NCBI GenBank assembly: GCA_014763895.1
Contig: JACXUM010000013.1
Coordinates: 1 to 53,159, forward strand
DNA: 53,159 nucleotides
Direction of reading: 5' to 3'
Origin: Campylobacterales bacterium
Lineage (GTDB): Bacteria; Campylobacterota; Campylobacteria; Campylobacterales; Sulfurovaceae
Shown here: positions 1 to 53,159 of the stretch, in pieces
Numbering within the stretch: the stretch's first letter is position 1
How the letters are laid out: every line of letters starts with the position of its first letter
The notes under the pieces: generated by a model
The model's input: only the letters and a program-made list of their open reading frames with translations
What the model was told of the DNA's origin: nothing
Databases searched by the model: none
Translations under genes and position numbers: made by a program

Positions 1-43
1 CTACCATGACACTTTTAAACAGCTCTCGTTCATCAATTCTCAT
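1..43 (-). CDS. 5' end of an unidentified gene, running off the window
   Basis: An ATG on the minus strand at 43-41 is preceded by a good ribosome site (GGAGAG, then four bases). It opens a frame of 14 codons (MRIDERELFKSVMV) to the window edge without a stop. The gene is divergent from the PAS gene that follows. Too little is visible to assign a family. Confidence 0.45.
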   Translation of the reverse strand, partial: MRIDERELFKSVMV

Positions 44-195
44 TTTACTCTCCGTTTCTTTCTTCTGAAAGGGTATCGTAAATGAAAATTGCGAACTTTG
101 TTTTACACTATCAAATATTACCATTATATATTAAAATAATAATTGTGATAAAAAATTGTTATTACACTAACTATAAGAAGAAAGGGAGAATAAAA

Positions 196-702
196 ATGAA
201 TCATCCATATCCAAGCGGTAGGGAAATTAAGTTAAATCCAAAAGATATGATTGTTAGCAAAACTGATCCAAGAGGTGTTATAACATATGGAAACGATAAA
301 TTTATTGAGATATCCGGATATAAAGAAACAGAATTAATCGGATCTCCACATAATATCCTCAGACATCCAGAAATGCCGAGTGCCGTTTTTTATTTAATGT
401 GGGATAGTATAAAAAATGGGAGAAATATTATGGCGGTAGTCAAAAATCTCGCAAAGAATGGAGATCATTATTGGGTGACTACGGATTTTGACATTAAAAG
501 AGACATGGAAGGAAAAATACGCAATTATATTGCATTCAGGCAGGCTGCTCCAAAGCATGTGATTGAGGCAATTGAGCCTTTGTATACTAAAATGCTAGAA
601 ATTGAAAAAAAATCATGGGATGGATGCATCCCTAGAATATCTGCGAGGCTTTTTGGAAGAAAAACGAATGAGTTACAACCAGTATATCGAATATCTGGCT
701 AA
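196..702 (+). CDS. PAS-domain energy-taxis sensor, CetB/Aer-like, frameshifted near the 3' end
   Basis: A single cytoplasmic PAS domain of the Aer/CetB type covers about residues 15-120. YGNDKF (31-36) and NILRHPEMP (53-61) are the signature of FAD-binding aerotaxis PAS domains. In Campylobacterota, CetB-type proteins pair with a membrane CetA-type receptor to sense redox or energy state; no partner is visible here. The ATG at 196 is chosen because GGGAGA lies just upstream; the open frame reaches back to 82 without a ribosome site. From the A8 run at 605-612 the frame changes. As read, the protein ends in an unlikely tail (168 aa in all). With one A fewer, the frame continues through MDASLEYL and EYLAKPKGIAAVLFDRMKK to a TGA at 755-757, a typical ending for this family. 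The true gene is therefore probably 196..757. Confidence 0.8.
   Translation: MNHPYPSGREIKLNPKDMIVSKTDPRGVITYGNDKFIEISGYKETELIGSPHNILRHPEMPSAVFYLMWDSIKNGRNIMAVVKNLAKNGDHYWVTTDFDIKRDMEGKIRNYIAFRQAAPKHVIEAIEPLYTKMLEIEKKSWDGCIPRISARLFGRKTNELQPVYRISG
605..612 (+). other. A8 homopolymer at the frameshift in the PAS gene
   Basis: Eight consecutive A lie in the codons GAA AAA AAA TCA. Removing one A gives GAA AAA AAT CAT and restores a 186-codon gene ending at 757. It could be a slippage (phase-variation) tract or a homopolymer length error in the sequence. Confidence 0.7.
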
Positions 703-888
703 ACCAAAAGGGATAGCAGCAGTATTGTTTGATCGAATGAAAAAAATTTTTGCTTGATATGAGGTAAATTTAACATTTATAAAAAAATCAAAAACAGTGT
801 ATTTAATCAAAGATAAACAGAAAGTGTGAGATATTATCATATTGATATTTTTATTAACAATATTTTCAATAAAAAGGGCTATGGTGTG

Positions 889-1404
889 ATGAAATCTTTT
901 TTGTTAATGTTGATAATTTTTTCTTCTTTGCTGTACTCTCAAGAGGGCAGTTCTAAAATATATGATCCTTGCGAACTTTTGACAACAGAAGATATTCAGA
1001 CGATCTTCCCAAAATCAATTATAAAAAGAACGACACATGATTTGAAGCCCGCCAATCCATTGGGGATAAGACGTTGTTTTTGGGAAGCCGATGGGGAGGA
1101 TATGAAATTTGTACAGCTCATTATTGCATCGGATGAAGAAGCAAGGATGAAAGTAGCTGATCAATTTGCCAATAACAAGGAATTTATTGAACATGTCGAG
1201 CCTGTAGAGGGTATAGGAGATGAGAGTTACTACGGAGGCAGTGGCCTAAAGGCAGGAGCAGGGCTTCATGTGTTGCTCAGATCAAAAGGTGTTTTGCTTG
1301 GTGTGATGGTTGGTCTTGGTTTTGGCAATTCTGATAAACAGAAACACATAGAGATAGAGAAATCTTTAGCGATAAAAGCAATTGAAAAAATAGAGAAGGA
1401 ATAG
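889..1404 (+). CDS. Exported DUF3558-like protein of unknown function
   Basis: This 171-aa protein has an N-terminal signal peptide (positive MK, then a hydrophobic stretch to about residue 16, with a likely cleavage near SQEG). The mature part begins with DPCELLTTED (26-35) and has RRCFWEA (61-67). A DPC-LL-xED opening plus a later Cys-Trp/Phe pair resembles DUF3558-type exported proteins, and the two Cys (28 and 63) could form a disulfide. The start at 889 gives the signal peptide directly; the open frame reaches back to 826 but the extra residues make no sense. The stop is two bases before the next gene, so it is probably the first gene of a three-gene envelope operon (889-2901). Function unknown. 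Confidence 0.7.
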   Translation: MKSFLLMLIIFSSLLYSQEGSSKIYDPCELLTTEDIQTIFPKSIIKRTTHDLKPANPLGIRRCFWEADGEDMKFVQLIIASDEEARMKVADQFANNKEFIEHVEPVEGIGDESYYGGSGLKAGAGLHVLLRSKGVLLGVMVGLGFGNSDKQKHIEIEKSLAIKAIEKIEKE

Positions 1405-1406
1405 TA

Positions 1407-2390
1407 ATGTTTGAAAAATTGTTACGTGTGATGATAGTGGTTTTGATTTATGCTACTATGGGTTATGCGAAAGATATTCCTGGAAGTAAAGACCATCCTA
1501 TGATATCCAGATACCAAGATTCTACGATTGTCGGCTATGATCATCAGAAATATGGAGAGCTTGTTTTGCCTCTTGGAAAAGCTGTCTTGAAGGACAAGGT
1601 GCAATACGATAAAGAAGAAAGGGTTGAGGGGAGATTGACGCGAATTTTGTATCTTGCACCAACAGAGCGTTCGACTTTAGAGATATATAAAAATTATGAA
1701 AATGAATTTCAAAAAGCAGGATTTGAAAAACGGTTTTCCTGTTTTGGAGATGATGAGTGCGGCAGACTGTTCCATCAGGTGATTTGGTCTTCACAGAGGG
1801 CTTTGAAAAACTCCCGTGATCTTCCAAATGTTTTTTCAATTCCTAATGATCAACGTTTAATGGTCGCCAAATTAAGCCGTGATGAAGGAGATATTTATGT
1901 TATTGTCTATATTGCCCTCAATGCACAAAGCGAACCGCAATGGGCATCGAAGAAAGTGACGATATTGATTGAGGTCTTGGAGACGGCCAAAATGGATGAA
2001 AACATGGTTACAGTTGATGCAGAGGCAATGTCCAAAGAGATACAGGTATCGGGCCATATTGCACTCTATGGCATCTATTTTGATGTGGACAAAGCAGATA
2101 TTAAACCGGAGTCAAAGCCTGTTTTGGATGAAATTGCAAAATTATTGGATAATGACCCGTCTTTAACGCTTTATGTCGTCGGTCATACAGATAATACGGG
2201 TACATTACAGCATAACCAAAACCTTTCCCAAAAAAGAGCGCAGTCTGTCGTAAATTTTTTGATCAAAGAGGAGCATATTGATTCAAAACGTTTAAAAGGC
2301 TTCGGTGTCGGGCCGCTTGCACCGGTAGCATCCAACGATACTGAAGACGGAAAGGCAAAAAATAGAAGGGTGGAATTGATAAAACAGTGA
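1407..2390 (+). CDS. DUF4892/OmpA-family envelope protein
   Basis: A 327-aa protein with a signal peptide (residues 1-21, ending near YAK). Residues about 22-200 look like DUF4892 (HPMISRYQDS early; a YKNYENEFQKAGFE segment mid-domain). Residues 216-327 form an OmpA-like peptidoglycan-binding domain with YFDVDKADIKPES, GHTDNTG (about 259-265) and a C-terminal KNRRVE motif. The protein would sit in the periplasm or be tied to the outer membrane and bind diaminopimelate of the cell wall. SD GAAGGAA precedes the ATG. It is followed 16 bases later by an L,D-transpeptidase, another cell-wall protein, which supports an envelope role. The OmpA domain is certain; the N-terminal family is my recognition only. 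Confidence 0.85.
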   Translation: MFEKLLRVMIVVLIYATMGYAKDIPGSKDHPMISRYQDSTIVGYDHQKYGELVLPLGKAVLKDKVQYDKEERVEGRLTRILYLAPTERSTLEIYKNYENEFQKAGFEKRFSCFGDDECGRLFHQVIWSSQRALKNSRDLPNVFSIPNDQRLMVAKLSRDEGDIYVIVYIALNAQSEPQWASKKVTILIEVLETAKMDENMVTVDAEAMSKEIQVSGHIALYGIYFDVDKADIKPESKPVLDEIAKLLDNDPSLTLYVVGHTDNTGTLQHNQNLSQKRAQSVVNFLIKEEHIDSKRLKGFGVGPLAPVASNDTEDGKAKNRRVELIKQ

Positions 2391-2406
2391 TGAAAATGAG
2401 AAAAGA

Positions 2407-2901
2407 ATGAAGATAAAACGGGATTTTATCATTTTAAGTGTATTGATACAGACGATTATGCTTTGGGCAAATAAAGAGATCATTATCGATCTCTCGTCTC
2501 AGCATGCCTATGCATTGGAAGATGGCAATATCGTCTTTGACGGGCGTATTTCTTCGGGTAAAAAAGGGTTGGAGACGCCAAACGGTTCTTTTAGGATATT
2601 GGAGAAGCAACGTGATTATGTTTCAAATCTCTGGCCAAAGCCAAACGGCGGGGCCAAGATGCCTTATATGATGCGTTTAAGTAATGACGGTATCGCAATG
2701 CATTTAGGCTATGTCCCACACTGGCCTGATTCCCACGGATGTATCCGTTTACAAAACGGTTTTGCACAAAAAATGTATACTTGGGCCCAGATAGGTACCC
2801 CGGTTGTAATTGATGGCGATGCTGCAGATTATGCTACTTTACGCAAAGCGAAAAATAAAGTTGAGGACGAACGCTACGGCATCATCGATTTTCACGACTA
2901 A
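2407..2901 (+). CDS. L,D-transpeptidase (YkuD family)
   Basis: This 164-aa exported enzyme would cross-link or edit peptidoglycan, or attach proteins to it, using a catalytic cysteine. The catalytic motif is clear: His99, then SHGCIR at 109-114 with Cys112 as nucleophile and Arg114. GKKGLETPNGSF (51-62) is the conserved strand leading to the fold, and a hydrophobic N-terminal segment to about residue 21 acts as signal peptide or anchor. It is short: only a minimal YkuD domain, with no LysM or peptidoglycan-binding module. It follows the DUF4892-OmpA gene closely and its 3' end overlaps the convergent membrane-protein gene by 4 bp. Confidence 0.9.
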   Translation: MKIKRDFIILSVLIQTIMLWANKEIIIDLSSQHAYALEDGNIVFDGRISSGKKGLETPNGSFRILEKQRDYVSNLWPKPNGGAKMPYMMRLSNDGIAMHLGYVPHWPDSHGCIRLQNGFAQKMYTWAQIGTPVVIDGDAADYATLRKAKNKVEDERYGIIDFHD

Positions 2902-3470
2902 TCACTGACGATACGCTGGAAACTTTTGAAGATCAATCCTATGACAATGATCTCAATGGCAATGAGCAGAAAATGAAGATCATACACCTGTGTTTGGTTG
3001 TCTGAAATATCAAAATGTGTCAAAATCTTATAAGAGAGATAGGAAACCCCCATTCCCAAAAGATAGCCCAACTGTTTGGCGGTATCGACTTGCGTTAAAA
3101 GAGTATCTTTTTCCAATAATAGTGTTTCTACCCTTAAAAGATAGTTCCCAAAAACAAATGTCATTTGATAACCGATATAAAGTAAAAGAGCCGTATGATA
3201 GGTATAAGGATCGATCAGAAAATAGCACATTGCCAAAAGCAGGATGATCTCCACTCCCAGAGAAATGATAAAAAACCATTTCGCATTTAGGATGGTATGG
3301 TAAAGACGTGCTACCAGAAGCGTACCGAGTGCCAGCATCACACCGCCCAATGAATAGACCGAAGGCTGGAGAGGCACATAGAGCGTAAAAATAGCTCCTA
3401 CGCTAAGCCCCAAAAAAAGTGAATTGAAAAACTTGTACCGTATAAACCAGGATGGGATCAATGTTAACAT
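2898..3470 (-). CDS. Polytopic inner-membrane protein, unknown function
   Basis: 190 aa with about five or six hydrophobic segments (for example residues 14-30, 37-52, 65-82, 90-108, 165-180), so an integral inner-membrane protein. It resembles half of a major-facilitator-type transporter in composition, but I see no diagnostic motif and do not assign one. It lies downstream of the TonB-dependent receptor on the same strand with a 78-base gap holding a strong stem-loop, so cotranscription is uncertain. Its 3' end overlaps the convergent L,D-transpeptidase gene. Confidence 0.65.
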   Translation of the reverse strand: MLTLIPSWFIRYKFFNSLFLGLSVGAIFTLYVPLQPSVYSLGGVMLALGTLLVARLYHTILNAKWFFIISLGVEIILLLAMCYFLIDPYTYHTALLLYIGYQMTFVFGNYLLRVETLLLEKDTLLTQVDTAKQLGYLLGMGVSYLSYKILTHFDISDNQTQVYDLHFLLIAIEIIVIGLIFKSFQRIVSD

Positions 3471-3514
3471 GAGTTATTATACCTTATTTGCCAGGTTGAA
3501 AGATCAGATTAGGA

Positions 3515-3540
3515 ACCGTTCGGTATTTCACCGTAACGGT
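3515..3540 (-). terminator. Stem-loop just downstream of the TonB-receptor gene
   Basis: ACCGTT plus CGGT pair with ACCG plus AACGGT around a five-base loop, with a single bulged base, giving a stem of about 10 bp. It begins 9 bases past the receptor stop codon. There is no U-tract on the minus-strand side, so it may protect the mRNA 3' end or attenuate rather than act as a classic intrinsic terminator. Confidence 0.4.
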
Positions 3541-3548
3541 ATATACAA

Positions 3549-5384
3549 TTAGAAACTGTATTTGATCCTTGCATAGACTGATCTGCCCTCAGTCGCATAG
3601 CCATAAACCGATTGGTACTCTTTATCAAAGATGTTTTTGGCATGGATAGAAAGATCGGTATCTTTCATGATCGGTGTACCGAAATTCAAATTCCAGAGGG
3701 TGTAATTACCTGTATCATGTCCAAATTCCTCTCTGTTTCCAATGTATTGGGCATCTATGCCATAATGTATTTGCGAATCGGTGTAATAGTCTACAGAAGC
3801 ATTAAGTGTATCTTTAGGACGTCTGATGAGCGGTGTGCCATCCTCTTTTTCATACTTGAAAAGGTGCGTATAGTTGCCGGAGAAAACAAGGCCGATATCC
3901 GGCATTGTGTAGGTTGAAGCAAGTTCAAGACCTTTGAATTTGGATGTGCCGTCTACGTTGTAATATCCCCAGTTTGCCATATCATAATCAATGTTATCTT
4001 CTATCTTATTGTCAAAATAGGTTACACTGAACCACTCTTTGTAACGGGCATAAAGTTCATATCCATTTGTATAGCTAGGTTTGAGCAGCGTACCGAATAC
4101 CGGATTGGCAAGCTGATAGGAGCTAGGAGTATCATAAGAGGTATAGTAGTTTGCACCGGTTGCAAAACCCGGCAGTGAGGGATGATCGTGTTTGATACCG
4201 ATCTTATAGGTGGTTTTACTCTCAAATGCATCATAATGATCGTGTCTGAGATTGGTTTCAAGCAGTGTTGTTCCGCCTAAAAGATAGGTATTGGATAAAA
4301 ATATCGCTTTATTGCGATAATCGGATTGACTGGCAGGATAGTCATTATATTGGTTGAAACCGTCGATATCTTTATACTCAAATCCCAAAACGGCTTTGCC
4401 GTTGGCATTATAGGTATAGGCATTGATGAAGCTGTACTCTTTAATCAGGGCATGATAGTGGTTGACGCCGTCTCCCCAATAGTCACTGGTTGTATAGTAG
4501 TTTCTATCATAGGTGCCTTTGCTTGCATGAAGTGTTGCTTCGTAGTTACCCTGACTATATCGGTAGTCGGCTGCAAGGTTTTGCTGGTCTGAATCGGCAT
4601 GGCTATAGTCATCATTTGCGCCGTTGGCAGAATACTGGTCATCATACTTTGTTTTAGTTTTGATATGGTTATAGTTGATCATCAGCTTATTGTTTGCATC
4701 AAATGCATATCCAAGTTTGAGGTTGGCATTTTTGTTGGTATAGCCGTCATCCTCAGCATTTCTTGGTGCCAAAGCTGAAAATCCGTCTGTTTTCAGTAGT
4801 GCGCCTAGAAATTGTGCGGTAAATTTCTCATCTTTATATGCAATGTCTGCATCTAAGCCTCTGGTATTATAGGAACCGTATGTCGCAGCCAATGAGCCAT
4901 GTATTCCCTCTTTGGGTGTTTTAGTGATGATATTGATGACTCCGGCACTTGCATTGGATCCCCAGATACTGCTTGAGCCTCCTTTAATGATTTCGATCTG
5001 CTGAATGGCATTGGTTGTAAAAGAGTCAAGCAGGGTACGTCCGTCAGTGGTACTAGGATCGTTCAAACGCATACCGTCTAAAAGAACGAGCACTTTTCCG
5101 GCATCTGCACCTCTAACAAAAAATGTAGTTTGCTGTCCAAGTCCTCCTGCATGTGTCACGCTGATACCTGCAATATGTTCGATCGCTTCTGCAACGCTTT
5201 GGTAGCCTCTTTCTTCTATCTCTTCGGCGGTGATCACTTCGACATTGGAAGTTGTGTTCTGGATGGATTGTTCAGTTTTGTTCGAAGAGACGACTGTAAT
5301 AGGCTCAAGCGTTTCCTCTGCAAGAAGGTTGGTAGCGAAAAGTAATGCCGGGATGAGTGATAGTTTGATACTAGGTTGATTCAT
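3549..5384 (-). CDS. TonB-dependent outer-membrane receptor (BtuB/CirA-like)
   Basis: 611 aa. Signal peptide residues 1-22, TonB-box-like EPITVVSS (about 27-34), then a plug domain (VITAEEIEERGYQSVAEAIE; VRGADAGKVLVLLDGMRLND; EIIKGGSSSIWGSNASAGVI) and a beta barrel ending in an aromatic C-terminus (IKYSF), the usual outer-membrane assembly signal. The plug motif and the small barrel (about 600 aa) resemble vitamin B12 receptor BtuB and related siderophore receptors; the substrate cannot be told from the sequence. The ATG at 5384 has AAGGAATATA upstream. No ABC transporter or TonB/ExbBD genes lie beside it, and no cobalamin-riboswitch B12 box is visible upstream. Confidence 0.88.
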   Translation of the reverse strand: MNQPSIKLSLIPALLFATNLLAEETLEPITVVSSNKTEQSIQNTTSNVEVITAEEIEERGYQSVAEAIEHIAGISVTHAGGLGQQTTFFVRGADAGKVLVLLDGMRLNDPSTTDGRTLLDSFTTNAIQQIEIIKGGSSSIWGSNASAGVINIITKTPKEGIHGSLAATYGSYNTRGLDADIAYKDEKFTAQFLGALLKTDGFSALAPRNAEDDGYTNKNANLKLGYAFDANNKLMINYNHIKTKTKYDDQYSANGANDDYSHADSDQQNLAADYRYSQGNYEATLHASKGTYDRNYYTTSDYWGDGVNHYHALIKEYSFINAYTYNANGKAVLGFEYKDIDGFNQYNDYPASQSDYRNKAIFLSNTYLLGGTTLLETNLRHDHYDAFESKTTYKIGIKHDHPSLPGFATGANYYTSYDTPSSYQLANPVFGTLLKPSYTNGYELYARYKEWFSVTYFDNKIEDNIDYDMANWGYYNVDGTSKFKGLELASTYTMPDIGLVFSGNYTHLFKYEKEDGTPLIRRPKDTLNASVDYYTDSQIHYGIDAQYIGNREEFGHDTGNYTLWNLNFGTPIMKDTDLSIHAKNIFDKEYQSVYGYATEGRSVYARIKYSF

Positions 5385-5722
5385 TATATTCCTTTTGTTT
5401 TATAGGTTCTAGTGTATTAAAGAATCGATATGAATAAATCGATTTAAACAGTCCGGGTTTAAAAGGTTGGAAGGGATAATGAATCGCTTGGAGGAGAGGT
5501 TTTGTACTCTTGATTTTTGTAGGCACTTTGATGGTACTGATGGTTGCTGTCAAGCGTACACAACTTGTGTAGGGTTGAGTACATCGCGATGATCGCTAAT
5601 GAAAAATACCGTCTGGTATAGCCTTTAAGATGTTTCATGAGGCGGATTGTACACAAAGTGGGTTATAATTATTCTTAGTTTTAGAGGTTAAAAGATGGAA
5701 TTAAGCATATAAAAGGAGTATC
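5385..5722. other. Divergent intergenic region between the TonB receptor and the Cys-rich gene
   Basis: 338 bases without a convincing gene. A minus-strand frame at 5459-5638 could encode about 59 residues with a weakly hydrophobic start, but it lacks a ribosome site and resembles no family I know. A plus-strand ATAAT-like element (near 5664-5669) may serve the Cys-rich gene. I looked for a cobalamin riboswitch upstream of the receptor and found no B12 box. Regulation of the receptor is not evident. Confidence 0.4.
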
Positions 5723-6151
5723 GTGACATATCTAAGCTGGTTCGAAGCACATGGCAAAAAACACCGTGCTATTATGGAGAAACTAAACCATTTAAGCAGG
5801 GATAAGGTCATTGCATATTTCAGGTTCGAGAATATGGTCAAAAAGGAGCCGGACTTTTGTTACTTATATCAAGAAAATAAAAAGTGCCATGAGATGGAAG
5901 AACTTAACTGCTATTTGTGCGGCTGTCCAAATTTTCGGTTTAATGATGAAGGCTTTTCTAACAAGAAGGGGAAAACACTTTTCAGCTACTGTTTTATCAA
6001 CTCAAAAGATGGTGGAGTATTTGAAAGCAAGGATGCTTTGCATCAGGATTGCACCAATTGCACTATCCCGCATGAAGAGGCTTATATCAGGAAACATTTT
6101 AGGCGTGATTGGTTCGAGATGATGCGCGATGTCCATGAAATTTCAACCTAA
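5723..6151 (+). CDS. Small cysteine-rich conserved protein, possible metal or Fe-S binder
   Basis: 142 aa, soluble, with eight cysteines at 46, 55, 63, 66, 68, 90, 110 and 113. These include a CYLCGC cluster (63-68) and HQDCTNC (107-113) flanked by histidines. Such spacing suggests zinc or iron-sulfur binding, but I recognise no named family. It starts with GTG at 5723, eight bases after GGAG. It is followed 44 bases later by dapD, so it may be cotranscribed. Codon use is like its neighbours. Function unknown. Confidence 0.75.
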   Translation: MTYLSWFEAHGKKHRAIMEKLNHLSRDKVIAYFRFENMVKKEPDFCYLYQENKKCHEMEELNCYLCGCPNFRFNDEGFSNKKGKTLFSYCFINSKDGGVFESKDALHQDCTNCTIPHEEAYIRKHFRRDWFEMMRDVHEIST

Positions 6152-6195
6152 CAAAGTATAATACTCTCAAAATCATTGAGAAAACAGGAGACGAT

Positions 6196-7389
6196 ATGGC
6201 TATACATACAGTCGCATCAACAGATGAATTTAAAAAACTCGTTGCAGAGGTTACCTCACAAGCAAATTATAAAGAGCCGATGGCGTTTGGTATCGCCAGA
6301 GTGGACAGAGGACAAAAGAACGCTGAGAAGATCCTTCAGGCAAATTTCGGTTTGGTCAACTGGAAAGAGAATTTCGGCTCAGCTGCTATTTTTATCAAGG
6401 CATTGCAGGAAGCAAGATGCGAAGTGGATTTTTCAGGTTCTGAGTTCGTTGCTACAGTCAATGATGATTTTGTTAACAATGCAATGGCCGCATTTGCTCC
6501 TTATCTTGGGGAAGCAAACGGTGATGCACATAAAAATGTACAGGTTATCAAAGCATTGGCAGCGATGAAGGATATCGGTAAGAATTTTAGAATCGTATTT
6601 TTGTTCGAAGATACCAATCCTCAGAGTGTTGAAGCGGTTTATCTCAAACTTTATGCACTTTCACTTGGTAAAGCACCGCTAAGAGGCATCAACCTTAATG
6701 GGGCATTCGGGCTTTTGAACAATGTGGCATGGGTTGGCAATACGCCATATGAGCTTGAGTACTTAAGGGACCATGAGATAGAGATGAAACTTAACGGGAC
6801 ATTCCCTACAATCGATTCCGTCGACAAGTTCCCAAGATACCTGCAGCATATCATTCCGGCTGACAACACAAGAATCCTTGAAGCTTCAAAAGTTCGTATG
6901 GGTGCACAGCTTGCAGCAGGTACGACCGTGATGCCGGGAGCTTCCTACATCAACTTCAATGCAGGTACACTCGGACCGGTGATGGTGGAAGGGCGTATCT
7001 CAAGTTCAGCGATCGTCGGAGCAGGCTCTGATGTGGGTGGAGGTGCAAGTATCCTGGGTGTACTTTCAGGAACTGACGGTAATCCTATCAGCATCGGTGA
7101 AAATACATTGCTTGGTGCAAACTCCGTTACAGGTCTTCCCCTTGGTGATGCATGTATCGTAGATGCCGGTATCGCGATCTTGGCAGGTACAAAGATCAAA
7201 ATCGCGCCAGAAGAACTTGAGAAGATCAAAGCAGCCAACCCGCAAGCAAAACTCGAAACAAAAACGACCTTTAAAGCTGAAGAACTGCAAGGACTTAACG
7301 GTATTCATTATAGACAAAATTCATTGACCGGTGAGATCATTGCCAGAAGAAGTACCAGAGAGGTCAAGCTGAACGCAGATCTTCATTAA
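6196..7389 (+). CDS. dapD: Tetrahydrodipicolinate N-succinyltransferase
   Basis: 397 aa, the long form typical of Campylobacterota. It transfers succinyl from succinyl-CoA to tetrahydrodipicolinate in the lysine and diaminopimelate pathway, in the cytoplasm. The N-terminal half is an alpha/beta domain (MAFGIARVDRGQ near the start). The centre, about residues 235-320, is a left-handed parallel beta-helix of hexapeptide repeats (KVRMGAQLAAGTTVMPGA; NFNAGTLGP; GVLSGTDGNPISIGENTLLG), the acyltransferase core. The ATG at 6196 follows an AGGAG site. Diaminopimelate made here is the cross-linking residue used by the L,D-transpeptidase upstream. Confidence 0.95.
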   Translation: MAIHTVASTDEFKKLVAEVTSQANYKEPMAFGIARVDRGQKNAEKILQANFGLVNWKENFGSAAIFIKALQEARCEVDFSGSEFVATVNDDFVNNAMAAFAPYLGEANGDAHKNVQVIKALAAMKDIGKNFRIVFLFEDTNPQSVEAVYLKLYALSLGKAPLRGINLNGAFGLLNNVAWVGNTPYELEYLRDHEIEMKLNGTFPTIDSVDKFPRYLQHIIPADNTRILEASKVRMGAQLAAGTTVMPGASYINFNAGTLGPVMVEGRISSSAIVGAGSDVGGGASILGVLSGTDGNPISIGENTLLGANSVTGLPLGDACIVDAGIAILAGTKIKIAPEELEKIKAANPQAKLETKTTFKAEELQGLNGIHYRQNSLTGEIIARRSTREVKLNADLH

Positions 7390-7447
7390 AGATTTAGATT
7401 GCTAACGCTGCGTTTGCTTCGGCAGCACTCATGCGGCTATCCGCGAT

Positions 7448-7468
7448 TTCTCTTCTTTTGGAAGAGAA
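7448..7468. terminator. Perfect 8-bp stem-loop after dapD
   Basis: TTCTCTTC and GAAGAGAA pair around a TTTTG loop, 58 bases after the dapD stop and 23 bases before the next start. There is no U-tract after the stem, so it may be a weak terminator, a processing site or a 5' structure of the next gene. Confidence 0.35.
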
Positions 7469-7490
7469 GAATGAATGAAAAGGATGAGGT

Positions 7491-7724
7491 ATGAACGAGG
7501 AGGAACTTCTCAAAAAGGTGACCTTGTTGGGCATCTTGAAAAAACAGCCTGATGAAACACTCAATGATGTCATGCTGATGCTTGTGGATACGGGAATGTA
7601 TACCCTTAAAGAAGCCAAACGGGTATTTAAGGAGCTAAAGGCAGAGATGTATCTTTCAAACGGGCAGCTTACCCTCAAAGGGATTACGGCTGCCAAGGCC
7701 GCAGAAATGGAGTTCAAGCAATGA
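7491..7724 (+). CDS. Small helical conserved protein, unknown function
   Basis: 77 aa, mostly helical by composition (NEEELLKKVTLLGILKK; TLKEAKRVFKELKAEMYL), with a C-terminal NGQLTLKGITAAKAAEMEF segment that reads like the wing of a small winged-helix. The ATG at 7491 has GGATGAGG just upstream, a good ribosome site. It sits between dapD and the S4-domain gene on the same strand. No family is recognised; a small nucleic-acid-binding or regulatory protein is only a guess. Confidence 0.6.
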   Translation: MNEEELLKKVTLLGILKKQPDETLNDVMLMLVDTGMYTLKEAKRVFKELKAEMYLSNGQLTLKGITAAKAAEMEFKQ

Positions 7725-7736
7725 AAAACCGTCAAG

Positions 7737-7760
7737 CAAACAACAATTGCTTGTTGTTTG
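7737..7760. repeat. Perfect 10-bp inverted repeat (stem-loop) between two genes
   Basis: CAAACAACAA and TTGTTGTTTG pair around a TTGC loop. It lies 13 bases after the 77-aa gene and about 60 bases before the S4-domain gene. No T-run follows. A second small hairpin (AACCG-GAA-CGGTT) follows at about 7770-7782. It is likely an RNA structure within the transcript. Confidence 0.6.
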
Positions 7761-7822
7761 TAGGTTTGGAACCGGAACGGTTGGATTGAAACCGTGAAGG
7801 CAGATAAATTTAAGGAATAAAT

Positions 7823-8077
7823 TTGAGAGTCGATAAGTGGTTGAGTGCTGTCAATGTCGTCAAACGTCGTACCGTTGCTACCGATATGCTAAAAAGCGGT
7901 GTTGTATCGGTAAACGGTATTGTCGCCAAAGCATCCAAGAATGTTGCGGTGGGGGATATCGTCACTATTGCATATCTTAAGGGCAGCAAATCCTACAAGG
8001 TACTTCAAATTCCGACAACCAAAACCGTTCCAAAAACACAAAAAGATGCTTTTGTAGAAGAACTAGATGGAGAATAA
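7823..8077 (+). CDS. S4-domain RNA-binding protein (Hsp15/RqcP-like)
   Basis: 84 aa, essentially one S4 domain: MRVDKWLSAVNVVKRRTVA then MLKSGVVSVNGIVAKASKNV and GDIVTIAY, the classic order RVDKWL / A..M...G.V.VNG / VKVGD.I. Proteins of this kind bind 50S subunits or stalled nascent chains (Hsp15/RqcP) or other structured RNA. It starts with TTG at 7823, nine bases after an AAGGA site. It ends one base before the trpD ATG, so the two are translationally linked. The exact subfamily cannot be fixed. Confidence 0.85.
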   Translation: MRVDKWLSAVNVVKRRTVATDMLKSGVVSVNGIVAKASKNVAVGDIVTIAYLKGSKSYKVLQIPTTKTVPKTQKDAFVEELDGE

Positions 8078-8078
8078 G

Positions 8079-9062
8079 ATGAATACGAGAGTGCAATTTG
8101 AAAGACTGTTCAATAATGAAATGACTCAAAATGAAGCGCGTCAATTTCTAATAGATCTTTACGAAAAAGGTGAAAGTGCCGAAGACATTGCAGCAGCAGC
8201 TTCAGTGATGAGGGATCACTCCGTTAAACTGCCGCTTTCTCATGAACTCAGGGAAAAAGCTATCGATGTTGTCGGAACAGGTGGGGATAGAAGCGGTAGT
8301 TTCAATATCTCGACAACGGTTTCACTGTTGCTTGCATCATTGGGATGTACCGTTGCAAAGCATGGGAATAGAAGCATTACCAGCAATTCAGGTTCAGCCG
8401 ATGTACTGGAAGCATTGGGGATCAATCTTAACCTTTCGGTGGGAAATCAGGTCAAGATGCTCGAAGAGACAGGATTTTGTTTTATCTTTGCGATGAACCA
8501 TCATCCCGCTATGAAACATATCATGCCGATAAGAAAATCGATCGACCATCGTACGATTTTCAACATTTTGGGTCCCTTGACCAATCCTGCCGGAGCTAGA
8601 AAATACCTTTTGGGTGTCTTTGATCCAAGCTATATCAAGCGTATGGCGGATGCCCTTTTGGAACTCGATGCCAAAAGGGCATTTGTCGTCAGCAGCCATG
8701 ACGGGATGGATGAGATCTCTCTTTCTGACAGAACATCCTTTGCCTATCTGGAAAACGGACGTATCAGTGAAGGTGAGATCAATCCTGAAGCATTCGGTTT
8801 TGCCTATGCGCCAAAAGTTGCGATATTAGGCGGTAATGCACATGTCAATGCACAGATCACCAGAGATATCTTTCTTGGTAATGAAGAGGGCCCTAAAAGA
8901 GATATCGTGATTTTAAATGCGGCGTTTGCTCTTTTTGCTGATGGCAACGTACGTGATATGCAAGAGGCTATTGCTATGGCAAGAGAGGGTATTGAAAGCA
9001 AAAAAGCTGCATTCCATTTGGAAGTGATGGCTCAAATAAGCCAGAAATTGTCAGGAAACTAA
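8079..9062 (+). CDS. trpD: Anthranilate phosphoribosyltransferase
   Basis: 327 aa. It joins anthranilate and phosphoribosyl pyrophosphate in tryptophan synthesis. Signatures are GTGGD (66-70) and KHGNRSITSNSGSADVLEAL (94-113), the phosphoribosyl and substrate loops, then NILGPLTNPA. The ATG at 8079 has GGAG six bases upstream and lies one base after the preceding stop; the alternative at 8067 would overlap that gene and lacks spacing. No other trp gene is nearby: it sits in a housekeeping operon with tsaE and lptB, so regulation with the rest of the tryptophan pathway is not visible here. Confidence 0.93.
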   Translation: MNTRVQFERLFNNEMTQNEARQFLIDLYEKGESAEDIAAAASVMRDHSVKLPLSHELREKAIDVVGTGGDRSGSFNISTTVSLLLASLGCTVAKHGNRSITSNSGSADVLEALGINLNLSVGNQVKMLEETGFCFIFAMNHHPAMKHIMPIRKSIDHRTIFNILGPLTNPAGARKYLLGVFDPSYIKRMADALLELDAKRAFVVSSHDGMDEISLSDRTSFAYLENGRISEGEINPEAFGFAYAPKVAILGGNAHVNAQITRDIFLGNEEGPKRDIVILNAAFALFADGNVRDMQEAIAMAREGIESKKAAFHLEVMAQISQKLSGN

Positions 9063-9064
9063 CA

Positions 9065-9478
9065 GTGGAGAAAGCGATCAGGGCGGCATTGGGTGAACTT
9101 GATAAGGTAGTCACCTATCTGGAAACCAATCTACCTAAGAATTGCATCATCTTTTTAAGGGGTGATCTGGCTGCCGGTAAAACGACCCTGACTCAGGCGA
9201 TCGCAAAAGGAAGAGGGGTGGAGGGTGAAGTGACTTCGCCTACTTTTTCTTTGCAGCACTGCTATGAAAAGGATCTCTATCATTATGACCTCTATCGTCT
9301 AGATCATGAAGAGTTTATGCAGATGGGATTGTTCGAAGAGTTTGAGAAAGAGGGCTGGCACATGGTAGAATGGGGAAGTGATGCATTATGGGAGTTTCTC
9401 AAAAATGCAGGCTATAATGTGGCAATGGTTACGATCGAACCGGTCGGCAATGAACGAGACTATAGGATAGAAAACTGA
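9065..9478 (+). CDS. tsaE: tRNA t6A37 biosynthesis ATPase TsaE
   Basis: 137 aa. It is the ATPase partner of TsaB and TsaD in adding threonylcarbamoyl to A37 of ANN-decoding tRNAs. A P-loop (GDLAAGKTT, 33-41), SPTF (about 58-61), the family motif HYDLYRL (about 76-82) and WGSDAL near the end identify it. It starts at GTG 9065, two bases after the trpD stop, and its stop overlaps the lptB ATG by one base, so it is tightly coupled in the operon. Confidence 0.92.
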   Translation: MEKAIRAALGELDKVVTYLETNLPKNCIIFLRGDLAAGKTTLTQAIAKGRGVEGEVTSPTFSLQHCYEKDLYHYDLYRLDHEEFMQMGLFEEFEKEGWHMVEWGSDALWEFLKNAGYNVAMVTIEPVGNERDYRIEN

Positions 9479-10200
9479 TGCATACACTTCAGGCCAACCA
9501 TCTTTCAAAAACGATCAAGAAAACAAAAATCGTACATGATATCTCTTTGGAAGTGAAAAGCAAAGAGGTCGTAGGACTGTTGGGGCCGAATGGAGCCGGT
9601 AAGACCACATCATTTTACATGGTATGCGGTTTGACAGGTGTAAGCGGCGGAGAAGTACTGCTTGATGGAAAAAATATCACAACTTTGCCGCTTAGCAGCA
9701 GGGCAAAATTGGGCATTGGGTATCTTCCACAAGAGTCAAGTATCTTTAAGGATCTTACGGTTGAAGAGAATCTGCTTATCGCTGCTGAAGCATTGAAGCT
9801 TCCAAAAGAGACTATCGCTCCACGGATCGAAAAACTTTTGGAGATCTTCAATATCGAACCGATCCGCAACCGCGAGGGGATACGTTTAAGCGGCGGTGAG
9901 AGAAGAAGGGTTGAGATCGCCAGAGCTTTGGTCGGGGAACCGAAATTTTTGTTGCTTGATGAACCGTTTGCCGGGGTCGATCCCATCGCAGTACTGGATA
10001 TCCAGAACATTATCAAGCAGTTGGTCGATTTGGAGATGGGCATTTTGATCACTGATCATAATGTCCGTGAAACGTTAGGTATCTGTGACAGAGCCTACGT
10101 CATGCGAAGCGGTGAGATGCTAGCATCAGGAAGCAGCGATGAGATAGCAAAAGATGAAAATGTCCGCAAATATTATCTTGGCGAGCACTTTACTTTTTAA
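9478..10200 (+). CDS. lptB: LPS-export ABC transporter ATPase
   Basis: 240 aa. It is the cytoplasmic ATPase that powers LptFG extraction of lipopolysaccharide and its passage over the LptCAD bridge. Walker A GPNGAGKTT (36-44), Q-loop YLPQESSIF (82-90), signature LSGGERRR (137-144), Walker B LLLDEP (158-163) with FAGVDP, and switch His194 in TDHNVRE are all present. The LptB-typical GVSGGEV and DHNVRETL wording is seen. It overlaps the tsaE stop. LptA and LptC are not in this window. Confidence 0.95.
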   Translation: MHTLQANHLSKTIKKTKIVHDISLEVKSKEVVGLLGPNGAGKTTSFYMVCGLTGVSGGEVLLDGKNITTLPLSSRAKLGIGYLPQESSIFKDLTVEENLLIAAEALKLPKETIAPRIEKLLEIFNIEPIRNREGIRLSGGERRRVEIARALVGEPKFLLLDEPFAGVDPIAVLDIQNIIKQLVDLEMGILITDHNVRETLGICDRAYVMRSGEMLASGSSDEIAKDENVRKYYLGEHFTF

Positions 10201-10214
10201 TCTATTTTCTCATA

Positions 10215-10967
10215 ATGAAACTATCCAAACTTAAAGCACTCCTGGATACCGAAGTGGCAAAGAGAAATACTCACTTTGAACTCTCCTATGAAAAACCTGA
10301 TCCTCTCTTGATCGCTTCCCGCTACAGGGATGAATCCATCGCGCTTATCTGTGCCTTGTTCGCTTACGGAAATGCCCATCGCATCATCGCATTTCTGGAT
10401 AGTTTGGATTTTGCTTTATTAGACGAAAATGAAAATACGATCCGATCTACTTTGCAAAAACACTATTACCGATTCCAAAAAAGGGAAGATGTCATAGCGC
10501 TATTCATTGCTTTAAAACGTCTTAAAGAACAGGATACTTTAGAGAATATTTTTTATCGGGGATATTCAAGAAGATCAGATATTTTGGATGGCTTATGGGA
10601 ACTTATTTCAACGCTTAAAAGTTTTTATCCGCACGAGAGTTACGGGTATGATTTTTTGGTAGGGAATGTTCCTGAACGTATCGAAAAAGCGGGAACTTAT
10701 AAACGCTACTTGATGTTTTTGCGTTGGATGGTCAGAGGGGATGCACTTGATATGGGACTGTGGCAGAAAATAGACAAAAAAGATCTTTTGGTGCCTTTGG
10801 ATACCCATACTTTCAAGGTTTCCAGAAAATTGGGACTGCTAAAACGCAAAAGTTATGATATGAAAGCGGTACTTGAACTTACTGACACACTTAGAAAGTT
10901 TGATCCTGATGATCCTGTGAAATACGATTTTGCACTTTATCGGCTGGGACAGGAGGGGCTGGTTTGA
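10215..10967 (+). CDS. DUF2400 (TIGR02757) family protein
   Basis: 250 aa. ASRYRDESIALICALFAYGNAHRI (about residues 34-57), FIALKRL and MFLRWMVRG followed by LVPLDTHTFKVSRKLGLLKR mark the DUF2400/TIGR02757 family. Its members have a helical fold reminiscent of helix-hairpin-helix DNA glycosylases, but no experimental role known to me. It starts 14 bases after the lptB stop and is the last gene of the trpD-tsaE-lptB run. Confidence 0.85.
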   Translation: MKLSKLKALLDTEVAKRNTHFELSYEKPDPLLIASRYRDESIALICALFAYGNAHRIIAFLDSLDFALLDENENTIRSTLQKHYYRFQKREDVIALFIALKRLKEQDTLENIFYRGYSRRSDILDGLWELISTLKSFYPHESYGYDFLVGNVPERIEKAGTYKRYLMFLRWMVRGDALDMGLWQKIDKKDLLVPLDTHTFKVSRKLGLLKRKSYDMKAVLELTDTLRKFDPDDPVKYDFALYRLGQEGLV

Positions 10968-11088
10968 TTTTTGTTTCCTTATTATTTTTGGCACACATAA
11001 AGGAATTGTAATTTAAGATATGAGTGAATCCGAAGAACTTGAGTCTGTTTACATATACTGGCTTAGACTATGTTAAGGAGTTAAAATA

Positions 11089-11389
11089 ATGATAGAAATA
11101 AAAAAAAGCACCTGTGGGAAGTCTTATTGCTTATTTTGGTGCAAACCCTGATGATTTTCCTTATGTTGAAACTACTATTTTTAAAGTAAAAAATGGTGGT
11201 TTTGACATTTGGGATGAAAAAGTACAAATGAGCATACTAAAAAGTTTAAATAAAGAGGAACTAAAATATTTAGTAAAAATGTGTAATCAGATATTTGAAG
11301 AAGAATGGGACGAGTTTAGTATTGTTACTGGATATACTTTAGATGAATTAAAACAGCTTAAAAATTTTATAAAATCTGAATTTTTATAA
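11089..11389 (+). pseudogene. Unknown small acidic protein gene, frameshifted in a poly-A run
   Basis: The best ribosome site is AAGGAG ending eight bases before the ATG at 11089. From there the frame reads MIEIKKS and hits a stop after 20 codons. Deleting one A from the A8 run at 11100-11107 gives MIEIKKAPVGSLIAYFG, joining the frame that continues to 11389 (about 99 aa). Read as is, only a GTG at 11114 opens this frame (91 aa). The protein is acidic and helical (KEELKYLVKMCNQIFEEEWDEF; YTLDELKQLKNFIKSEF). It is more AT-rich than its neighbours and sits between a DUF2400 gene and atpB, so it may be acquired. The style recalls small immunity proteins, but I recognise no family. Confidence 0.6.
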
Positions 11390-11405
11390 AATAAAACCAA
11401 TCGAT

Positions 11406-11430
11406 CGCTGAGTTGCAGCGTGTTCTTTTT
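11406..11430 (+). terminator. Probable intrinsic terminator after the 11.1-kb gene
   Basis: CGCTG and CAGCG pair around AGTTG and are followed by TGTTCTTTTT. The stem is short (5 bp) but GC-rich and the T-run is in the right place. It would separate the small frameshifted gene from atpB. Confidence 0.5.
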
Positions 11431-11510
11431 CATGATATGGAGCTAGGTATTATGACCCTCGCACCTCTGTGTGGCAGAGTCCTGTTGTGTAATTCTAAGT
11501 ATAAAAAGGG

Positions 11511-11516
11511 TATAAT
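11511..11516 (+). promoter_or_regulatory. Promoter -10 box (TATAAT) for atpB
   Basis: A perfect TATAAT lies 33 bases before the atpB ATG in an AT-rich tract. The -35 match is poor, as is common in Campylobacterota. Confidence 0.6.
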
Positions 11517-11548
11517 CCACAAAATATTATCTAAGAAGAGGATGTTCT

Positions 11549-12268
11549 ATGGAAGGTGTATTTACCTATTTGGGTGCTATTTTCGGACATGGCGATGCCA
11601 TGTTGATCGCACATTTAATCTTGGTAGCCGTGATCGTACTGTTTATCGCAAAAATGGCGTCAAAAAGTTTCAGAGCCGTGCCTACAGGTGCACAAAACGT
11701 GATGGAAGCGTATCTTGGCGGTGTTATTTCTATGGGGAAAGATGTTATCGGTGAAGAACTTGCCAGAAAATATCTACCGCTTGTAGCGACAGTCGGACTT
11801 TTCATTTTTGTTTCAAACGTGATCGGTATCATCCCTGGATTTGAATCTCCGACATCAAACATCAACGTAACATTGCCGTTGGCTCTCATGGTGTTTGTAT
11901 ACTACAATTTTGAAGGTATCAGAAAACAAGGTATCGTTCACTATATTGCTCACTTTGCAGGGCCTGTAAAATTGCTTGCCCCCTTGATGTTCCCTATCGA
12001 GATTGTTTCTCACATCTCTAGAATTGTTTCTCTTTCCTTCCGACTTTTCGGTAACATCAAGGGTGATGATCTTTTCTTGTGGGTACTTTTAATGTTGGTT
12101 CCGTGGATTGCTCCACTTCCGGCTTATCTCTTGCTTTCCTTCTCGGCATTATTGCAGACATTTGTATTTATGATCCTTATCTATGTGTACCTTGCCGGTG
12201 CTGTAGCGATCGATGAAGAACATGAAAAAGCGCCGAATCCGGTAGTAGATACGATCGGTGCAGTTTAA
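11549..12268 (+). CDS. atpB: F0F1 ATP synthase subunit a
   Basis: 239 aa integral membrane subunit of the F0 sector that forms the proton half-channels against the c-ring. It has about five or six transmembrane helices, the essential arginine in SLSFRLFGN (Arg165), and the conserved N-terminal region [18 protein letters not shown] (87-104). The ATG at 11549 is preceded by an AAGAGGA site, and a TATAAT lies just upstream. As in other Campylobacterota, atpB stands apart from the main atp operon; the other subunits are not in the window. A small two-helix membrane protein follows 16 bases later. Confidence 0.95.
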
Positions 12269-12284
12269 TCTATAGAACTTTCCC

Positions 12285-12563
12285 ATGAGACTGCAAAGCC
12301 ATAAGCTTAACTTTGTGGTCAACTTTTTACTCGGTGTTGCATGGGCATTTGTGCTCATCGGCGCCGTTACTTCTTTTTTATCATTTTTTCAAACAGATTT
12401 TTTGTTCGCATTTGTCAGCGCGGTTATTGCTGCATTGCCAGGGTTGTTTGCGGTATTGCTGCTTGAACATTTTATCACGGTTCAGCAACAGGCTGAAGAG
12501 ATGAAAAAGCAGACTAGATTGCTTGAAGAACTTCTTCAAAATCTGAAGCAAGAGATTCAATGA
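12285..12563 (+). CDS. Small two-helix membrane protein with coiled-coil tail
   Basis: 92 aa. Two hydrophobic helices (about residues 9-33 and 40-61) are followed by a charged coiled-coil-like tail (QQQAEEMKKQTRLLEELLQNLKQEI). It starts 16 bases after atpB and its stop overlaps the next ATG, so it belongs to the atpB transcript. I do not recognise the family. The position suggests a link to the membrane or ATP synthase, but that is inference from context only. Confidence 0.65.
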   Translation: MRLQSHKLNFVVNFLLGVAWAFVLIGAVTSFLSFFQTDFLFAFVSAVIAALPGLFAVLLLEHFITVQQQAEEMKKQTRLLEELLQNLKQEIQ

Positions 12564-13099
12564 TCTTTTATGCCGTCACCGATCCTTCAACATTGGATTT
12601 TAAGCATTTGGATGCCGATCTTGAACGTATCGCCCATAAAGCATCGATGATCGTTTATCGTGACAAGTATAATGCGGATTATGCCTCACAGGCTAAAACG
12701 TTTATAGACCATGCAAGAAAATTTGGATTTGACAAGGTAGTTCTTCATGGAGACGTAGAATTGGCAGAAAGATATAATGCGCATGGAGTGCATCTTCGAA
12801 GCGATCAGTTTGGTCAGATCAGCACGGCAAAATCGAAAGGTTTGTTTGTGATAGTCAGTACCCATTCAACCCAAGAAGCCAAAGAGGCTCAGGCTTTGGG
12901 TTCAGATATGGTCACCTTCAGCCCGATCTTTGAAACACCGAATAAGGGAAAGCCGGTTGGTTTAGAAGCTTTAAGGGAGGTAGTTCACAGTGTTTCGATA
13001 CCGGTCATTGCATTGGGCGGTATTCTTAATGATGAACAGATCAAAGCCTGCAAAGAAGCAGGTGCATCAGGCATCGCGTCCATCCGCTATTTTGCATAA
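12560..13099 (+). CDS. Thiamine phosphate synthase-like protein (ThiE/TenI family)
   Basis: 179 aa TIM-barrel protein. YAVTDP at the start, VYRDKYN, HGVHLRSDQ (about 75-83), SPIFETPNKGKPVG and IPVIALGGI are the ThiE/TenI family landmarks. It is shorter than usual ThiE (about 200-220 aa) and has YRDK where ThiE normally shows QLR-K for the pyrimidine substrate, so TenI-like or divergent ThiE activity is possible. Its ATG overlaps the preceding stop (ATGA), so the two are translationally coupled. No other thiamine genes are near. Confidence 0.8.
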   Translation: MIFYAVTDPSTLDFKHLDADLERIAHKASMIVYRDKYNADYASQAKTFIDHARKFGFDKVVLHGDVELAERYNAHGVHLRSDQFGQISTAKSKGLFVIVSTHSTQEAKEAQALGSDMVTFSPIFETPNKGKPVGLEALREVVHSVSIPVIALGGILNDEQIKACKEAGASGIASIRYFA

Positions 13100-13108
13100 A
13101 CCAACTCT

Positions 13109-13819
13109 CTAAAGTACAAGAGAAGAGACCAGTCCGATCAATCCGCCAAAAACTCCTCCCCAAAGCACAAGCCATCCCAAATGTTCATGGATCAGTTTTT
13201 GAATCAACTCTTTGACCATTTGGGGAGTAAGTTCATTCAGCCTCTGTGTTACGATCTTTTCGATAGCAGACATGAAATCATCACTCAAGGATGAATGTTG
13301 CAGATGTTGGTGCAGCTGCGTTTTGAACAGGTCTGAATCAACGATCGAGCTTACTGCTTTTTTAAGTTTATTGGAAAACGGTTCTCTGAGGGTTTCCAAA
13401 GTGCTTTGCCCTCCGAACATTGAAATCATTCCTCCGAACTTGGATTCCATCAAGGTTGCCAAAAGCGCATCGAAAGCAGGGCTGAAATCGGCAGATTCTA
13501 CCAATGGGGCAAGATCGAGCTTTTGATCTTCCTTCTGGAAAAAAGCATCGATTTTTTCTTTGGTAAAAAACTGGTTCATGACAAGCGTACGAATCGCTGT
13601 TTTGAAGGTCTCAAAATTTTTTTCAATGACGCCCGAGCCATACAAACCGGGTACTTTTTCAAAGAGCATATGAATGGCGATCTGGTTTGTCAGTGCTCCA
13701 GATAGTGCAAAAAGTCCAGTATAAAGCAAGGCTGAATGATAGGTTTGAGGTACGATATAGGATGATCCGATCAGTAAGAGTGAAACGACGTTTGTCAGTG
13801 TGGATTTTGAAAGAGACAT
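13109..13819 (-). CDS. DUF445 family membrane protein
   Basis: 236 aa. Hydrophobic helices lie at the N-terminus (about 8-25 and 30-50) and the C-terminus (about 213-236), around a soluble helical centre. ALTNQIAIHMLFEKVPGLYGSGVIEKN is the DUF445 (YheB-like) signature. The ATG at 13819 lies seven bases after AAGGAG; the GTG at 13825 is too close to that site. It is convergent with the ThiE-like gene (9-base gap) and divergent from gatB. Function unknown. Confidence 0.82.
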   Translation of the reverse strand: MSLSKSTLTNVVSLLLIGSSYIVPQTYHSALLYTGLFALSGALTNQIAIHMLFEKVPGLYGSGVIEKNFETFKTAIRTLVMNQFFTKEKIDAFFQKEDQKLDLAPLVESADFSPAFDALLATLMESKFGGMISMFGGQSTLETLREPFSNKLKKAVSSIVDSDLFKTQLHQHLQHSSLSDDFMSAIEKIVTQRLNELTPQMVKELIQKLIHEHLGWLVLWGGVFGGLIGLVSSLVL

Positions 13820-13885
13820 AAGCACTCCTTTTTTGAATGGTATCGTATCTAAAAAAGTTTCATCTGCCCTAAATAAGCAAAACGC

Positions 13886-13891
13886 TATAAT
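13886..13891 (+). promoter_or_regulatory. Promoter -10 box (TATAAT) for gatB
   Basis: A perfect TATAAT lies 42 bases before the gatB ATG, in the divergent region shared with the DUF445 gene. Confidence 0.6.
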
Positions 13892-13932
13892 AAGTTTAAT
13901 TCTATTTAGTCATCTTTTAAAGGAAAATCATT

Positions 13933-15363
13933 ATGTTTGAAACCGTTATCGGTCTTGAAGTTCACGTTCAGCTTAACACAAAGACAAAACTTTTCTGTGC
14001 CTGCCCGACCTCTTTTGCGGAGCATCAGAATATCAATACCTGTCCGACATGTTTGGCTTTGCCTGGAGCCCTTCCGGTAGTCAACAAAGAAGCGGCGATC
14101 AAAGCGATGCGTTTTGGATATGCGATCAATGCCGATGTCAACCACCGTTCTACATTTGACAGAAAGTCCTATTTTTATCCGGACAGCCCGATGGCCTATC
14201 AGATCACGCAGCTTCACAAAGCGATTGTTCAAAACGGTGAGCTTTTCATCGATCTTGAAGACGGTTCACAAAAACGTATCGGTATCACACAGGCGCACCT
14301 TGAAGCCGATGCAGGAAAAAACATGCATGAAGGGGCTATCTCAAAAGTCGATCTAAACCGTGCTGGTACGCCTCTTCTTGAGATCGTTTCACAGCCCGAT
14401 ATGCGAAGTGCCGATGAAGCGGTGGCTTACTTGAAAAAACTCCATGCGACTGTACGTTATCTTGACATTAGTGATGCCAACATGCAGGAAGGTTCATTTC
14501 GATGCGACGTGAACGTTTCGATCCGGCCAAAAGGCCAGGAGGCTTATGGAACAAGGGTTGAGATCAAAAACATCAACTCCTTTAGATTCGTAGCACAGGC
14601 GATCGCCTATGAGGTGCAAAGACAAACCGAAGCCTATGAGGATGGTGTATATGATCAGGAAGTATATCAGGAGACACGCTTATGGGATGTTGCCAAAGGG
14701 GTAACAAAGTCGATGCGAGGCAAGGAAGAAGCAGCAGATTACCGTTATTTCCCGGATCCTGACCTTAGGGCGCTTATCGTAACGGATGAGATGATAGATG
14801 AGGCCAAGAAGATGCCTGAACTGCCTGATGCTAAAGTCAAACGCTACATTGAAGAACTTGGTACTAAAAAAGAAGATGCATTGGTCATCACGGCAAATAA
14901 AGAAATGGCATACTATTTTGAAGAGATGCTCAAGCACGGTGCTACGCCAAAGACTGCTGTGACATGGCTGACTTCAGAACTTCTTGGACGTCTTAACAAA
15001 GCAAGTATTTCCATTGAGAACTCACCCGTGGATGCCAAAACATTAGGTGAATTGATCTCCAAAATCGAAGATGACACCATCTCTGGTAAAGGTGCCAAAG
15101 ATGTGCTGGATTTCATGATGGAAAATGAAAGCAGGGATATCAATGCGATCATTGATCAGCTTGGTCTTGTACAGGTCAGTGATGATGGTGCTATCCTGGC
15201 GATCATCGATGAGATCCTTGCAAACAACCAGGAGAAAGTAGCCGAATATAAATCAGGGAAAGATAAATTGTTTGGATTCTTCGTCGGGCAGGTCATGAAA
15301 GTAAGTAAAGGATCTGCAAACCCAGGGAAGGTCAACGACCTGCTCAAGCAAAGACTTGATTGA
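13933..15363 (+). CDS. gatB: Asp-tRNA(Asn)/Glu-tRNA(Gln) amidotransferase subunit B
   Basis: 476 aa. With GatA and GatC it turns misacylated Glu-tRNA(Gln) (and Asp-tRNA(Asn)) into the correct amide forms. Signatures: [20 protein letters not shown] at the N-terminus, [28 protein letters not shown], the [17 protein letters not shown] block, and the C-terminal GatB/YqeY tail domain (about 330-476, ending [11 protein letters not shown]). AAAGGA precedes the ATG by eight bases. GatA and GatC are elsewhere. Confidence 0.96.
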
Positions 15364-15390
15364 TTTTGAATTCATCTAAAAGGATAGAAC

Positions 15391-16932
15391 GTGAATCAGC
15401 TTATTTTGAACATTGCTTTAGCTCTTTTGCGTTCCAAAAAGTATAAATCTGTCAAATCATTTGTCAGGGACATACTCAACAATCCTTTAAATCCCTACAA
15501 AAAATATCTCGATCTTACGATTGTTTTTTTAATTATCTCTTCTGTTCTTATTCTTATCTATGAAGTAAAAAACCCGGTACCAGAATGGATGTATGATTAT
15601 GATTTTTATGTGGTATCACTCATTTTTCTGATCGAATATATTTTGCGAGTGTGGGTACATAACGATATGAGTCAATTGATAATCGATGCTCACAAAGAAT
15701 CGGAATTTCTCGGAAAAGAGTTTCAAATAGCATCTGCAATTAAAACTGGGATGATGGAAAAAATACATTATATGTTGACACCTTCGGCGATCATCGATCT
15801 TCTTGCGATTTTTCCTGCATACAGACCACTGAGGGTGCTTCGTATCTTTGTACTTTTCAGGATGCTTAAACTCTTGCGTTATACCAAAAGCATTACACAG
15901 TTTACCGAGGTACTTTCAAGTAAACGTTTTGAACTTTTAACACTTTTGTTTATTCTGATTTTCATCGTGTTGACAGCCGGACTCGCAATCTATGTGATGG
16001 AAGAAGAGCATAATGCGCATATTAATTCGCTTTTTGACGGTATCTACTGGGCTTTGGTGACGATCTCGACAGTCGGATACGGCGATATCTCTCCGGTGAC
16101 AGACGGAGGGCGTTCCATATCCATGATTGCGATCGTCAGTGGTATCGCTATGATCTCGTTTGCTACTTCGGTGATCGTTTCCGCATTTTCGGAGAAACTG
16201 GTAGAACTCAAAGAGAACCGTATCATTGAAAATGTCAACAAAAAAAAGGAATTTTTGATCGTATGCGGATACGGCCAGATGGCAAAAATGTTTATTGCAC
16301 AAACAGATGGACAAAAATATAACTTTGTCATCCTGGAAAAAGATCCGCAAAAAGCTCAACAGGCACAAAAAGACGGTTATGATGTGATCCAGGAGGATGC
16401 CAGCCGTTACGAGACCTTAAGTAAATTTAATGCCGCACATGCAAAAATCACAGTACTTTGCCTTGCCAGCAGTGATGTGGAAAACATCTATATCACGCTT
16501 AATGCCAAAAGTATTTCTCGCAAGATTCAGGTCATCGCCAGAGCAAGTAGCGCTCAGATGATTAAAAAGTTTGAACTGGCAGGAGCGGACCATATCCTTC
16601 TTCCCAATATGGTGGCATATACGATGATACGTACTGCAATCGCCTATCCGACAATGTATAAAGCAGTGCATGCGATCCTGACAGGAAAAAATATTGCCCG
16701 TATCGATGAAGTAAGGGTTTACGAGCATGACGGCTTGCATGATAAACGGGTTGGTGAGATAGATTTTAAAACCTATAAGCTCCTTTTTATCGGTATTTAT
16801 AGAGATAAGGAAGAGTTTATGTTCATTCCGTCCAAAGATGAAATACTACAGCTTGGAGATGTACTGCTTGTAATGGGAAGAGAGCTCAGTTTGAATTATT
16901 TCATGGAAAATTACCAGGGAGGGTTGAAATAA
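15391..16932 (+). CDS. Voltage-sensor-type potassium channel with RCK (TrkA-N/TrkA-C) domains
   Basis: 513 aa. Six transmembrane segments: S1 about 42-58, S2 72-88, S4 with repeated Arg (145, 148, 151, 157, 163), S5 about 181-203, pore helix, selectivity filter TVGYGD (227-232), S6 about 243-268. A cytoplasmic RCK domain follows with the nucleotide-binding GYGQMAK (293-299), and then a TrkA-C domain to the end. It would conduct K+ under control of voltage and a ligand such as NAD(H), a nucleotide or Ca2+. It starts with GTG at 15391 in the gatB transcript and is followed two bases later by a separate RCK protein, a likely partner. Confidence 0.9.
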   Translation: MNQLILNIALALLRSKKYKSVKSFVRDILNNPLNPYKKYLDLTIVFLIISSVLILIYEVKNPVPEWMYDYDFYVVSLIFLIEYILRVWVHNDMSQLIIDAHKESEFLGKEFQIASAIKTGMMEKIHYMLTPSAIIDLLAIFPAYRPLRVLRIFVLFRMLKLLRYTKSITQFTEVLSSKRFELLTLLFILIFIVLTAGLAIYVMEEEHNAHINSLFDGIYWALVTISTVGYGDISPVTDGGRSISMIAIVSGIAMISFATSVIVSAFSEKLVELKENRIIENVNKKKEFLIVCGYGQMAKMFIAQTDGQKYNFVILEKDPQKAQQAQKDGYDVIQEDASRYETLSKFNAAHAKITVLCLASSDVENIYITLNAKSISRKIQVIARASSAQMIKKFELAGADHILLPNMVAYTMIRTAIAYPTMYKAVHAILTGKNIARIDEVRVYEHDGLHDKRVGEIDFKTYKLLFIGIYRDKEEFMFIPSKDEILQLGDVLLVMGRELSLNYFMENYQGGLK

Positions 16933-16934
16933 AT

Positions 16935-17639
16935 ATGAAACGTGCATTTCTCTTTGGTTACGGCAATCACGGCAAACCGATTGCCAAAGGATTGAGCGCA
17001 GACGGTTTTTATGTTGTGGTTATTGAGGGCGAAGAGAAAAAGCAGCAGCAAGCAGTCGAAGACGGATTTGCAGATACCTATTTGATCGATGTGACCAATG
17101 ATGAACATCTAAAAAAGCTTGATATCCAAACACAGGATCAGCTTGTCTGTGTGATGGATGATGAACATTTGAACGTCTTTTTGACGCTTTCTCTCCGTTC
17201 ATTATTTGAAACAAACACGATTTTGGCAATATCCGATTCGATTCACACAACCCGAAAGCTACAAATGGCAGGTGCAGACAAGGTGATAGACCTGTATGAA
17301 GTGAGTGCAAACCGTATCCACAATATTCTTAAACGTCCTGTCGCTACTAAACTTTTGGAAGGTTTTATTAATGATAAACACCAAATCGGGTTTAGGGAGA
17401 TCATGATCCCCGAAGGGTCTTGTCTTGACGGGATGATGACGGATGAATACCGTTTTGAAGAGCATAAGGTTTTGTTGGTCGGGATGATCGATAGGGAGTT
17501 GAGCAACAATTTTATCTTTGTAACAACAGGGATCAACCATAAACTTGATAGCGGTGATACGATAGTGTGTATAGGGAATGAAGAGAACCTGGGTGCATTT
17601 GAAAAACATATATACAGTTCAACAAAGGATGCAAATTGA
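16935..17639 (+). CDS. Stand-alone RCK (TrkA-N/TrkA-C) regulatory protein
   Basis: 234 aa, no membrane segment. The N-terminal Rossmann domain has GYGNHGK (8-14) and the acidic strand-2 end VVVIEGE; the C-terminal half (about 150-234) is a TrkA-C domain (GSCLDGM; LDSGDTIVCIG). Such proteins assemble as a gating ring with K+ channels or transporters. It starts two bases after the channel gene, and that channel already has its own RCK pair, so a mixed gating ring of fused and free RCK units is possible. The 3' end overlaps gpsA by four bases. Confidence 0.85.
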   Translation: MKRAFLFGYGNHGKPIAKGLSADGFYVVVIEGEEKKQQQAVEDGFADTYLIDVTNDEHLKKLDIQTQDQLVCVMDDEHLNVFLTLSLRSLFETNTILAISDSIHTTRKLQMAGADKVIDLYEVSANRIHNILKRPVATKLLEGFINDKHQIGFREIMIPEGSCLDGMMTDEYRFEEHKVLLVGMIDRELSNNFIFVTTGINHKLDSGDTIVCIGNEENLGAFEKHIYSSTKDAN

Positions 17640-18523
17640 AAATAGCGATCATAGGTGCCGGTAAATGGGGGCAGGCACTTTATCATGCTTATAGTCAAAA
17701 AAATGATGTAGTGATCTATTCCCGTACACCAAAAGAGATAGAACATTTTGTTCCATTGGATGAGGCCTTAAGCAGAGAATATCTTATCATCGCGATTCCG
17801 GCACAAAGCGTACGTTCATGGATGCAGGAGAATTTTGTAGATAAGGGACAGAAAATATTGGTCGCAGCAAAAGGGATAGAGACGAGTACAGGAGCATTTT
17901 TGAATGATATCTATTCGGAATTTGTCTCTTCTGATAGATTGGCTTTTATCTCCGGCCCCTCTTTTGCGGCAGAAGTGCAGCAATCTCTTCCCACAGCACT
18001 GATCATCAGTTCGACCAATCTTGAACTGGCGCAGTTGTATGCGGATGTGCTTCCGGATTTTATCAAAGGATACATCAGCGATGACGTCATCGGTGCGGAA
18101 GTTGCAGGTGCCTATAAGAACGTCATCGCCATAGCAGGCGGTGTCTGCGACGGTCTTGGTCTTGGCAATAATGCAAGGGCGGCATTGATCTCAAGAGGCT
18201 TGGTTGAGATGACCCGTTTTGGTACTTTTTTTGGTGCAAAAACGGAAACTTTCCTGTCACTGGGCGGGGCGGGAGACCTTTTTTTGACAGCCAGCTCGAC
18301 GCTTTCTAGGAACTACCGTGTTGGGATAGGGCTTGCCAAGGGTAAAAAGATAGAAAAGATATTAGAAGAGCTTGGAGAAGTTGCAGAAGGGGTTCCTACC
18401 GCAAAGGCATTGTATAAGATAGCCAAAGAGAAACAGATCTATCTTCCTATCGCAGCAGAGGTCTATGCTATGATCGAAGAGGGTAAAGACCCGCTTCAAA
18501 GCGTAAAAGATCTATTGCGATAA
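17636..18523 (+). CDS. gpsA: Glycerol-3-phosphate dehydrogenase (NAD(P)+)
   Basis: 295 aa. It reduces dihydroxyacetone phosphate to sn-glycerol 3-phosphate, the backbone of phospholipids. Dinucleotide-binding GAGKWGQAL (7-15), SGPSFAAEV (about 105-113), the catalytic lysine region AGAYKNVIAIAGG, and NNARAALISRGLVEM / SLGGAGDLFLT confirm it. It starts with TTG at 17636 inside the end of the RCK gene, a coupled overlap. Its 3' end overlaps the convergent eptA-like gene by 12 bp. In Campylobacter gatB and gpsA are neighbours, as I recall; here two potassium-channel genes lie between them. Confidence 0.94.
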   Translation: MKIAIIGAGKWGQALYHAYSQKNDVVIYSRTPKEIEHFVPLDEALSREYLIIAIPAQSVRSWMQENFVDKGQKILVAAKGIETSTGAFLNDIYSEFVSSDRLAFISGPSFAAEVQQSLPTALIISSTNLELAQLYADVLPDFIKGYISDDVIGAEVAGAYKNVIAIAGGVCDGLGLGNNARAALISRGLVEMTRFGTFFGAKTETFLSLGGAGDLFLTASSTLSRNYRVGIGLAKGKKIEKILEELGEVAEGVPTAKALYKIAKEKQIYLPIAAEVYAMIEEGKDPLQSVKDLLR

Positions 18524-20080
18524 AATATCCAGTTTTTTATCATACACCTCTGTTTGGACATTGAATAAACCAAGCAGTGTAGAGAAAAGATTGTCATGGG
18601 TATACGTGTTGCCCGCTTTCTTTTCAAGAATCTTTTTATCGATAGGAAAATCTTTTCCAAACCACATGATAGCACCGATATGTTTCTGTTCATCGGGTGC
18701 CATGAAATAAGGCAACCCATGCAGATAAACACCATGTTCTCCCAATGACTCTCCGTGATCGGCCATATAGATCATCGCCGTATCAGCATTTTCTTGATAG
18801 TTTTTGAGAAGGGCAATGACTTTTGATAAAAAATAATCGGTATAAAGAATGGCATTGTCATAGGCATTCTGTATCGATTCCTGAGAACAGGTCTCCAATT
18901 GGCTGGTTTGGCATACGGGTGTATATTGTTCAAATGATTTTGGATAGCGTTTATAGTAAGCCGGACCATGGTTGCCCATCTGGTGCAGTACGATCAATAG
19001 ATCATTGTTGTCTTGTCCGATCATTTTCTCCAAGCCGACCAGCATCCCCTCATCTCTGCATTCTCCTTCACACATGGTATTGGTTTGCGGTGTTTTATAG
19101 GAGATATAGTCTATCCTGTCTGCAACGCCTTTGGAATTTGAATTATTGTCTCTCCAGATGATATTGACACCCGCATGGGTGAGTATGTCAAGTACATTTT
19201 CGGTATAGAGCCCTTTATCTGTGTTGTAATTACTTCTGCCAAAGTAAGAGAACATACACGGTACGCTTTCGGCAGTACTGGTGCCGCAGGAATACATTTG
19301 CGGAAAGTTAATAATATCTTCTTGTTTGAGGAGCGGATTGGTCTCTCTTGCATATCCGTTCAATGAAAAGTGGTCCGCCCTTGCGGCTTCGCCAACGACC
19401 ATTACGATAATCTTTCTTTTGGCGTGAGGTTCAATTTTTGCATCTCTGCCCAACGGTTTGACTGTTTTATCGATCGTCCATACTTGTTCATAGGTAAAGG
19501 CAACGACATTATAGATAGCGGTGATGGGGTTGGTATAAAGGCGCAGCTCTCTATGTTCTCTGAAAAAAGAAGCGTAAAATTTAGAAAAAGAAAAGAGTAC
19601 GACAGCGATCAAAACAAGATGCAAAAGGAGCGTTTTGATCCTGGCTGAAAATTCCGTCTTCAAAGGACGGGATATGAGTGACGTCCTGTAAACCAGATAG
19701 GAAGGTACAAGTCCCAGTATAAAGAAATAGCCGAACAACTTGATACTCATCAGGTCTAATGTTTCAGCGCTATCCGTCTGCATGATATTGGCTATCATTG
19801 TTTTATCAATGACAATATTATAGCTTTGCATAAAATAGTTGATAAGCGATGAACTGATTAGTGCAAAGATAACCATCGGTTTAATGGTCATTTTAAATGA
19901 AACCATGCTAAGCATGATCACGGTCAAAGCATAGATGACGATACCCAAAGAGAATATGAAGCCGATATTTTCAATATTTAAAGGATAGGTTTTAAATACA
20001 TTGTTAAAAAAAGAGAGATTGTCAAACAGCACTATAAAAAGCGATGCAAAGATAATCAGCCTGTTTTGAGTGATTTGCAA
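18512..20080 (-). CDS. Lipid A/LPS phosphoethanolamine transferase (EptA family)
   Basis: 522 aa. Five N-terminal transmembrane helices (about 8-24, 40-60, 67-85, 113-131, 150-168) carry a periplasmic alkaline-phosphatase-fold domain. The nucleophile is the second Thr of CGTSTAESVPCMF (Thr269 by comparison with MCR/EptA enzymes), between disulfide cysteines 265 and 275. VVGEAARADHFSLNGY holds the metal-binding Glu, and ADHGESLGEHG holds the Asp-His zinc ligands. Further Cys pairs (MCEGEC; CQTSQLETC) match the disulfides of the family. It moves phosphoethanolamine from phosphatidylethanolamine to lipid A or another acceptor, such as the flagellar rod in Campylobacter EptC. It starts with TTG at 20080 after AAGGA. 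Confidence 0.9.
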   Translation of the reverse strand: MQITQNRLIIFASLFIVLFDNLSFFNNVFKTYPLNIENIGFIFSLGIVIYALTVIMLSMVSFKMTIKPMVIFALISSSLINYFMQSYNIVIDKTMIANIMQTDSAETLDLMSIKLFGYFFILGLVPSYLVYRTSLISRPLKTEFSARIKTLLLHLVLIAVVLFSFSKFYASFFREHRELRLYTNPITAIYNVVAFTYEQVWTIDKTVKPLGRDAKIEPHAKRKIIVMVVGEAARADHFSLNGYARETNPLLKQEDIINFPQMYSCGTSTAESVPCMFSYFGRSNYNTDKGLYTENVLDILTHAGVNIIWRDNNSNSKGVADRIDYISYKTPQTNTMCEGECRDEGMLVGLEKMIGQDNNDLLIVLHQMGNHGPAYYKRYPKSFEQYTPVCQTSQLETCSQESIQNAYDNAILYTDYFLSKVIALLKNYQENADTAMIYMADHGESLGEHGVYLHGLPYFMAPDEQKHIGAIMWFGKDFPIDKKILEKKAGNTYTHDNLFSTLLGLFNVQTEVYDKKLDILSQ

Positions 20081-20168
20081 TAGTTTTCCTTCAAGTCTAA
20101 TAATGGCGTAATCATAGCAAAATAGTTTAACAAATCAAAAAATTTATCTTATTTAGTATCATTTAAAT

Positions 20169-20191
20169 TAGATTCTTTTTGATAGAATCTA
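20169..20191. promoter_or_regulatory. Perfect 8-bp inverted repeat upstream of tamA
   Basis: TAGATTCT and AGAATCTA are separated by seven bases, ending 20 bases before the preferred tamA start, in the divergent region with the eptA-like gene. It could be an operator for a dimeric regulator or a hairpin near the mRNA 5' end. A TTG within it is unlikely to be the start codon. Confidence 0.45.
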
Positions 20192-20211
20192 TAAATGGAA
20201 TGGATCAAACA

Positions 20212-21969
20212 ATGCCTAATTTGAGAATATTTTTATTCATTATCATATTTATACAAACGCTTTATGCAGATGAGATAGAATTGCCTACTCATATGGTTGT
20301 TCTATCTGGCCAACAGGTATTTGATGAAGATGATGTTTTTGATGCTTTAGGTGTTGATCAGCCGAGCTTTTTCCAGTTTTGGAAAGACAAAACCCCGAAG
20401 ATGAAAGATAAACTCCTCCCTTCTATTAAACCGACATTGAAAAGTTTTTATGACTCTGAAGGGTTTTATGATGCCAATTTTACGGTGAAAGAGACCAATA
20501 GTACGGTCTATATAGGTATCCAAGAGAATCTGCCCGTAATAGTAAATGATATCAATATCAGCAGCGATTACGATATCTCAAAGTTTGTTACGGTAAAGAA
20601 AGGCGAACGTTTCAGAGCCAAAAAATTCATTACGGTCAAACATGACATCATCGAAGCATTGCTTCAAGATGGGTATTGCAGTTACGATCTGGACACCAAG
20701 GCCTATGTAGATCTGGATACGCATCAAGTCGATCTGAGATACGTGCTTAAAAAAGGAGGCGTTTGTACTTTTGGAGAAACCAATGTAACAGGGCTTGAGA
20801 GCATTGATGAAAAAGTTGTGATTTCAAGGGTCTTTGCACGCGAAGGTGGACGTTTTGATACCAGAAAGATCAAACAGACCTATGCCAATCTTTATAGGCT
20901 TGATGCTTTTGATACCGTCATGGTCAATTTTGACCGTAAATTTTATAATGTTGTACCCGTAGATATCACAGTGACCGAAACAGGCAAGCCTTATCATCTG
21001 GAGGGCGGCGCAGGGTTTGATACCTATGTGGGAGCTCGCATAAAGGGTGAGGTGATCAAAAAGAATTTTTTTGGCAATGCACAAAAAGGAACGTTGCGGG
21101 CTGCCTGGTCACAACGGGAACAGTTGATACAGGCAGATTTTTTTAAACCGGCATGGTTTGATCTCTTTGGATACTATTTGGATTTTGGAGCGACACTGGG
21201 ATATTCAAATCTTGAATATGAAGGTTTCATCGAAAAAAAAGCCTATTCCAGAGCTTATCTTGAACATGAACGCGAAAAATTCAGAATCCGTGCAGGACTT
21301 GCACTCGAAAATATCGATATTGCTTTAGTAGATAACCTGAAAAACAACCAAGCGCTTAAACAAGCGATCAATGACGGGACATTTCTGCTTTTCTATCCGT
21401 ATGTAGAGTGCGTGTACGATGCAAGGGATTCAAAGCTCAACCCAAGATACGGTTATTACCTTTCTGGATATTTGGAATACGGTGTTCCATATAATGATGA
21501 GGCCAGTGCCTATACCAAAACACTTTTAGAAGGAAGGCTTATCCACTCGTTTGGAGAGCTAACCCTTGCGGCTGTTGCAAAAGCCGGAGTGATAGATGAG
21601 ACTTCAAACGAGATACCCGAATCCAGACTATTTTTTGGAGGGGGATCCTTCAGTAACCGCGCTTACGGTTTTAGACAGATCGGTGTTATTGTCTCTCCAA
21701 CAGAATACTCTATCGAAGGTGCTTTAAGCATGTTGAATCTTTCTTTTGAAGCGGATTATCCTGTGTGGGGAGATTTTTATGGTGCAGTATTTACGGATAA
21801 CACGATGCTGACCTCTGAAAGTTATGATTTTTCGGGAGATATTATCACATCGGCCGGTGTGGGGGTGCGTTATATGACCCCTATCGGTCCTTTTAAACTG
21901 GATGTAGCGGTCAATGTCAACAAACCATCAGATTACAGTATTTCATTTCAGATAGGACAATCATTTTGA
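20212..21969 (+). CDS. tamA: TamA/BamA-type outer-membrane assembly protein
   Basis: About 585 aa. A signal peptide (MPNLRIFLFIIIFIQTLYA) follows the ATG at 20212; ATG 20200 or TTG 20179 would add residues before it. The N-terminal third holds POTRA-like units (FVTVKKGERFRAKKF; CTFGETNVTGLESIDEKVV..V..REGGRFDTRKI). The rest is an Omp85 beta barrel with NPRYGYYLSGYLEYG and the C-terminal GVGVRYMTPIGPFKLDVAV, ending in a phenylalanine (IGQSF). TamA with TamB moves lipids or certain proteins to the outer membrane. The tamB start overlaps its stop by four bases, which favours TamA over BamA. Confidence 0.88.
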   Translation: MPNLRIFLFIIIFIQTLYADEIELPTHMVVLSGQQVFDEDDVFDALGVDQPSFFQFWKDKTPKMKDKLLPSIKPTLKSFYDSEGFYDANFTVKETNSTVYIGIQENLPVIVNDINISSDYDISKFVTVKKGERFRAKKFITVKHDIIEALLQDGYCSYDLDTKAYVDLDTHQVDLRYVLKKGGVCTFGETNVTGLESIDEKVVISRVFAREGGRFDTRKIKQTYANLYRLDAFDTVMVNFDRKFYNVVPVDITVTETGKPYHLEGGAGFDTYVGARIKGEVIKKNFFGNAQKGTLRAAWSQREQLIQADFFKPAWFDLFGYYLDFGATLGYSNLEYEGFIEKKAYSRAYLEHEREKFRIRAGLALENIDIALVDNLKNNQALKQAINDGTFLLFYPYVECVYDARDSKLNPRYGYYLSGYLEYGVPYNDEASAYTKTLLEGRLIHSFGELTLAAVAKAGVIDETSNEIPESRLFFGGGSFSNRAYGFRQIGVIVSPTEYSIEGALSMLNLSFEADYPVWGDFYGAVFTDNTMLTSESYDFSGDIITSAGVGVRYMTPIGPFKLDVAVNVNKPSDYSISFQIGQSF

Positions 21970-24900
21970 GAAGAGAAGTCATAGAAGATCACAGCAGTTG
22001 GTTAAAAAAAGTTTTGATCTATGCAATACTTTTTTTTGTAGCGCTTGGAAGTATCATTTATTTTATTGCAAATTCTTCTTGGGTTATCCAAAAAGCAGCA
22101 CAGAAATTTGCTCATGAGTACCATATAACCTACACCGATATAAGCGGAAATGCATTTTCTGGAATCGAAATTGATGATCCGGCTTTTATGAAAAAACCGT
22201 TGGCAAAAAGGATAACGATAAAATGGAATCCCAATGCATTGCTTCAAAAAAAGATACTCATCACTAAGCTGGAGATTGAACGTGCGGATGTAGATACGAT
22301 TAAAGCACTGATCGCATCATTCGATACGAACGGAAGTGAGAGTTCAGAACCGTTTGATTTTATGGTAGAGCTTAATGATGTATTAGTCAGTATCGATCCG
22401 TTTACCGAAAAAAATATCAATTTTTCTTTTATAAGGCTAAATGCAGACAGTATTGCTTATCGATATGATGGTTTTGAACTCATCAATGCTCAAATATTTG
22501 CTGATTCAAATTTGACAAAATTGATATTTGAAGGAAGTTTCACTGACAGGAATCTGGATATCATGCATCTTGAGTTGAATGATGTCAATACGACGGAAAT
22601 TGTTAAAATGCTGCAAGGTACTCAGGAGAGCAATATCACATCTTCCAGTGATACATCAGAGTCTATCTTTCTCCCAAAACGTGTCTACATAGGTAAGTTG
22701 ATCACCTCATTGCAACCTTATGAATATCAGCCTGTCAAACTGGAACAAACTGTTTTGAACGCAGATGACGTCATGTTTGATTTAGAAAAACTGTCGATGG
22801 AACGAGGCAATGTTGAACTGAATGTTACAACGAACCTGTCAAATGCTTTATATCGTGGTACTTTTAAAGACAATGCAATGATCGGAACCTTACATGTTGT
22901 TCCGACAAAGTATCTTTTTGAATATTACGATCTACCACTCAGAAAAGAGGCATTTGGAGAGATTCGTGTTGATTTCAATGCCTCTAAAGAACAGGTAGTT
23001 GCGAATCTTAAAGCAAATGCGACAGAAATATTGCAGGGCAAAAAAGATGATTTTAATATAGATATCAATGATCTGCGTTCCCATATTGTCTATCAGGTTG
23101 CCGATCATTCGATTCAGGCAGATTCTCATGCTTTGATTACAACTCCTTATGCCAAAGATATCAATATAAGCAATACATTCAGGAAGGATGAAAATATCAC
23201 TTATGAAGGTGAGATCAAAGCAGCAAATATTATCGGGATGGATGCCAAATTGGCAAAACCGATCGGTCATCCGACTATTGCATACCATGGGGATAAGCAG
23301 AGTATCTATGCGAAACTGGATGCCGATAACGTGCAAGGTGATTTTAATTCCAGTGACCTCAAGAAAGGGTTTTTGCATCTTGAGACAAAAAGAGTGCTAA
23401 AACTTGCAGAGATGATCCAACTGCCCCAAGAGCTTCAAGAAGCCAATGGTACTTTAAAAGCGGATATACCGATTTCATTTGATGCCGATACAACGGTCGA
23501 AGGAACAATGAAGATCGGTTCCAATCTTGCTAATATCGATGCCCGTATAGTTTACGGCAAAACTATAGAGATCGAACTTTTAAACCGTATCCCTGATGAT
23601 TCTTTAATGAGACCATTTTATAAAACAGTGAAATGGGATGCGTTCAACCCCACGAAAATAATGTTCACGATAGGTAAAGAAACGGTAGATGTCAGGGTTG
23701 AGAGTAGTGTATTGAAAGCATCGGCAGATTACAGGCTCAAGAGTTCTGAAATTAAAGGAAAACTTTCAGTCGGCGGTATGGATACGGATATTAAGGGTAT
23801 TTTGAACAAGCAGTTCGGTCTGAATATCAAGGCACAATCTCTTCAGGCATTGATGAAAAATCTACAATCGGTTTATACTTTTGAGGAGATTCCAAAGATC
23901 GAGGGGAGTGCCGATATCCATGCAGATGTAAAAGGTCTTAAAAAAGCCGAGATCAGATTGACTTCGTCGAAATTGTACTATGAGGCTGACCGCAAAACGA
24001 CCCATACCGTGAGCGATGTTTCACTGCAGGGCCATATAGAAGGTCAGACATTGACAGTGGAGAAGTATGCTTTTATCTATGATAAACAAAAATTCTTTGC
24101 TACAAGGTCATCGAATTTGACATTGGATGGTGATATCATAAAGATGGGTGAGTTTTGGGTCAATGATCAACTAAAAAATGAAGGAAGTTATAACCTCACA
24201 ACACAAAAAGGCCGTTTTTCTTCTAAAGCGGAACGATTGCACATTGTACATGAAAGTGCCGAATTTGACAGCAAGATTGATCTTGAGACATCGCTTGATG
24301 GCAATCAAACGGATATCAAGGGTCAAATAGTGCTTCTAGGCGGTAATGTCTATTATGATGCCCAGCAAAAAAGTTTTGCCGGTGATGATGATATCATTAT
24401 GGTTCAGGAGCTTAAAAAGAAAAAACAAAATTCTTTCATGGAAAATCTCAGTACCATGATACAGGTGAAAACCAAAGAGCCGCTTATTTATAAGCAGGGT
24501 GATATTGATGTACAGATCAGTGCGGATCTTGGCGTATATAAATCCGAGCATGCACCATTGACCGTCGTAGGGTCTGTTGAGATACCAGAAGGCGGAAGTT
24601 ATCAGTTTGAAGATAAAAAATTTATTTTCAAAAAAAGCCATCTCTATTTTACTGGAAAACCCAGTAAACCGATCATTGACGCAACGCTCACCTATAAATC
24701 GCTCAATTATCTTATCACTATTGCTGCTTCAGGGACACCGGATGCACCGATCATCAATTTTTCTTCTTCTCCTAGTCTGACCAGGGAACAAATCCTGGCC
24801 GTTATCCTGTTTGATTCCGAAGAAGCTGCCGGAACCAACAATGGTGACGATATGATGAGGATGATGGGCGGAGCCATGGCTAAATCTGTATTGTCAAATG

Positions 24901-25109
24901 CAGGGTTGAAAATCGATCATTTGGTACTGGGTGCGGGGAATAGTGTGGAGGTAGGTAAAAAATTGACCGATGATATCACCATTATCTATGTGAACGGAGA
25001 GGTTGCCAGCGTGAAGCTCAAATACAGACACACCGAACATACGGAAAGCGTCATAGAAGCAAGCGAGGTTTCGCAATCCTATGACATTATCTATAAAAGA
25101 GATTTTTAA
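21966..25109 (+). CDS. tamB: TamB-like translocation and assembly protein
   Basis: 1047 aa. One N-terminal membrane anchor (about residues 14-34) is followed by a long periplasmic beta-rich body of AsmA/TamB character and a C-terminal DUF490/TamB domain (VVGSVEIPEGGSYQFEDKKF; SKPIIDATLTYKS; SSPSLTREQILAVILFD; DDITIIYVNG). Such proteins form a hydrophobic groove bridging inner and outer membranes for phospholipid movement. It starts with TTG at 21966 overlapping the tamA stop, a clear tamAB operon. It is shorter than E. coli TamB (about 1260 aa), as is common in this phylum. Confidence 0.88.
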   Translation: MRREVIEDHSSWLKKVLIYAILFFVALGSIIYFIANSSWVIQKAAQKFAHEYHITYTDISGNAFSGIEIDDPAFMKKPLAKRITIKWNPNALLQKKILITKLEIERADVDTIKALIASFDTNGSESSEPFDFMVELNDVLVSIDPFTEKNINFSFIRLNADSIAYRYDGFELINAQIFADSNLTKLIFEGSFTDRNLDIMHLELNDVNTTEIVKMLQGTQESNITSSSDTSESIFLPKRVYIGKLITSLQPYEYQPVKLEQTVLNADDVMFDLEKLSMERGNVELNVTTNLSNALYRGTFKDNAMIGTLHVVPTKYLFEYYDLPLRKEAFGEIRVDFNASKEQVVANLKANATEILQGKKDDFNIDINDLRSHIVYQVADHSIQADSHALITTPYAKDINISNTFRKDENITYEGEIKAANIIGMDAKLAKPIGHPTIAYHGDKQSIYAKLDADNVQGDFNSSDLKKGFLHLETKRVLKLAEMIQLPQELQEANGTLKADIPISFDADTTVEGTMKIGSNLANIDARIVYGKTIEIELLNRIPDDSLMRPFYKTVKWDAFNPTKIMFTIGKETVDVRVESSVLKASADYRLKSSEIKGKLSVGGMDTDIKGILNKQFGLNIKAQSLQALMKNLQSVYTFEEIPKIEGSADIHADVKGLKKAEIRLTSSKLYYEADRKTTHTVSDVSLQGHIEGQTLTVEKYAFIYDKQKFFATRSSNLTLDGDIIKMGEFWVNDQLKNEGSYNLTTQKGRFSSKAERLHIVHESAEFDSKIDLETSLDGNQTDIKGQIVLLGGNVYYDAQQKSFAGDDDIIMVQELKKKKQNSFMENLSTMIQVKTKEPLIYKQGDIDVQISADLGVYKSEHAPLTVVGSVEIPEGGSYQFEDKKFIFKKSHLYFTGKPSKPIIDATLTYKSLNYLITIAASGTPDAPIINFSSSPSLTREQILAVILFDSEEAAGTNNGDDMMRMMGGAMAKSVLSNAGLKIDHLVLGAGNSVEVGKKLTDDITIIYVNGEVASVKLKYRHTEHTESVIEASEVSQSYDIIYKRDF

Positions 25110-25132
25110 AATATGATTTCAAGTTGGAGATT

Positions 25133-26272
25133 CTAGGAAAGACGGTTCTTAAAATCCTCATACCCGAATTCTCTGACAATTTCTACTGACCCATCTTTTC
25201 TTTGGATGGCAATATCGGGTAGTTTGATCCCATTGAAAGTTGTGGCTTTTACCATTGTATAGTGCATTTGATCTTCAAAGATGATCTTGTCTCCGATTTG
25301 AAGCGGTTGATCAAAACTATAATCCCCCATGATATCGCCGGCAAGACAGGTATTCCCCCCTAGGCGGTAGGTATAGGCTTTGTCCCCGGCTTCTGCGGCA
25401 TTACGCACTTCCGCACGGTAAGGCATGATAATGGTATCTGGCATATGTGCTTCTGCAGAAGTATCAAGGATGGCGATATCGACTCCGTTATGAACGATAT
25501 CAAGGACAGTAGCGATCAGTGATCCTGTCTCCCATCCGATGGCTTCACCGGGTTCAAGATAGATCTCTACGTTGTATTTGGATTTGAACGTATTGATGAG
25601 GCGGATAAGTTTTTCGATATCATATCCTTGCCGTGTGATATGGTGGCCGCCTCCAAAGTTGATCCATTTCATTTTTGGAATATATGTTCCAAATTTTTCC
25701 TCAAAGTGCTCAAGTACTTTCTCGAGTGCTTCACTGCCTTGTTCGCAGAGTGCATGCAGATGGAGGCCGTCACATTCATCCAGAATGCTTTCATCAAAAT
25801 TTGCCAATGTCGTCCCCAGCCTGGAATAGAGCCCGCATGGGTTATAGATCTCTTTTGGGGATTCACTGTATTCTGGGTTGACCCTCAATCCTAAGGAGAG
25901 GGAAGGATTGATCTCTTTGGCCCTTACTGCAAAACGTTTGAATTGAGCAGGAGAGTTAAATACCAAATGGTGTGAAATTTGTGCAATCTCATCGATATCC
26001 TCTTCTTTGAATGCGGGAGAGTAGGTATGAACTTCTTTCCTGAATGTTTCATGCGCAAGTTTTGCTTCATGCAGTCCGCTTGCACAGCATCCGTTCAGGT
26101 AAGGCCTGATGATGTCAAAACTTTTCCAAAGGGCGTAGCCTTTGAGCGCGAGGAGGACTTTTGCTCCGGTCTCCTTTTTGATATACGCTATTTTTTCAAG
26201 ATTGGCGATAAGACGTTCTTCTTCAAGCAGCCAGAGCGGTGATGGTAAATGGTTCATTGTATTTTTTTTCAT
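25133..26272 (-). CDS. nspC: Carboxynorspermidine/carboxyspermidine decarboxylase
   Basis: 379 aa PLP enzyme of alanine-racemase fold. It makes spermidine (or norspermidine) from its carboxy form, the last step of the polyamine route used by Campylobacterota. The PLP lysine is Lys44 in LLALKGYALW; HLHALCEQ, INFGGGHHIT, EPGEAIGW and GNTCLAGDIMGDY are family motifs. Neither possible start has a good ribosome site: ATG 26272, or ATG 26257 (MNHLPSPLWLLEEE), which matches better where homologues begin. The partner dehydrogenase gene is not adjacent. It is convergent with tamB. Confidence 0.92.
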   Translation of the reverse strand: MKKNTMNHLPSPLWLLEEERLIANLEKIAYIKKETGAKVLLALKGYALWKSFDIIRPYLNGCCASGLHEAKLAHETFRKEVHTYSPAFKEEDIDEIAQISHHLVFNSPAQFKRFAVRAKEINPSLSLGLRVNPEYSESPKEIYNPCGLYSRLGTTLANFDESILDECDGLHLHALCEQGSEALEKVLEHFEEKFGTYIPKMKWINFGGGHHITRQGYDIEKLIRLINTFKSKYNVEIYLEPGEAIGWETGSLIATVLDIVHNGVDIAILDTSAEAHMPDTIIMPYRAEVRNAAEAGDKAYTYRLGGNTCLAGDIMGDYSFDQPLQIGDKIIFEDQMHYTMVKATTFNGIKLPDIAIQRKDGSVEIVREFGYEDFKNRLS

Positions 26273-26312
26273 AGGTGACAGTATATCAACACTATACTAA
26301 ATTTAATTTTGA

Positions 26313-26318
26313 TATAAT
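26313..26318 (+). promoter_or_regulatory. Promoter -10 box (TGATATAAT, extended type)
   Basis: TATAAT preceded by TG-A lies 48 bases before the ATG of the 158-aa gene, in the divergent gap with nspC. Confidence 0.6.
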
Positions 26319-26366
26319 CAGTTATTCGGTGCCCATATAACATATCATAAGAAGGGGAAGGTATAA

Positions 26367-26843
26367 ATGAAATTAGAGAAAAGAGCTAATAGAAATAATG
26401 TCCAATTCACAGAAAAAGAGATGAAACTGGCGACGAAGATCATTGAGGAAATCGAAAAGCCTGTGGAGATTTTATATTACTTATTGGAACGGCAGTCGGA
26501 ACGTGCTTTCGTAATCATGCTGATATCCTCTGAAGATATTGATCTTTTACAATTGTTGAAGAAAGAAAAGCGTGATACCGACCTTCTTTATGAAATCGAT
26601 AAAGAAAATGACCTTTATGCAATGGTCTGTCAAGAGACTCAAGTTGATGGAGGATTCCATTTTGCAGAACGTTTGATGAGAAATATTATCTTGGGTAATG
26701 GTCGCAATATCTATTGTGCGGAGTTGGAAATACGGACGACTAAATATTCGGTAAGAAATGTCATTATCAAATTGATTGACACTTACTTTGAAGCATATGC
26801 CAAAGATAAAAAAGACGAAATAATCTTTAGAAGTATTTATTAG
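26367..26843 (+). CDS. Conserved-looking protein of unknown function (158 aa)
   Basis: Soluble protein rich in charged helices and short strands: TEKEMKLATKIIEEIEKPVEILYYLLERQSERAFVIMLI, then DLLYEIDKENDLYAMVCQET and NIYCAELEI. The alternation and the late RTTKYSVRNVIIKLIDTYFEAY helix faintly recall a degenerate GGDEF-type or small signalling domain, but no GGDEF/GGEEF motif is present, so I leave it unassigned. It has its own promoter box and a strong GGGGAAGG ribosome site. It lies between nspC (divergent) and rpmH. Confidence 0.65.
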   Translation: MKLEKRANRNNVQFTEKEMKLATKIIEEIEKPVEILYYLLERQSERAFVIMLISSEDIDLLQLLKKEKRDTDLLYEIDKENDLYAMVCQETQVDGGFHFAERLMRNIILGNGRNIYCAELEIRTTKYSVRNVIIKLIDTYFEAYAKDKKDEIIFRSIY

Positions 26844-26934
26844 TATTAGTATGATTTAAGGCGTATTAGGGTAAAATCGCGTCCATTATTGCCATGCGAA
26901 TGCCTTGGCAAAATTTTATGAAGGATCATTTGGA

Positions 26935-27069
26935 ATGAAAAGAACATATCAACCACACACAACACCGAGAAAAAGAACACACGGTTTTAGAGCAAGAATG
27001 AAAACCAAAAACGGTAGAAAAGTAATTGCTGCTAGAAGAGCTAAAGGTAGAAAAAGATTAGCTGTATAA
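26935..27069 (+). CDS. rpmH: Ribosomal protein bL34
   Basis: 44 aa: [20 protein letters not shown] then [20 protein letters not shown] and RLAV. This is the complete bL34 sequence, very basic, in the large ribosomal subunit. The ATG follows AAGGATCATTTGGA. The last codons overlap the proposed start of rnpA, and the two are normally cotranscribed. An inverted repeat (TTGCCA...TGGCAA, about 26889-26911) lies in the leader. Confidence 0.97.
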
Positions 27070-27389
27070 AACATTTTACCAGGTTAAAAACCAGTAAAGA
27101 GTTTAATGGCGTATACAATCACGCCACTAAGATTTGGCATACCCCGTATTTTGTACTGTTTTATAAAAAAACGGCAGAGTACAGAGTAGGGTTTGTTGCC
27201 AGTAAAAAAATAGGGAATGCGGTTCAAAGAAACAGAGCCAAACGTTTACTTAGAGCACATTTCATTGAGAATAGCGAGATGCTGCCAGAAGGCAGTTATG
27301 TATTCGTTGCCAAACCGGCGATCATTGAAGCAGATTTTCAAGATGTACGAAAATCGTATTTACATGCCCTCAAAAAAGTTCTTAGTTAA
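27057..27389 (+). CDS. rnpA: Ribonuclease P protein component, apparently with a non-canonical start
   Basis: The frame encodes [19 protein letters not shown], then [20 protein letters not shown] and KRLLRAHF, the RnpA core (RNR motif that binds RNase P RNA), and ends LKKVLS at 27389. The frame is closed upstream by a TAG at 27048-27050. Between that and the core there is no ATG, GTG or TTG. The best candidate is ATT at 27057, nine bases after AAAGG, inside rpmH and giving 110 aa, a normal length; ATA at 27066 is a weaker choice. A base error could also have removed an ordinary start. The protein assignment is secure; the start is inference. Confidence 0.85.
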
Positions 27390-27491
27390 AAACGGCGGTT
27401 TAAACAAACATTCATTAACGTATTCAAATTAGCTTAACATATTTCATACTATACTACCATACTCGAATTAGTATTAACAAAAGGTATTACT

Positions 27492-29099
27492 TTGGAACAA
27501 CAAGATCTTCAAAAACGACTTCTTATCGCACTAGCACTCTCTTTTTTGGTTTTTATTGCTTTTACTTATTTCTTTCCGACACAAAACGTATCACAAACAG
27601 CTAATGGAAATGCAACGCAGAGTAGTACCATGAACCAGGCACCTGATGCCAATACCAAATCAGCCCCACAGACTGCAGGTACATCGGCTGCAGCGGCTGC
27701 ACCTGTAACAGTATCGCAAAGTTTGGCTACGGTTACATCCAACCATTTTATCATGACGATTGACACCTATGGACGTATTGCTCAAATGGAACTTTTGGAA
27801 AGCAAGTATAAAGATGAGAACGGTAAAGCATTGAAGATTCTTGATCCCAATGAAGTAAAACCTTTGGAAATAAGATTTTCCGATGCTGCACTTAACGAAG
27901 AAGCCTTTAAGACCCCGTATACGATCGTAGGTTCAGATACGATTGATGTCACCACGGCATCAGGGACCCTTGTTCTGGAGCAGAGACTTTCTTCTCTTAC
28001 CGTCACTAAAAAGATCACATTTCAGCCTACCGGCGCGTATGATATAGCGGTTACGACATCCTCGGAAGCTCCCTATTTTATCACGCCTGGTTATAGACCT
28101 GTAGCTGACCATTCAATGTATATGGTGGTTAGAGGTGCGTTGATCAAAACCAATGATGATATCATTAAAACGATTGAAGATGGTGATGCCAAAGGGGATG
28201 AGAGCTTTGCAGATGCGAAAATCGCTTCGGCACTCGACCGTTATTATGCCTCATTGTTCTATGATTTTGACAGAGGACTGGATGTTTCGGTTCTTAAAGA
28301 AAAAGATGACAATCCGCTTATTTTTGTTAAAGGAAACAGCAATATGAACCTTCATGGGTATCTTGGTCCAAAAGATCATCAAGTGCTCAAAGCGATCAAT
28401 CCGGAGTTGACCGATGCGATCGAGTTCGGATGGTTCTCATTCCTTGCAATCCCATTTTTTAAAGTGTTATTGTGGATTCACAGTTATATCGGAAACTGGG
28501 GGTGGGCGATCATTATCTTCACGCTTTTGGTCAAAACGGTACTTTTCCCGCTTTCGTACAAGGGTATGATGTCGATGCAGAAGCTCAAAGACCTTGCGCC
28601 TAAAATGAAGGATCTTAGAGAAAAATATAAAGGTGACCCTGCGAAAATGAATATGCAGATGATGGAACTCTATAAAAAACATGGTGCCAACCCGATGGGC
28701 GGATGTTTGCCTATGCTGCTGCAGATCCCTGTTTTCTTTGCACTTTACCGTGTACTTTTGAATGCGGATGAATTGCAGGGTGCTTCATGGATGTTGTGGA
28801 TCAATGACCTCTCTCGAATGGATCCATACTTTATCCTTCCTGTTTTGATGGGTCTTTCGATGTTCGTACAGCAGAAGATCACGCCGTCCAATTTCACTGA
28901 TCCGTTGCAGGAGAAGATCTTTAGATGGTTCCCGGTTATGATGACGGTTTTCTTTGTTTACTTCCCGGCAGGACTTGTGCTTTACTGGTTGGTAAACAAC
29001 ATCTTTACAATCGCACAGCAATACTATATCAACCACATGTACGCCAAGCATAAAGAAGCCGCTATCGCATTGCATCATAAAGGAAAGGATGGCAAATGA
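27492..29099 (+). CDS. yidC: Membrane protein insertase YidC
   Basis: 535 aa. It inserts and folds inner-membrane proteins with or without SecYEG. An N-terminal anchor (about 10-27), a large periplasmic domain (about 60-310) and five C-terminal helices with GWAIIIFTLLVKTVLFPLSY, SMQKLKDLAPKMKDLREKY, NPMGGCLPMLLQIPVFFALY and YFPAGLVLYWLVNN are typical of Gram-negative YidC. It starts with TTG at 27492, seven bases after AAAGG. The small gene yidD, usually found between rnpA and yidC, is missing from the 102-base gap. Confidence 0.96.
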   Translation: MEQQDLQKRLLIALALSFLVFIAFTYFFPTQNVSQTANGNATQSSTMNQAPDANTKSAPQTAGTSAAAAAPVTVSQSLATVTSNHFIMTIDTYGRIAQMELLESKYKDENGKALKILDPNEVKPLEIRFSDAALNEEAFKTPYTIVGSDTIDVTTASGTLVLEQRLSSLTVTKKITFQPTGAYDIAVTTSSEAPYFITPGYRPVADHSMYMVVRGALIKTNDDIIKTIEDGDAKGDESFADAKIASALDRYYASLFYDFDRGLDVSVLKEKDDNPLIFVKGNSNMNLHGYLGPKDHQVLKAINPELTDAIEFGWFSFLAIPFFKVLLWIHSYIGNWGWAIIIFTLLVKTVLFPLSYKGMMSMQKLKDLAPKMKDLREKYKGDPAKMNMQMMELYKKHGANPMGGCLPMLLQIPVFFALYRVLLNADELQGASWMLWINDLSRMDPYFILPVLMGLSMFVQQKITPSNFTDPLQEKIFRWFPVMMTVFFVYFPAGLVLYWLVNNIFTIAQQYYINHMYAKHKEAAIALHHKGKDGK

Positions 29100-29920
29100 A
29101 AAAAGTGCACGCACCTACTCTTGAAGAAGCCTATCAGAAGGCTGCGAAAGAATTAGCGTGTTCGATCACTGAAGTAAGATACGAAGTGATACAACATCCC
29201 TCAAAAGGTATTTTTGGTCTTTTTAAAAAAGAAGCAATTATCGTTGCTACTTTTGATCAGTCAGCAAAGCCTTTAAAGACTGATATCACTACCCCTCAAA
29301 AGCAACAGCCCGATGAACTTCCGTTAACTGATATAGAAGAAACAAGTAGTACCGATCATGCAATGGTTATCCAGACAAACAGTGTCGTGGAAAGTTTTTT
29401 TGACACTGATATGTTTACAGAAGAGAAATATGTTGAAGAGACCGTTATCTATGATGAACTGGCTTTGTTGATCGAAAACCAGCTTAAAGAGCTTCTTTCA
29501 CACTCCTGTTTTGATATCGATGTTTTAGAGGTTGATGTACGTGACAATACAGCACTCATCTTCATAGATGGAGAGGATGCAGCTTTGTTGATCGGAAAAG
29601 AAGGATATCGCTACAATGCGCTTTCCTATATGCTCTTTAACTGGCTACACGCCAAGTATGAACTGTTCGTTAAACTGGAAATAGCTGAATTTTTGACATC
29701 GCAACAGGAGATGATACGTAACTATATCAAACCAGTTATTGAAAACGTCAATAAATTCGGAAAAGGCAAAACACGCCCGCTTGATGGGATCTTGGTACAG
29801 ATCGCGCTTGAACAGCTGCGTGAAGCATTTCCAAACAAATATGTTGCCGTCAAGACCGGAAGAGACGGCGGCAGGTTTGTTGTCATAAACGATTTTAATA
29901 CCAAACACCATGCATCATAG
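29096..29920 (+). CDS. jag: Jag/KhpB-type RNA-binding protein
   Basis: 274 aa. A Jag-N domain (residues 1-50: MKKVHAPTLEEAYQKAAKEL, KGIFGLFKKEA), a long acidic linker (about 60-130), a KH domain with ALLIGKEGYRYNALSYML (about 161-178; GKEG loop), then an R3H-like end (KPVIENVNKFGKGKTRPLDG, GGRFVVIND). These proteins bind RNA and influence cell-wall or division genes in other bacteria. It overlaps yidC by four bases (ATGA) and mnmE by 11. Confidence 0.88.
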   Translation: MKKVHAPTLEEAYQKAAKELACSITEVRYEVIQHPSKGIFGLFKKEAIIVATFDQSAKPLKTDITTPQKQQPDELPLTDIEETSSTDHAMVIQTNSVVESFFDTDMFTEEKYVEETVIYDELALLIENQLKELLSHSCFDIDVLEVDVRDNTALIFIDGEDAALLIGKEGYRYNALSYMLFNWLHAKYELFVKLEIAEFLTSQQEMIRNYIKPVIENVNKFGKGKTRPLDGILVQIALEQLREAFPNKYVAVKTGRDGGRFVVINDFNTKHHAS

Positions 29921-31250
29921 TATCGCTGCTATCGCAACGGCATCCGGTGTCTCTTCCATATCCATTATCAGGGTAAGTGGAGATGGCGCACTGGAAATTG
30001 CAAGGAAGCTTTCAAAGAGAGAATCCCTCGCACCAAGACATGCCTATCTTACATCTCTTTATAATACAAAAGATGAACTGATCGATCAGGCAATTCTCAT
30101 CTATTTTGCCGCACCCAATAGTTTTACCGGTGAGGATATTGTTGAGTTTCAGTGTCACGGAGGAATGATCGTAGCCCAGGAGATACTCGATACGGTTGTA
30201 AATTATGGTGTTTCCCTTGCGCAGCCGGGTGAGTTTTCAAAACGGGCATTTTTAAACGGAAAAATCGATCTGACCGAAGCAGAAGCGATCGCAAAATTGA
30301 TCGAAGCCAAGAGCGTGGATGCCGCAAAGATACTTGCCAAGCAGCTCAAAGGCCAGCTTAGGGATTTCGTAGAAGAGAGCAGGGAGGCTTTATTGAGGGC
30401 CCTTGCCTATTCTGAAGTGATGATTGATTATGCAGAAGAGGATATCCCTGAAGACATCATGGATAATATCCTCGAACAGCTAGATGGTTTGAGTATGCAG
30501 ATCGAAAAGATTGTTGATGCAAGCCACAGACGAAGAGGTTTGATCGAAGGATTCAAGGTCGCAATCATCGGCAAACCAAACGTTGGGAAAAGCTCGCTTC
30601 TCAATGCCTTATTGAGTTATGAAAGAGCGATTGTCAGTGATATCGCAGGTACGACTCGTGATACGATTGAGGAGCAGATACGCATAGGGTCTCATATCAT
30701 CAGGCTTGTAGATACTGCAGGGATCCGCGAAGCGCAGGATACGATCGAAAAGATTGGGATCGAACGCTCTTTGAGTTCGGTCGAAGAAGCCGATGTGATC
30801 ATTGCGCTCTTTGACGGCAGCAGACCCTTTGACGAAGAGGATGACAAAATCGTTTCGCTTATCGAGTCGTTGGAAGAAAAACACTGTATCGTAGCGATCA
30901 ATAAAAGTGATCTCGAACAGATCTTTGATAGAACGATGCTTTCTGATTTTGGCCCCGTAGAGGTGAGTGCGAAAAAAGGTTTTGTACGTTTGACCCAAAA
31001 ATTGGAACAGCTTTTGGACAGTATCGGTGAGGGGGAAGAATTGATGCTCATTTCTGCACGTCAGATCTCGGCGGTATCTTTGGCCAAGATAGCGATACAA
31101 GAGGCCAAAGTACCATTGATCAACGGAGAACTCGAATTTTTTTCCTACCATCTCCAAGAGGCCGTAAAAGCGATCTCTTCTATTTCAAAACCGTATGACA
31201 GCGAAGAGATACTCGATAAAATGTTCGGTGAATTCTGTTTGGGGAAATAG
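29910..31250 (+). CDS. mnmE: tRNA uridine-5-carboxymethylaminomethyl modification GTPase
   Basis: 446 aa. With MnmG it modifies U34 of certain tRNAs. The N-terminal tetrahydrofolate-binding domain (residues 1-115: ISIIRVSGDGALEIA, FTGEDIVEFQCHGG), helical domain, GTPase domain (GKPNVGKSSLLNALL, IAGTTRDTIEE, DTAGI, NKSD) and the C-terminal FCLGK with its conserved cysteine are complete. It overlaps the end of jag. Confidence 0.96.
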   Translation: MHHSIAAIATASGVSSISIIRVSGDGALEIARKLSKRESLAPRHAYLTSLYNTKDELIDQAILIYFAAPNSFTGEDIVEFQCHGGMIVAQEILDTVVNYGVSLAQPGEFSKRAFLNGKIDLTEAEAIAKLIEAKSVDAAKILAKQLKGQLRDFVEESREALLRALAYSEVMIDYAEEDIPEDIMDNILEQLDGLSMQIEKIVDASHRRRGLIEGFKVAIIGKPNVGKSSLLNALLSYERAIVSDIAGTTRDTIEEQIRIGSHIIRLVDTAGIREAQDTIEKIGIERSLSSVEEADVIIALFDGSRPFDEEDDKIVSLIESLEEKHCIVAINKSDLEQIFDRTMLSDFGPVEVSAKKGFVRLTQKLEQLLDSIGEGEELMLISARQISAVSLAKIAIQEAKVPLINGELEFFSYHLQEAVKAISSISKPYDSEEILDKMFGEFCLGK

Positions 31251-31251
31251 T

Positions 31252-31587
31252 ATGGAACATTTATTCAAAACAGAAGATATAGAACTCTATCTTATCGCAG
31301 GTCTATTTTTTTTGATTATCTGGCTGGTCTTCCATACGATCAGATATTATCGAAGCGAAAAAAGAAAGGTAAAGCATTTGCATCGTTTTGCAAGCCAGGG
31401 GGAATCAAATGCCGAATATGCGCTGGCCAAACGCTATCATAAAGGCAGAATGGTCAAAAAAGATTGCCAAAAGGCTGCATTTTGGTACCAGAGGGCTGCC
31501 CTAAAAGGGGATGAGAAAGCGAAGGGATATTTGGAAAAATTCTTGGAAAACCGAAAAAACTGGCGAAGTTCAAATCGTTCTTGTTAA
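31252..31587 (+). CDS. Membrane-anchored Sel1-like repeat protein
   Basis: 111 aa. One transmembrane helix (about 12-30) followed by a basic stretch, then about one and a half Sel1-like repeats (NAEYALAKRYHKGRMVKKDCQKAAFWYQRAALKGDEKAKGYL). Such repeats bind partner proteins. The ATG at 31252 follows GGGGAA and lies one base after the mnmE stop; the longer frame from 31195 would begin inside mnmE. The specific role is unknown. Confidence 0.75.
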   Translation: MEHLFKTEDIELYLIAGLFFLIIWLVFHTIRYYRSEKRKVKHLHRFASQGESNAEYALAKRYHKGRMVKKDCQKAAFWYQRAALKGDEKAKGYLEKFLENRKNWRSSNRSC

Positions 31588-31618
31588 ATTTGATGGAGAC
31601 TTCCTAAAGTTAATTCAG

Positions 31619-31624
31619 TATAAT
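31619..31624 (+). promoter_or_regulatory. Promoter -10 box (TATAAT) for the lipoprotein gene
   Basis: A perfect TATAAT lies 30 bases before the ATG at 31655. Confidence 0.55.
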
Positions 31625-31654
31625 TCATATTATAAAAAAGAGGAAAGAGAAAGC

Positions 31655-32302
31655 ATGGCAAAGAAACTTTTTTCAGTGTTGGCAGTCGTTGTCGGGATAT
31701 TTTGGTTAAGCGGTTGTGTGGAAAACGAGATTACACTTCCTGATCGAGGTTATAGCAGTTGGGCAGATCAGACCAATATCGAGGAGAATGTGGATACTTC
31801 TGATCTTGAGGATGAAGAGGTACAGACAGTTTCAGAGGAAGAGATGACGATCTCGGAAGAGGGGGCTGGGCAGAAGATCAAGCGTATGTCATTCCCGCTT
31901 TCAGAGTATGCACGTTTGCCAAGAACGGGTCAAGGAACGGTTAAAGGGAAGATCTATTTAAGCGGCGCCTATCAAAACAGGGTATTGGGAAAAGGAACGA
32001 GACTCTACCTCAATCCAGTAACGAGTTATTCAAAACAATGGTATACGGAAAGTTATCTTGGCGGAAAAGTAATGGATGATGCAGATCCAAGACTTTTTAA
32101 CTACCTTAGATTTACAGCTTCGGATACTCAGGGTAATTATTCATTCTACGGTGTCCCAAGCGGAAGATACTACCTGATAGGAACGGTTGAATGTGGTGAG
32201 GAGTGCGGGTATCAATCAACTAAAAACATTCGTATCGCTTCAGAGGTCAGTGTGATCGGCGGCCAGGTTGTTCAAAAAGACCTGACCAGAGGGGCAGAAT
32301 AA
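31655..32302 (+). CDS. Lipoprotein with carboxypeptidase-regulatory-like (transthyretin-type) domain
   Basis: 215 aa. Signal peptide with lipobox LSGC (acylated Cys21), an acidic linker rich in Glu and Asp (about 45-75), then a beta-sandwich domain: GTVKGKIYLSG, DTQGNYSFYGVPSGRYYLIG, the pattern of carboxypeptidase-regulatory-like domains. It is probably attached to the outer membrane. ATG 31655 follows GAGGAAAGAG; the longer frame from 31511 overlaps the Sel1-like gene and is unlikely. Function unknown. Confidence 0.8.
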   Translation: MAKKLFSVLAVVVGIFWLSGCVENEITLPDRGYSSWADQTNIEENVDTSDLEDEEVQTVSEEEMTISEEGAGQKIKRMSFPLSEYARLPRTGQGTVKGKIYLSGAYQNRVLGKGTRLYLNPVTSYSKQWYTESYLGGKVMDDADPRLFNYLRFTASDTQGNYSFYGVPSGRYYLIGTVECGEECGYQSTKNIRIASEVSVIGGQVVQKDLTRGAE

Positions 32303-32311
32303 ATTTTTTTT

Positions 32312-32331
32312 GCTTACCCCTTTGGGTAAGC
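32312..32331. terminator. Perfect 8-bp hairpin between convergent genes
   Basis: GCTTACCC and GGGTAAGC pair around CTTT. A T8 run precedes it on the plus strand and TTCTTC follows. It sits between the lipoprotein gene and the convergent dut gene and overlaps the last dut codons, probably ending transcription of the lipoprotein gene. Confidence 0.5.
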
Positions 32332-32994
32332 TTCTTCAAGGGCTTCATAAAGTTCATTGGCACTCATCTCTTCAGATTTATCCAAGAGCTGCTGCATAAT
32401 GACGTTGTCTTCAACCCCATCCCATAATTTGATATAGGTTCCTTCCTTATAGCCATGGTCCTGTCTGAATTGATTGAGAACATTTTTGCCGATATAGAGC
32501 TTGTAAAGGGCATCCAGACTCAAACCTGATTGCATGGCGATATCGATAAATGCTTCAACCATCAGCTGCGTCGAAGATTCGCAAAAGAGGGCTTTGATCA
32601 GCTTTTCCACCACCGCTATCTCTTCATAATGGTTTTTTGTGGCCGTGATACAAACCCCTTCAAATTTACCGAAGTTTGGCAGATTTCTGATCGATCGTGC
32701 CAAAGCATCGATCGTGCCCAGATTTTGCATTTTATAATCTTCGAGCGCCTGAGACATGATAAAGTGCCAGATATCCACAGCCTCTATCTTGATATTGTCA
32801 TAATCTGGTTTGGCATCGATATTTTTCCAGTGTTTCCAAGGGTAGGATTCGATCAGTTCTGCACATTCGAGATAGATACAGCGTTTCCAATCGATTAATT
32901 TACCGTTTTTGGTCATACCTTTTTCCCAATCTTCACCGTTGGTTGCATCATTGAGCTGCTGTTGCAGTTGCAGCATCTGCAGTACTTTATCCAT
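32314..32994 (-). CDS. dut: Dimeric (all-alpha) dUTPase
   Basis: 226 aa. It hydrolyses dUTP to dUMP and pyrophosphate, keeping uracil out of DNA. The all-alpha NTP pyrophosphatase fold shows ECAELIES (about 43-50), WKHWKN and EAVDIWHF (about 71-78), whose acidic residues bind magnesium. This dimeric type, as in Campylobacter jejuni and trypanosomatids, is unrelated to the trimeric Dut. It is divergent from purL with a 105-base shared promoter region. Confidence 0.9.
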   Translation of the reverse strand: MDKVLQMLQLQQQLNDATNGEDWEKGMTKNGKLIDWKRCIYLECAELIESYPWKHWKNIDAKPDYDNIKIEAVDIWHFIMSQALEDYKMQNLGTIDALARSIRNLPNFGKFEGVCITATKNHYEEIAVVEKLIKALFCESSTQLMVEAFIDIAMQSGLSLDALYKLYIGKNVLNQFRQDHGYKEGTYIKLWDGVEDNVIMQQLLDKSEEMSANELYEALEEAYPKG

Positions 32995-33057
32995 TTTTCA
33001 CCCTTTGTGTTTGATGAATAATTTTATCCATTTATCACTTATTTAGCACTTTTTAAC

Positions 33058-33063
33058 TATAAT
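33058..33063 (+). promoter_or_regulatory. Promoter -10 box (TATAAT) for purL
   Basis: A TATAAT lies 37 bases before the purL ATG in the divergent dut-purL gap. Confidence 0.55.
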
Positions 33064-33099
33064 AAGAGCCTTATTTACCTCCTCAAAGGACACGAGATT

Positions 33100-35319
33100 A
33101 TGTCACAGATCGAAAATCTAGATGAAGTTTTAAAGAAACATAAACTAAGCAAGCCTGAGTACGAAGAGATCGTCCGTATTCTTGACGGCCGTCATCCGAA
33201 TATCGTCGAGATCGGTATCTTTTCAGCGATGTGGTCGGAGCACTGCTCATACAAATCCAGTAAAAAATATCTCAACGGTTTCCCTACCAAAGCGCCATGG
33301 GTTATCCAGGGACCGGGTGAAAATGCCGGGGTTATTGATATCGGTGACGGTATGGCAGCGGTATTTAAAATGGAAAGCCACAACCACCCAAGCTATATCG
33401 AACCTTTCCAGGGGGCTGCAACGGGTGTAGGCGGTATCCTTAGAGATGTTTTTACAATGGGAGCAAGACCGGTAGCCAACCTCAATGCACTTCGTTTCGG
33501 TACGGTCAAAGGAAACAGTGATACAGCCAAATATCAAAGACATCTTGTAAGAGGTGTTGTAGAAGGAATCGGAAGCTACGGTAACTGTATGGGAGTTCCG
33601 ACCATCGGCGGTGAAGTGAGCTTTGATGAGTGCTATAACGGGAATATCTTGGTTAATGCATTCTCTTTGGGGTTGGTAAAATCAGATGAGATCTTTCTGG
33701 GCGTTGCATCGGGGGTAGGGAACTCTATCATCTATGTCGGTTCCAAAACAGGACGTGACGGACTTGGCGGAGCAGTCATGAGTTCAGACAGTTTCACTGA
33801 AGAGTCTAAATCGTTGCGTCCGACAGTTCAGGTAGGAGATCCGTTTACTGAAAAACTGTTGCTTGAGGCATGTTTGGAACTCTTTAAAACCGATCATGTT
33901 GTCGGTATTCAGGATATGGGTGCCGCGGGACTTACTTCATCTTCTTTTGAGATGGCAGGAAAGACCGGCGCAGGTATCATCATGAATCTTGACAAAGTTC
34001 CGGCAAGAGAAGAGGGGATGATGCCGTATGAATTCATGCTCTCAGAATCACAGGAGCGTATGCTGATCTGTGCAAAACAGGGAAGCGAACAGGCGATCAT
34101 CGATATCTTTAAAAAATGGGAATTGGATGCTGCGATCATCGGTGAAGTGACCGATACGGGAAGAATGGAGCTTTTCTGGCACGGAGAGAAGTGTGCCGAT
34201 ATGCCTATCGCCCCGGTGAGCGAAGAGGCTCCCATACTTGACAGACCGACGATGAGGCCACAATACCTTGAAGCAGTCAATGCCAAAACAGTCAATGATT
34301 ATCCATCAGTATCAGACCAGGAAGCGTATGAAAAACTGCTTGCCTCATTGGAAGTGGTTGACAAAGCATGGATCTATAACCAGTATGACTCAATGGTTCA
34401 GACCAATACCGCCAAAGGGCCAGGAAGCCTGGATGCAAGCTGTATCCGTATCAAAGAGAACGGTAAAGCCTTGGCGATGAGCAGCGATTGTAATCCGCGC
34501 TATTGTTACATCGATCCCAAGAGGGGTGCCGCACTTGCGGTTGTGGAGAGCGGACGAAATGTTGCGATGAGCGGTGCAAGACCGCTGGCTATTACGGATT
34601 GTCTGAATTTCGGCAACCCTGAAAACCCTGAGGTAATGTGGCAGTTTGCACAAGGGTGTGAAGGGATCAAAGAGGCGTGTGCCGAACTGGATACGCCTGT
34701 AGTCAGCGGAAACGTTTCGCTTTATAACGAAACCAACGGAGTAAGTGTGTTCCCGACTCCGGCTATCGCGATGGTAGGGCTGAATGAGTGCGAGTCCAGA
34801 GTGCTTCCGAGTGCTTTCCGGCAGGAGGGTGATTATGTCGTTCTTCTGGGTAACACCAAAGGGGAGTTCGGCGGTTCGCTTTATATCAAAGAACTCTTTG
34901 GTGAAACGGTAGGATCACTGCCTTCATTTGATTACAGCGGAGAGCTTAGACTGTGGGAGCTTGTCATTGAGGCCAACAAAAAAGGGTTACTCAAAGCAGC
35001 CAAAGATGTGAACATCGGCGGTATCGCGATTGCCCTTTCCAAAATGGCAGCCGTTTCAGGCAAAGGTATCACGGCTAAGGTAGAGGTTGATGCAAGCAGG
35101 GATATTTTCGATGAGACACAGAGTAGGGCGATCGTTGAAATAAGCAAAGAAAATATGAAAGCGTTTGCACAAATGGCGATCGATCTCGGTATCAAAGCAC
35201 AGATCATCGGTACAGTAGGCGGAGAGAGTGTCAAGATCAACGAAGTCGGGCTTGGGCTTGATAAAGTGAAAGATATCTATTTCAATACGTTTGCCAAAAC
35301 GATCGAGCAAGACCTCTAG
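33100..35319 (+). CDS. purL: Phosphoribosylformylglycinamidine synthase subunit PurL
   Basis: 739 aa, the small form that works with separate PurS and PurQ. It catalyses the fourth step of purine synthesis. MWSEHCSYKSSKKYL (about 45-59), QGPGENAGVID, FKMESHNHPS (about 89-98), GAATGVGGILRD and GARPVA are ATP-binding and active-site motifs; the second half-repeat has NPRYCYIDPKRGA, ARPLAITDCLNFGNPENP and SGNVSLYNE. AAAGGA precedes the ATG. purH lies 2.8 kb downstream with metE between. Confidence 0.97.
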   Translation: MSQIENLDEVLKKHKLSKPEYEEIVRILDGRHPNIVEIGIFSAMWSEHCSYKSSKKYLNGFPTKAPWVIQGPGENAGVIDIGDGMAAVFKMESHNHPSYIEPFQGAATGVGGILRDVFTMGARPVANLNALRFGTVKGNSDTAKYQRHLVRGVVEGIGSYGNCMGVPTIGGEVSFDECYNGNILVNAFSLGLVKSDEIFLGVASGVGNSIIYVGSKTGRDGLGGAVMSSDSFTEESKSLRPTVQVGDPFTEKLLLEACLELFKTDHVVGIQDMGAAGLTSSSFEMAGKTGAGIIMNLDKVPAREEGMMPYEFMLSESQERMLICAKQGSEQAIIDIFKKWELDAAIIGEVTDTGRMELFWHGEKCADMPIAPVSEEAPILDRPTMRPQYLEAVNAKTVNDYPSVSDQEAYEKLLASLEVVDKAWIYNQYDSMVQTNTAKGPGSLDASCIRIKENGKALAMSSDCNPRYCYIDPKRGAALAVVESGRNVAMSGARPLAITDCLNFGNPENPEVMWQFAQGCEGIKEACAELDTPVVSGNVSLYNETNGVSVFPTPAIAMVGLNECESRVLPSAFRQEGDYVVLLGNTKGEFGGSLYIKELFGETVGSLPSFDYSGELRLWELVIEANKKGLLKAAKDVNIGGIAIALSKMAAVSGKGITAKVEVDASRDIFDETQSRAIVEISKENMKAFAQMAIDLGIKAQIIGTVGGESVKINEVGLGLDKVKDIYFNTFAKTIEQDL

Positions 35320-35733
35320 GGAAAATGAAGTGAAACTGCTCAGAGGGTTTGGGAAAAATTACTTTAGGCTGTCTGCAATTGCAGCCTACAGTGTCGCACC
35401 AAGACTGCAAGCAGAGCAGGTTTCCTATACACGAAATAGCTGTCGATCCATTGTCGGAGAAACAGAAGAAGAGGATGAGGACTCTCCTCCCACCCTTCAA
35501 ACGGCTCTTTTGGGTACACCTTCACAACCATGTCATTGTAACAAATTCTTTAAACACAAAACGCGTTTAATCCTTTTAATGAACCATTATATACCGCGTT
35601 GCCCTTACTATACACCCCATTATGCCTTTCGGCGTACCGGTGTCCACCCTCCATTTTTGACATTCTGATCGAACTAAAAACACAAAACACGTATATCAAC
35701 CTATAAAACTATATCAATAATAAAGGGATAACT
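35320..35733. other. 414-base non-coding region between purL and metE
   Basis: No convincing gene. Short frames exist on both strands (for example 35330-35668 plus) but have poor ribosome sites and odd composition (runs of Pro, Cys, His). It holds a perfect 12-bp palindrome CTGCAATTGCAG nested in AGGCTG...CAGCCT (about 35366-35387), a GCC-TTTC-GGC hairpin (about 35626-35635), and on the minus strand TATATAAT (about 35586-35593). The density of structure is unusual for an ordinary spacer; it may hold a small RNA or a metE leader. I could not match it to the cobalamin or SAM riboswitches. Confidence 0.45.
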
Positions 35734-38004
35734 ATGTCAAAAACTTATGTCGTCGGGTTTCCGCGTATCGGTGAACAAAGAGAGCTTAAAAAGGCTTTGG
35801 AAAGTTATTGGGCAAAAGAATTGGCGTTTGATGAAGTTGCCAAAGTAGCCTCAGTATTGAAAGAGAGGCACTGGAGATATCAGCAGGATGCCGGAGTGGA
35901 CTATATCAGTTCGAACGATTTTTCGTTTTATGATACGATGCTTGATACCGCGGTGATGCTGGGAGCCGTGCCGAAAAGATTTAGAGCGCTAAAAAAAGAA
36001 GAACAATATTTTGCCATGGCAAGAGGTAACGATCATGCCGCAGCGATGGAGATGACCAAGTGGTTCAATACCAACTATCACTATATCGTACCCGAACTCT
36101 CAATGAATGATACCTACTGCCTTGATGCGGCAAAAGTGATCGGTGAATACCAGGAAGCCAAAGTATTGGGTATCAAGACAAAGATCAATCTGATTGGCCC
36201 TATCACCTTTCTAGCGCTGAGCAAACGTATCGACGGCGGAGACACTTTTGAGCTGCTGCATAAGATATTGCCGATTTATGAGAGACTGCTTGAGGAGATT
36301 GCGCTGCTTGACGATGAGGTGGTTGTTCAGATCGATGAGCCTGTTTTTGTCAGGGACAATGCGCCTAAAGTGCTCAGTCTGATCAAGCCGGTTTATGAGA
36401 AGCTAGCCTCGGTCTCTTCTGTGCTAAAGGTGATCGTCATGACCTATTTTGAGCATGCAGGCGAAGCCCTCAAAATACTTGTACATACGCCTGTGTGGGG
36501 AATAGGGCTTGATTTTGTCCATGGTAAGGAGAATCTTGCCGGGCTTGGGCAGATCGCAAACAGTGACAAACATCTGATTGCAGGTATCGTAGACGGGCGG
36601 AACATCTGGAAAAACGATATGGATGCTACCCTGACACTTTTGGAAGAGATATCGACTATAATGCCCAAAGAGAGGATGATCGTCTCTACTTCATGTTCGC
36701 TGCTGCATGTGCCATTGACACTGAAGTATGAAGCATCGATGAATGAAGAGATTAAAAACTGGTTGAGCTACGCTGTAGAGAAACTGGATGAGGTGACAAT
36801 GATTGGCAAGATATTTTTTGAAGGCAAATCGAGCCTTTCGGCTCAAGAGCAGCAATTCTACACCGATAACCAAAAGGCAAACGAAAACCGCAGACACTCA
36901 ACAATGATCCATGACAACCAGGTGGAGCAAAGGGTGGGAAGTATCACCAAATTCCAACGTGACGGTCTTTATGAAGAGAGAATCAAGATACAGAGGGAAA
37001 AACTAAACTATCCTGATCTTGCGACAACAACGATCGGTTCTTTCCCGCAGACAGCAGAGGTGAGAAAATCAAGAGGAGACTATAAGCAGGGGCGTATCGG
37101 CAAAGAGGCGTACGAAGCGCACATGAAAGCCTATATCGATCATTGTGTGGCGATACAGGAGAAGATCGGGCTTGATGTGCTTGTGCACGGCGAGCCGGAG
37201 AGAAACGACATGGTTGAGTATTTCGCAGAGCTGCTTAAGGGATTTGGGTTCAGCCAGAACGGCTGGGTACAGAGTTACGGAAGCCGGTGTGTCAAGCCCC
37301 CGTTCATCTACGGCGATATCAGCCGTCCAAAACCGATGACCGTGGAATGGATCACCTATGCACAGAGCAGAACAGACAGGATCATGAAGGGGATGCTGAC
37401 CGGTCCTGTGACCATGCTTAATTGGTCGTTTGTAAGGGATGACAAGCCAAGAGATGAGGTCTCCAAACAGATCGCGGTTGCCTTAAGCGATGAGGTCAAC
37501 GATCTTCAAAATGCCGGTATACAGATCATACAGGTGGATGAAGCCGCTTTCAAAGAGGGATATCCTTTAAGAAAAGAGAAGAGTGAAGCGTATGAATCGT
37601 GGGCGGTAAGAGACTTCAAACTTTCCGTCGCTCAGGCGTATCCTGCAACACAGATCCACACCCATATGTGTTACAGCCAGTTCAATGATATCATCCATAC
37701 CATTGAAGCAATGGATGCGGATGTTATCTCTATCGAGACGGCACGAAGCGGCAACCAGCTGCTCAAGATCTTTAAAGAGGTCGGATATAAACAGGAAATC
37801 GGACCGGGGATCTATGATATCCACTCTCCAAGGATTCCAAGTGTAGAAGAGATCGTTACACAGATCAGGCTGTTGCTTGAAGTACTGCCAAAAGAGCAGC
37901 TTTGGATCAACCCTGACTGCGGACTCAAGACGCGGAAATGGGAGGAAGTCGAACCGAGCCTGTTGCATATGGTTCAGGCTGTCGAACAAGTGAGGGCTTT
38001 CTAA
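35734..38004 (+). CDS. metE: Cobalamin-independent methionine synthase
   Basis: 756 aa. It methylates homocysteine from 5-methyltetrahydropteroyl-triglutamate. It has two barrels: N-terminal MSKTYVVGFPRIGEQRELKK, C-terminal with TTIGSFPQTAEVRKSR (about 430-445), HGEPERNDMVEYFAE, and zinc ligands in HTHMCYSQF (His, Cys) and NPDCGLKTR (Cys). AAAGGG precedes the ATG. In many bacteria metE is repressed when B12-dependent synthesis is possible; no recognised B12 riboswitch is seen in the long upstream gap. Confidence 0.97.
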   Translation: MSKTYVVGFPRIGEQRELKKALESYWAKELAFDEVAKVASVLKERHWRYQQDAGVDYISSNDFSFYDTMLDTAVMLGAVPKRFRALKKEEQYFAMARGNDHAAAMEMTKWFNTNYHYIVPELSMNDTYCLDAAKVIGEYQEAKVLGIKTKINLIGPITFLALSKRIDGGDTFELLHKILPIYERLLEEIALLDDEVVVQIDEPVFVRDNAPKVLSLIKPVYEKLASVSSVLKVIVMTYFEHAGEALKILVHTPVWGIGLDFVHGKENLAGLGQIANSDKHLIAGIVDGRNIWKNDMDATLTLLEEISTIMPKERMIVSTSCSLLHVPLTLKYEASMNEEIKNWLSYAVEKLDEVTMIGKIFFEGKSSLSAQEQQFYTDNQKANENRRHSTMIHDNQVEQRVGSITKFQRDGLYEERIKIQREKLNYPDLATTTIGSFPQTAEVRKSRGDYKQGRIGKEAYEAHMKAYIDHCVAIQEKIGLDVLVHGEPERNDMVEYFAELLKGFGFSQNGWVQSYGSRCVKPPFIYGDISRPKPMTVEWITYAQSRTDRIMKGMLTGPVTMLNWSFVRDDKPRDEVSKQIAVALSDEVNDLQNAGIQIIQVDEAAFKEGYPLRKEKSEAYESWAVRDFKLSVAQAYPATQIHTHMCYSQFNDIIHTIEAMDADVISIETARSGNQLLKIFKEVGYKQEIGPGIYDIHSPRIPSVEEIVTQIRLLLEVLPKEQLWINPDCGLKTRKWEEVEPSLLHMVQAVEQVRAF

Positions 38005-38012
38005 AAGCCCTC
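37992..38012 (+). terminator. Intrinsic terminator-like hairpin at the end of metE
   Basis: GAGGGCTTT and AAAGCCCTC form a perfect 9-bp stem with a CTA loop; the metE stop codon is within it. T-rich sequence follows at 38015-38033. Confidence 0.6.
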
Positions 38013-38036
38013 ATCCTTCTCTGATCTGTTTTTGGC

Positions 38037-38042
38037 TATAAT
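38037..38042 (+). promoter_or_regulatory. Promoter -10 box (TATAAT) for purH
   Basis: A perfect TATAAT lies 33 bases before the purH ATG, just after the metE terminator. Confidence 0.6.
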
Positions 38043-38075
38043 ACCCCTTTTAAAATCATAGAAGGTGTTAAGTAT

Positions 38076-39608
38076 ATGAGAGCATTATTGAGCGTAAGCG
38101 ATAAAACGGGTATCGTAGATTTTGCCAAAGGATTGGAGCGTTTGGGTTGGGAGATCATCTCAACCGGAGGAACCTATAAGACATTAACGTCTGAAGGCAT
38201 TAAAGTCACCGAGATCGATGAAGTGACGAAGTTCCCTGAATGTTTTGAGGGACGTGTCAAAACGTTGAATCCTTATGTGCACGGAGGAATTCTTCATAAA
38301 AGAGGTGATGAGGCGCATGTTGCACAGGCAAAAGAGCTTGGCGTAGAAGGGATAGACCTGGTATGTGTCAACCTCTACCCGTTTGCCGCTACGATTGCAA
38401 GAACGGATGATTTTGAAGAGATCATTGAAAACATTGATATCGGCGGGCCGACTATGGTACGAAGTGCTGCCAAGAACTTCAATGATGTGCTTATCGTGAC
38501 CGATGCCAATGACTATGCTTCCGTGCTTGAGGCGATCGAAAAGAAAGAAGATAGTTATGATTTCAGAAGAGATCTGATGATCAAAGCATTCGAACATACT
38601 GCAGCCTATGACAGTATGATCGCAAACTATATGAACGGACGCTTTAACCAAGGATTTGGTGAGTATCAGTTTATTACAGGTAAAAAAGTATTTGATACAC
38701 GTTACGGCGAAAACCCTCACCAAAAAGGCGCCCTGTACGAGTTTAACGGTTTTTTCAGCCAGAACTTCAAGCAGCTTAAAGGGGAAGCAAGTTTCAACAA
38801 TATGACCGATATCAACGGTGCTTTAAAAATCGCTGCGAGTTTCGGTGATGAACCGGCGGTATGTATCGTAAAACATGGTAATCCGTGCGGGTTTGCGATC
38901 AAAGACAATTTGGTAGATTCCTATACAGAGGCGCTTAAATGCGATCCGGTTTCAGCGTTTGGCGGTGTGGTAGCAGTGAACGGTGTTGTAACCAAGGCAT
39001 TGGCACAGAAGATGAACGAGATCTTCCTGGAAGTGATCATTGCAGGAGATTTTGAGCCTGAGGCACTGGAAGTATTTGAAAGCAAAAAACGTATCAAACT
39101 CTTTGCTCAGGGACATCCAAGACTGGTGCTTGCCAACGACCCTGCAGACTTCAAGCATGTTGACGGCGGATTTGTTTTCCAGAACAGCGACTGTATCTGC
39201 GACAATGAAGTACACCAGGCTGAACAAAAAAGCAAGCTCAAAGCAACCGAGCAGGAACTTAAAGACCTTGAGATCGCCTGGAAAGTGGCCGGCCTGACCA
39301 AGTCAAACTGTGTGGTTTATGTCAAAAATTCAGCGATGGTAGCCGTTGGTATGGGTATGACCAGCCGTGTGGATGCAGCGCAATGTGCACTGAAAAAGGC
39401 CAAAGAGATGAATCTTGATGTCAGCGGCGCAGCGATGGCATCCGAAGCTTTCTTTCCATTCCGTGATTCGATCGATGCGGCAGCTGCGGCAGGCGTTAAA
39501 GCGATCATTGAACCAGGCGGGAGTATCCGTGATGATGAAGTGATCGCCGCAGCAGATGAACACGGTATCTCGCTTTACTTTACCGGTGTAAGACACTTCC
39601 TGCATTAA
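38076..39608 (+). CDS. purH: Bifunctional AICAR formyltransferase / IMP cyclohydrolase
   Basis: 510 aa. It performs the last two steps to IMP. The N-terminal IMP cyclohydrolase part ([47 protein letters not shown]) and the C-terminal AICAR transformylase part ([26 protein letters not shown] with its Lys-His pair; [20 protein letters not shown]) are complete. It has its own -10 box and an AGAAGGTG site, and ends at a strong terminator. Confidence 0.97.
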
Positions 39609-39616
39609 TCATGCAC

Positions 39617-39645
39617 AAGACCCTTTTTTTGGGTCTTCTTTGAAA
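39617..39645 (+). terminator. Intrinsic terminator after purH
   Basis: AAGACCC and GGGTCTT pair around a T7 loop, nine bases past the purH stop, followed by CTTTG and a further T-run at 39650-39653. Confidence 0.6.
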
Positions 39646-39697
39646 ACCTTTTTCTCCCTCCATTTCTTTTTTGAACCCCTTTTTTAACATCTTTTGA

Positions 39698-39703
39698 TAC
39701 AAT
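39698..39703 (+). promoter_or_regulatory. Promoter -10 box (TACAAT) for the rhodanese gene
   Basis: TTTTGATACAAT lies 22 bases before the ATG at 39726; TG-A gives an extended -10 pattern. Confidence 0.5.
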
Positions 39704-39725
39704 GCGAAAAAACAAAGGAGTCCGT

Positions 39726-40121
39726 ATGCATAAGATTTTATGGGGTATTTTGATTTTGGCTTCTTCGTTGATGGCGCAGATGCAGAATGTTTGGGTTACG
39801 CCGCAGTTTGTAACCCAGGGTATCAAGATCATCGATATCCGTACTCCGGGTGAATGGAAAGAGACAGGAATCGTCAACGGTTCCCATACGATCATGTTCT
39901 TTGATGAAAATGGCAGGTTTGATATCCCGACATTCATCAATACACTTGATAAAATAGTTAAGAAAGATGAGCAGTTTGCACTCATATGCAGGACAGGAAG
40001 CCGTACGAGTGAAGTTTCAAAATTTTTGTCCGATAAGCTCGGATACAATGTGATAAACCTGATGGGAGGGATCGTAAAACTCCAATCCGAGGGGTATCAT
40101 CTTGCTCCCTATAAAGAGTAA
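39726..40121 (+). CDS. Exported rhodanese-like protein
   Basis: 131 aa. Signal peptide residues 1-18 (cleavage near LMAQ), then a rhodanese domain: IKIIDIRTPGEWKETGIVNGSH and the active-site loop ICRTGSRTSE with Cys89, ending INLMGGIVKLQSEGY. It would be periplasmic and act on sulfur as persulfide, such as transfer from thiosulfate or sulfide; the exact substrate is unknown. AAAGGAG is five bases before the ATG at 39726; the frame from 39702 lacks a site. It stands as a single gene between purH and the cbpA-hspR operon. Confidence 0.85.
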   Translation: MHKILWGILILASSLMAQMQNVWVTPQFVTQGIKIIDIRTPGEWKETGIVNGSHTIMFFDENGRFDIPTFINTLDKIVKKDEQFALICRTGSRTSEVSKFLSDKLGYNVINLMGGIVKLQSEGYHLAPYKE

Positions 40122-40133
40122 TTTTCTCCTAAA

Positions 40134-40168
40134 CTTGATTGACATAGACTAAACTATTTTGATATAAT
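40134..40168 (+). promoter_or_regulatory. Promoter of cbpA-hspR with a possible HspR (HAIR-like) operator
   Basis: TTGACA (40139-40144) and TATAAT (40163-40168) are separated by 18 bases, a good sigma-70 promoter. Overlapping the -35, CTTGATT-N7-ACTAAAC (40134-40154) matches the HAIR consensus CTTGAGT-N7-ACTCAAG at 11 of 14 positions. Because HspR is encoded downstream, self-repression through this site is plausible. Confidence 0.55.
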
Positions 40169-40206
40169 CGGACAAAATGAAGCGATGTATCTAAGTAGGG
40201 AATAAA

Positions 40207-41076
40207 ATGGCGAAAAGTTTATATGAAACACTGGGTGTCAATGAAAGTGCGAGTGCGGAAGAGATTAAAAAAGCCTACCGTAAACTTGCAAGAAAATATC
40301 ACCCGGATATCAACAAAGAAGAGAGTGCGCAAGAGAAATTCAAAGAGATCAATGCGGCATATGAAGTGCTGAGCGACCCTGAAAAGAAGTCGCAGTATGA
40401 TCAGTTCGGCGATCAGATGTTCGGCGGGCAGAATTTCCATGATTTTGCACGGGGCCAAGGTGCAAATGTAGATATTGACGAGATCCTTCGAAGTATGTTT
40501 GGCGGTGCAGCCAGAGGCGGATTTGGAGGTTTCGGCGGTTTCGGGGGCGCTCAGGGCGGATTTGGAGGTTTCGGCGGAATGCCGGATCTGGATATCCAGG
40601 CTCGCATTACCGTTCCCTTTATGGTCTCGATTCTCGGAGGCAAACACACTGTCTCAGTAAACGGGCAGAACTTTGATATCAAGATTCCTGCGGGTATCAA
40701 AAACGGTGAGACGATGCGTGTTCGCGGCAAAGGGAAACAGTATCAGGGGCATGCGGGCGATCTGCTGCTCAGTATTGAAGTAGCCCCTTCCCAAGAGTAT
40801 GAAAGAAAAGGCAATGATCTTTACAAAACCTTTGACGTACCGCTTAAAGAAGCGCTTTTTGGCGGAAAAGTACAGATCATGACCCCCCAAAAGGAGGTCT
40901 TTTTAAAAGTTCCTCAAAATACGAAGAACGGACAGAAGTTCAGGCTGAAAGCCCAGGGTGTTGCCGATAGAAAAACGGCACTCAAAGGTGATCTGTATCT
41001 GGTTGCCAATGTTGTATTGCCGGATGTGGATTCTCTTGAGAGTGAACTCAAAGCAATGCTAGAAGCAAAATTATAA
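40207..41076 (+). CDS. cbpA: CbpA-type DnaJ co-chaperone (class B J protein)
   Basis: 289 aa. J domain with HPD (32-34: [10 protein letters not shown]), a glycine/phenylalanine-rich linker (about 65-125, repeated GGFGGFGG), and two C-terminal substrate-binding domains ([38 protein letters not shown]). The zinc-finger cysteines of true DnaJ are absent, so it is CbpA/class B. It stimulates DnaK. It is followed by hspR, as in Campylobacter and Helicobacter heat-shock operons. Confidence 0.93.
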
Positions 41077-41086
41077 GGAGTTGAAC

Positions 41087-41458
41087 ATGCATGGATACGA
41101 TGAACCCGTCTATTTGATCTCAGTTGTCGCCAATATGTTGGAGATCCATCCCCAAACGCTTAGACAGTATGAAAGAGAAGGATTGGTAGAGCCATCACGC
41201 ACACAGGGCCGTATGCGCTTGTATTCTATGAAAGATATCGACCGCATGAAACTGATCCTGCGTCTGACCAGGCAAATGGGTGTCAACCTGGCGGGAGTGG
41301 ACATCGTACTCCAGCTGAAAGAACAGATCGATCAGATGCAAAAGGAGATCGATCAGCTCGGTAACGAGCTTAGCCGGGCCAACAGAAACGGATCGGTCCA
41401 TGCAAGCAAGGCATTGGTAGCCAAGCATAACTACGATATCATTATTTTCGAAGAGTGA
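41087..41458 (+). CDS. hspR: Heat-shock repressor HspR (MerR family)
   Basis: 123 aa. MerR-type winged helix: VYLISVVANMLEIHPQTLRQYEREGLVEPSRTQGRMRLYSMKDIDRMKLILRLT, typical of HspR, then a coiled coil (LKEQIDQMQKEIDQLGNEL) and a hydrophobic acidic tail. HspR binds HAIR elements to repress chaperone genes, with DnaK as co-repressor in some species. AAGGAG precedes the ATG at 41087 by six bases; TTG 41081 is too close. It begins 10 bases after cbpA. Confidence 0.93.
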   Translation: MHGYDEPVYLISVVANMLEIHPQTLRQYEREGLVEPSRTQGRMRLYSMKDIDRMKLILRLTRQMGVNLAGVDIVLQLKEQIDQMQKEIDQLGNELSRANRNGSVHASKALVAKHNYDIIIFEE

Positions 41459-41487
41459 AAACCAATCGGCTCTTCACTAAAAAGAGT

Positions 41488-41512
41488 CGCTGTATCAGTT
41501 AGAGATACAGCG
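41488..41512. terminator. Perfect 9-bp stem-loop between hspR and a convergent lipoprotein gene
   Basis: CGCTGTATC and GATACAGCG around AGTTAGA; it contains the stop codon of the minus-strand gene. The T-run after it is weak (GGTTTCC), so it probably marks both 3' ends with modest efficiency. Confidence 0.5.
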
Positions 41513-41896
41513 GTTTCCTCTCGATCCCCATTTTACGATTTTTCCTTTTTGGTTTGTTTCGATGAAAAGGACACATCTTTCGCTTCTAATCTCGCTGGTA
41601 TATCCGAACATTCCATAACTTGGCCCGTAATAGCCATATCCCCATCCCATCATAGGCATACCTGGTACACTGTAGACGCGTGATCGTTCATAGACATAAA
41701 CGGTATTTTTGTTCGGAAGCGTAAAGGTGCGGTCAGGGTATCCTGCCTTTTCAATGAACAGATTGATATCCTTGCCGACCCAGCCGTTATATTTTGTAAC
41801 AAATTTTTCATGGGTGGCACACCCTTCTATCACCATCAGCATGATGACCAGCAGTGCCATTTTCGATAGCTGTATGAAAGATCTATTTTGCCTCAT
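41495..41896 (-). CDS. Small lipoprotein, unknown function
   Basis: 133 aa. Signal peptide with a lipobox-like IEGC (Cys26), then KYNGWVGKDINLFIEKAGYPDRTFTLPNKNTVYVYERS, a SmpA-like or tRNA-like start-of-domain pattern seen in small outer-membrane lipoproteins, a Gly/Tyr/Met-rich loop (MPMMGWGYGYYGPSYG) and a C-terminal strand with two Cys. The ATG at 41896 follows AAAGGA; the TTG at 41932 adds residues with no signal character. Confidence 0.75.
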   Translation of the reverse strand: MRQNRSFIQLSKMALLVIMLMVIEGCATHEKFVTKYNGWVGKDINLFIEKAGYPDRTFTLPNKNTVYVYERSRVYSVPGMPMMGWGYGYYGPSYGMFGYTSEIRSERCVLFIETNQKGKIVKWGSRGNRCISN

Positions 41897-42006
41897 TTTC
41901 TTATCCTTTCTGTATAAACCCGAATAATGCAATAGATTCGCTTAGGTAGCCTCTATCGCATCACTCTGGATAAACTCTAGCCAATATTATAAACTATTTG
42001 TGTAAA

Positions 42007-42095
42007 AAAAGTGTGAAATGGTAATTTTTTTGTTACCAAAGATGTGTCGGGACCCTGACATGTTTAGTTATATGATAGGGAGTGTCTGTTATAAT
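42007..42095 (+). promoter_or_regulatory. galE promoter region with an inverted repeat
   Basis: A TATAAT at 42090-42095 lies 22 bases before the galE ATG. Upstream, TGGTAA and TTACCA flank TTTTTTTG (about 42018-42037), and an imperfect palindrome TGTCGGGACCCTGACA lies at about 42046-42061. These could be operators governing the long sugar-nucleotide operon that starts here. Confidence 0.45.
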
Positions 42096-42116
42096 TTTTC
42101 TCTAGGAGGAGAATGA

Positions 42117-43154
42117 ATGAAGAAACGTATTTTGGTAACCGGCGGGGCCGGCTATATCGGAAGCCATGTGGTGAAACTGCTGCTGGAGAAGGGTCAGGAT
42201 GAACTGACCATATTGGACAATCTTTCAACAGGTTTCCAAAAAACAGTCGATGCTCTCATGCAGATCGCCAAAGAGCGCAATCGTTCATTGGACTTTTTGT
42301 ATCAAGACCTCTCAAAATGGGATGAGATAGCCGATATCATGAAAAAAGGCAAGTATGATGCGATCATCCACTTTGCCGCTTCACTGGTCGTTCCCGAAAG
42401 TGTTGAAAATCCTCTCAAATACTATCTCAACAACACGGCAAATACAACCAATCTTGTCAAATGCGCCATCGAAAACGGCGTGAAGTACTTTATCTTCTCC
42501 TCGACGGCTGCTACGTACGGTGAACCCGATCCTGCTGTGGTTAACCTGGAAACGGGGCTGAAAGAGACCGACCCGACCGACCCGATCAATCCCTATGGCA
42601 TGAGCAAACTGATGAGCGAACGTGTGCTCAGGGATACCGCCTTTGCCTACGGGGATTTCAAGTATGTTGCATTGCGCTATTTCAATGTCGCCGGAAGTGA
42701 TCCGGATGGGCGGATCGGACAGTCGACCCAGAATGCTACCTTGCTGATCAAAGTCGCTGCCCAAACCGCTGTGGGTAAAAGAGAGAAGATGTATATCTTC
42801 GGGGAGGATTATCCGACACCGGACGGAACAGGGATCAGGGACTATATCCATGTCATGGACCTCGCAGATGCACACATTGAAGCGTTGCACTACCTTGAAG
42901 GTCATGAGAGTACGGTTTTCAATGTCGGATATTCCAAAGGTTTTTCGGTCAAAGAAGTGATCGATACGATGAAAAAGGTTAGCGGCGTGGATTTCCCGGT
43001 TGAGATCAAGCCAAGACGTGCAGGCGATCCTGCCGTACTGATCGCCGATAATTCAAAGATAAAGCAGCAAACTGCCTGGCAGCCTCGTTTCAATGATCTG
43101 GAAACGATCTGCAAAACTACACTGGAATGGGAGAAAAAACTCAATGATCACTAA
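42117..43154 (+). CDS. galE: UDP-glucose 4-epimerase
   Basis: 345 aa short-chain dehydrogenase. It interconverts UDP-glucose and UDP-galactose (possibly the N-acetyl forms). NAD-binding GGAGYIGSH (8-16), FSSTAATYGEPD with catalytic Ser/Thr, and the YGMSK (YxxxK) catalytic pair are present; DGTGIRDYIHVMDLADAH is a GalE hallmark. AGGAGGAG precedes the ATG. It is the first gene of the sugar-nucleotide run and overlaps the next by 11 bases. Confidence 0.92.
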   Translation: MKKRILVTGGAGYIGSHVVKLLLEKGQDELTILDNLSTGFQKTVDALMQIAKERNRSLDFLYQDLSKWDEIADIMKKGKYDAIIHFAASLVVPESVENPLKYYLNNTANTTNLVKCAIENGVKYFIFSSTAATYGEPDPAVVNLETGLKETDPTDPINPYGMSKLMSERVLRDTAFAYGDFKYVALRYFNVAGSDPDGRIGQSTQNATLLIKVAAQTAVGKREKMYIFGEDYPTPDGTGIRDYIHVMDLADAHIEALHYLEGHESTVFNVGYSKGFSVKEVIDTMKKVSGVDFPVEIKPRRAGDPAVLIADNSKIKQQTAWQPRFNDLETICKTTLEWEKKLNDH

Positions 43155-44541
43155 ATCGATTTTTCGTGAATATGATATCAGGGGTATCTTTGAAAAAGAG
43201 CTCAATGAACAAAGCGTCAAGTTCATCGGATATTTCCTGGGCAAAAAGATCAAGGGCGATAAAGTGGTCTGCATCGGATATGATGCGCGTTCCCATTCCC
43301 CGATATTAAGAGATTACCTCGCTTCAGGGTTGAATGCGGCAGGGTGCAAGGTCCTTGATATGGGTTTGGTGGCTACACCGGTGAACTATTTTTCAAACTA
43401 TCAGATGCTCAAAGATCTCTCTCCTGCGTTCACTTCCCAAAATACTCCCGATGCATCGATCATGATCACCGGATCACACAATCCAGGCGAATATAACGGC
43501 TTTAAGATCACGTTGGATAAGAATCCGTTTTTTGGAACGGATATCTATGCGCTGGGGGATGAGATCGTCCAAAACCAGGATCTCATCATTGAAGATGATC
43601 CGCATTGTACAAAGATCGATGTCAAAAAACTGTATATCGATTACATGGTCAAGGCATTTGCACATCTCAAAGGGCTGGATAAAAAGATCGTCATCGACTG
43701 CGGCAATGGTGTGGCGGATACGGTGATCACGGATATCTTTGACGCTCTAAAGCTGGAGTATGAGGGACTCTATCTTGACCCAGACGGCACTTTCCCGAAC
43801 CACCATCCCGATCCATCGGTTGAAAAGAATCTGGCAGATGTCAAAGCCGCTTTAGATAAGAATGGGGATATTGCCTTTGCCTATGACGGCGATGCAGACC
43901 GTATCGCCGTATTGACCCATAAACACAATATCAAGGGCGACCAGATGGCATTGCTCTATACCCTGAACATGAAAAATCCCACAGTCATCGGAGAGGTGAA
44001 GTGTTCGCAGGTGATGTATGACGAGTTGAAAAAACGCGGCGCAACACCCATCATGTATAAAACCGGACATTCCAACCTGAAAGTCAAGATGAAAGAGACC
44101 AATGCGCAGCTTGCAGTTGAAGTCAGCGGCCATATCTTTTTCAAAGACCGGTATTTCGGATACGATGATGCCATTTATGCCACGTTGAGGATGCTGGAAC
44201 TGGTTGCACAGGGGGTAGATCTGGATCATGAGATCGATTCGTTGCCCAAAGTCTATTCGACAGAAGAGATCAAGGTTGAGACCACGGAAGAGGAAAAATT
44301 CAAGCTCATGGAAAAGGTAAAAGAACTGTTGGCAGCACCGCCAGCGTCCTTTCCGAAGATCCTGGATATTATCGAAGTGGACGGGGTCCGTATCAATTTT
44401 GAGAAAGGCTGGGGGCTTGTGAGAGCCAGCAACACCACACCGGTCCTGGTTACCCGTTTTGAATCCACCGATCAAGCCTTGGCCAAAGAGTACGAGGAGA
44501 AGGTCAATGCTCTCATCGCTGAAGCCAAAAGGTTGCTTTAA
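43144..44541 (+). CDS. Phosphomannomutase/phosphoglucomutase
   Basis: 465 aa. The active-site phosphoserine is in TGSHNPGEYNGFK (about 112-124), the metal loop is DGDADR (about 244-249), and the C-terminal phosphate loop is VRASNTTP. FREYDIRGIF at the start is the AlgC/ManB type, which can convert both glucose and mannose 6-phosphates to 1-phosphates and would feed galU and manC here. ATG 43144 is inside the end of galE; the longer frame from 43093 is not used by homologues. Confidence 0.9.
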   Translation: MITKSIFREYDIRGIFEKELNEQSVKFIGYFLGKKIKGDKVVCIGYDARSHSPILRDYLASGLNAAGCKVLDMGLVATPVNYFSNYQMLKDLSPAFTSQNTPDASIMITGSHNPGEYNGFKITLDKNPFFGTDIYALGDEIVQNQDLIIEDDPHCTKIDVKKLYIDYMVKAFAHLKGLDKKIVIDCGNGVADTVITDIFDALKLEYEGLYLDPDGTFPNHHPDPSVEKNLADVKAALDKNGDIAFAYDGDADRIAVLTHKHNIKGDQMALLYTLNMKNPTVIGEVKCSQVMYDELKKRGATPIMYKTGHSNLKVKMKETNAQLAVEVSGHIFFKDRYFGYDDAIYATLRMLELVAQGVDLDHEIDSLPKVYSTEEIKVETTEEEKFKLMEKVKELLAAPPASFPKILDIIEVDGVRINFEKGWGLVRASNTTPVLVTRFESTDQALAKEYEEKVNALIAEAKRLL

Positions 44542-45792
44542 ATGAAGAACGTGATAAAAAATAGACTTTATTTCAATTCGATCCATTCCGAAGACCTGCA
44601 GCAAGCATTTGAAGCGATCTGTCAAGAGACCGAAACGATAGGTTACTATGCACTGCCGACACAGGATCCCCAATCGATCATTGACTATGCGCAAACATTC
44701 GGCGATCATATCGATACGATCGCGGTCATAGGGATAGGCGGGAGCTCACTTGGTGCAAAGGCTGTCTATGAGTTCATCAAACCGGTAAAAACGCTGAAGA
44801 GGAAACTCTGTTTCTTTGAGAGTACCGATCCTCTGAATATCCACATGATCCTCAAAGAGATCGATCTCTCAAAGACCCATTTCCTGGTGATCTCCAAATC
44901 AGGTACCACCGTAGAGACATTTGCGATCTACAAATACATCCATACGCTTCAAAACCGTGCCGATGCCTACACCTTCATTACCGATCCCGGATCTCCTCTT
45001 GAAGCCTATGCCAAGACGGTCGGCTCCTCGGTACTGCATCTGCCCAAAAATGTGGGCGGGAGATTTTCGGTCCTTTCTACGGTTGGGCTGATCCCCCTGG
45101 CATTGAGCGGGGTTGATGTCGGATCGCTGCTTGAAGGCGCTGATTTTATGCGCAAAAGCTTTTTTCAAAAAGGATACATGCATGAGACCTTGCTCAAAAA
45201 AGCAAATTATTATGCCAAACACCATGCACAGTACCATATCAACTGCATCTTTGCCTATTCAGAGGCTTTAAGCTATTTTTGCCAATGGTATGTACAGTTA
45301 TGGGGCGAGAGTCTTGGCAAGCGCCAAAGACACAGTACCTTCCATGTCGGCCTGACGCCGATCGGACTTCTGGGCCCGGAGGATCAGCACTCGTTTTTGC
45401 AGCTTCTCATTGAGGGCACAAGAAACAAATCCGTGACATTTATCAAGATCGAAGATTTTAAAGAACACCAGATGCGGATACCCGATCTTTCGCTTCCGCA
45501 CCTTGAATCACTCGATATCCTGAACAGTCTGAGTTTCAACGAACTGATCAATCTTCAGTGTGATTCGGTCATGGAAGCACTCTTAAACGAAGGCGATATT
45601 CCTTTGGACAGTATCACGCTTCCTGCCGTCAACGAGTACTATATGGGAAGTCTGATCTACTATTATGAACTGCTTACCTCTTTGGTGGGCGAACTGATCG
45701 ATGTGGATACGTATGATCAGCCGGGTGTTGAAAAGGGCAAGGTTATTTTAAAGCAAAAACTTGCCCGCATCACCAAAAAACCTAGAATTTAG
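44542..45792 (+). CDS. pgi: Glucose-6-phosphate isomerase
   Basis: 416 aa, the shorter bacterial form. It interconverts glucose 6-phosphate and fructose 6-phosphate. VIGIGGSSLGAKAV (about 63-76), ISKSGTTVET (about 118-127) and the signature LWGESLGKRQRHSTF with the PGI catalytic residues are visible. It begins immediately after the preceding stop, in the same operon. Confidence 0.93.
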   Translation: MKNVIKNRLYFNSIHSEDLQQAFEAICQETETIGYYALPTQDPQSIIDYAQTFGDHIDTIAVIGIGGSSLGAKAVYEFIKPVKTLKRKLCFFESTDPLNIHMILKEIDLSKTHFLVISKSGTTVETFAIYKYIHTLQNRADAYTFITDPGSPLEAYAKTVGSSVLHLPKNVGGRFSVLSTVGLIPLALSGVDVGSLLEGADFMRKSFFQKGYMHETLLKKANYYAKHHAQYHINCIFAYSEALSYFCQWYVQLWGESLGKRQRHSTFHVGLTPIGLLGPEDQHSFLQLLIEGTRNKSVTFIKIEDFKEHQMRIPDLSLPHLESLDILNSLSFNELINLQCDSVMEALLNEGDIPLDSITLPAVNEYYMGSLIYYYELLTSLVGELIDVDTYDQPGVEKGKVILKQKLARITKKPRI

Positions 45793-45832
45793 CGGCATTA
45801 CGCTAGAATACATTTTTAAAAAAGGAATTTTT

Positions 45833-46660
45833 TTGATACACAAATGTCTTTTCCCCGCAGCCGGTTACGGTACACGTTTCCTTCCGGCAACCAAAGCCAC
45901 CCCCAAAGAGATGCTCCCTGTTTTGACCAAACCGTTGATCCAGTACGGTGTTGAGGAGGCGCTTGATGCCGGTATCCATACGATGGCGATCGTGACGGGA
46001 CGCGGCAAGAGGGCGATCGAGGATCATTTTGATATCTCTTACGAATTGGAGCATCAGATCAAGGGAGGGAGCAAGGAGTATCTTCTTGATGAGATCCGTT
46101 CCCTCATAGACCAATGTACCTTTTCATACACCAGACAGGTGGAGATGAAGGGGCTGGGCCATGCGATTCTCACAGGCGAAACGCTCATAGGAGACGAACC
46201 GTTCGCGGTTTTGCTTGCGGATGACCTTTGTGCGGCTGACGGAGCGGGCGTACTCAAACAGATGATAGAAGTCTATGAGAAATACCAGTGTTCGGTTGTC
46301 GCCATTGAAGAGGTGCCGATGGATCAGACGGACAAATACGGCATTATCGCCGGGGATCTGGTAGACGATACGAATGACACCTACAGGGTGACGGATATGG
46401 TTGAAAAGCCGGACCCCAAAGATGCCCCATCCAACCTTGCCATCATCGGACGCTATATCCTTACGCCGGACATTTTTGATATTCTCAAAGAGACCAAGCC
46501 CGGAAAAGGCGGAGAGATACAGATCACCGATGCGCTGCTGGAACAGGCGAGGCAGGGAAAGGTGATCGCGTACAAGTTCAAGGGGAGACGTTTTGACTGC
46601 GGTTCGGTGGAGGGTTTTGTCAAAGCGACCAACTATTTTTACGAACTTGGCCAACAATAA
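45833..46660 (+). CDS. galU: UTP-glucose-1-phosphate uridylyltransferase
   Basis: 275 aa. It makes UDP-glucose from glucose 1-phosphate and UTP. LFPAAGYGTRFLPATKATPK at the start is the nucleotide-binding loop; GVEEALDAGI, GLGHAI, FAVLLADDL and GGEIQITDALL are GalU motifs. The start is TTG at 45833, seven bases after AAGGAA; an ATG in frame at 45761 would lie inside pgi. UDP-glucose made here is the substrate of galE and ugd. Confidence 0.92.
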   Translation: MIHKCLFPAAGYGTRFLPATKATPKEMLPVLTKPLIQYGVEEALDAGIHTMAIVTGRGKRAIEDHFDISYELEHQIKGGSKEYLLDEIRSLIDQCTFSYTRQVEMKGLGHAILTGETLIGDEPFAVLLADDLCAADGAGVLKQMIEVYEKYQCSVVAIEEVPMDQTDKYGIIAGDLVDDTNDTYRVTDMVEKPDPKDAPSNLAIIGRYILTPDIFDILKETKPGKGGEIQITDALLEQARQGKVIAYKFKGRRFDCGSVEGFVKATNYFYELGQQ

Positions 46661-46688
46661 TCTATTTATCTACAAAAAGTTTTAACAG

Positions 46689-48092
46689 ATGACCAATGTG
46701 ATTTTATGCGGAGGAAGCGGTACGCGTTTATGGCCTCTGAGCCGCACGCTGATGCCCAAACAGTTTGTCAAGCTCTTTGAAGGCGAATCGCTCTTTCAAA
46801 AGACGGTAAAACGCAATCAAAAAGCCTGCGACAGCCAACTGATCGTTTCGAATGCGGAACAGTACTTCCTTGCCATCGATCAGCTTGAGGAGATGAGGAT
46901 CGGCAATGTGCATTATCTTTTGGAGCCGGTCGGAAGGAATACGGCGCCTGCCATCGCATTGGCCGCTTTGGCTTTGGATCCTGAAGAGATCATGCTGGTC
47001 ACCCCCTCAGACCATCTTATCAAACATGAAGCGGCGTATCTTGAGGCTGTAAAAAAAGCAGTGCAGCTGGCCCAAAACAACTACCTGTCCACTTTCGGGA
47101 TCACACCGGAGTATCCCCAGACCGGTTTTGGATACATTCAGGCAAAGCCTGAAAATGATGAATGTTCAATGTTGAATGTTGAATGTTTTAAAGAAAAGCC
47201 TGACTTGAAACTTGCAGAGCAATACCTGGAAGAAAATTCAACATTAAGCATTCAAAATTTACCATTAAAATGGTACTGGAACAGCGGGATGTTCTGTTTC
47301 AAAGCAGGGGTTTTTTTGGATGAGTTGAAACGTTATGCGCCCAAAATCTATGAAGCCTCCAAAGATGCATTTGAAAACAAACAGCCAATAACCGATAACC
47401 AGTTGCGGATAACGCACGAATCTATGAGTGCGATCCCTGAAGAGAGTATCGATTATGCGGTCATGGAGAAGAGCGAGAGGGTCAAAGTCATCCCGTCCGA
47501 TATCGGATGGAGCGATCTGGGGAGCTTCGAATCTCTGGCCAATGAGATCGATTCGTCCAAAGATGTGATAGAGATCGATTCGTCTGACAACCTGATCCTT
47601 TCGGATAAACAGGTTGCCGCGATCGATATCGAAGGGCTTGTGATCATCGATACCCCCGATGCGTTGCTGGTTTCCAAAAAAGGAAGCAGTCAAAAGGTCA
47701 AAGAGGTGGTAAAGAGGCTCAAAGAGCGTGATTCCGATCTGCCAAACATCCATGTTACGGCACACCGTCCCTGGGGGACCTATACGATCCTGGATGAATC
47801 CAACGGCTATAAGGTCAAACAGATCATGGTCAAGCCGGGAAAAAGGCTCTCGCTCCAAAAACACCACCATCGAAGCGAACACTGGATCGTTGTCTCAGGC
47901 ATCGCACAAGTGACGCGCGGGGAGAGCATCTATATGGTCAACGCCAATGAATCCACCTATATCCCCATAGGCGAAATGCACCGCCTTGAGAATGTCGGCA
48001 AGATACCGCTCGTGATGATCGAAGCTCAGGTTGGCGAATATGTCGGAGAGGATGATATCATCCGTTTAGAAGATGATTTTAAACGAAGCTGA
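46689..48092 (+). CDS. manC: Mannose-1-phosphate guanylyltransferase / mannose-6-phosphate isomerase
   Basis: 467 aa bifunctional type II enzyme giving GDP-mannose. The pyrophosphorylase motif GGSGTRLWPLSRTLMPKQF (8-26), EPVGRNTAPAIALAAL, WNSGMFCF and SIDYAVME are followed by the isomerase cupin: HRPWGTYTIL, KPGKRLSLQKHHHRSEHWIV, STYIPIGEMHRLEN. The loops at about residues 155-167, 182-196 and 232-246 are encoded by AT-rich short-repeat DNA (TTGAATG-type and ATTCAAC-type) and one is about ten residues longer than in AlgA-type enzymes. No ribosome site is obvious before ATG 46689. Confidence 0.93.
   Translation: MTNVILCGGSGTRLWPLSRTLMPKQFVKLFEGESLFQKTVKRNQKACDSQLIVSNAEQYFLAIDQLEEMRIGNVHYLLEPVGRNTAPAIALAALALDPEEIMLVTPSDHLIKHEAAYLEAVKKAVQLAQNNYLSTFGITPEYPQTGFGYIQAKPENDECSMLNVECFKEKPDLKLAEQYLEENSTLSIQNLPLKWYWNSGMFCFKAGVFLDELKRYAPKIYEASKDAFENKQPITDNQLRITHESMSAIPEESIDYAVMEKSERVKVIPSDIGWSDLGSFESLANEIDSSKDVIEIDSSDNLILSDKQVAAIDIEGLVIIDTPDALLVSKKGSSQKVKEVVKRLKERDSDLPNIHVTAHRPWGTYTILDESNGYKVKQIMVKPGKRLSLQKHHHRSEHWIVVSGIAQVTRGESIYMVNANESTYIPIGEMHRLENVGKIPLVMIEAQVGEYVGEDDIIRLEDDFKRS
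47157..47428 (+). repeat. AT-rich heptamer-like repeat segments inside manC
   Basis: Three patches differ from the surrounding gene: TTGAATGTTGAATG (about 47171-47184), ATTCAACATTAAGCATTCAA (about 47236-47255) with following ACCATTAAAATGG, and AATAACCGATAACCAG (about 47386-47401). The first two are roughly inverse complements. They look like short tandemly repeated spacer repeats that entered variable loops in frame. Confidence 0.5.
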
Positions 48093-48108
48093 TGGGCAGC
48101 AAGGAAAA

Positions 48109-48612
48109 ATGGGCAACGTGCAAGGAACGTCAGGCTATCTGGATGATGCGGTTTTCAAGACGGTAGTAGCCAATGTTCCGCTGGTTTCCATCGACCTTAT
48201 CGTCAGGGATGAGGAGGGAAGGATACTGCTTGGAAAACGTGTCAACAAGCCGGCCCGTGGCATGTGGTTCAGCATGGGCGGACGGGTGATGAAGAACGAG
48301 GCCATCGCCGATGCGATCCGAAGGATCTCCCAAACCGAACTGGGAGTAGAGCCGGCAAGTAAGCCCGCATTTTTGGGAGTTTTTGAGCACTTTTATGACG
48401 AGGGTATCTTTGAGGGGGTATCGACGCACTATGTGAACCTGGGGTATGAGATAGAAGTAAAAACGTTGCCGTCTCTGCCCAAAGAGCAGCATAGCCAGTA
48501 CCGATGGTTTGCACCCGATGAGCTGATGCGAAGCGATGCGGTGCATCAGTATGTCAAAGACTATTTTACAACACAGCCGGGTTCAGTCCCGCAAAACAAG
48601 GAGGAAAAATAA
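48109..48612 (+). CDS. GDP-mannose mannosyl hydrolase (Nudix family, Gmm/NudD-like)
   Basis: 167 aa. [29 protein letters not shown] then [26 protein letters not shown], the variant Nudix box of GDP-mannose hydrolases, which lacks the usual catalytic REUXEE arrangement, followed by [18 protein letters not shown] and EQHSQYRWF. It releases mannose (or glucose) from GDP-sugar and may tune the GDP-mannose pool between manC and gmd. The ATG at 48109 follows AAGGA; ATG 48073 lies inside manC. The stop overlaps the gmd start by one base. Confidence 0.88.
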
Positions 48613-49760
48613 TGGAAAATAAAAAGGTGGCATTGATCACAGGGATCACGGGGCAGGACGGTTCATACCTGGCAGAGTTCCTGCTCAAAAAAGGGTATAT
48701 CGTCCACGGGATCAAGAGAAGATCTTCCCTGTTCAACACAGACCGTATCGACCACCTCTACCAGGACCCGCATGTAGAACACAGAAACTTTATCCTTCAC
48801 TATGGTGATATGACAGACTCCATGAACCTCACGCGTATCATCCAGGAGGTACAGCCCGATGAGATCTACAATCTTGCTGCGATGAGCCATGTGGCTGTCT
48901 CTTTCGAAACACCGGAGTATGTGGCCAATGCCGATGGTACAGGAACACTTCGTATCCTGGAAGCAGTGAAACTTCTGGGTCTTACAAAAAAGACCAAGAT
49001 CTACCAGGCGTCCACTTCAGAGCTTTACGGAAAAGTACAGGAGACACCGCAGAGCGAAACGACACCTTTTTACCCCAGAAGCCCTTATGCCGTAGCGAAG
49101 ATGTACGCCTACTGGATCACCGTGAACTACCGTGAAGCGTACGGTATGTTTGCTTGTAACGGTATCCTCTTCAACCATGAGTCACCAGTGAGAGGGGAGA
49201 CATTTGTAACGAGAAAGATCACGCGCGCAGCGTCTAAAATAGCGCTGAACCTTCAGGATAAACTCTACCTTGGAAACCTTGATGCCAAACGTGACTGGGG
49301 CCATGCAAAAGACTATGTGCGTATGATGTGGATGATCCTCCAGGCCGATGAGCCGGAAGACTGGGTCATCGCCACCGGACAGACCACAACGGTTAGGGAT
49401 TTTGTAAAATTCGCTTTTGCCTATGCGGGGATCAACCTGCGTTTTGAAGGTGAAGGTGTAGATGAAGTCGGAATCGTTGATAGTGTAGACGCAGCGAAAT
49501 TTGAACAAGTAACCAATAACAAATATACGAATAACCTAGACAACAAAGTTGTCGTCTCGGTGGACCCAAGATACTTCAGACCGACAGAAGTTGATCTGTT
49601 GTTAGGTGATCCGACAAAAGCAGAACAAAAACTGGGGTGGAACAGAGAGTACAACCTGCAAAACCTGGTTGATGACATGATGGAGAGCGACCTCAAGCTG
49701 ATGACCAAAGACCAGTACCTCAAAGAGGGCGGATATACGATCATGAGTTATTATGAGTAA
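48612..49760 (+). CDS. gmd: GDP-mannose 4,6-dehydratase
   Basis: 382 aa. It turns GDP-mannose into GDP-4-keto-6-deoxymannose, the branch point to fucose, rhamnose and perosamine sugars. [19 protein letters not shown] (7-25), [30 protein letters not shown] (catalytic Tyr-Lys), [16 protein letters not shown] and [20 protein letters not shown] are conserved. The loop at about 286-310 ([15 protein letters not shown]) is roughly eight residues longer than in E. coli Gmd and is encoded by AT-rich repeat-like DNA. The usual next gene, fcl, is only a fragment here. Confidence 0.95.
49502..49549 (+). repeat. AT-rich repeat-like segment inside gmd
   Basis: The bases coding for VTNNKYTNN (CAAGTAACCAATAACAAATA followed by TACGAATAACC) resemble spacer short-repeat DNA such as GGTAATTGG...TTATTGGTAATTG found just after gmd at 49769-49797. 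It lies in a loop that differs in length between Gmd proteins. Confidence 0.4.
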
Positions 49761-49798
49761 TTCATTTCGGTAATTGGTTCGTAGTTATTGGTAATTGA

Positions 49799-50035
49799 GA
49801 AAGCTGTAACATTGGCACCAGAACAGATGTCTTCATCAAGGAACTATCAGAAATGATCAAAGAGATCATCCGATTTAACGGAGAGCTTTACTTTAACACG
49901 GAAAAACCGGACGGTACGATGAAAAAGCTGACGGATGTCAGTAAATTAAATTCATTGGGTTGGAGGCATCAGGTTGAGCTTCATGATGGTATAATGCAGA
50001 TCCATAACTGGTATGTCGGTAATAGTCGATCGTGA
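49799..50035 (+). pseudogene. fcl: 3' remnant of GDP-L-fucose synthase (copy 1)
   Basis: From 49808 the frame reads NIGTRTDVFIKELSE, then MIKEIIRFNGELYFNTEKPDG, TMKKLTDVSKLNSLGW and GIMQIHNWYV: the C-terminal quarter of Fcl/WcaG. The first three quarters (NAD-binding and catalytic parts) are missing. In their place, between the gmd stop and 49798, is an AT-rich GGTAATTGG-type repeat and an in-frame stop (49796-49798). An ATG at 49853 could start a 60-aa peptide, but it would have no catalytic residues. Confidence 0.8.
49911..49950 (+). repeat. 40-bp direct repeat, copy 1 (in fcl remnant 1)
   Basis: Identical over 40 bases to 51066..51105 (begins ACGGTACGATG, ends GTAAATTAAA). Homology continues beyond with mismatches. 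Recombination between the copies would delete the 1155 bases carrying the MNT-HEPN pair. Confidence 0.9.
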
Positions 50036-50188
50036 ATGGATATCATTTTTAAAAACTTTAGGATGACGAAAGTTTATACAGAGGATCCAATTTTAAATTT
50101 TTAAGCAGGCTGGGTTGTAAATGAGATCAGAAAATTTGTCGCTGCATCTGTCTTTTGGTTTCGTTGCGGTCAGCAAGAGGGTATGGTG
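50036..50188. other. Spacer before the toxin-antitoxin pair
   Basis: 153 bases of AT-rich sequence without a gene. No good TATAAT is visible; ATTTTAAATTTTTAA at about 50090-50104 could be part of a promoter for the MNT-HEPN operon. Confidence 0.35.
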
Positions 50189-50479
50189 ATGAGATTGACT
50201 CCGTATGAGCATGAAATGATCAAAAAAGCCTTTCTCGAAACATTTGAAGAGGGGAAAATCTACCTCTTCGGTTCACGTGTGGACGATACCAAGAGAGGCG
50301 GTGACATCGACCTCTATCTCTGTCCAGACACGAAGTTTGAGAACGAGAGAGAAAGAAGAAGAGCGTTTCTCATCAAGCTGGACGAATACATCGGTGAACA
50401 AAAGATAGATGCCATCATGGCAAAAGATCCAGACAGGCTGATAGAAAAAGAAGCGTTAAGTACAGGGGTAGAACTATGA
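50189..50479 (+). CDS. MNT-type minimal nucleotidyltransferase antitoxin
   Basis: 96 aa. The nucleotidyltransferase motif is GSRVDDTKRGGDIDLYL: Gly28-Ser29 and the metal-binding Asp39 and Asp41, the minimal GSx10DxD core. Proteins of this kind neutralise a HEPN toxin, in the MntA-HepT type by transferring AMP to a tyrosine near the HEPN active site. ATG 50189 is preferred, seven bases after GAGGG; ATG 50183 is too close to it. The stop overlaps the HEPN start by four bases, so the pair is coupled. Confidence 0.88.
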   Translation: MRLTPYEHEMIKKAFLETFEEGKIYLFGSRVDDTKRGGDIDLYLCPDTKFENERERRRAFLIKLDEYIGEQKIDAIMAKDPDRLIEKEALSTGVEL

Positions 50480-50979
50480 GAGATATTCAAAACACTTTTA
50501 TCGAAAAATTGTATGAGTGTCAAAAGCATAAAGAAAAGATAATACTGGCATCGCAAAAGATAGAATATCTTATGCCCCTTAGTGTGGATAGTTATAACCT
50601 GCTTAGCTTTGAGCAAACAAGTTTTATCGATCAGATGATATTTAGATTTACAAAGCTTCAGGATACTATGGGCGAAAAGCTTTTTCCTTCGCTGCTTGAA
50701 CTGATGGGAGAAGAGGTAAAAAGCAAACCATTCATTGATAGACTCAATAGAATCGAAGAGCTTGGAATACTGTACAAAAATGACTGGATGGATCTTAGAA
50801 AAGATAGAAATGAAATAGCCCACGAATACAGCTTTAACCAGGATGAAGTCGTAGAAGGGATCAATACCATCTACAGAAGCATCAACAAACTTTTATCCAT
50901 CTATGACAGCTTTTATGGATACTGCACGGAAAAATTTGATTTTGTCCGCGACAGCGACGTTTTAAAAAGAAATTTATGA
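50476..50979 (+). CDS. HEPN-type RNase toxin (HepT-like)
   Basis: 167 aa, all helical. The motif RNEIAHEY (111-118) is exactly RX4HXY, the catalytic Arg and His of HEPN RNases and the tyrosine (118) that MNT antitoxins modify. With the overlapping MNT gene it forms a two-gene toxin-antitoxin module. Its stop overlaps the ATG of a dead ugd fragment (ATGA), so the module appears to have landed exactly upstream of a former ugd start. It is more AT-rich than the neighbouring sugar genes. Confidence 0.88.
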   Translation: MRDIQNTFIEKLYECQKHKEKIILASQKIEYLMPLSVDSYNLLSFEQTSFIDQMIFRFTKLQDTMGEKLFPSLLELMGEEVKSKPFIDRLNRIEELGILYKNDWMDLRKDRNEIAHEYSFNQDEVVEGINTIYRSINKLLSIYDSFYGYCTEKFDFVRDSDVLKRNL

Positions 50980-51065
50980 AAACCGCCATAGCAGGGAGAG
51001 GATACGTAGGACTGTCAAACTGGATATTGCTCGCCTAGCACAACGAGGTCGTCGCCCTCGACATT
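50976..51065 (+). pseudogene. ugd: 5' remnant of UDP-glucose 6-dehydrogenase
   Basis: Reads MKTAIAGRGYVGLSNWILLA, then a TAG stop at codon 21 (51036-51038; CAG in the intact copy), then HNEVVALDI. It is clearly related to the start of the intact ugd at 53089 (MKIAIAGTGYVGLSNGILLA). After about 30 codons it runs straight into the second fcl fragment. The NAD-binding glycine motif has also changed (GRGYVG for GTGYVG). Confidence 0.85.
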
Positions 51066-51184
51066 ACGGTACGATGAAAAAGCTGACGGATGTCAGTAAA
51101 TTAAACTCATTGGGGTGGAGGTATCGCGTAGAACTTAATGATGGAATTAGAAGCATGTACGAATGGTATACAAAAGAGCACTGA
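51066..51184 (+). pseudogene. fcl: 3' remnant of GDP-L-fucose synthase (copy 2)
   Basis: From an ATG at 51074 it encodes MKKLTDVSKLNSLGW then RYRVELNDGIRSMYEWYTKEH and a stop (51182-51184), the C-terminus of Fcl. It matches copy 1 exactly over 40 bases (51066..51105) and then diverges. It ends like a normal Fcl, while copy 1 ends in NSRS. Confidence 0.85.
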
Positions 51185-51197
51185 TCACGTACCAATC

Positions 51198-51306
51198 GTA
51201 GGGTGGGTTTGCCAACCCACCGGAACGCAGGGAATGGTTGCGACGATCACGGGCTGGTTTTGGTCAACGAATTTGGCCACAGCGTGGGTTGGCAAACCCA
51301 TCCTAC
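51198..51306 (+). mobile_element. MITE/REP-like element, copy A, with 23-bp terminal inverted repeats
   Basis: The left end GTAGGGTGGGTTTGCCAACC plus CAC (51198-51220) is the reverse complement of the right end at 51284-51306 except for one base. The 109-bp element shares a 26-base identical stretch (CAACGAATTTGGCCACAGCG followed by TGGGTT) and the general plan with copy B (52783..52888), in the same orientation. It has no gene of its own, so any movement would need a transposase supplied elsewhere. Confidence 0.8.
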
Positions 51307-51318
51307 AAAACCCTCGTC

Positions 51319-51367
51319 ATCCCCGGGATCCGCACCCCAAGGTCATTTCCTGCAGGCACCCGGGGAT
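51319..51367. repeat. GC-rich inverted repeat (REP-like)
   Basis: ATCCCCGGG (51319-51327) and CCCGGGGAT (51359-51367) are perfect inverse complements 31 bases apart, GC-rich against the AT-rich surroundings. It lies just outside element copy A, and AT-rich ACCAATCAGCAATTTCTCAA follows at about 51391-51410. Confidence 0.55.
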
Positions 51368-51437
51368 CCACAGTCGCAGAGCGACATCACCAATCAGCAA
51401 TTTCTCAAACAGCCTTTACAACAATGACTAAATAGTA

Positions 51438-51464
51438 TATAATTATCCTTATTAAAAAGGATAA
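51438..51464 (+). promoter_or_regulatory. -10 box and ribosome-site hairpin of the ATPase gene
   Basis: TATAAT at 51438-51443; then TTATCCTT (51443-51450) and AAGGATAA (51457-51464), a perfect 8-bp inverted repeat whose right arm contains the ribosome site of the ATG at 51467. Transcripts coming from upstream would fold it and hide the ribosome site; those from this promoter would start inside the left arm and escape. Confidence 0.5.
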
Positions 51465-51466
51465 AA

Positions 51467-52750
51467 ATGAAAGAGTTGTTCCAGAGAGTCATTACGGATT
51501 TTATTGAAAAAGAGATACGCGGCATTTTTTCACGAGAGTACCATATCCCTTTGCACAGTAAAAAAATAGTCTCTTTGATAGGGGTGCGCAGGAGCGGGAA
51601 AAGCTCTATTCTGTTTGATCTGATACAAAAACTCAGGGTGGATACGCCAAGAGAAAACATCCTCTATTTAAATTTTGAGGACGACAGGTTTTTCCCTTTA
51701 AGATTGGAACATTTGGATGCGATACTGGAGGGGTATTTTGAGCTATTTCCTACAAAAAGAGATGAAAAGATATATCTTTTTTTGGATGAAGTGCAGGTTG
51801 TTGAGGGATGGGAGCTTTATGTGCGGAGGATTTACGATACTTTAAACATCGCCATCTTTATCACCGGCTCCAGTGCCAAACTGCTCTCTACCGAGATCGC
51901 CACAAGCCTAAGGGGCAGAACGATCACTTTTGAGATTTTTCCATTTTCATTCAAAGAGTATCTGGCGTTCAAAGGCATTGAAGTCAATCTGCACTCTTCC
52001 AAATCGCTGAGTTTCATCAAAAACGCTTTTGAAAGCTATCTCATAGACGGCGGATTTGCCGAAACGATCAACGAAGAGAGTTTTATCGCCAGAAAAATCC
52101 TGAGCGATTACCTGGAGCTTATTGTGTTTAAGGACATAGCAGAGCGCCACAACATAACAAACACGCCACTGCTTAAACACCTCAATAAATACTGTTTTAC
52201 CAATATTGCTACCCTTGTCAGTTTTACCAAACTCTACAATGATTTCAGATCACAGGGTTTTAAAGTCTCAAAAGATACTATTTTCAACTATATGGCATAC
52301 CTGGAAGAGGCTTATGCGCTTTTTACCGTGCCTATTTTTCGAAACTCCATCAAAGAAGAGCAGCGCAATCCCAAAAAGATTTACGCGATAGACAATGGTT
52401 TTAAGAAGATCTATGACTATGCGATCGGCGAGGATAAAAGCAAGCTTTATGAAAATGTAGTATTTTTATATTTAAGGCGGCAAAGTAAAAATATCTATTA
52501 CTACAAGGGTGTTCAGGAAGTTGATTTTTATGCAAGGCTGGATGACAAAGAGATGCTTGTGAATGTAAGCTATGAGATCAAAGATGAAAAAACGAGACAG
52601 AGAGAGGTCAATGGACTGCTTGAAGCGATGGAATATTTTAAGCTGGATACGGCTTACCTGATCACAAAAGATGAAAAAAGCGAGATCGCTTTGGAGGAGA
52701 AAAGAATTTTTGTGATACCGCTGTATGAATGGATGCTTCTGGAAAAGTAG
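51467..52750 (+). CDS. AAA_14/DUF4143 ATPase, unknown function
   Basis: 427 aa. P-loop ATPase with Walker A GVRRSGKSS (39-47), Walker B YLFLDEVQ (103-110; Asp107-Glu108) and GSSAKLL (134-140), then the C-terminal DUF4143 domain (about 200-370: DYLELIVFKDIAERH; KVSKDTIFNYMAYLEEAYALF; ENVVFLYLRR) ending in a nuclease-like fold region (YYYKGVQEVDFYA). This very common family has a patchy distribution and behaves like a selfish or accessory gene. It is flanked by element copies A and B, which suggests it arrived or could move with them. Confidence 0.88.
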   Translation: MKELFQRVITDFIEKEIRGIFSREYHIPLHSKKIVSLIGVRRSGKSSILFDLIQKLRVDTPRENILYLNFEDDRFFPLRLEHLDAILEGYFELFPTKRDEKIYLFLDEVQVVEGWELYVRRIYDTLNIAIFITGSSAKLLSTEIATSLRGRTITFEIFPFSFKEYLAFKGIEVNLHSSKSLSFIKNAFESYLIDGGFAETINEESFIARKILSDYLELIVFKDIAERHNITNTPLLKHLNKYCFTNIATLVSFTKLYNDFRSQGFKVSKDTIFNYMAYLEEAYALFTVPIFRNSIKEEQRNPKKIYAIDNGFKKIYDYAIGEDKSKLYENVVFLYLRRQSKNIYYYKGVQEVDFYARLDDKEMLVNVSYEIKDEKTRQREVNGLLEAMEYFKLDTAYLITKDEKSEIALEEKRIFVIPLYEWMLLEK

Positions 52751-52782
52751 TCACTGGCAAGCAGGGTGAACGGGAAACTTCT

Positions 52783-52888
52783 GTAGGGTGGTTTTGCCAG
52801 CCCACCGGAAGCTGGGAAATGTTTATTACCGATCACAGGTTGGTTTTGTTCAACGAATTTGGCCACAGCGTGGGTTTGCCAACCCTAC
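52783..52888 (+). mobile_element. MITE/REP-like element, copy B
   Basis: 106 bp, same plan and orientation as copy A: GTAGGGTGG...GCCCACCGGAA at the left, a shared central block (GATCACAGGTTGGTTTTG; CAACGAATTTGGCCACAGCG) and GTGGGTTTGCCAACCCTAC at the right. The terminal repeats match each other less well than in A, so this copy is older or decayed. Confidence 0.75.
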
Positions 52889-53088
52889 ACAATCACCAAT
52901 TACAAATCTGTTACCGACTGTCCGTTATATTTTAGAGAGATTTGATATAATCTCATCTTAGATTTAGGAAGGGGGGATGTCTCTTTGCAGAGAGAAAAAG
53001 TACTTATCGTGTTTGGGACCTACAACATACTATCAACCTTTGACGCTCACCCCTTTGCTCTATTGAATTGTTTTGGAGAAGTGCACAA
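52889..53088 (+). promoter_or_regulatory. ugd: ugd upstream region with promoter and possible leader peptide
   Basis: An extended -10 TGATATAAT (TATAAT at 52946-52951) should start a transcript near 52958, giving a 5' leader of about 130 bases. In it a purine-rich AGGAAGGGGGG precedes an ATG at 52977 that would encode 29 residues to 53066, with a small hairpin TCTCT-TTGC-AGAGA (52980-52993) at its start. The leader ORF may be chance. AT-rich CAATCACCAATTACAAATC at 52890-52908 is another spacer-repeat-like patch. Confidence 0.45.
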
Positions 53089-53159
53089 ATGAAAATCGCC
53101 ATCGCAGGAACCGGATACGTAGGCCTTTCCAACGGCATACTTCTCGCACAGCACAACGA
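53089..53159 (+). CDS. ugd: UDP-glucose 6-dehydrogenase, 5' end (runs off the window)
   Basis: Begins MKIAIAGTGYVGLSNGILLA then QHN, the NAD-binding GxGxxG start of UDP-glucose dehydrogenase, with GGAGAA upstream of the ATG. It would oxidise UDP-glucose from galU to UDP-glucuronate for capsule or O-antigen. Only 23 codons are present. A broken copy of the same start lies at 50976. Confidence 0.85.
   Translation, partial: MKIAIAGTGYVGLSNGILLAQHN

Follow-up and report, generated by a model that had tools for sequence, protein, structure and literature searches.

A study of 2013 listed Sulfurovum NBC37-1 as a carrier of both GTAG and CGTC repeats, and described 24 numbered families as well as GTAG dimers and their association with genes for REP-associated tyrosine transposases (RAYTs) (PMC3733652). 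According to the same study, REP families may hold 20–100 units or even less, and genomes can have lost their REPtrons by deletion. The enzyme TnpA-REP acts on single strands, where it recognises GTAG and makes its cut close by (PMC8266576). We analyzed a stretch of 53,159 nucleotides (the window) from a Sulfurovaceae genome, G000, in which two short repeats, A and B, lie on either side of a gene for an AAA/DUF4143 ATPase. A and B are very probably REP doublets (REPINs) of the GTAG type, separate from each other and non-autonomous, which a RAYT would have mobilised, and the AAA gene stands at the locus independently of them.

Structure of the repeat copies and the gene between them

The two copies, the hairpins of the better preserved one and the gene that they bracket are located as follows.

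51198..51306, plus strand: copy A, a REP doublet (REPIN, head-to-head dimer) of the form GTAG...CTAC, 109 bp, hairpin z −7.1
51198..51221, plus strand: left REP hairpin of A, GTAGGGTGGGTTTGCCAACCCACC
51283..51306, minus strand: right, inverted REP hairpin of A, GTAGGATGGGTTTGCCAACCCACG
51467..52750, plus strand: AAA_14/DUF4143 ATPase gene, 427 codons, with Pfam AAA_14 and DUF4143 matches
52783..52888, plus strand: copy B, a REP doublet with eroded arms, 106 bp, hairpin z −1.3

Both copies consist of a REP, a conserved spacer of about 60 nt and an inverted REP, with the GTAG tags pointing outward, and this layout is repeated as a unit, as expected of a REPIN. Each end of the element is a hairpin of its own, in which the tag GTAGG is followed by the stem arms GTGGGTT and AACCCAC around a tgcc loop; the GTAG tag at one end of a palindromic hairpin is the hallmark of a GTAG REP. 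The 23-nt terminal inverted repeats of A are 96% complementary (one mismatch), so the initial annotation was right to call them near-perfect. It had also described B as decayed, and 12 of the first 24 positions of its arms are indeed mismatched. The coordinates agree with the lengths of 109 and 106 bp and the direct orientation given there. The two copies are about 86% alike, and a genome-wide search matched them to each other at E 1.7e-25. The end motif, allowing up to three mismatches, is expected 0.00 times in shuffled windows, and these statistics exclude chance. An Rfam search of the A/B region gave no match. The suggestion that the ends resemble repeats found across many bacteria is supported, as A and B are GTAG-type REP doublets.

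The reported 427-codon gene between the copies was confirmed by its open reading frame and Pfam matches. It also matches the PADLOC candidate defence family PDC-S01 strongly (E 3e-112). B starts just 32 bp past the stop codon of this gene and A folds very stably, which would suit doublets retained as functional RNA or DNA hairpins, acting as a terminator or protecting the 3' end of the mRNA. This explanation is very unlikely, because the hairpin of the eroded copy B is no longer exceptional, no T-run follows, and close orthologous AAA genes lack a doublet at this place.

Surroundings of the locus

The region from 49900 to 53159, where a polysaccharide cluster ends, is an accessory zone in decay, and zones of this kind probably tolerate REP insertions. 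Its further features are listed below; the names fcl, wecB and ugd are putative and were assigned from translations and neighbouring genes.

50976..51046, plus strand: decayed piece of the ugd 5' end, with 80% identity to the gene start at 53089
51313..51400, plus strand: CGTCATCCCCGG...CCGGGGATCCACAG repeat adjoining A, with a CGTC-tagged look
52967..53030, plus strand: wecB 5' remnant, a synteny anchor for the AAA gene

The CGTC-like repeat beside A has one strong match in G000 and more copies in relatives, and it was not flagged by a strict scan for CGTC hairpins. The decayed ugd fragment is a duplicate of the intact gene start at 53089-53159. Two fragments, at 49911-49992 and 51066-51147, are 89% alike, and both resemble the 3' end of fcl. 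At 50183-50979, a small nucleotidyltransferase gene overlaps a partner without a Pfam match, in an arrangement like that of MntA/HepT-type toxin-antitoxin pairs.

The AAA gene in related genomes

The initial annotation likened the arrangement to a composite element, in which A and B would be the ends that jointly move the AAA gene. The direct orientation of the copies and their close bracketing of the gene agree with this, and among 78 genomes of the genus the bracketing occurs only in G000. However, G036 and G074 argue against it: these are the two relatives in which a close copy of the gene is intact, and the DNA of their AAA gene regions is 97% and 93% identical to that of G000. In both, the gene precedes wecB or its remnant, and in G036 ugd comes next, as in G000. 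Neither genome has a REP doublet at the position of B, and none was found at the position of A, where other repeats are present. The gene is therefore at the same place, beside wecB/ugd, in strains that lack the doublets at both positions, and we conclude that it was not carried by A and B. The initial annotation had named this finding as one of two that would speak against its reading. The REP copy that G036 and G074 do have is in a different position, further upstream after a Fic-like gene; the copy in G036 has 15 nt of left flank in common with B. A third relative, G033, covers the side of B only, as its contig ends within the AAA gene, and there a wecB stub and then part of ugd follow downstream as in G000, without B.

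Other observations agree with the relatives. The locus lacks an outer target duplication, the two doublets differ by 14%, with erosion of B, and no second A-AAA-B unit was found in the 78 genomes. A composite transposon is defined by joint movement of the gene and both ends, with the place of the gene depending on the ends, and this is not what was observed. A control case was provided by G001, where nifV and an acetyltransferase gene of the nif cluster lie between REPINs in the same manner; G004 has the same nif gene order, and its nifB-nifV and post-acetyltransferase junctions, REP-filled in G001, are REP-free. Two small repeats on either side of a gene are thus weak evidence for a composite element, and here such an element is extremely unlikely. 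The search for empty sites, which had been proposed as a check, yielded REP-free junctions at the level of gene order; for A and B, none of the sites in G036, G074 and G033 was clean to the base, since other repeats fill the spaces and the comparison is one of gene-level synteny. The spaces around the AAA gene in the relatives contain TTAGCAC heptamer arrays and CACCAAT/CAATTAA minisatellite tracts (L046:2040-2160 and 3800-3960; upstream in L137).

In four genomes (G000, G036, G074 and G011), which have 1–10 REP matches each, a GTAG REP is found no more than about 2 kb upstream of the AAA gene. The expected number of REPs near the gene is 0.0009–0.013 per genome, so they were observed there more often than expected in these four, in a comparison that was made post hoc and in which G036 and G074 stand for a single ancestral site. 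None of four more distant orthologues has a REP near the AAA gene. There is a slim chance that the link between GTAG REPs and this candidate defence gene is non-random, in which case REPs might aid the spread of such genes by recombination or RAYT action. The sole REP found in G011 (L139:50-73, C218) is about 155 bp upstream of the AAA orthologue.

Copies of the doublet and their insertion sites

The genome-wide copy count that had been called for proved low. GTAG REPs occur at about four loci in G000, namely A, B, a REP pair on C30 and a single REP with one mismatch on C13, so the high copy number that is typical of REPINs, though not required, is not seen in this genome. On C30 (L039:2604-2881), two single REPs with GTAG inward are 230 bp apart, 3' of an RNase R-like gene. 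Full-length relatives with the same spacer were found at other sites in three other genomes: G036 (C16, C70, C119 and C122), G001 (C36) and G074 (C49). The copy-bearing records include two metagenome-assembled Sulfurovum sp. genomes. G010 contains 48 REPs of this type, many of them in head-to-head pairs, compared with 0 for a reversed-pattern control.

Target-site duplications had also been proposed as a check, and no flush duplication was present at any of the eight copies examined, as expected for the Y1/HUH mechanism of REPINs. In a comparison of G036 C70 with G001 C119, the flank showed 91% conservation and the site itself was rearranged. Small elements with long terminal inverted repeats could also be MITEs moved by the DDE transposase of an insertion sequence with GTAGGGTGGG ends, but this is exceedingly improbable here, given the eight copies without target duplications, the fact that each end is itself a hairpin that also occurs singly, and the RAYT genes that adjoin the same hairpins.

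RAYT genes and mobilisation

Within the genus, RAYT genes adjoin GTAGGGTGGG/GTAGGGTGCG hairpins in at least six genomes (G022, G007, G017, G010, G028 and G036), and in G022, G007, G010 and G028 at least one hairpin is present on each side of the RAYT. The stem and loop differ by genome, with GTAGGGTGGGTTTTCC in G022, GTAGGGTGGGCATTCC in G007 and GTAGGGTGCGTTTGCC in G010. The RAYT proteins of the genus have an HxH motif and a conserved tyrosine, and both of the two that were scanned exceed the cut-off of NCBIfam REP_Tyr_transpos (NF047646). In G074, a RAYT cut by the contig edge neighbours a REP with the same stem as A and B.

The proposal of the initial annotation that a REP-type transposase elsewhere mobilised the repeats is therefore supported for the genus, where RAYT genes adjoin hairpins of the same type, but no intact RAYT was found in G000, whose assembly is 99.84% complete. 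Genomes that combine a RAYT with flanking copies of the same REP, a typical but not required feature, were seen elsewhere in the genus, and G000 is not among them. The RAYT relative on C41 of G000 is C-terminally truncated and scores 58 bits against a cut-off of 80; it was rejected as the driver because no GTAGGGTGGG hairpin flanks it, and an IS200-like pseudogene on C33 was rejected for the same reason. The truncated gene (L041:2727-3543) lies between two direct copies of TTTCTCGTCCCACCTCTCCGAAGGTGGGATGCATAGGCAATCGTATATGCTTCCC, which belongs to a different repeat family. As no intact RAYT was found, the mobilising enzyme is absent or unassembled in G000. With only the truncated RAYT and the IS200-like pseudogene, the family looks stranded in this strain, and the handful of repeats makes it look like a low-copy relict there.

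For the REP doublets A and B, we infer both the enzyme and the movement. A RAYT (TnpA-REP, a Y1/HUH single-strand transposase) would recognise GTAG and the hairpin on single-stranded DNA, and would carry the whole doublet, by copying or by moving it, into intergenic DNA, leaving no target duplication. The spaces between genes to the left and right of the AAA gene would then simply be where A and B landed or survived.

Comparison with known systems

The Campylobacterota (Sulfurovum) set analyzed here allows REP hairpins and RAYT genes to be paired across species, and it includes one Sulfurovum lineage in which the repeats seem to have persisted longer than the enzyme. The closest described system is that of the GTAG head-to-head REP dimers (Di Nocera 2013, PMC3733652), which share with A and B the GTAG tag, a stem of 7–8 bp, a 4-nt loop, and outward GTAG tags 20–100 bp apart with a conserved spacer. 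A and B differ from these dimers in their own stem, GGTGGGTT/AACCCACC, their own spacer and their low copy number. The REPINs of Pseudomonas (Bertels and Rainey 2011, PMC3116915) are likewise REP doublets that form a mobile unit linked to a RAYT; by comparison, G000 has few copies and no intact RAYT was found in it. Genes in related genomes exceed the cut-off of the RAYT / TnpA-REP family (NF047646) and adjoin the same hairpin type, whereas G000 has only the C-terminally truncated relative below the cut-off. In summary, A and B represent, in a new strain, a kind of repeat that is ordinary and already described. Their family assignment is well supported, their mechanism is presumed, and the composite reading is rejected.
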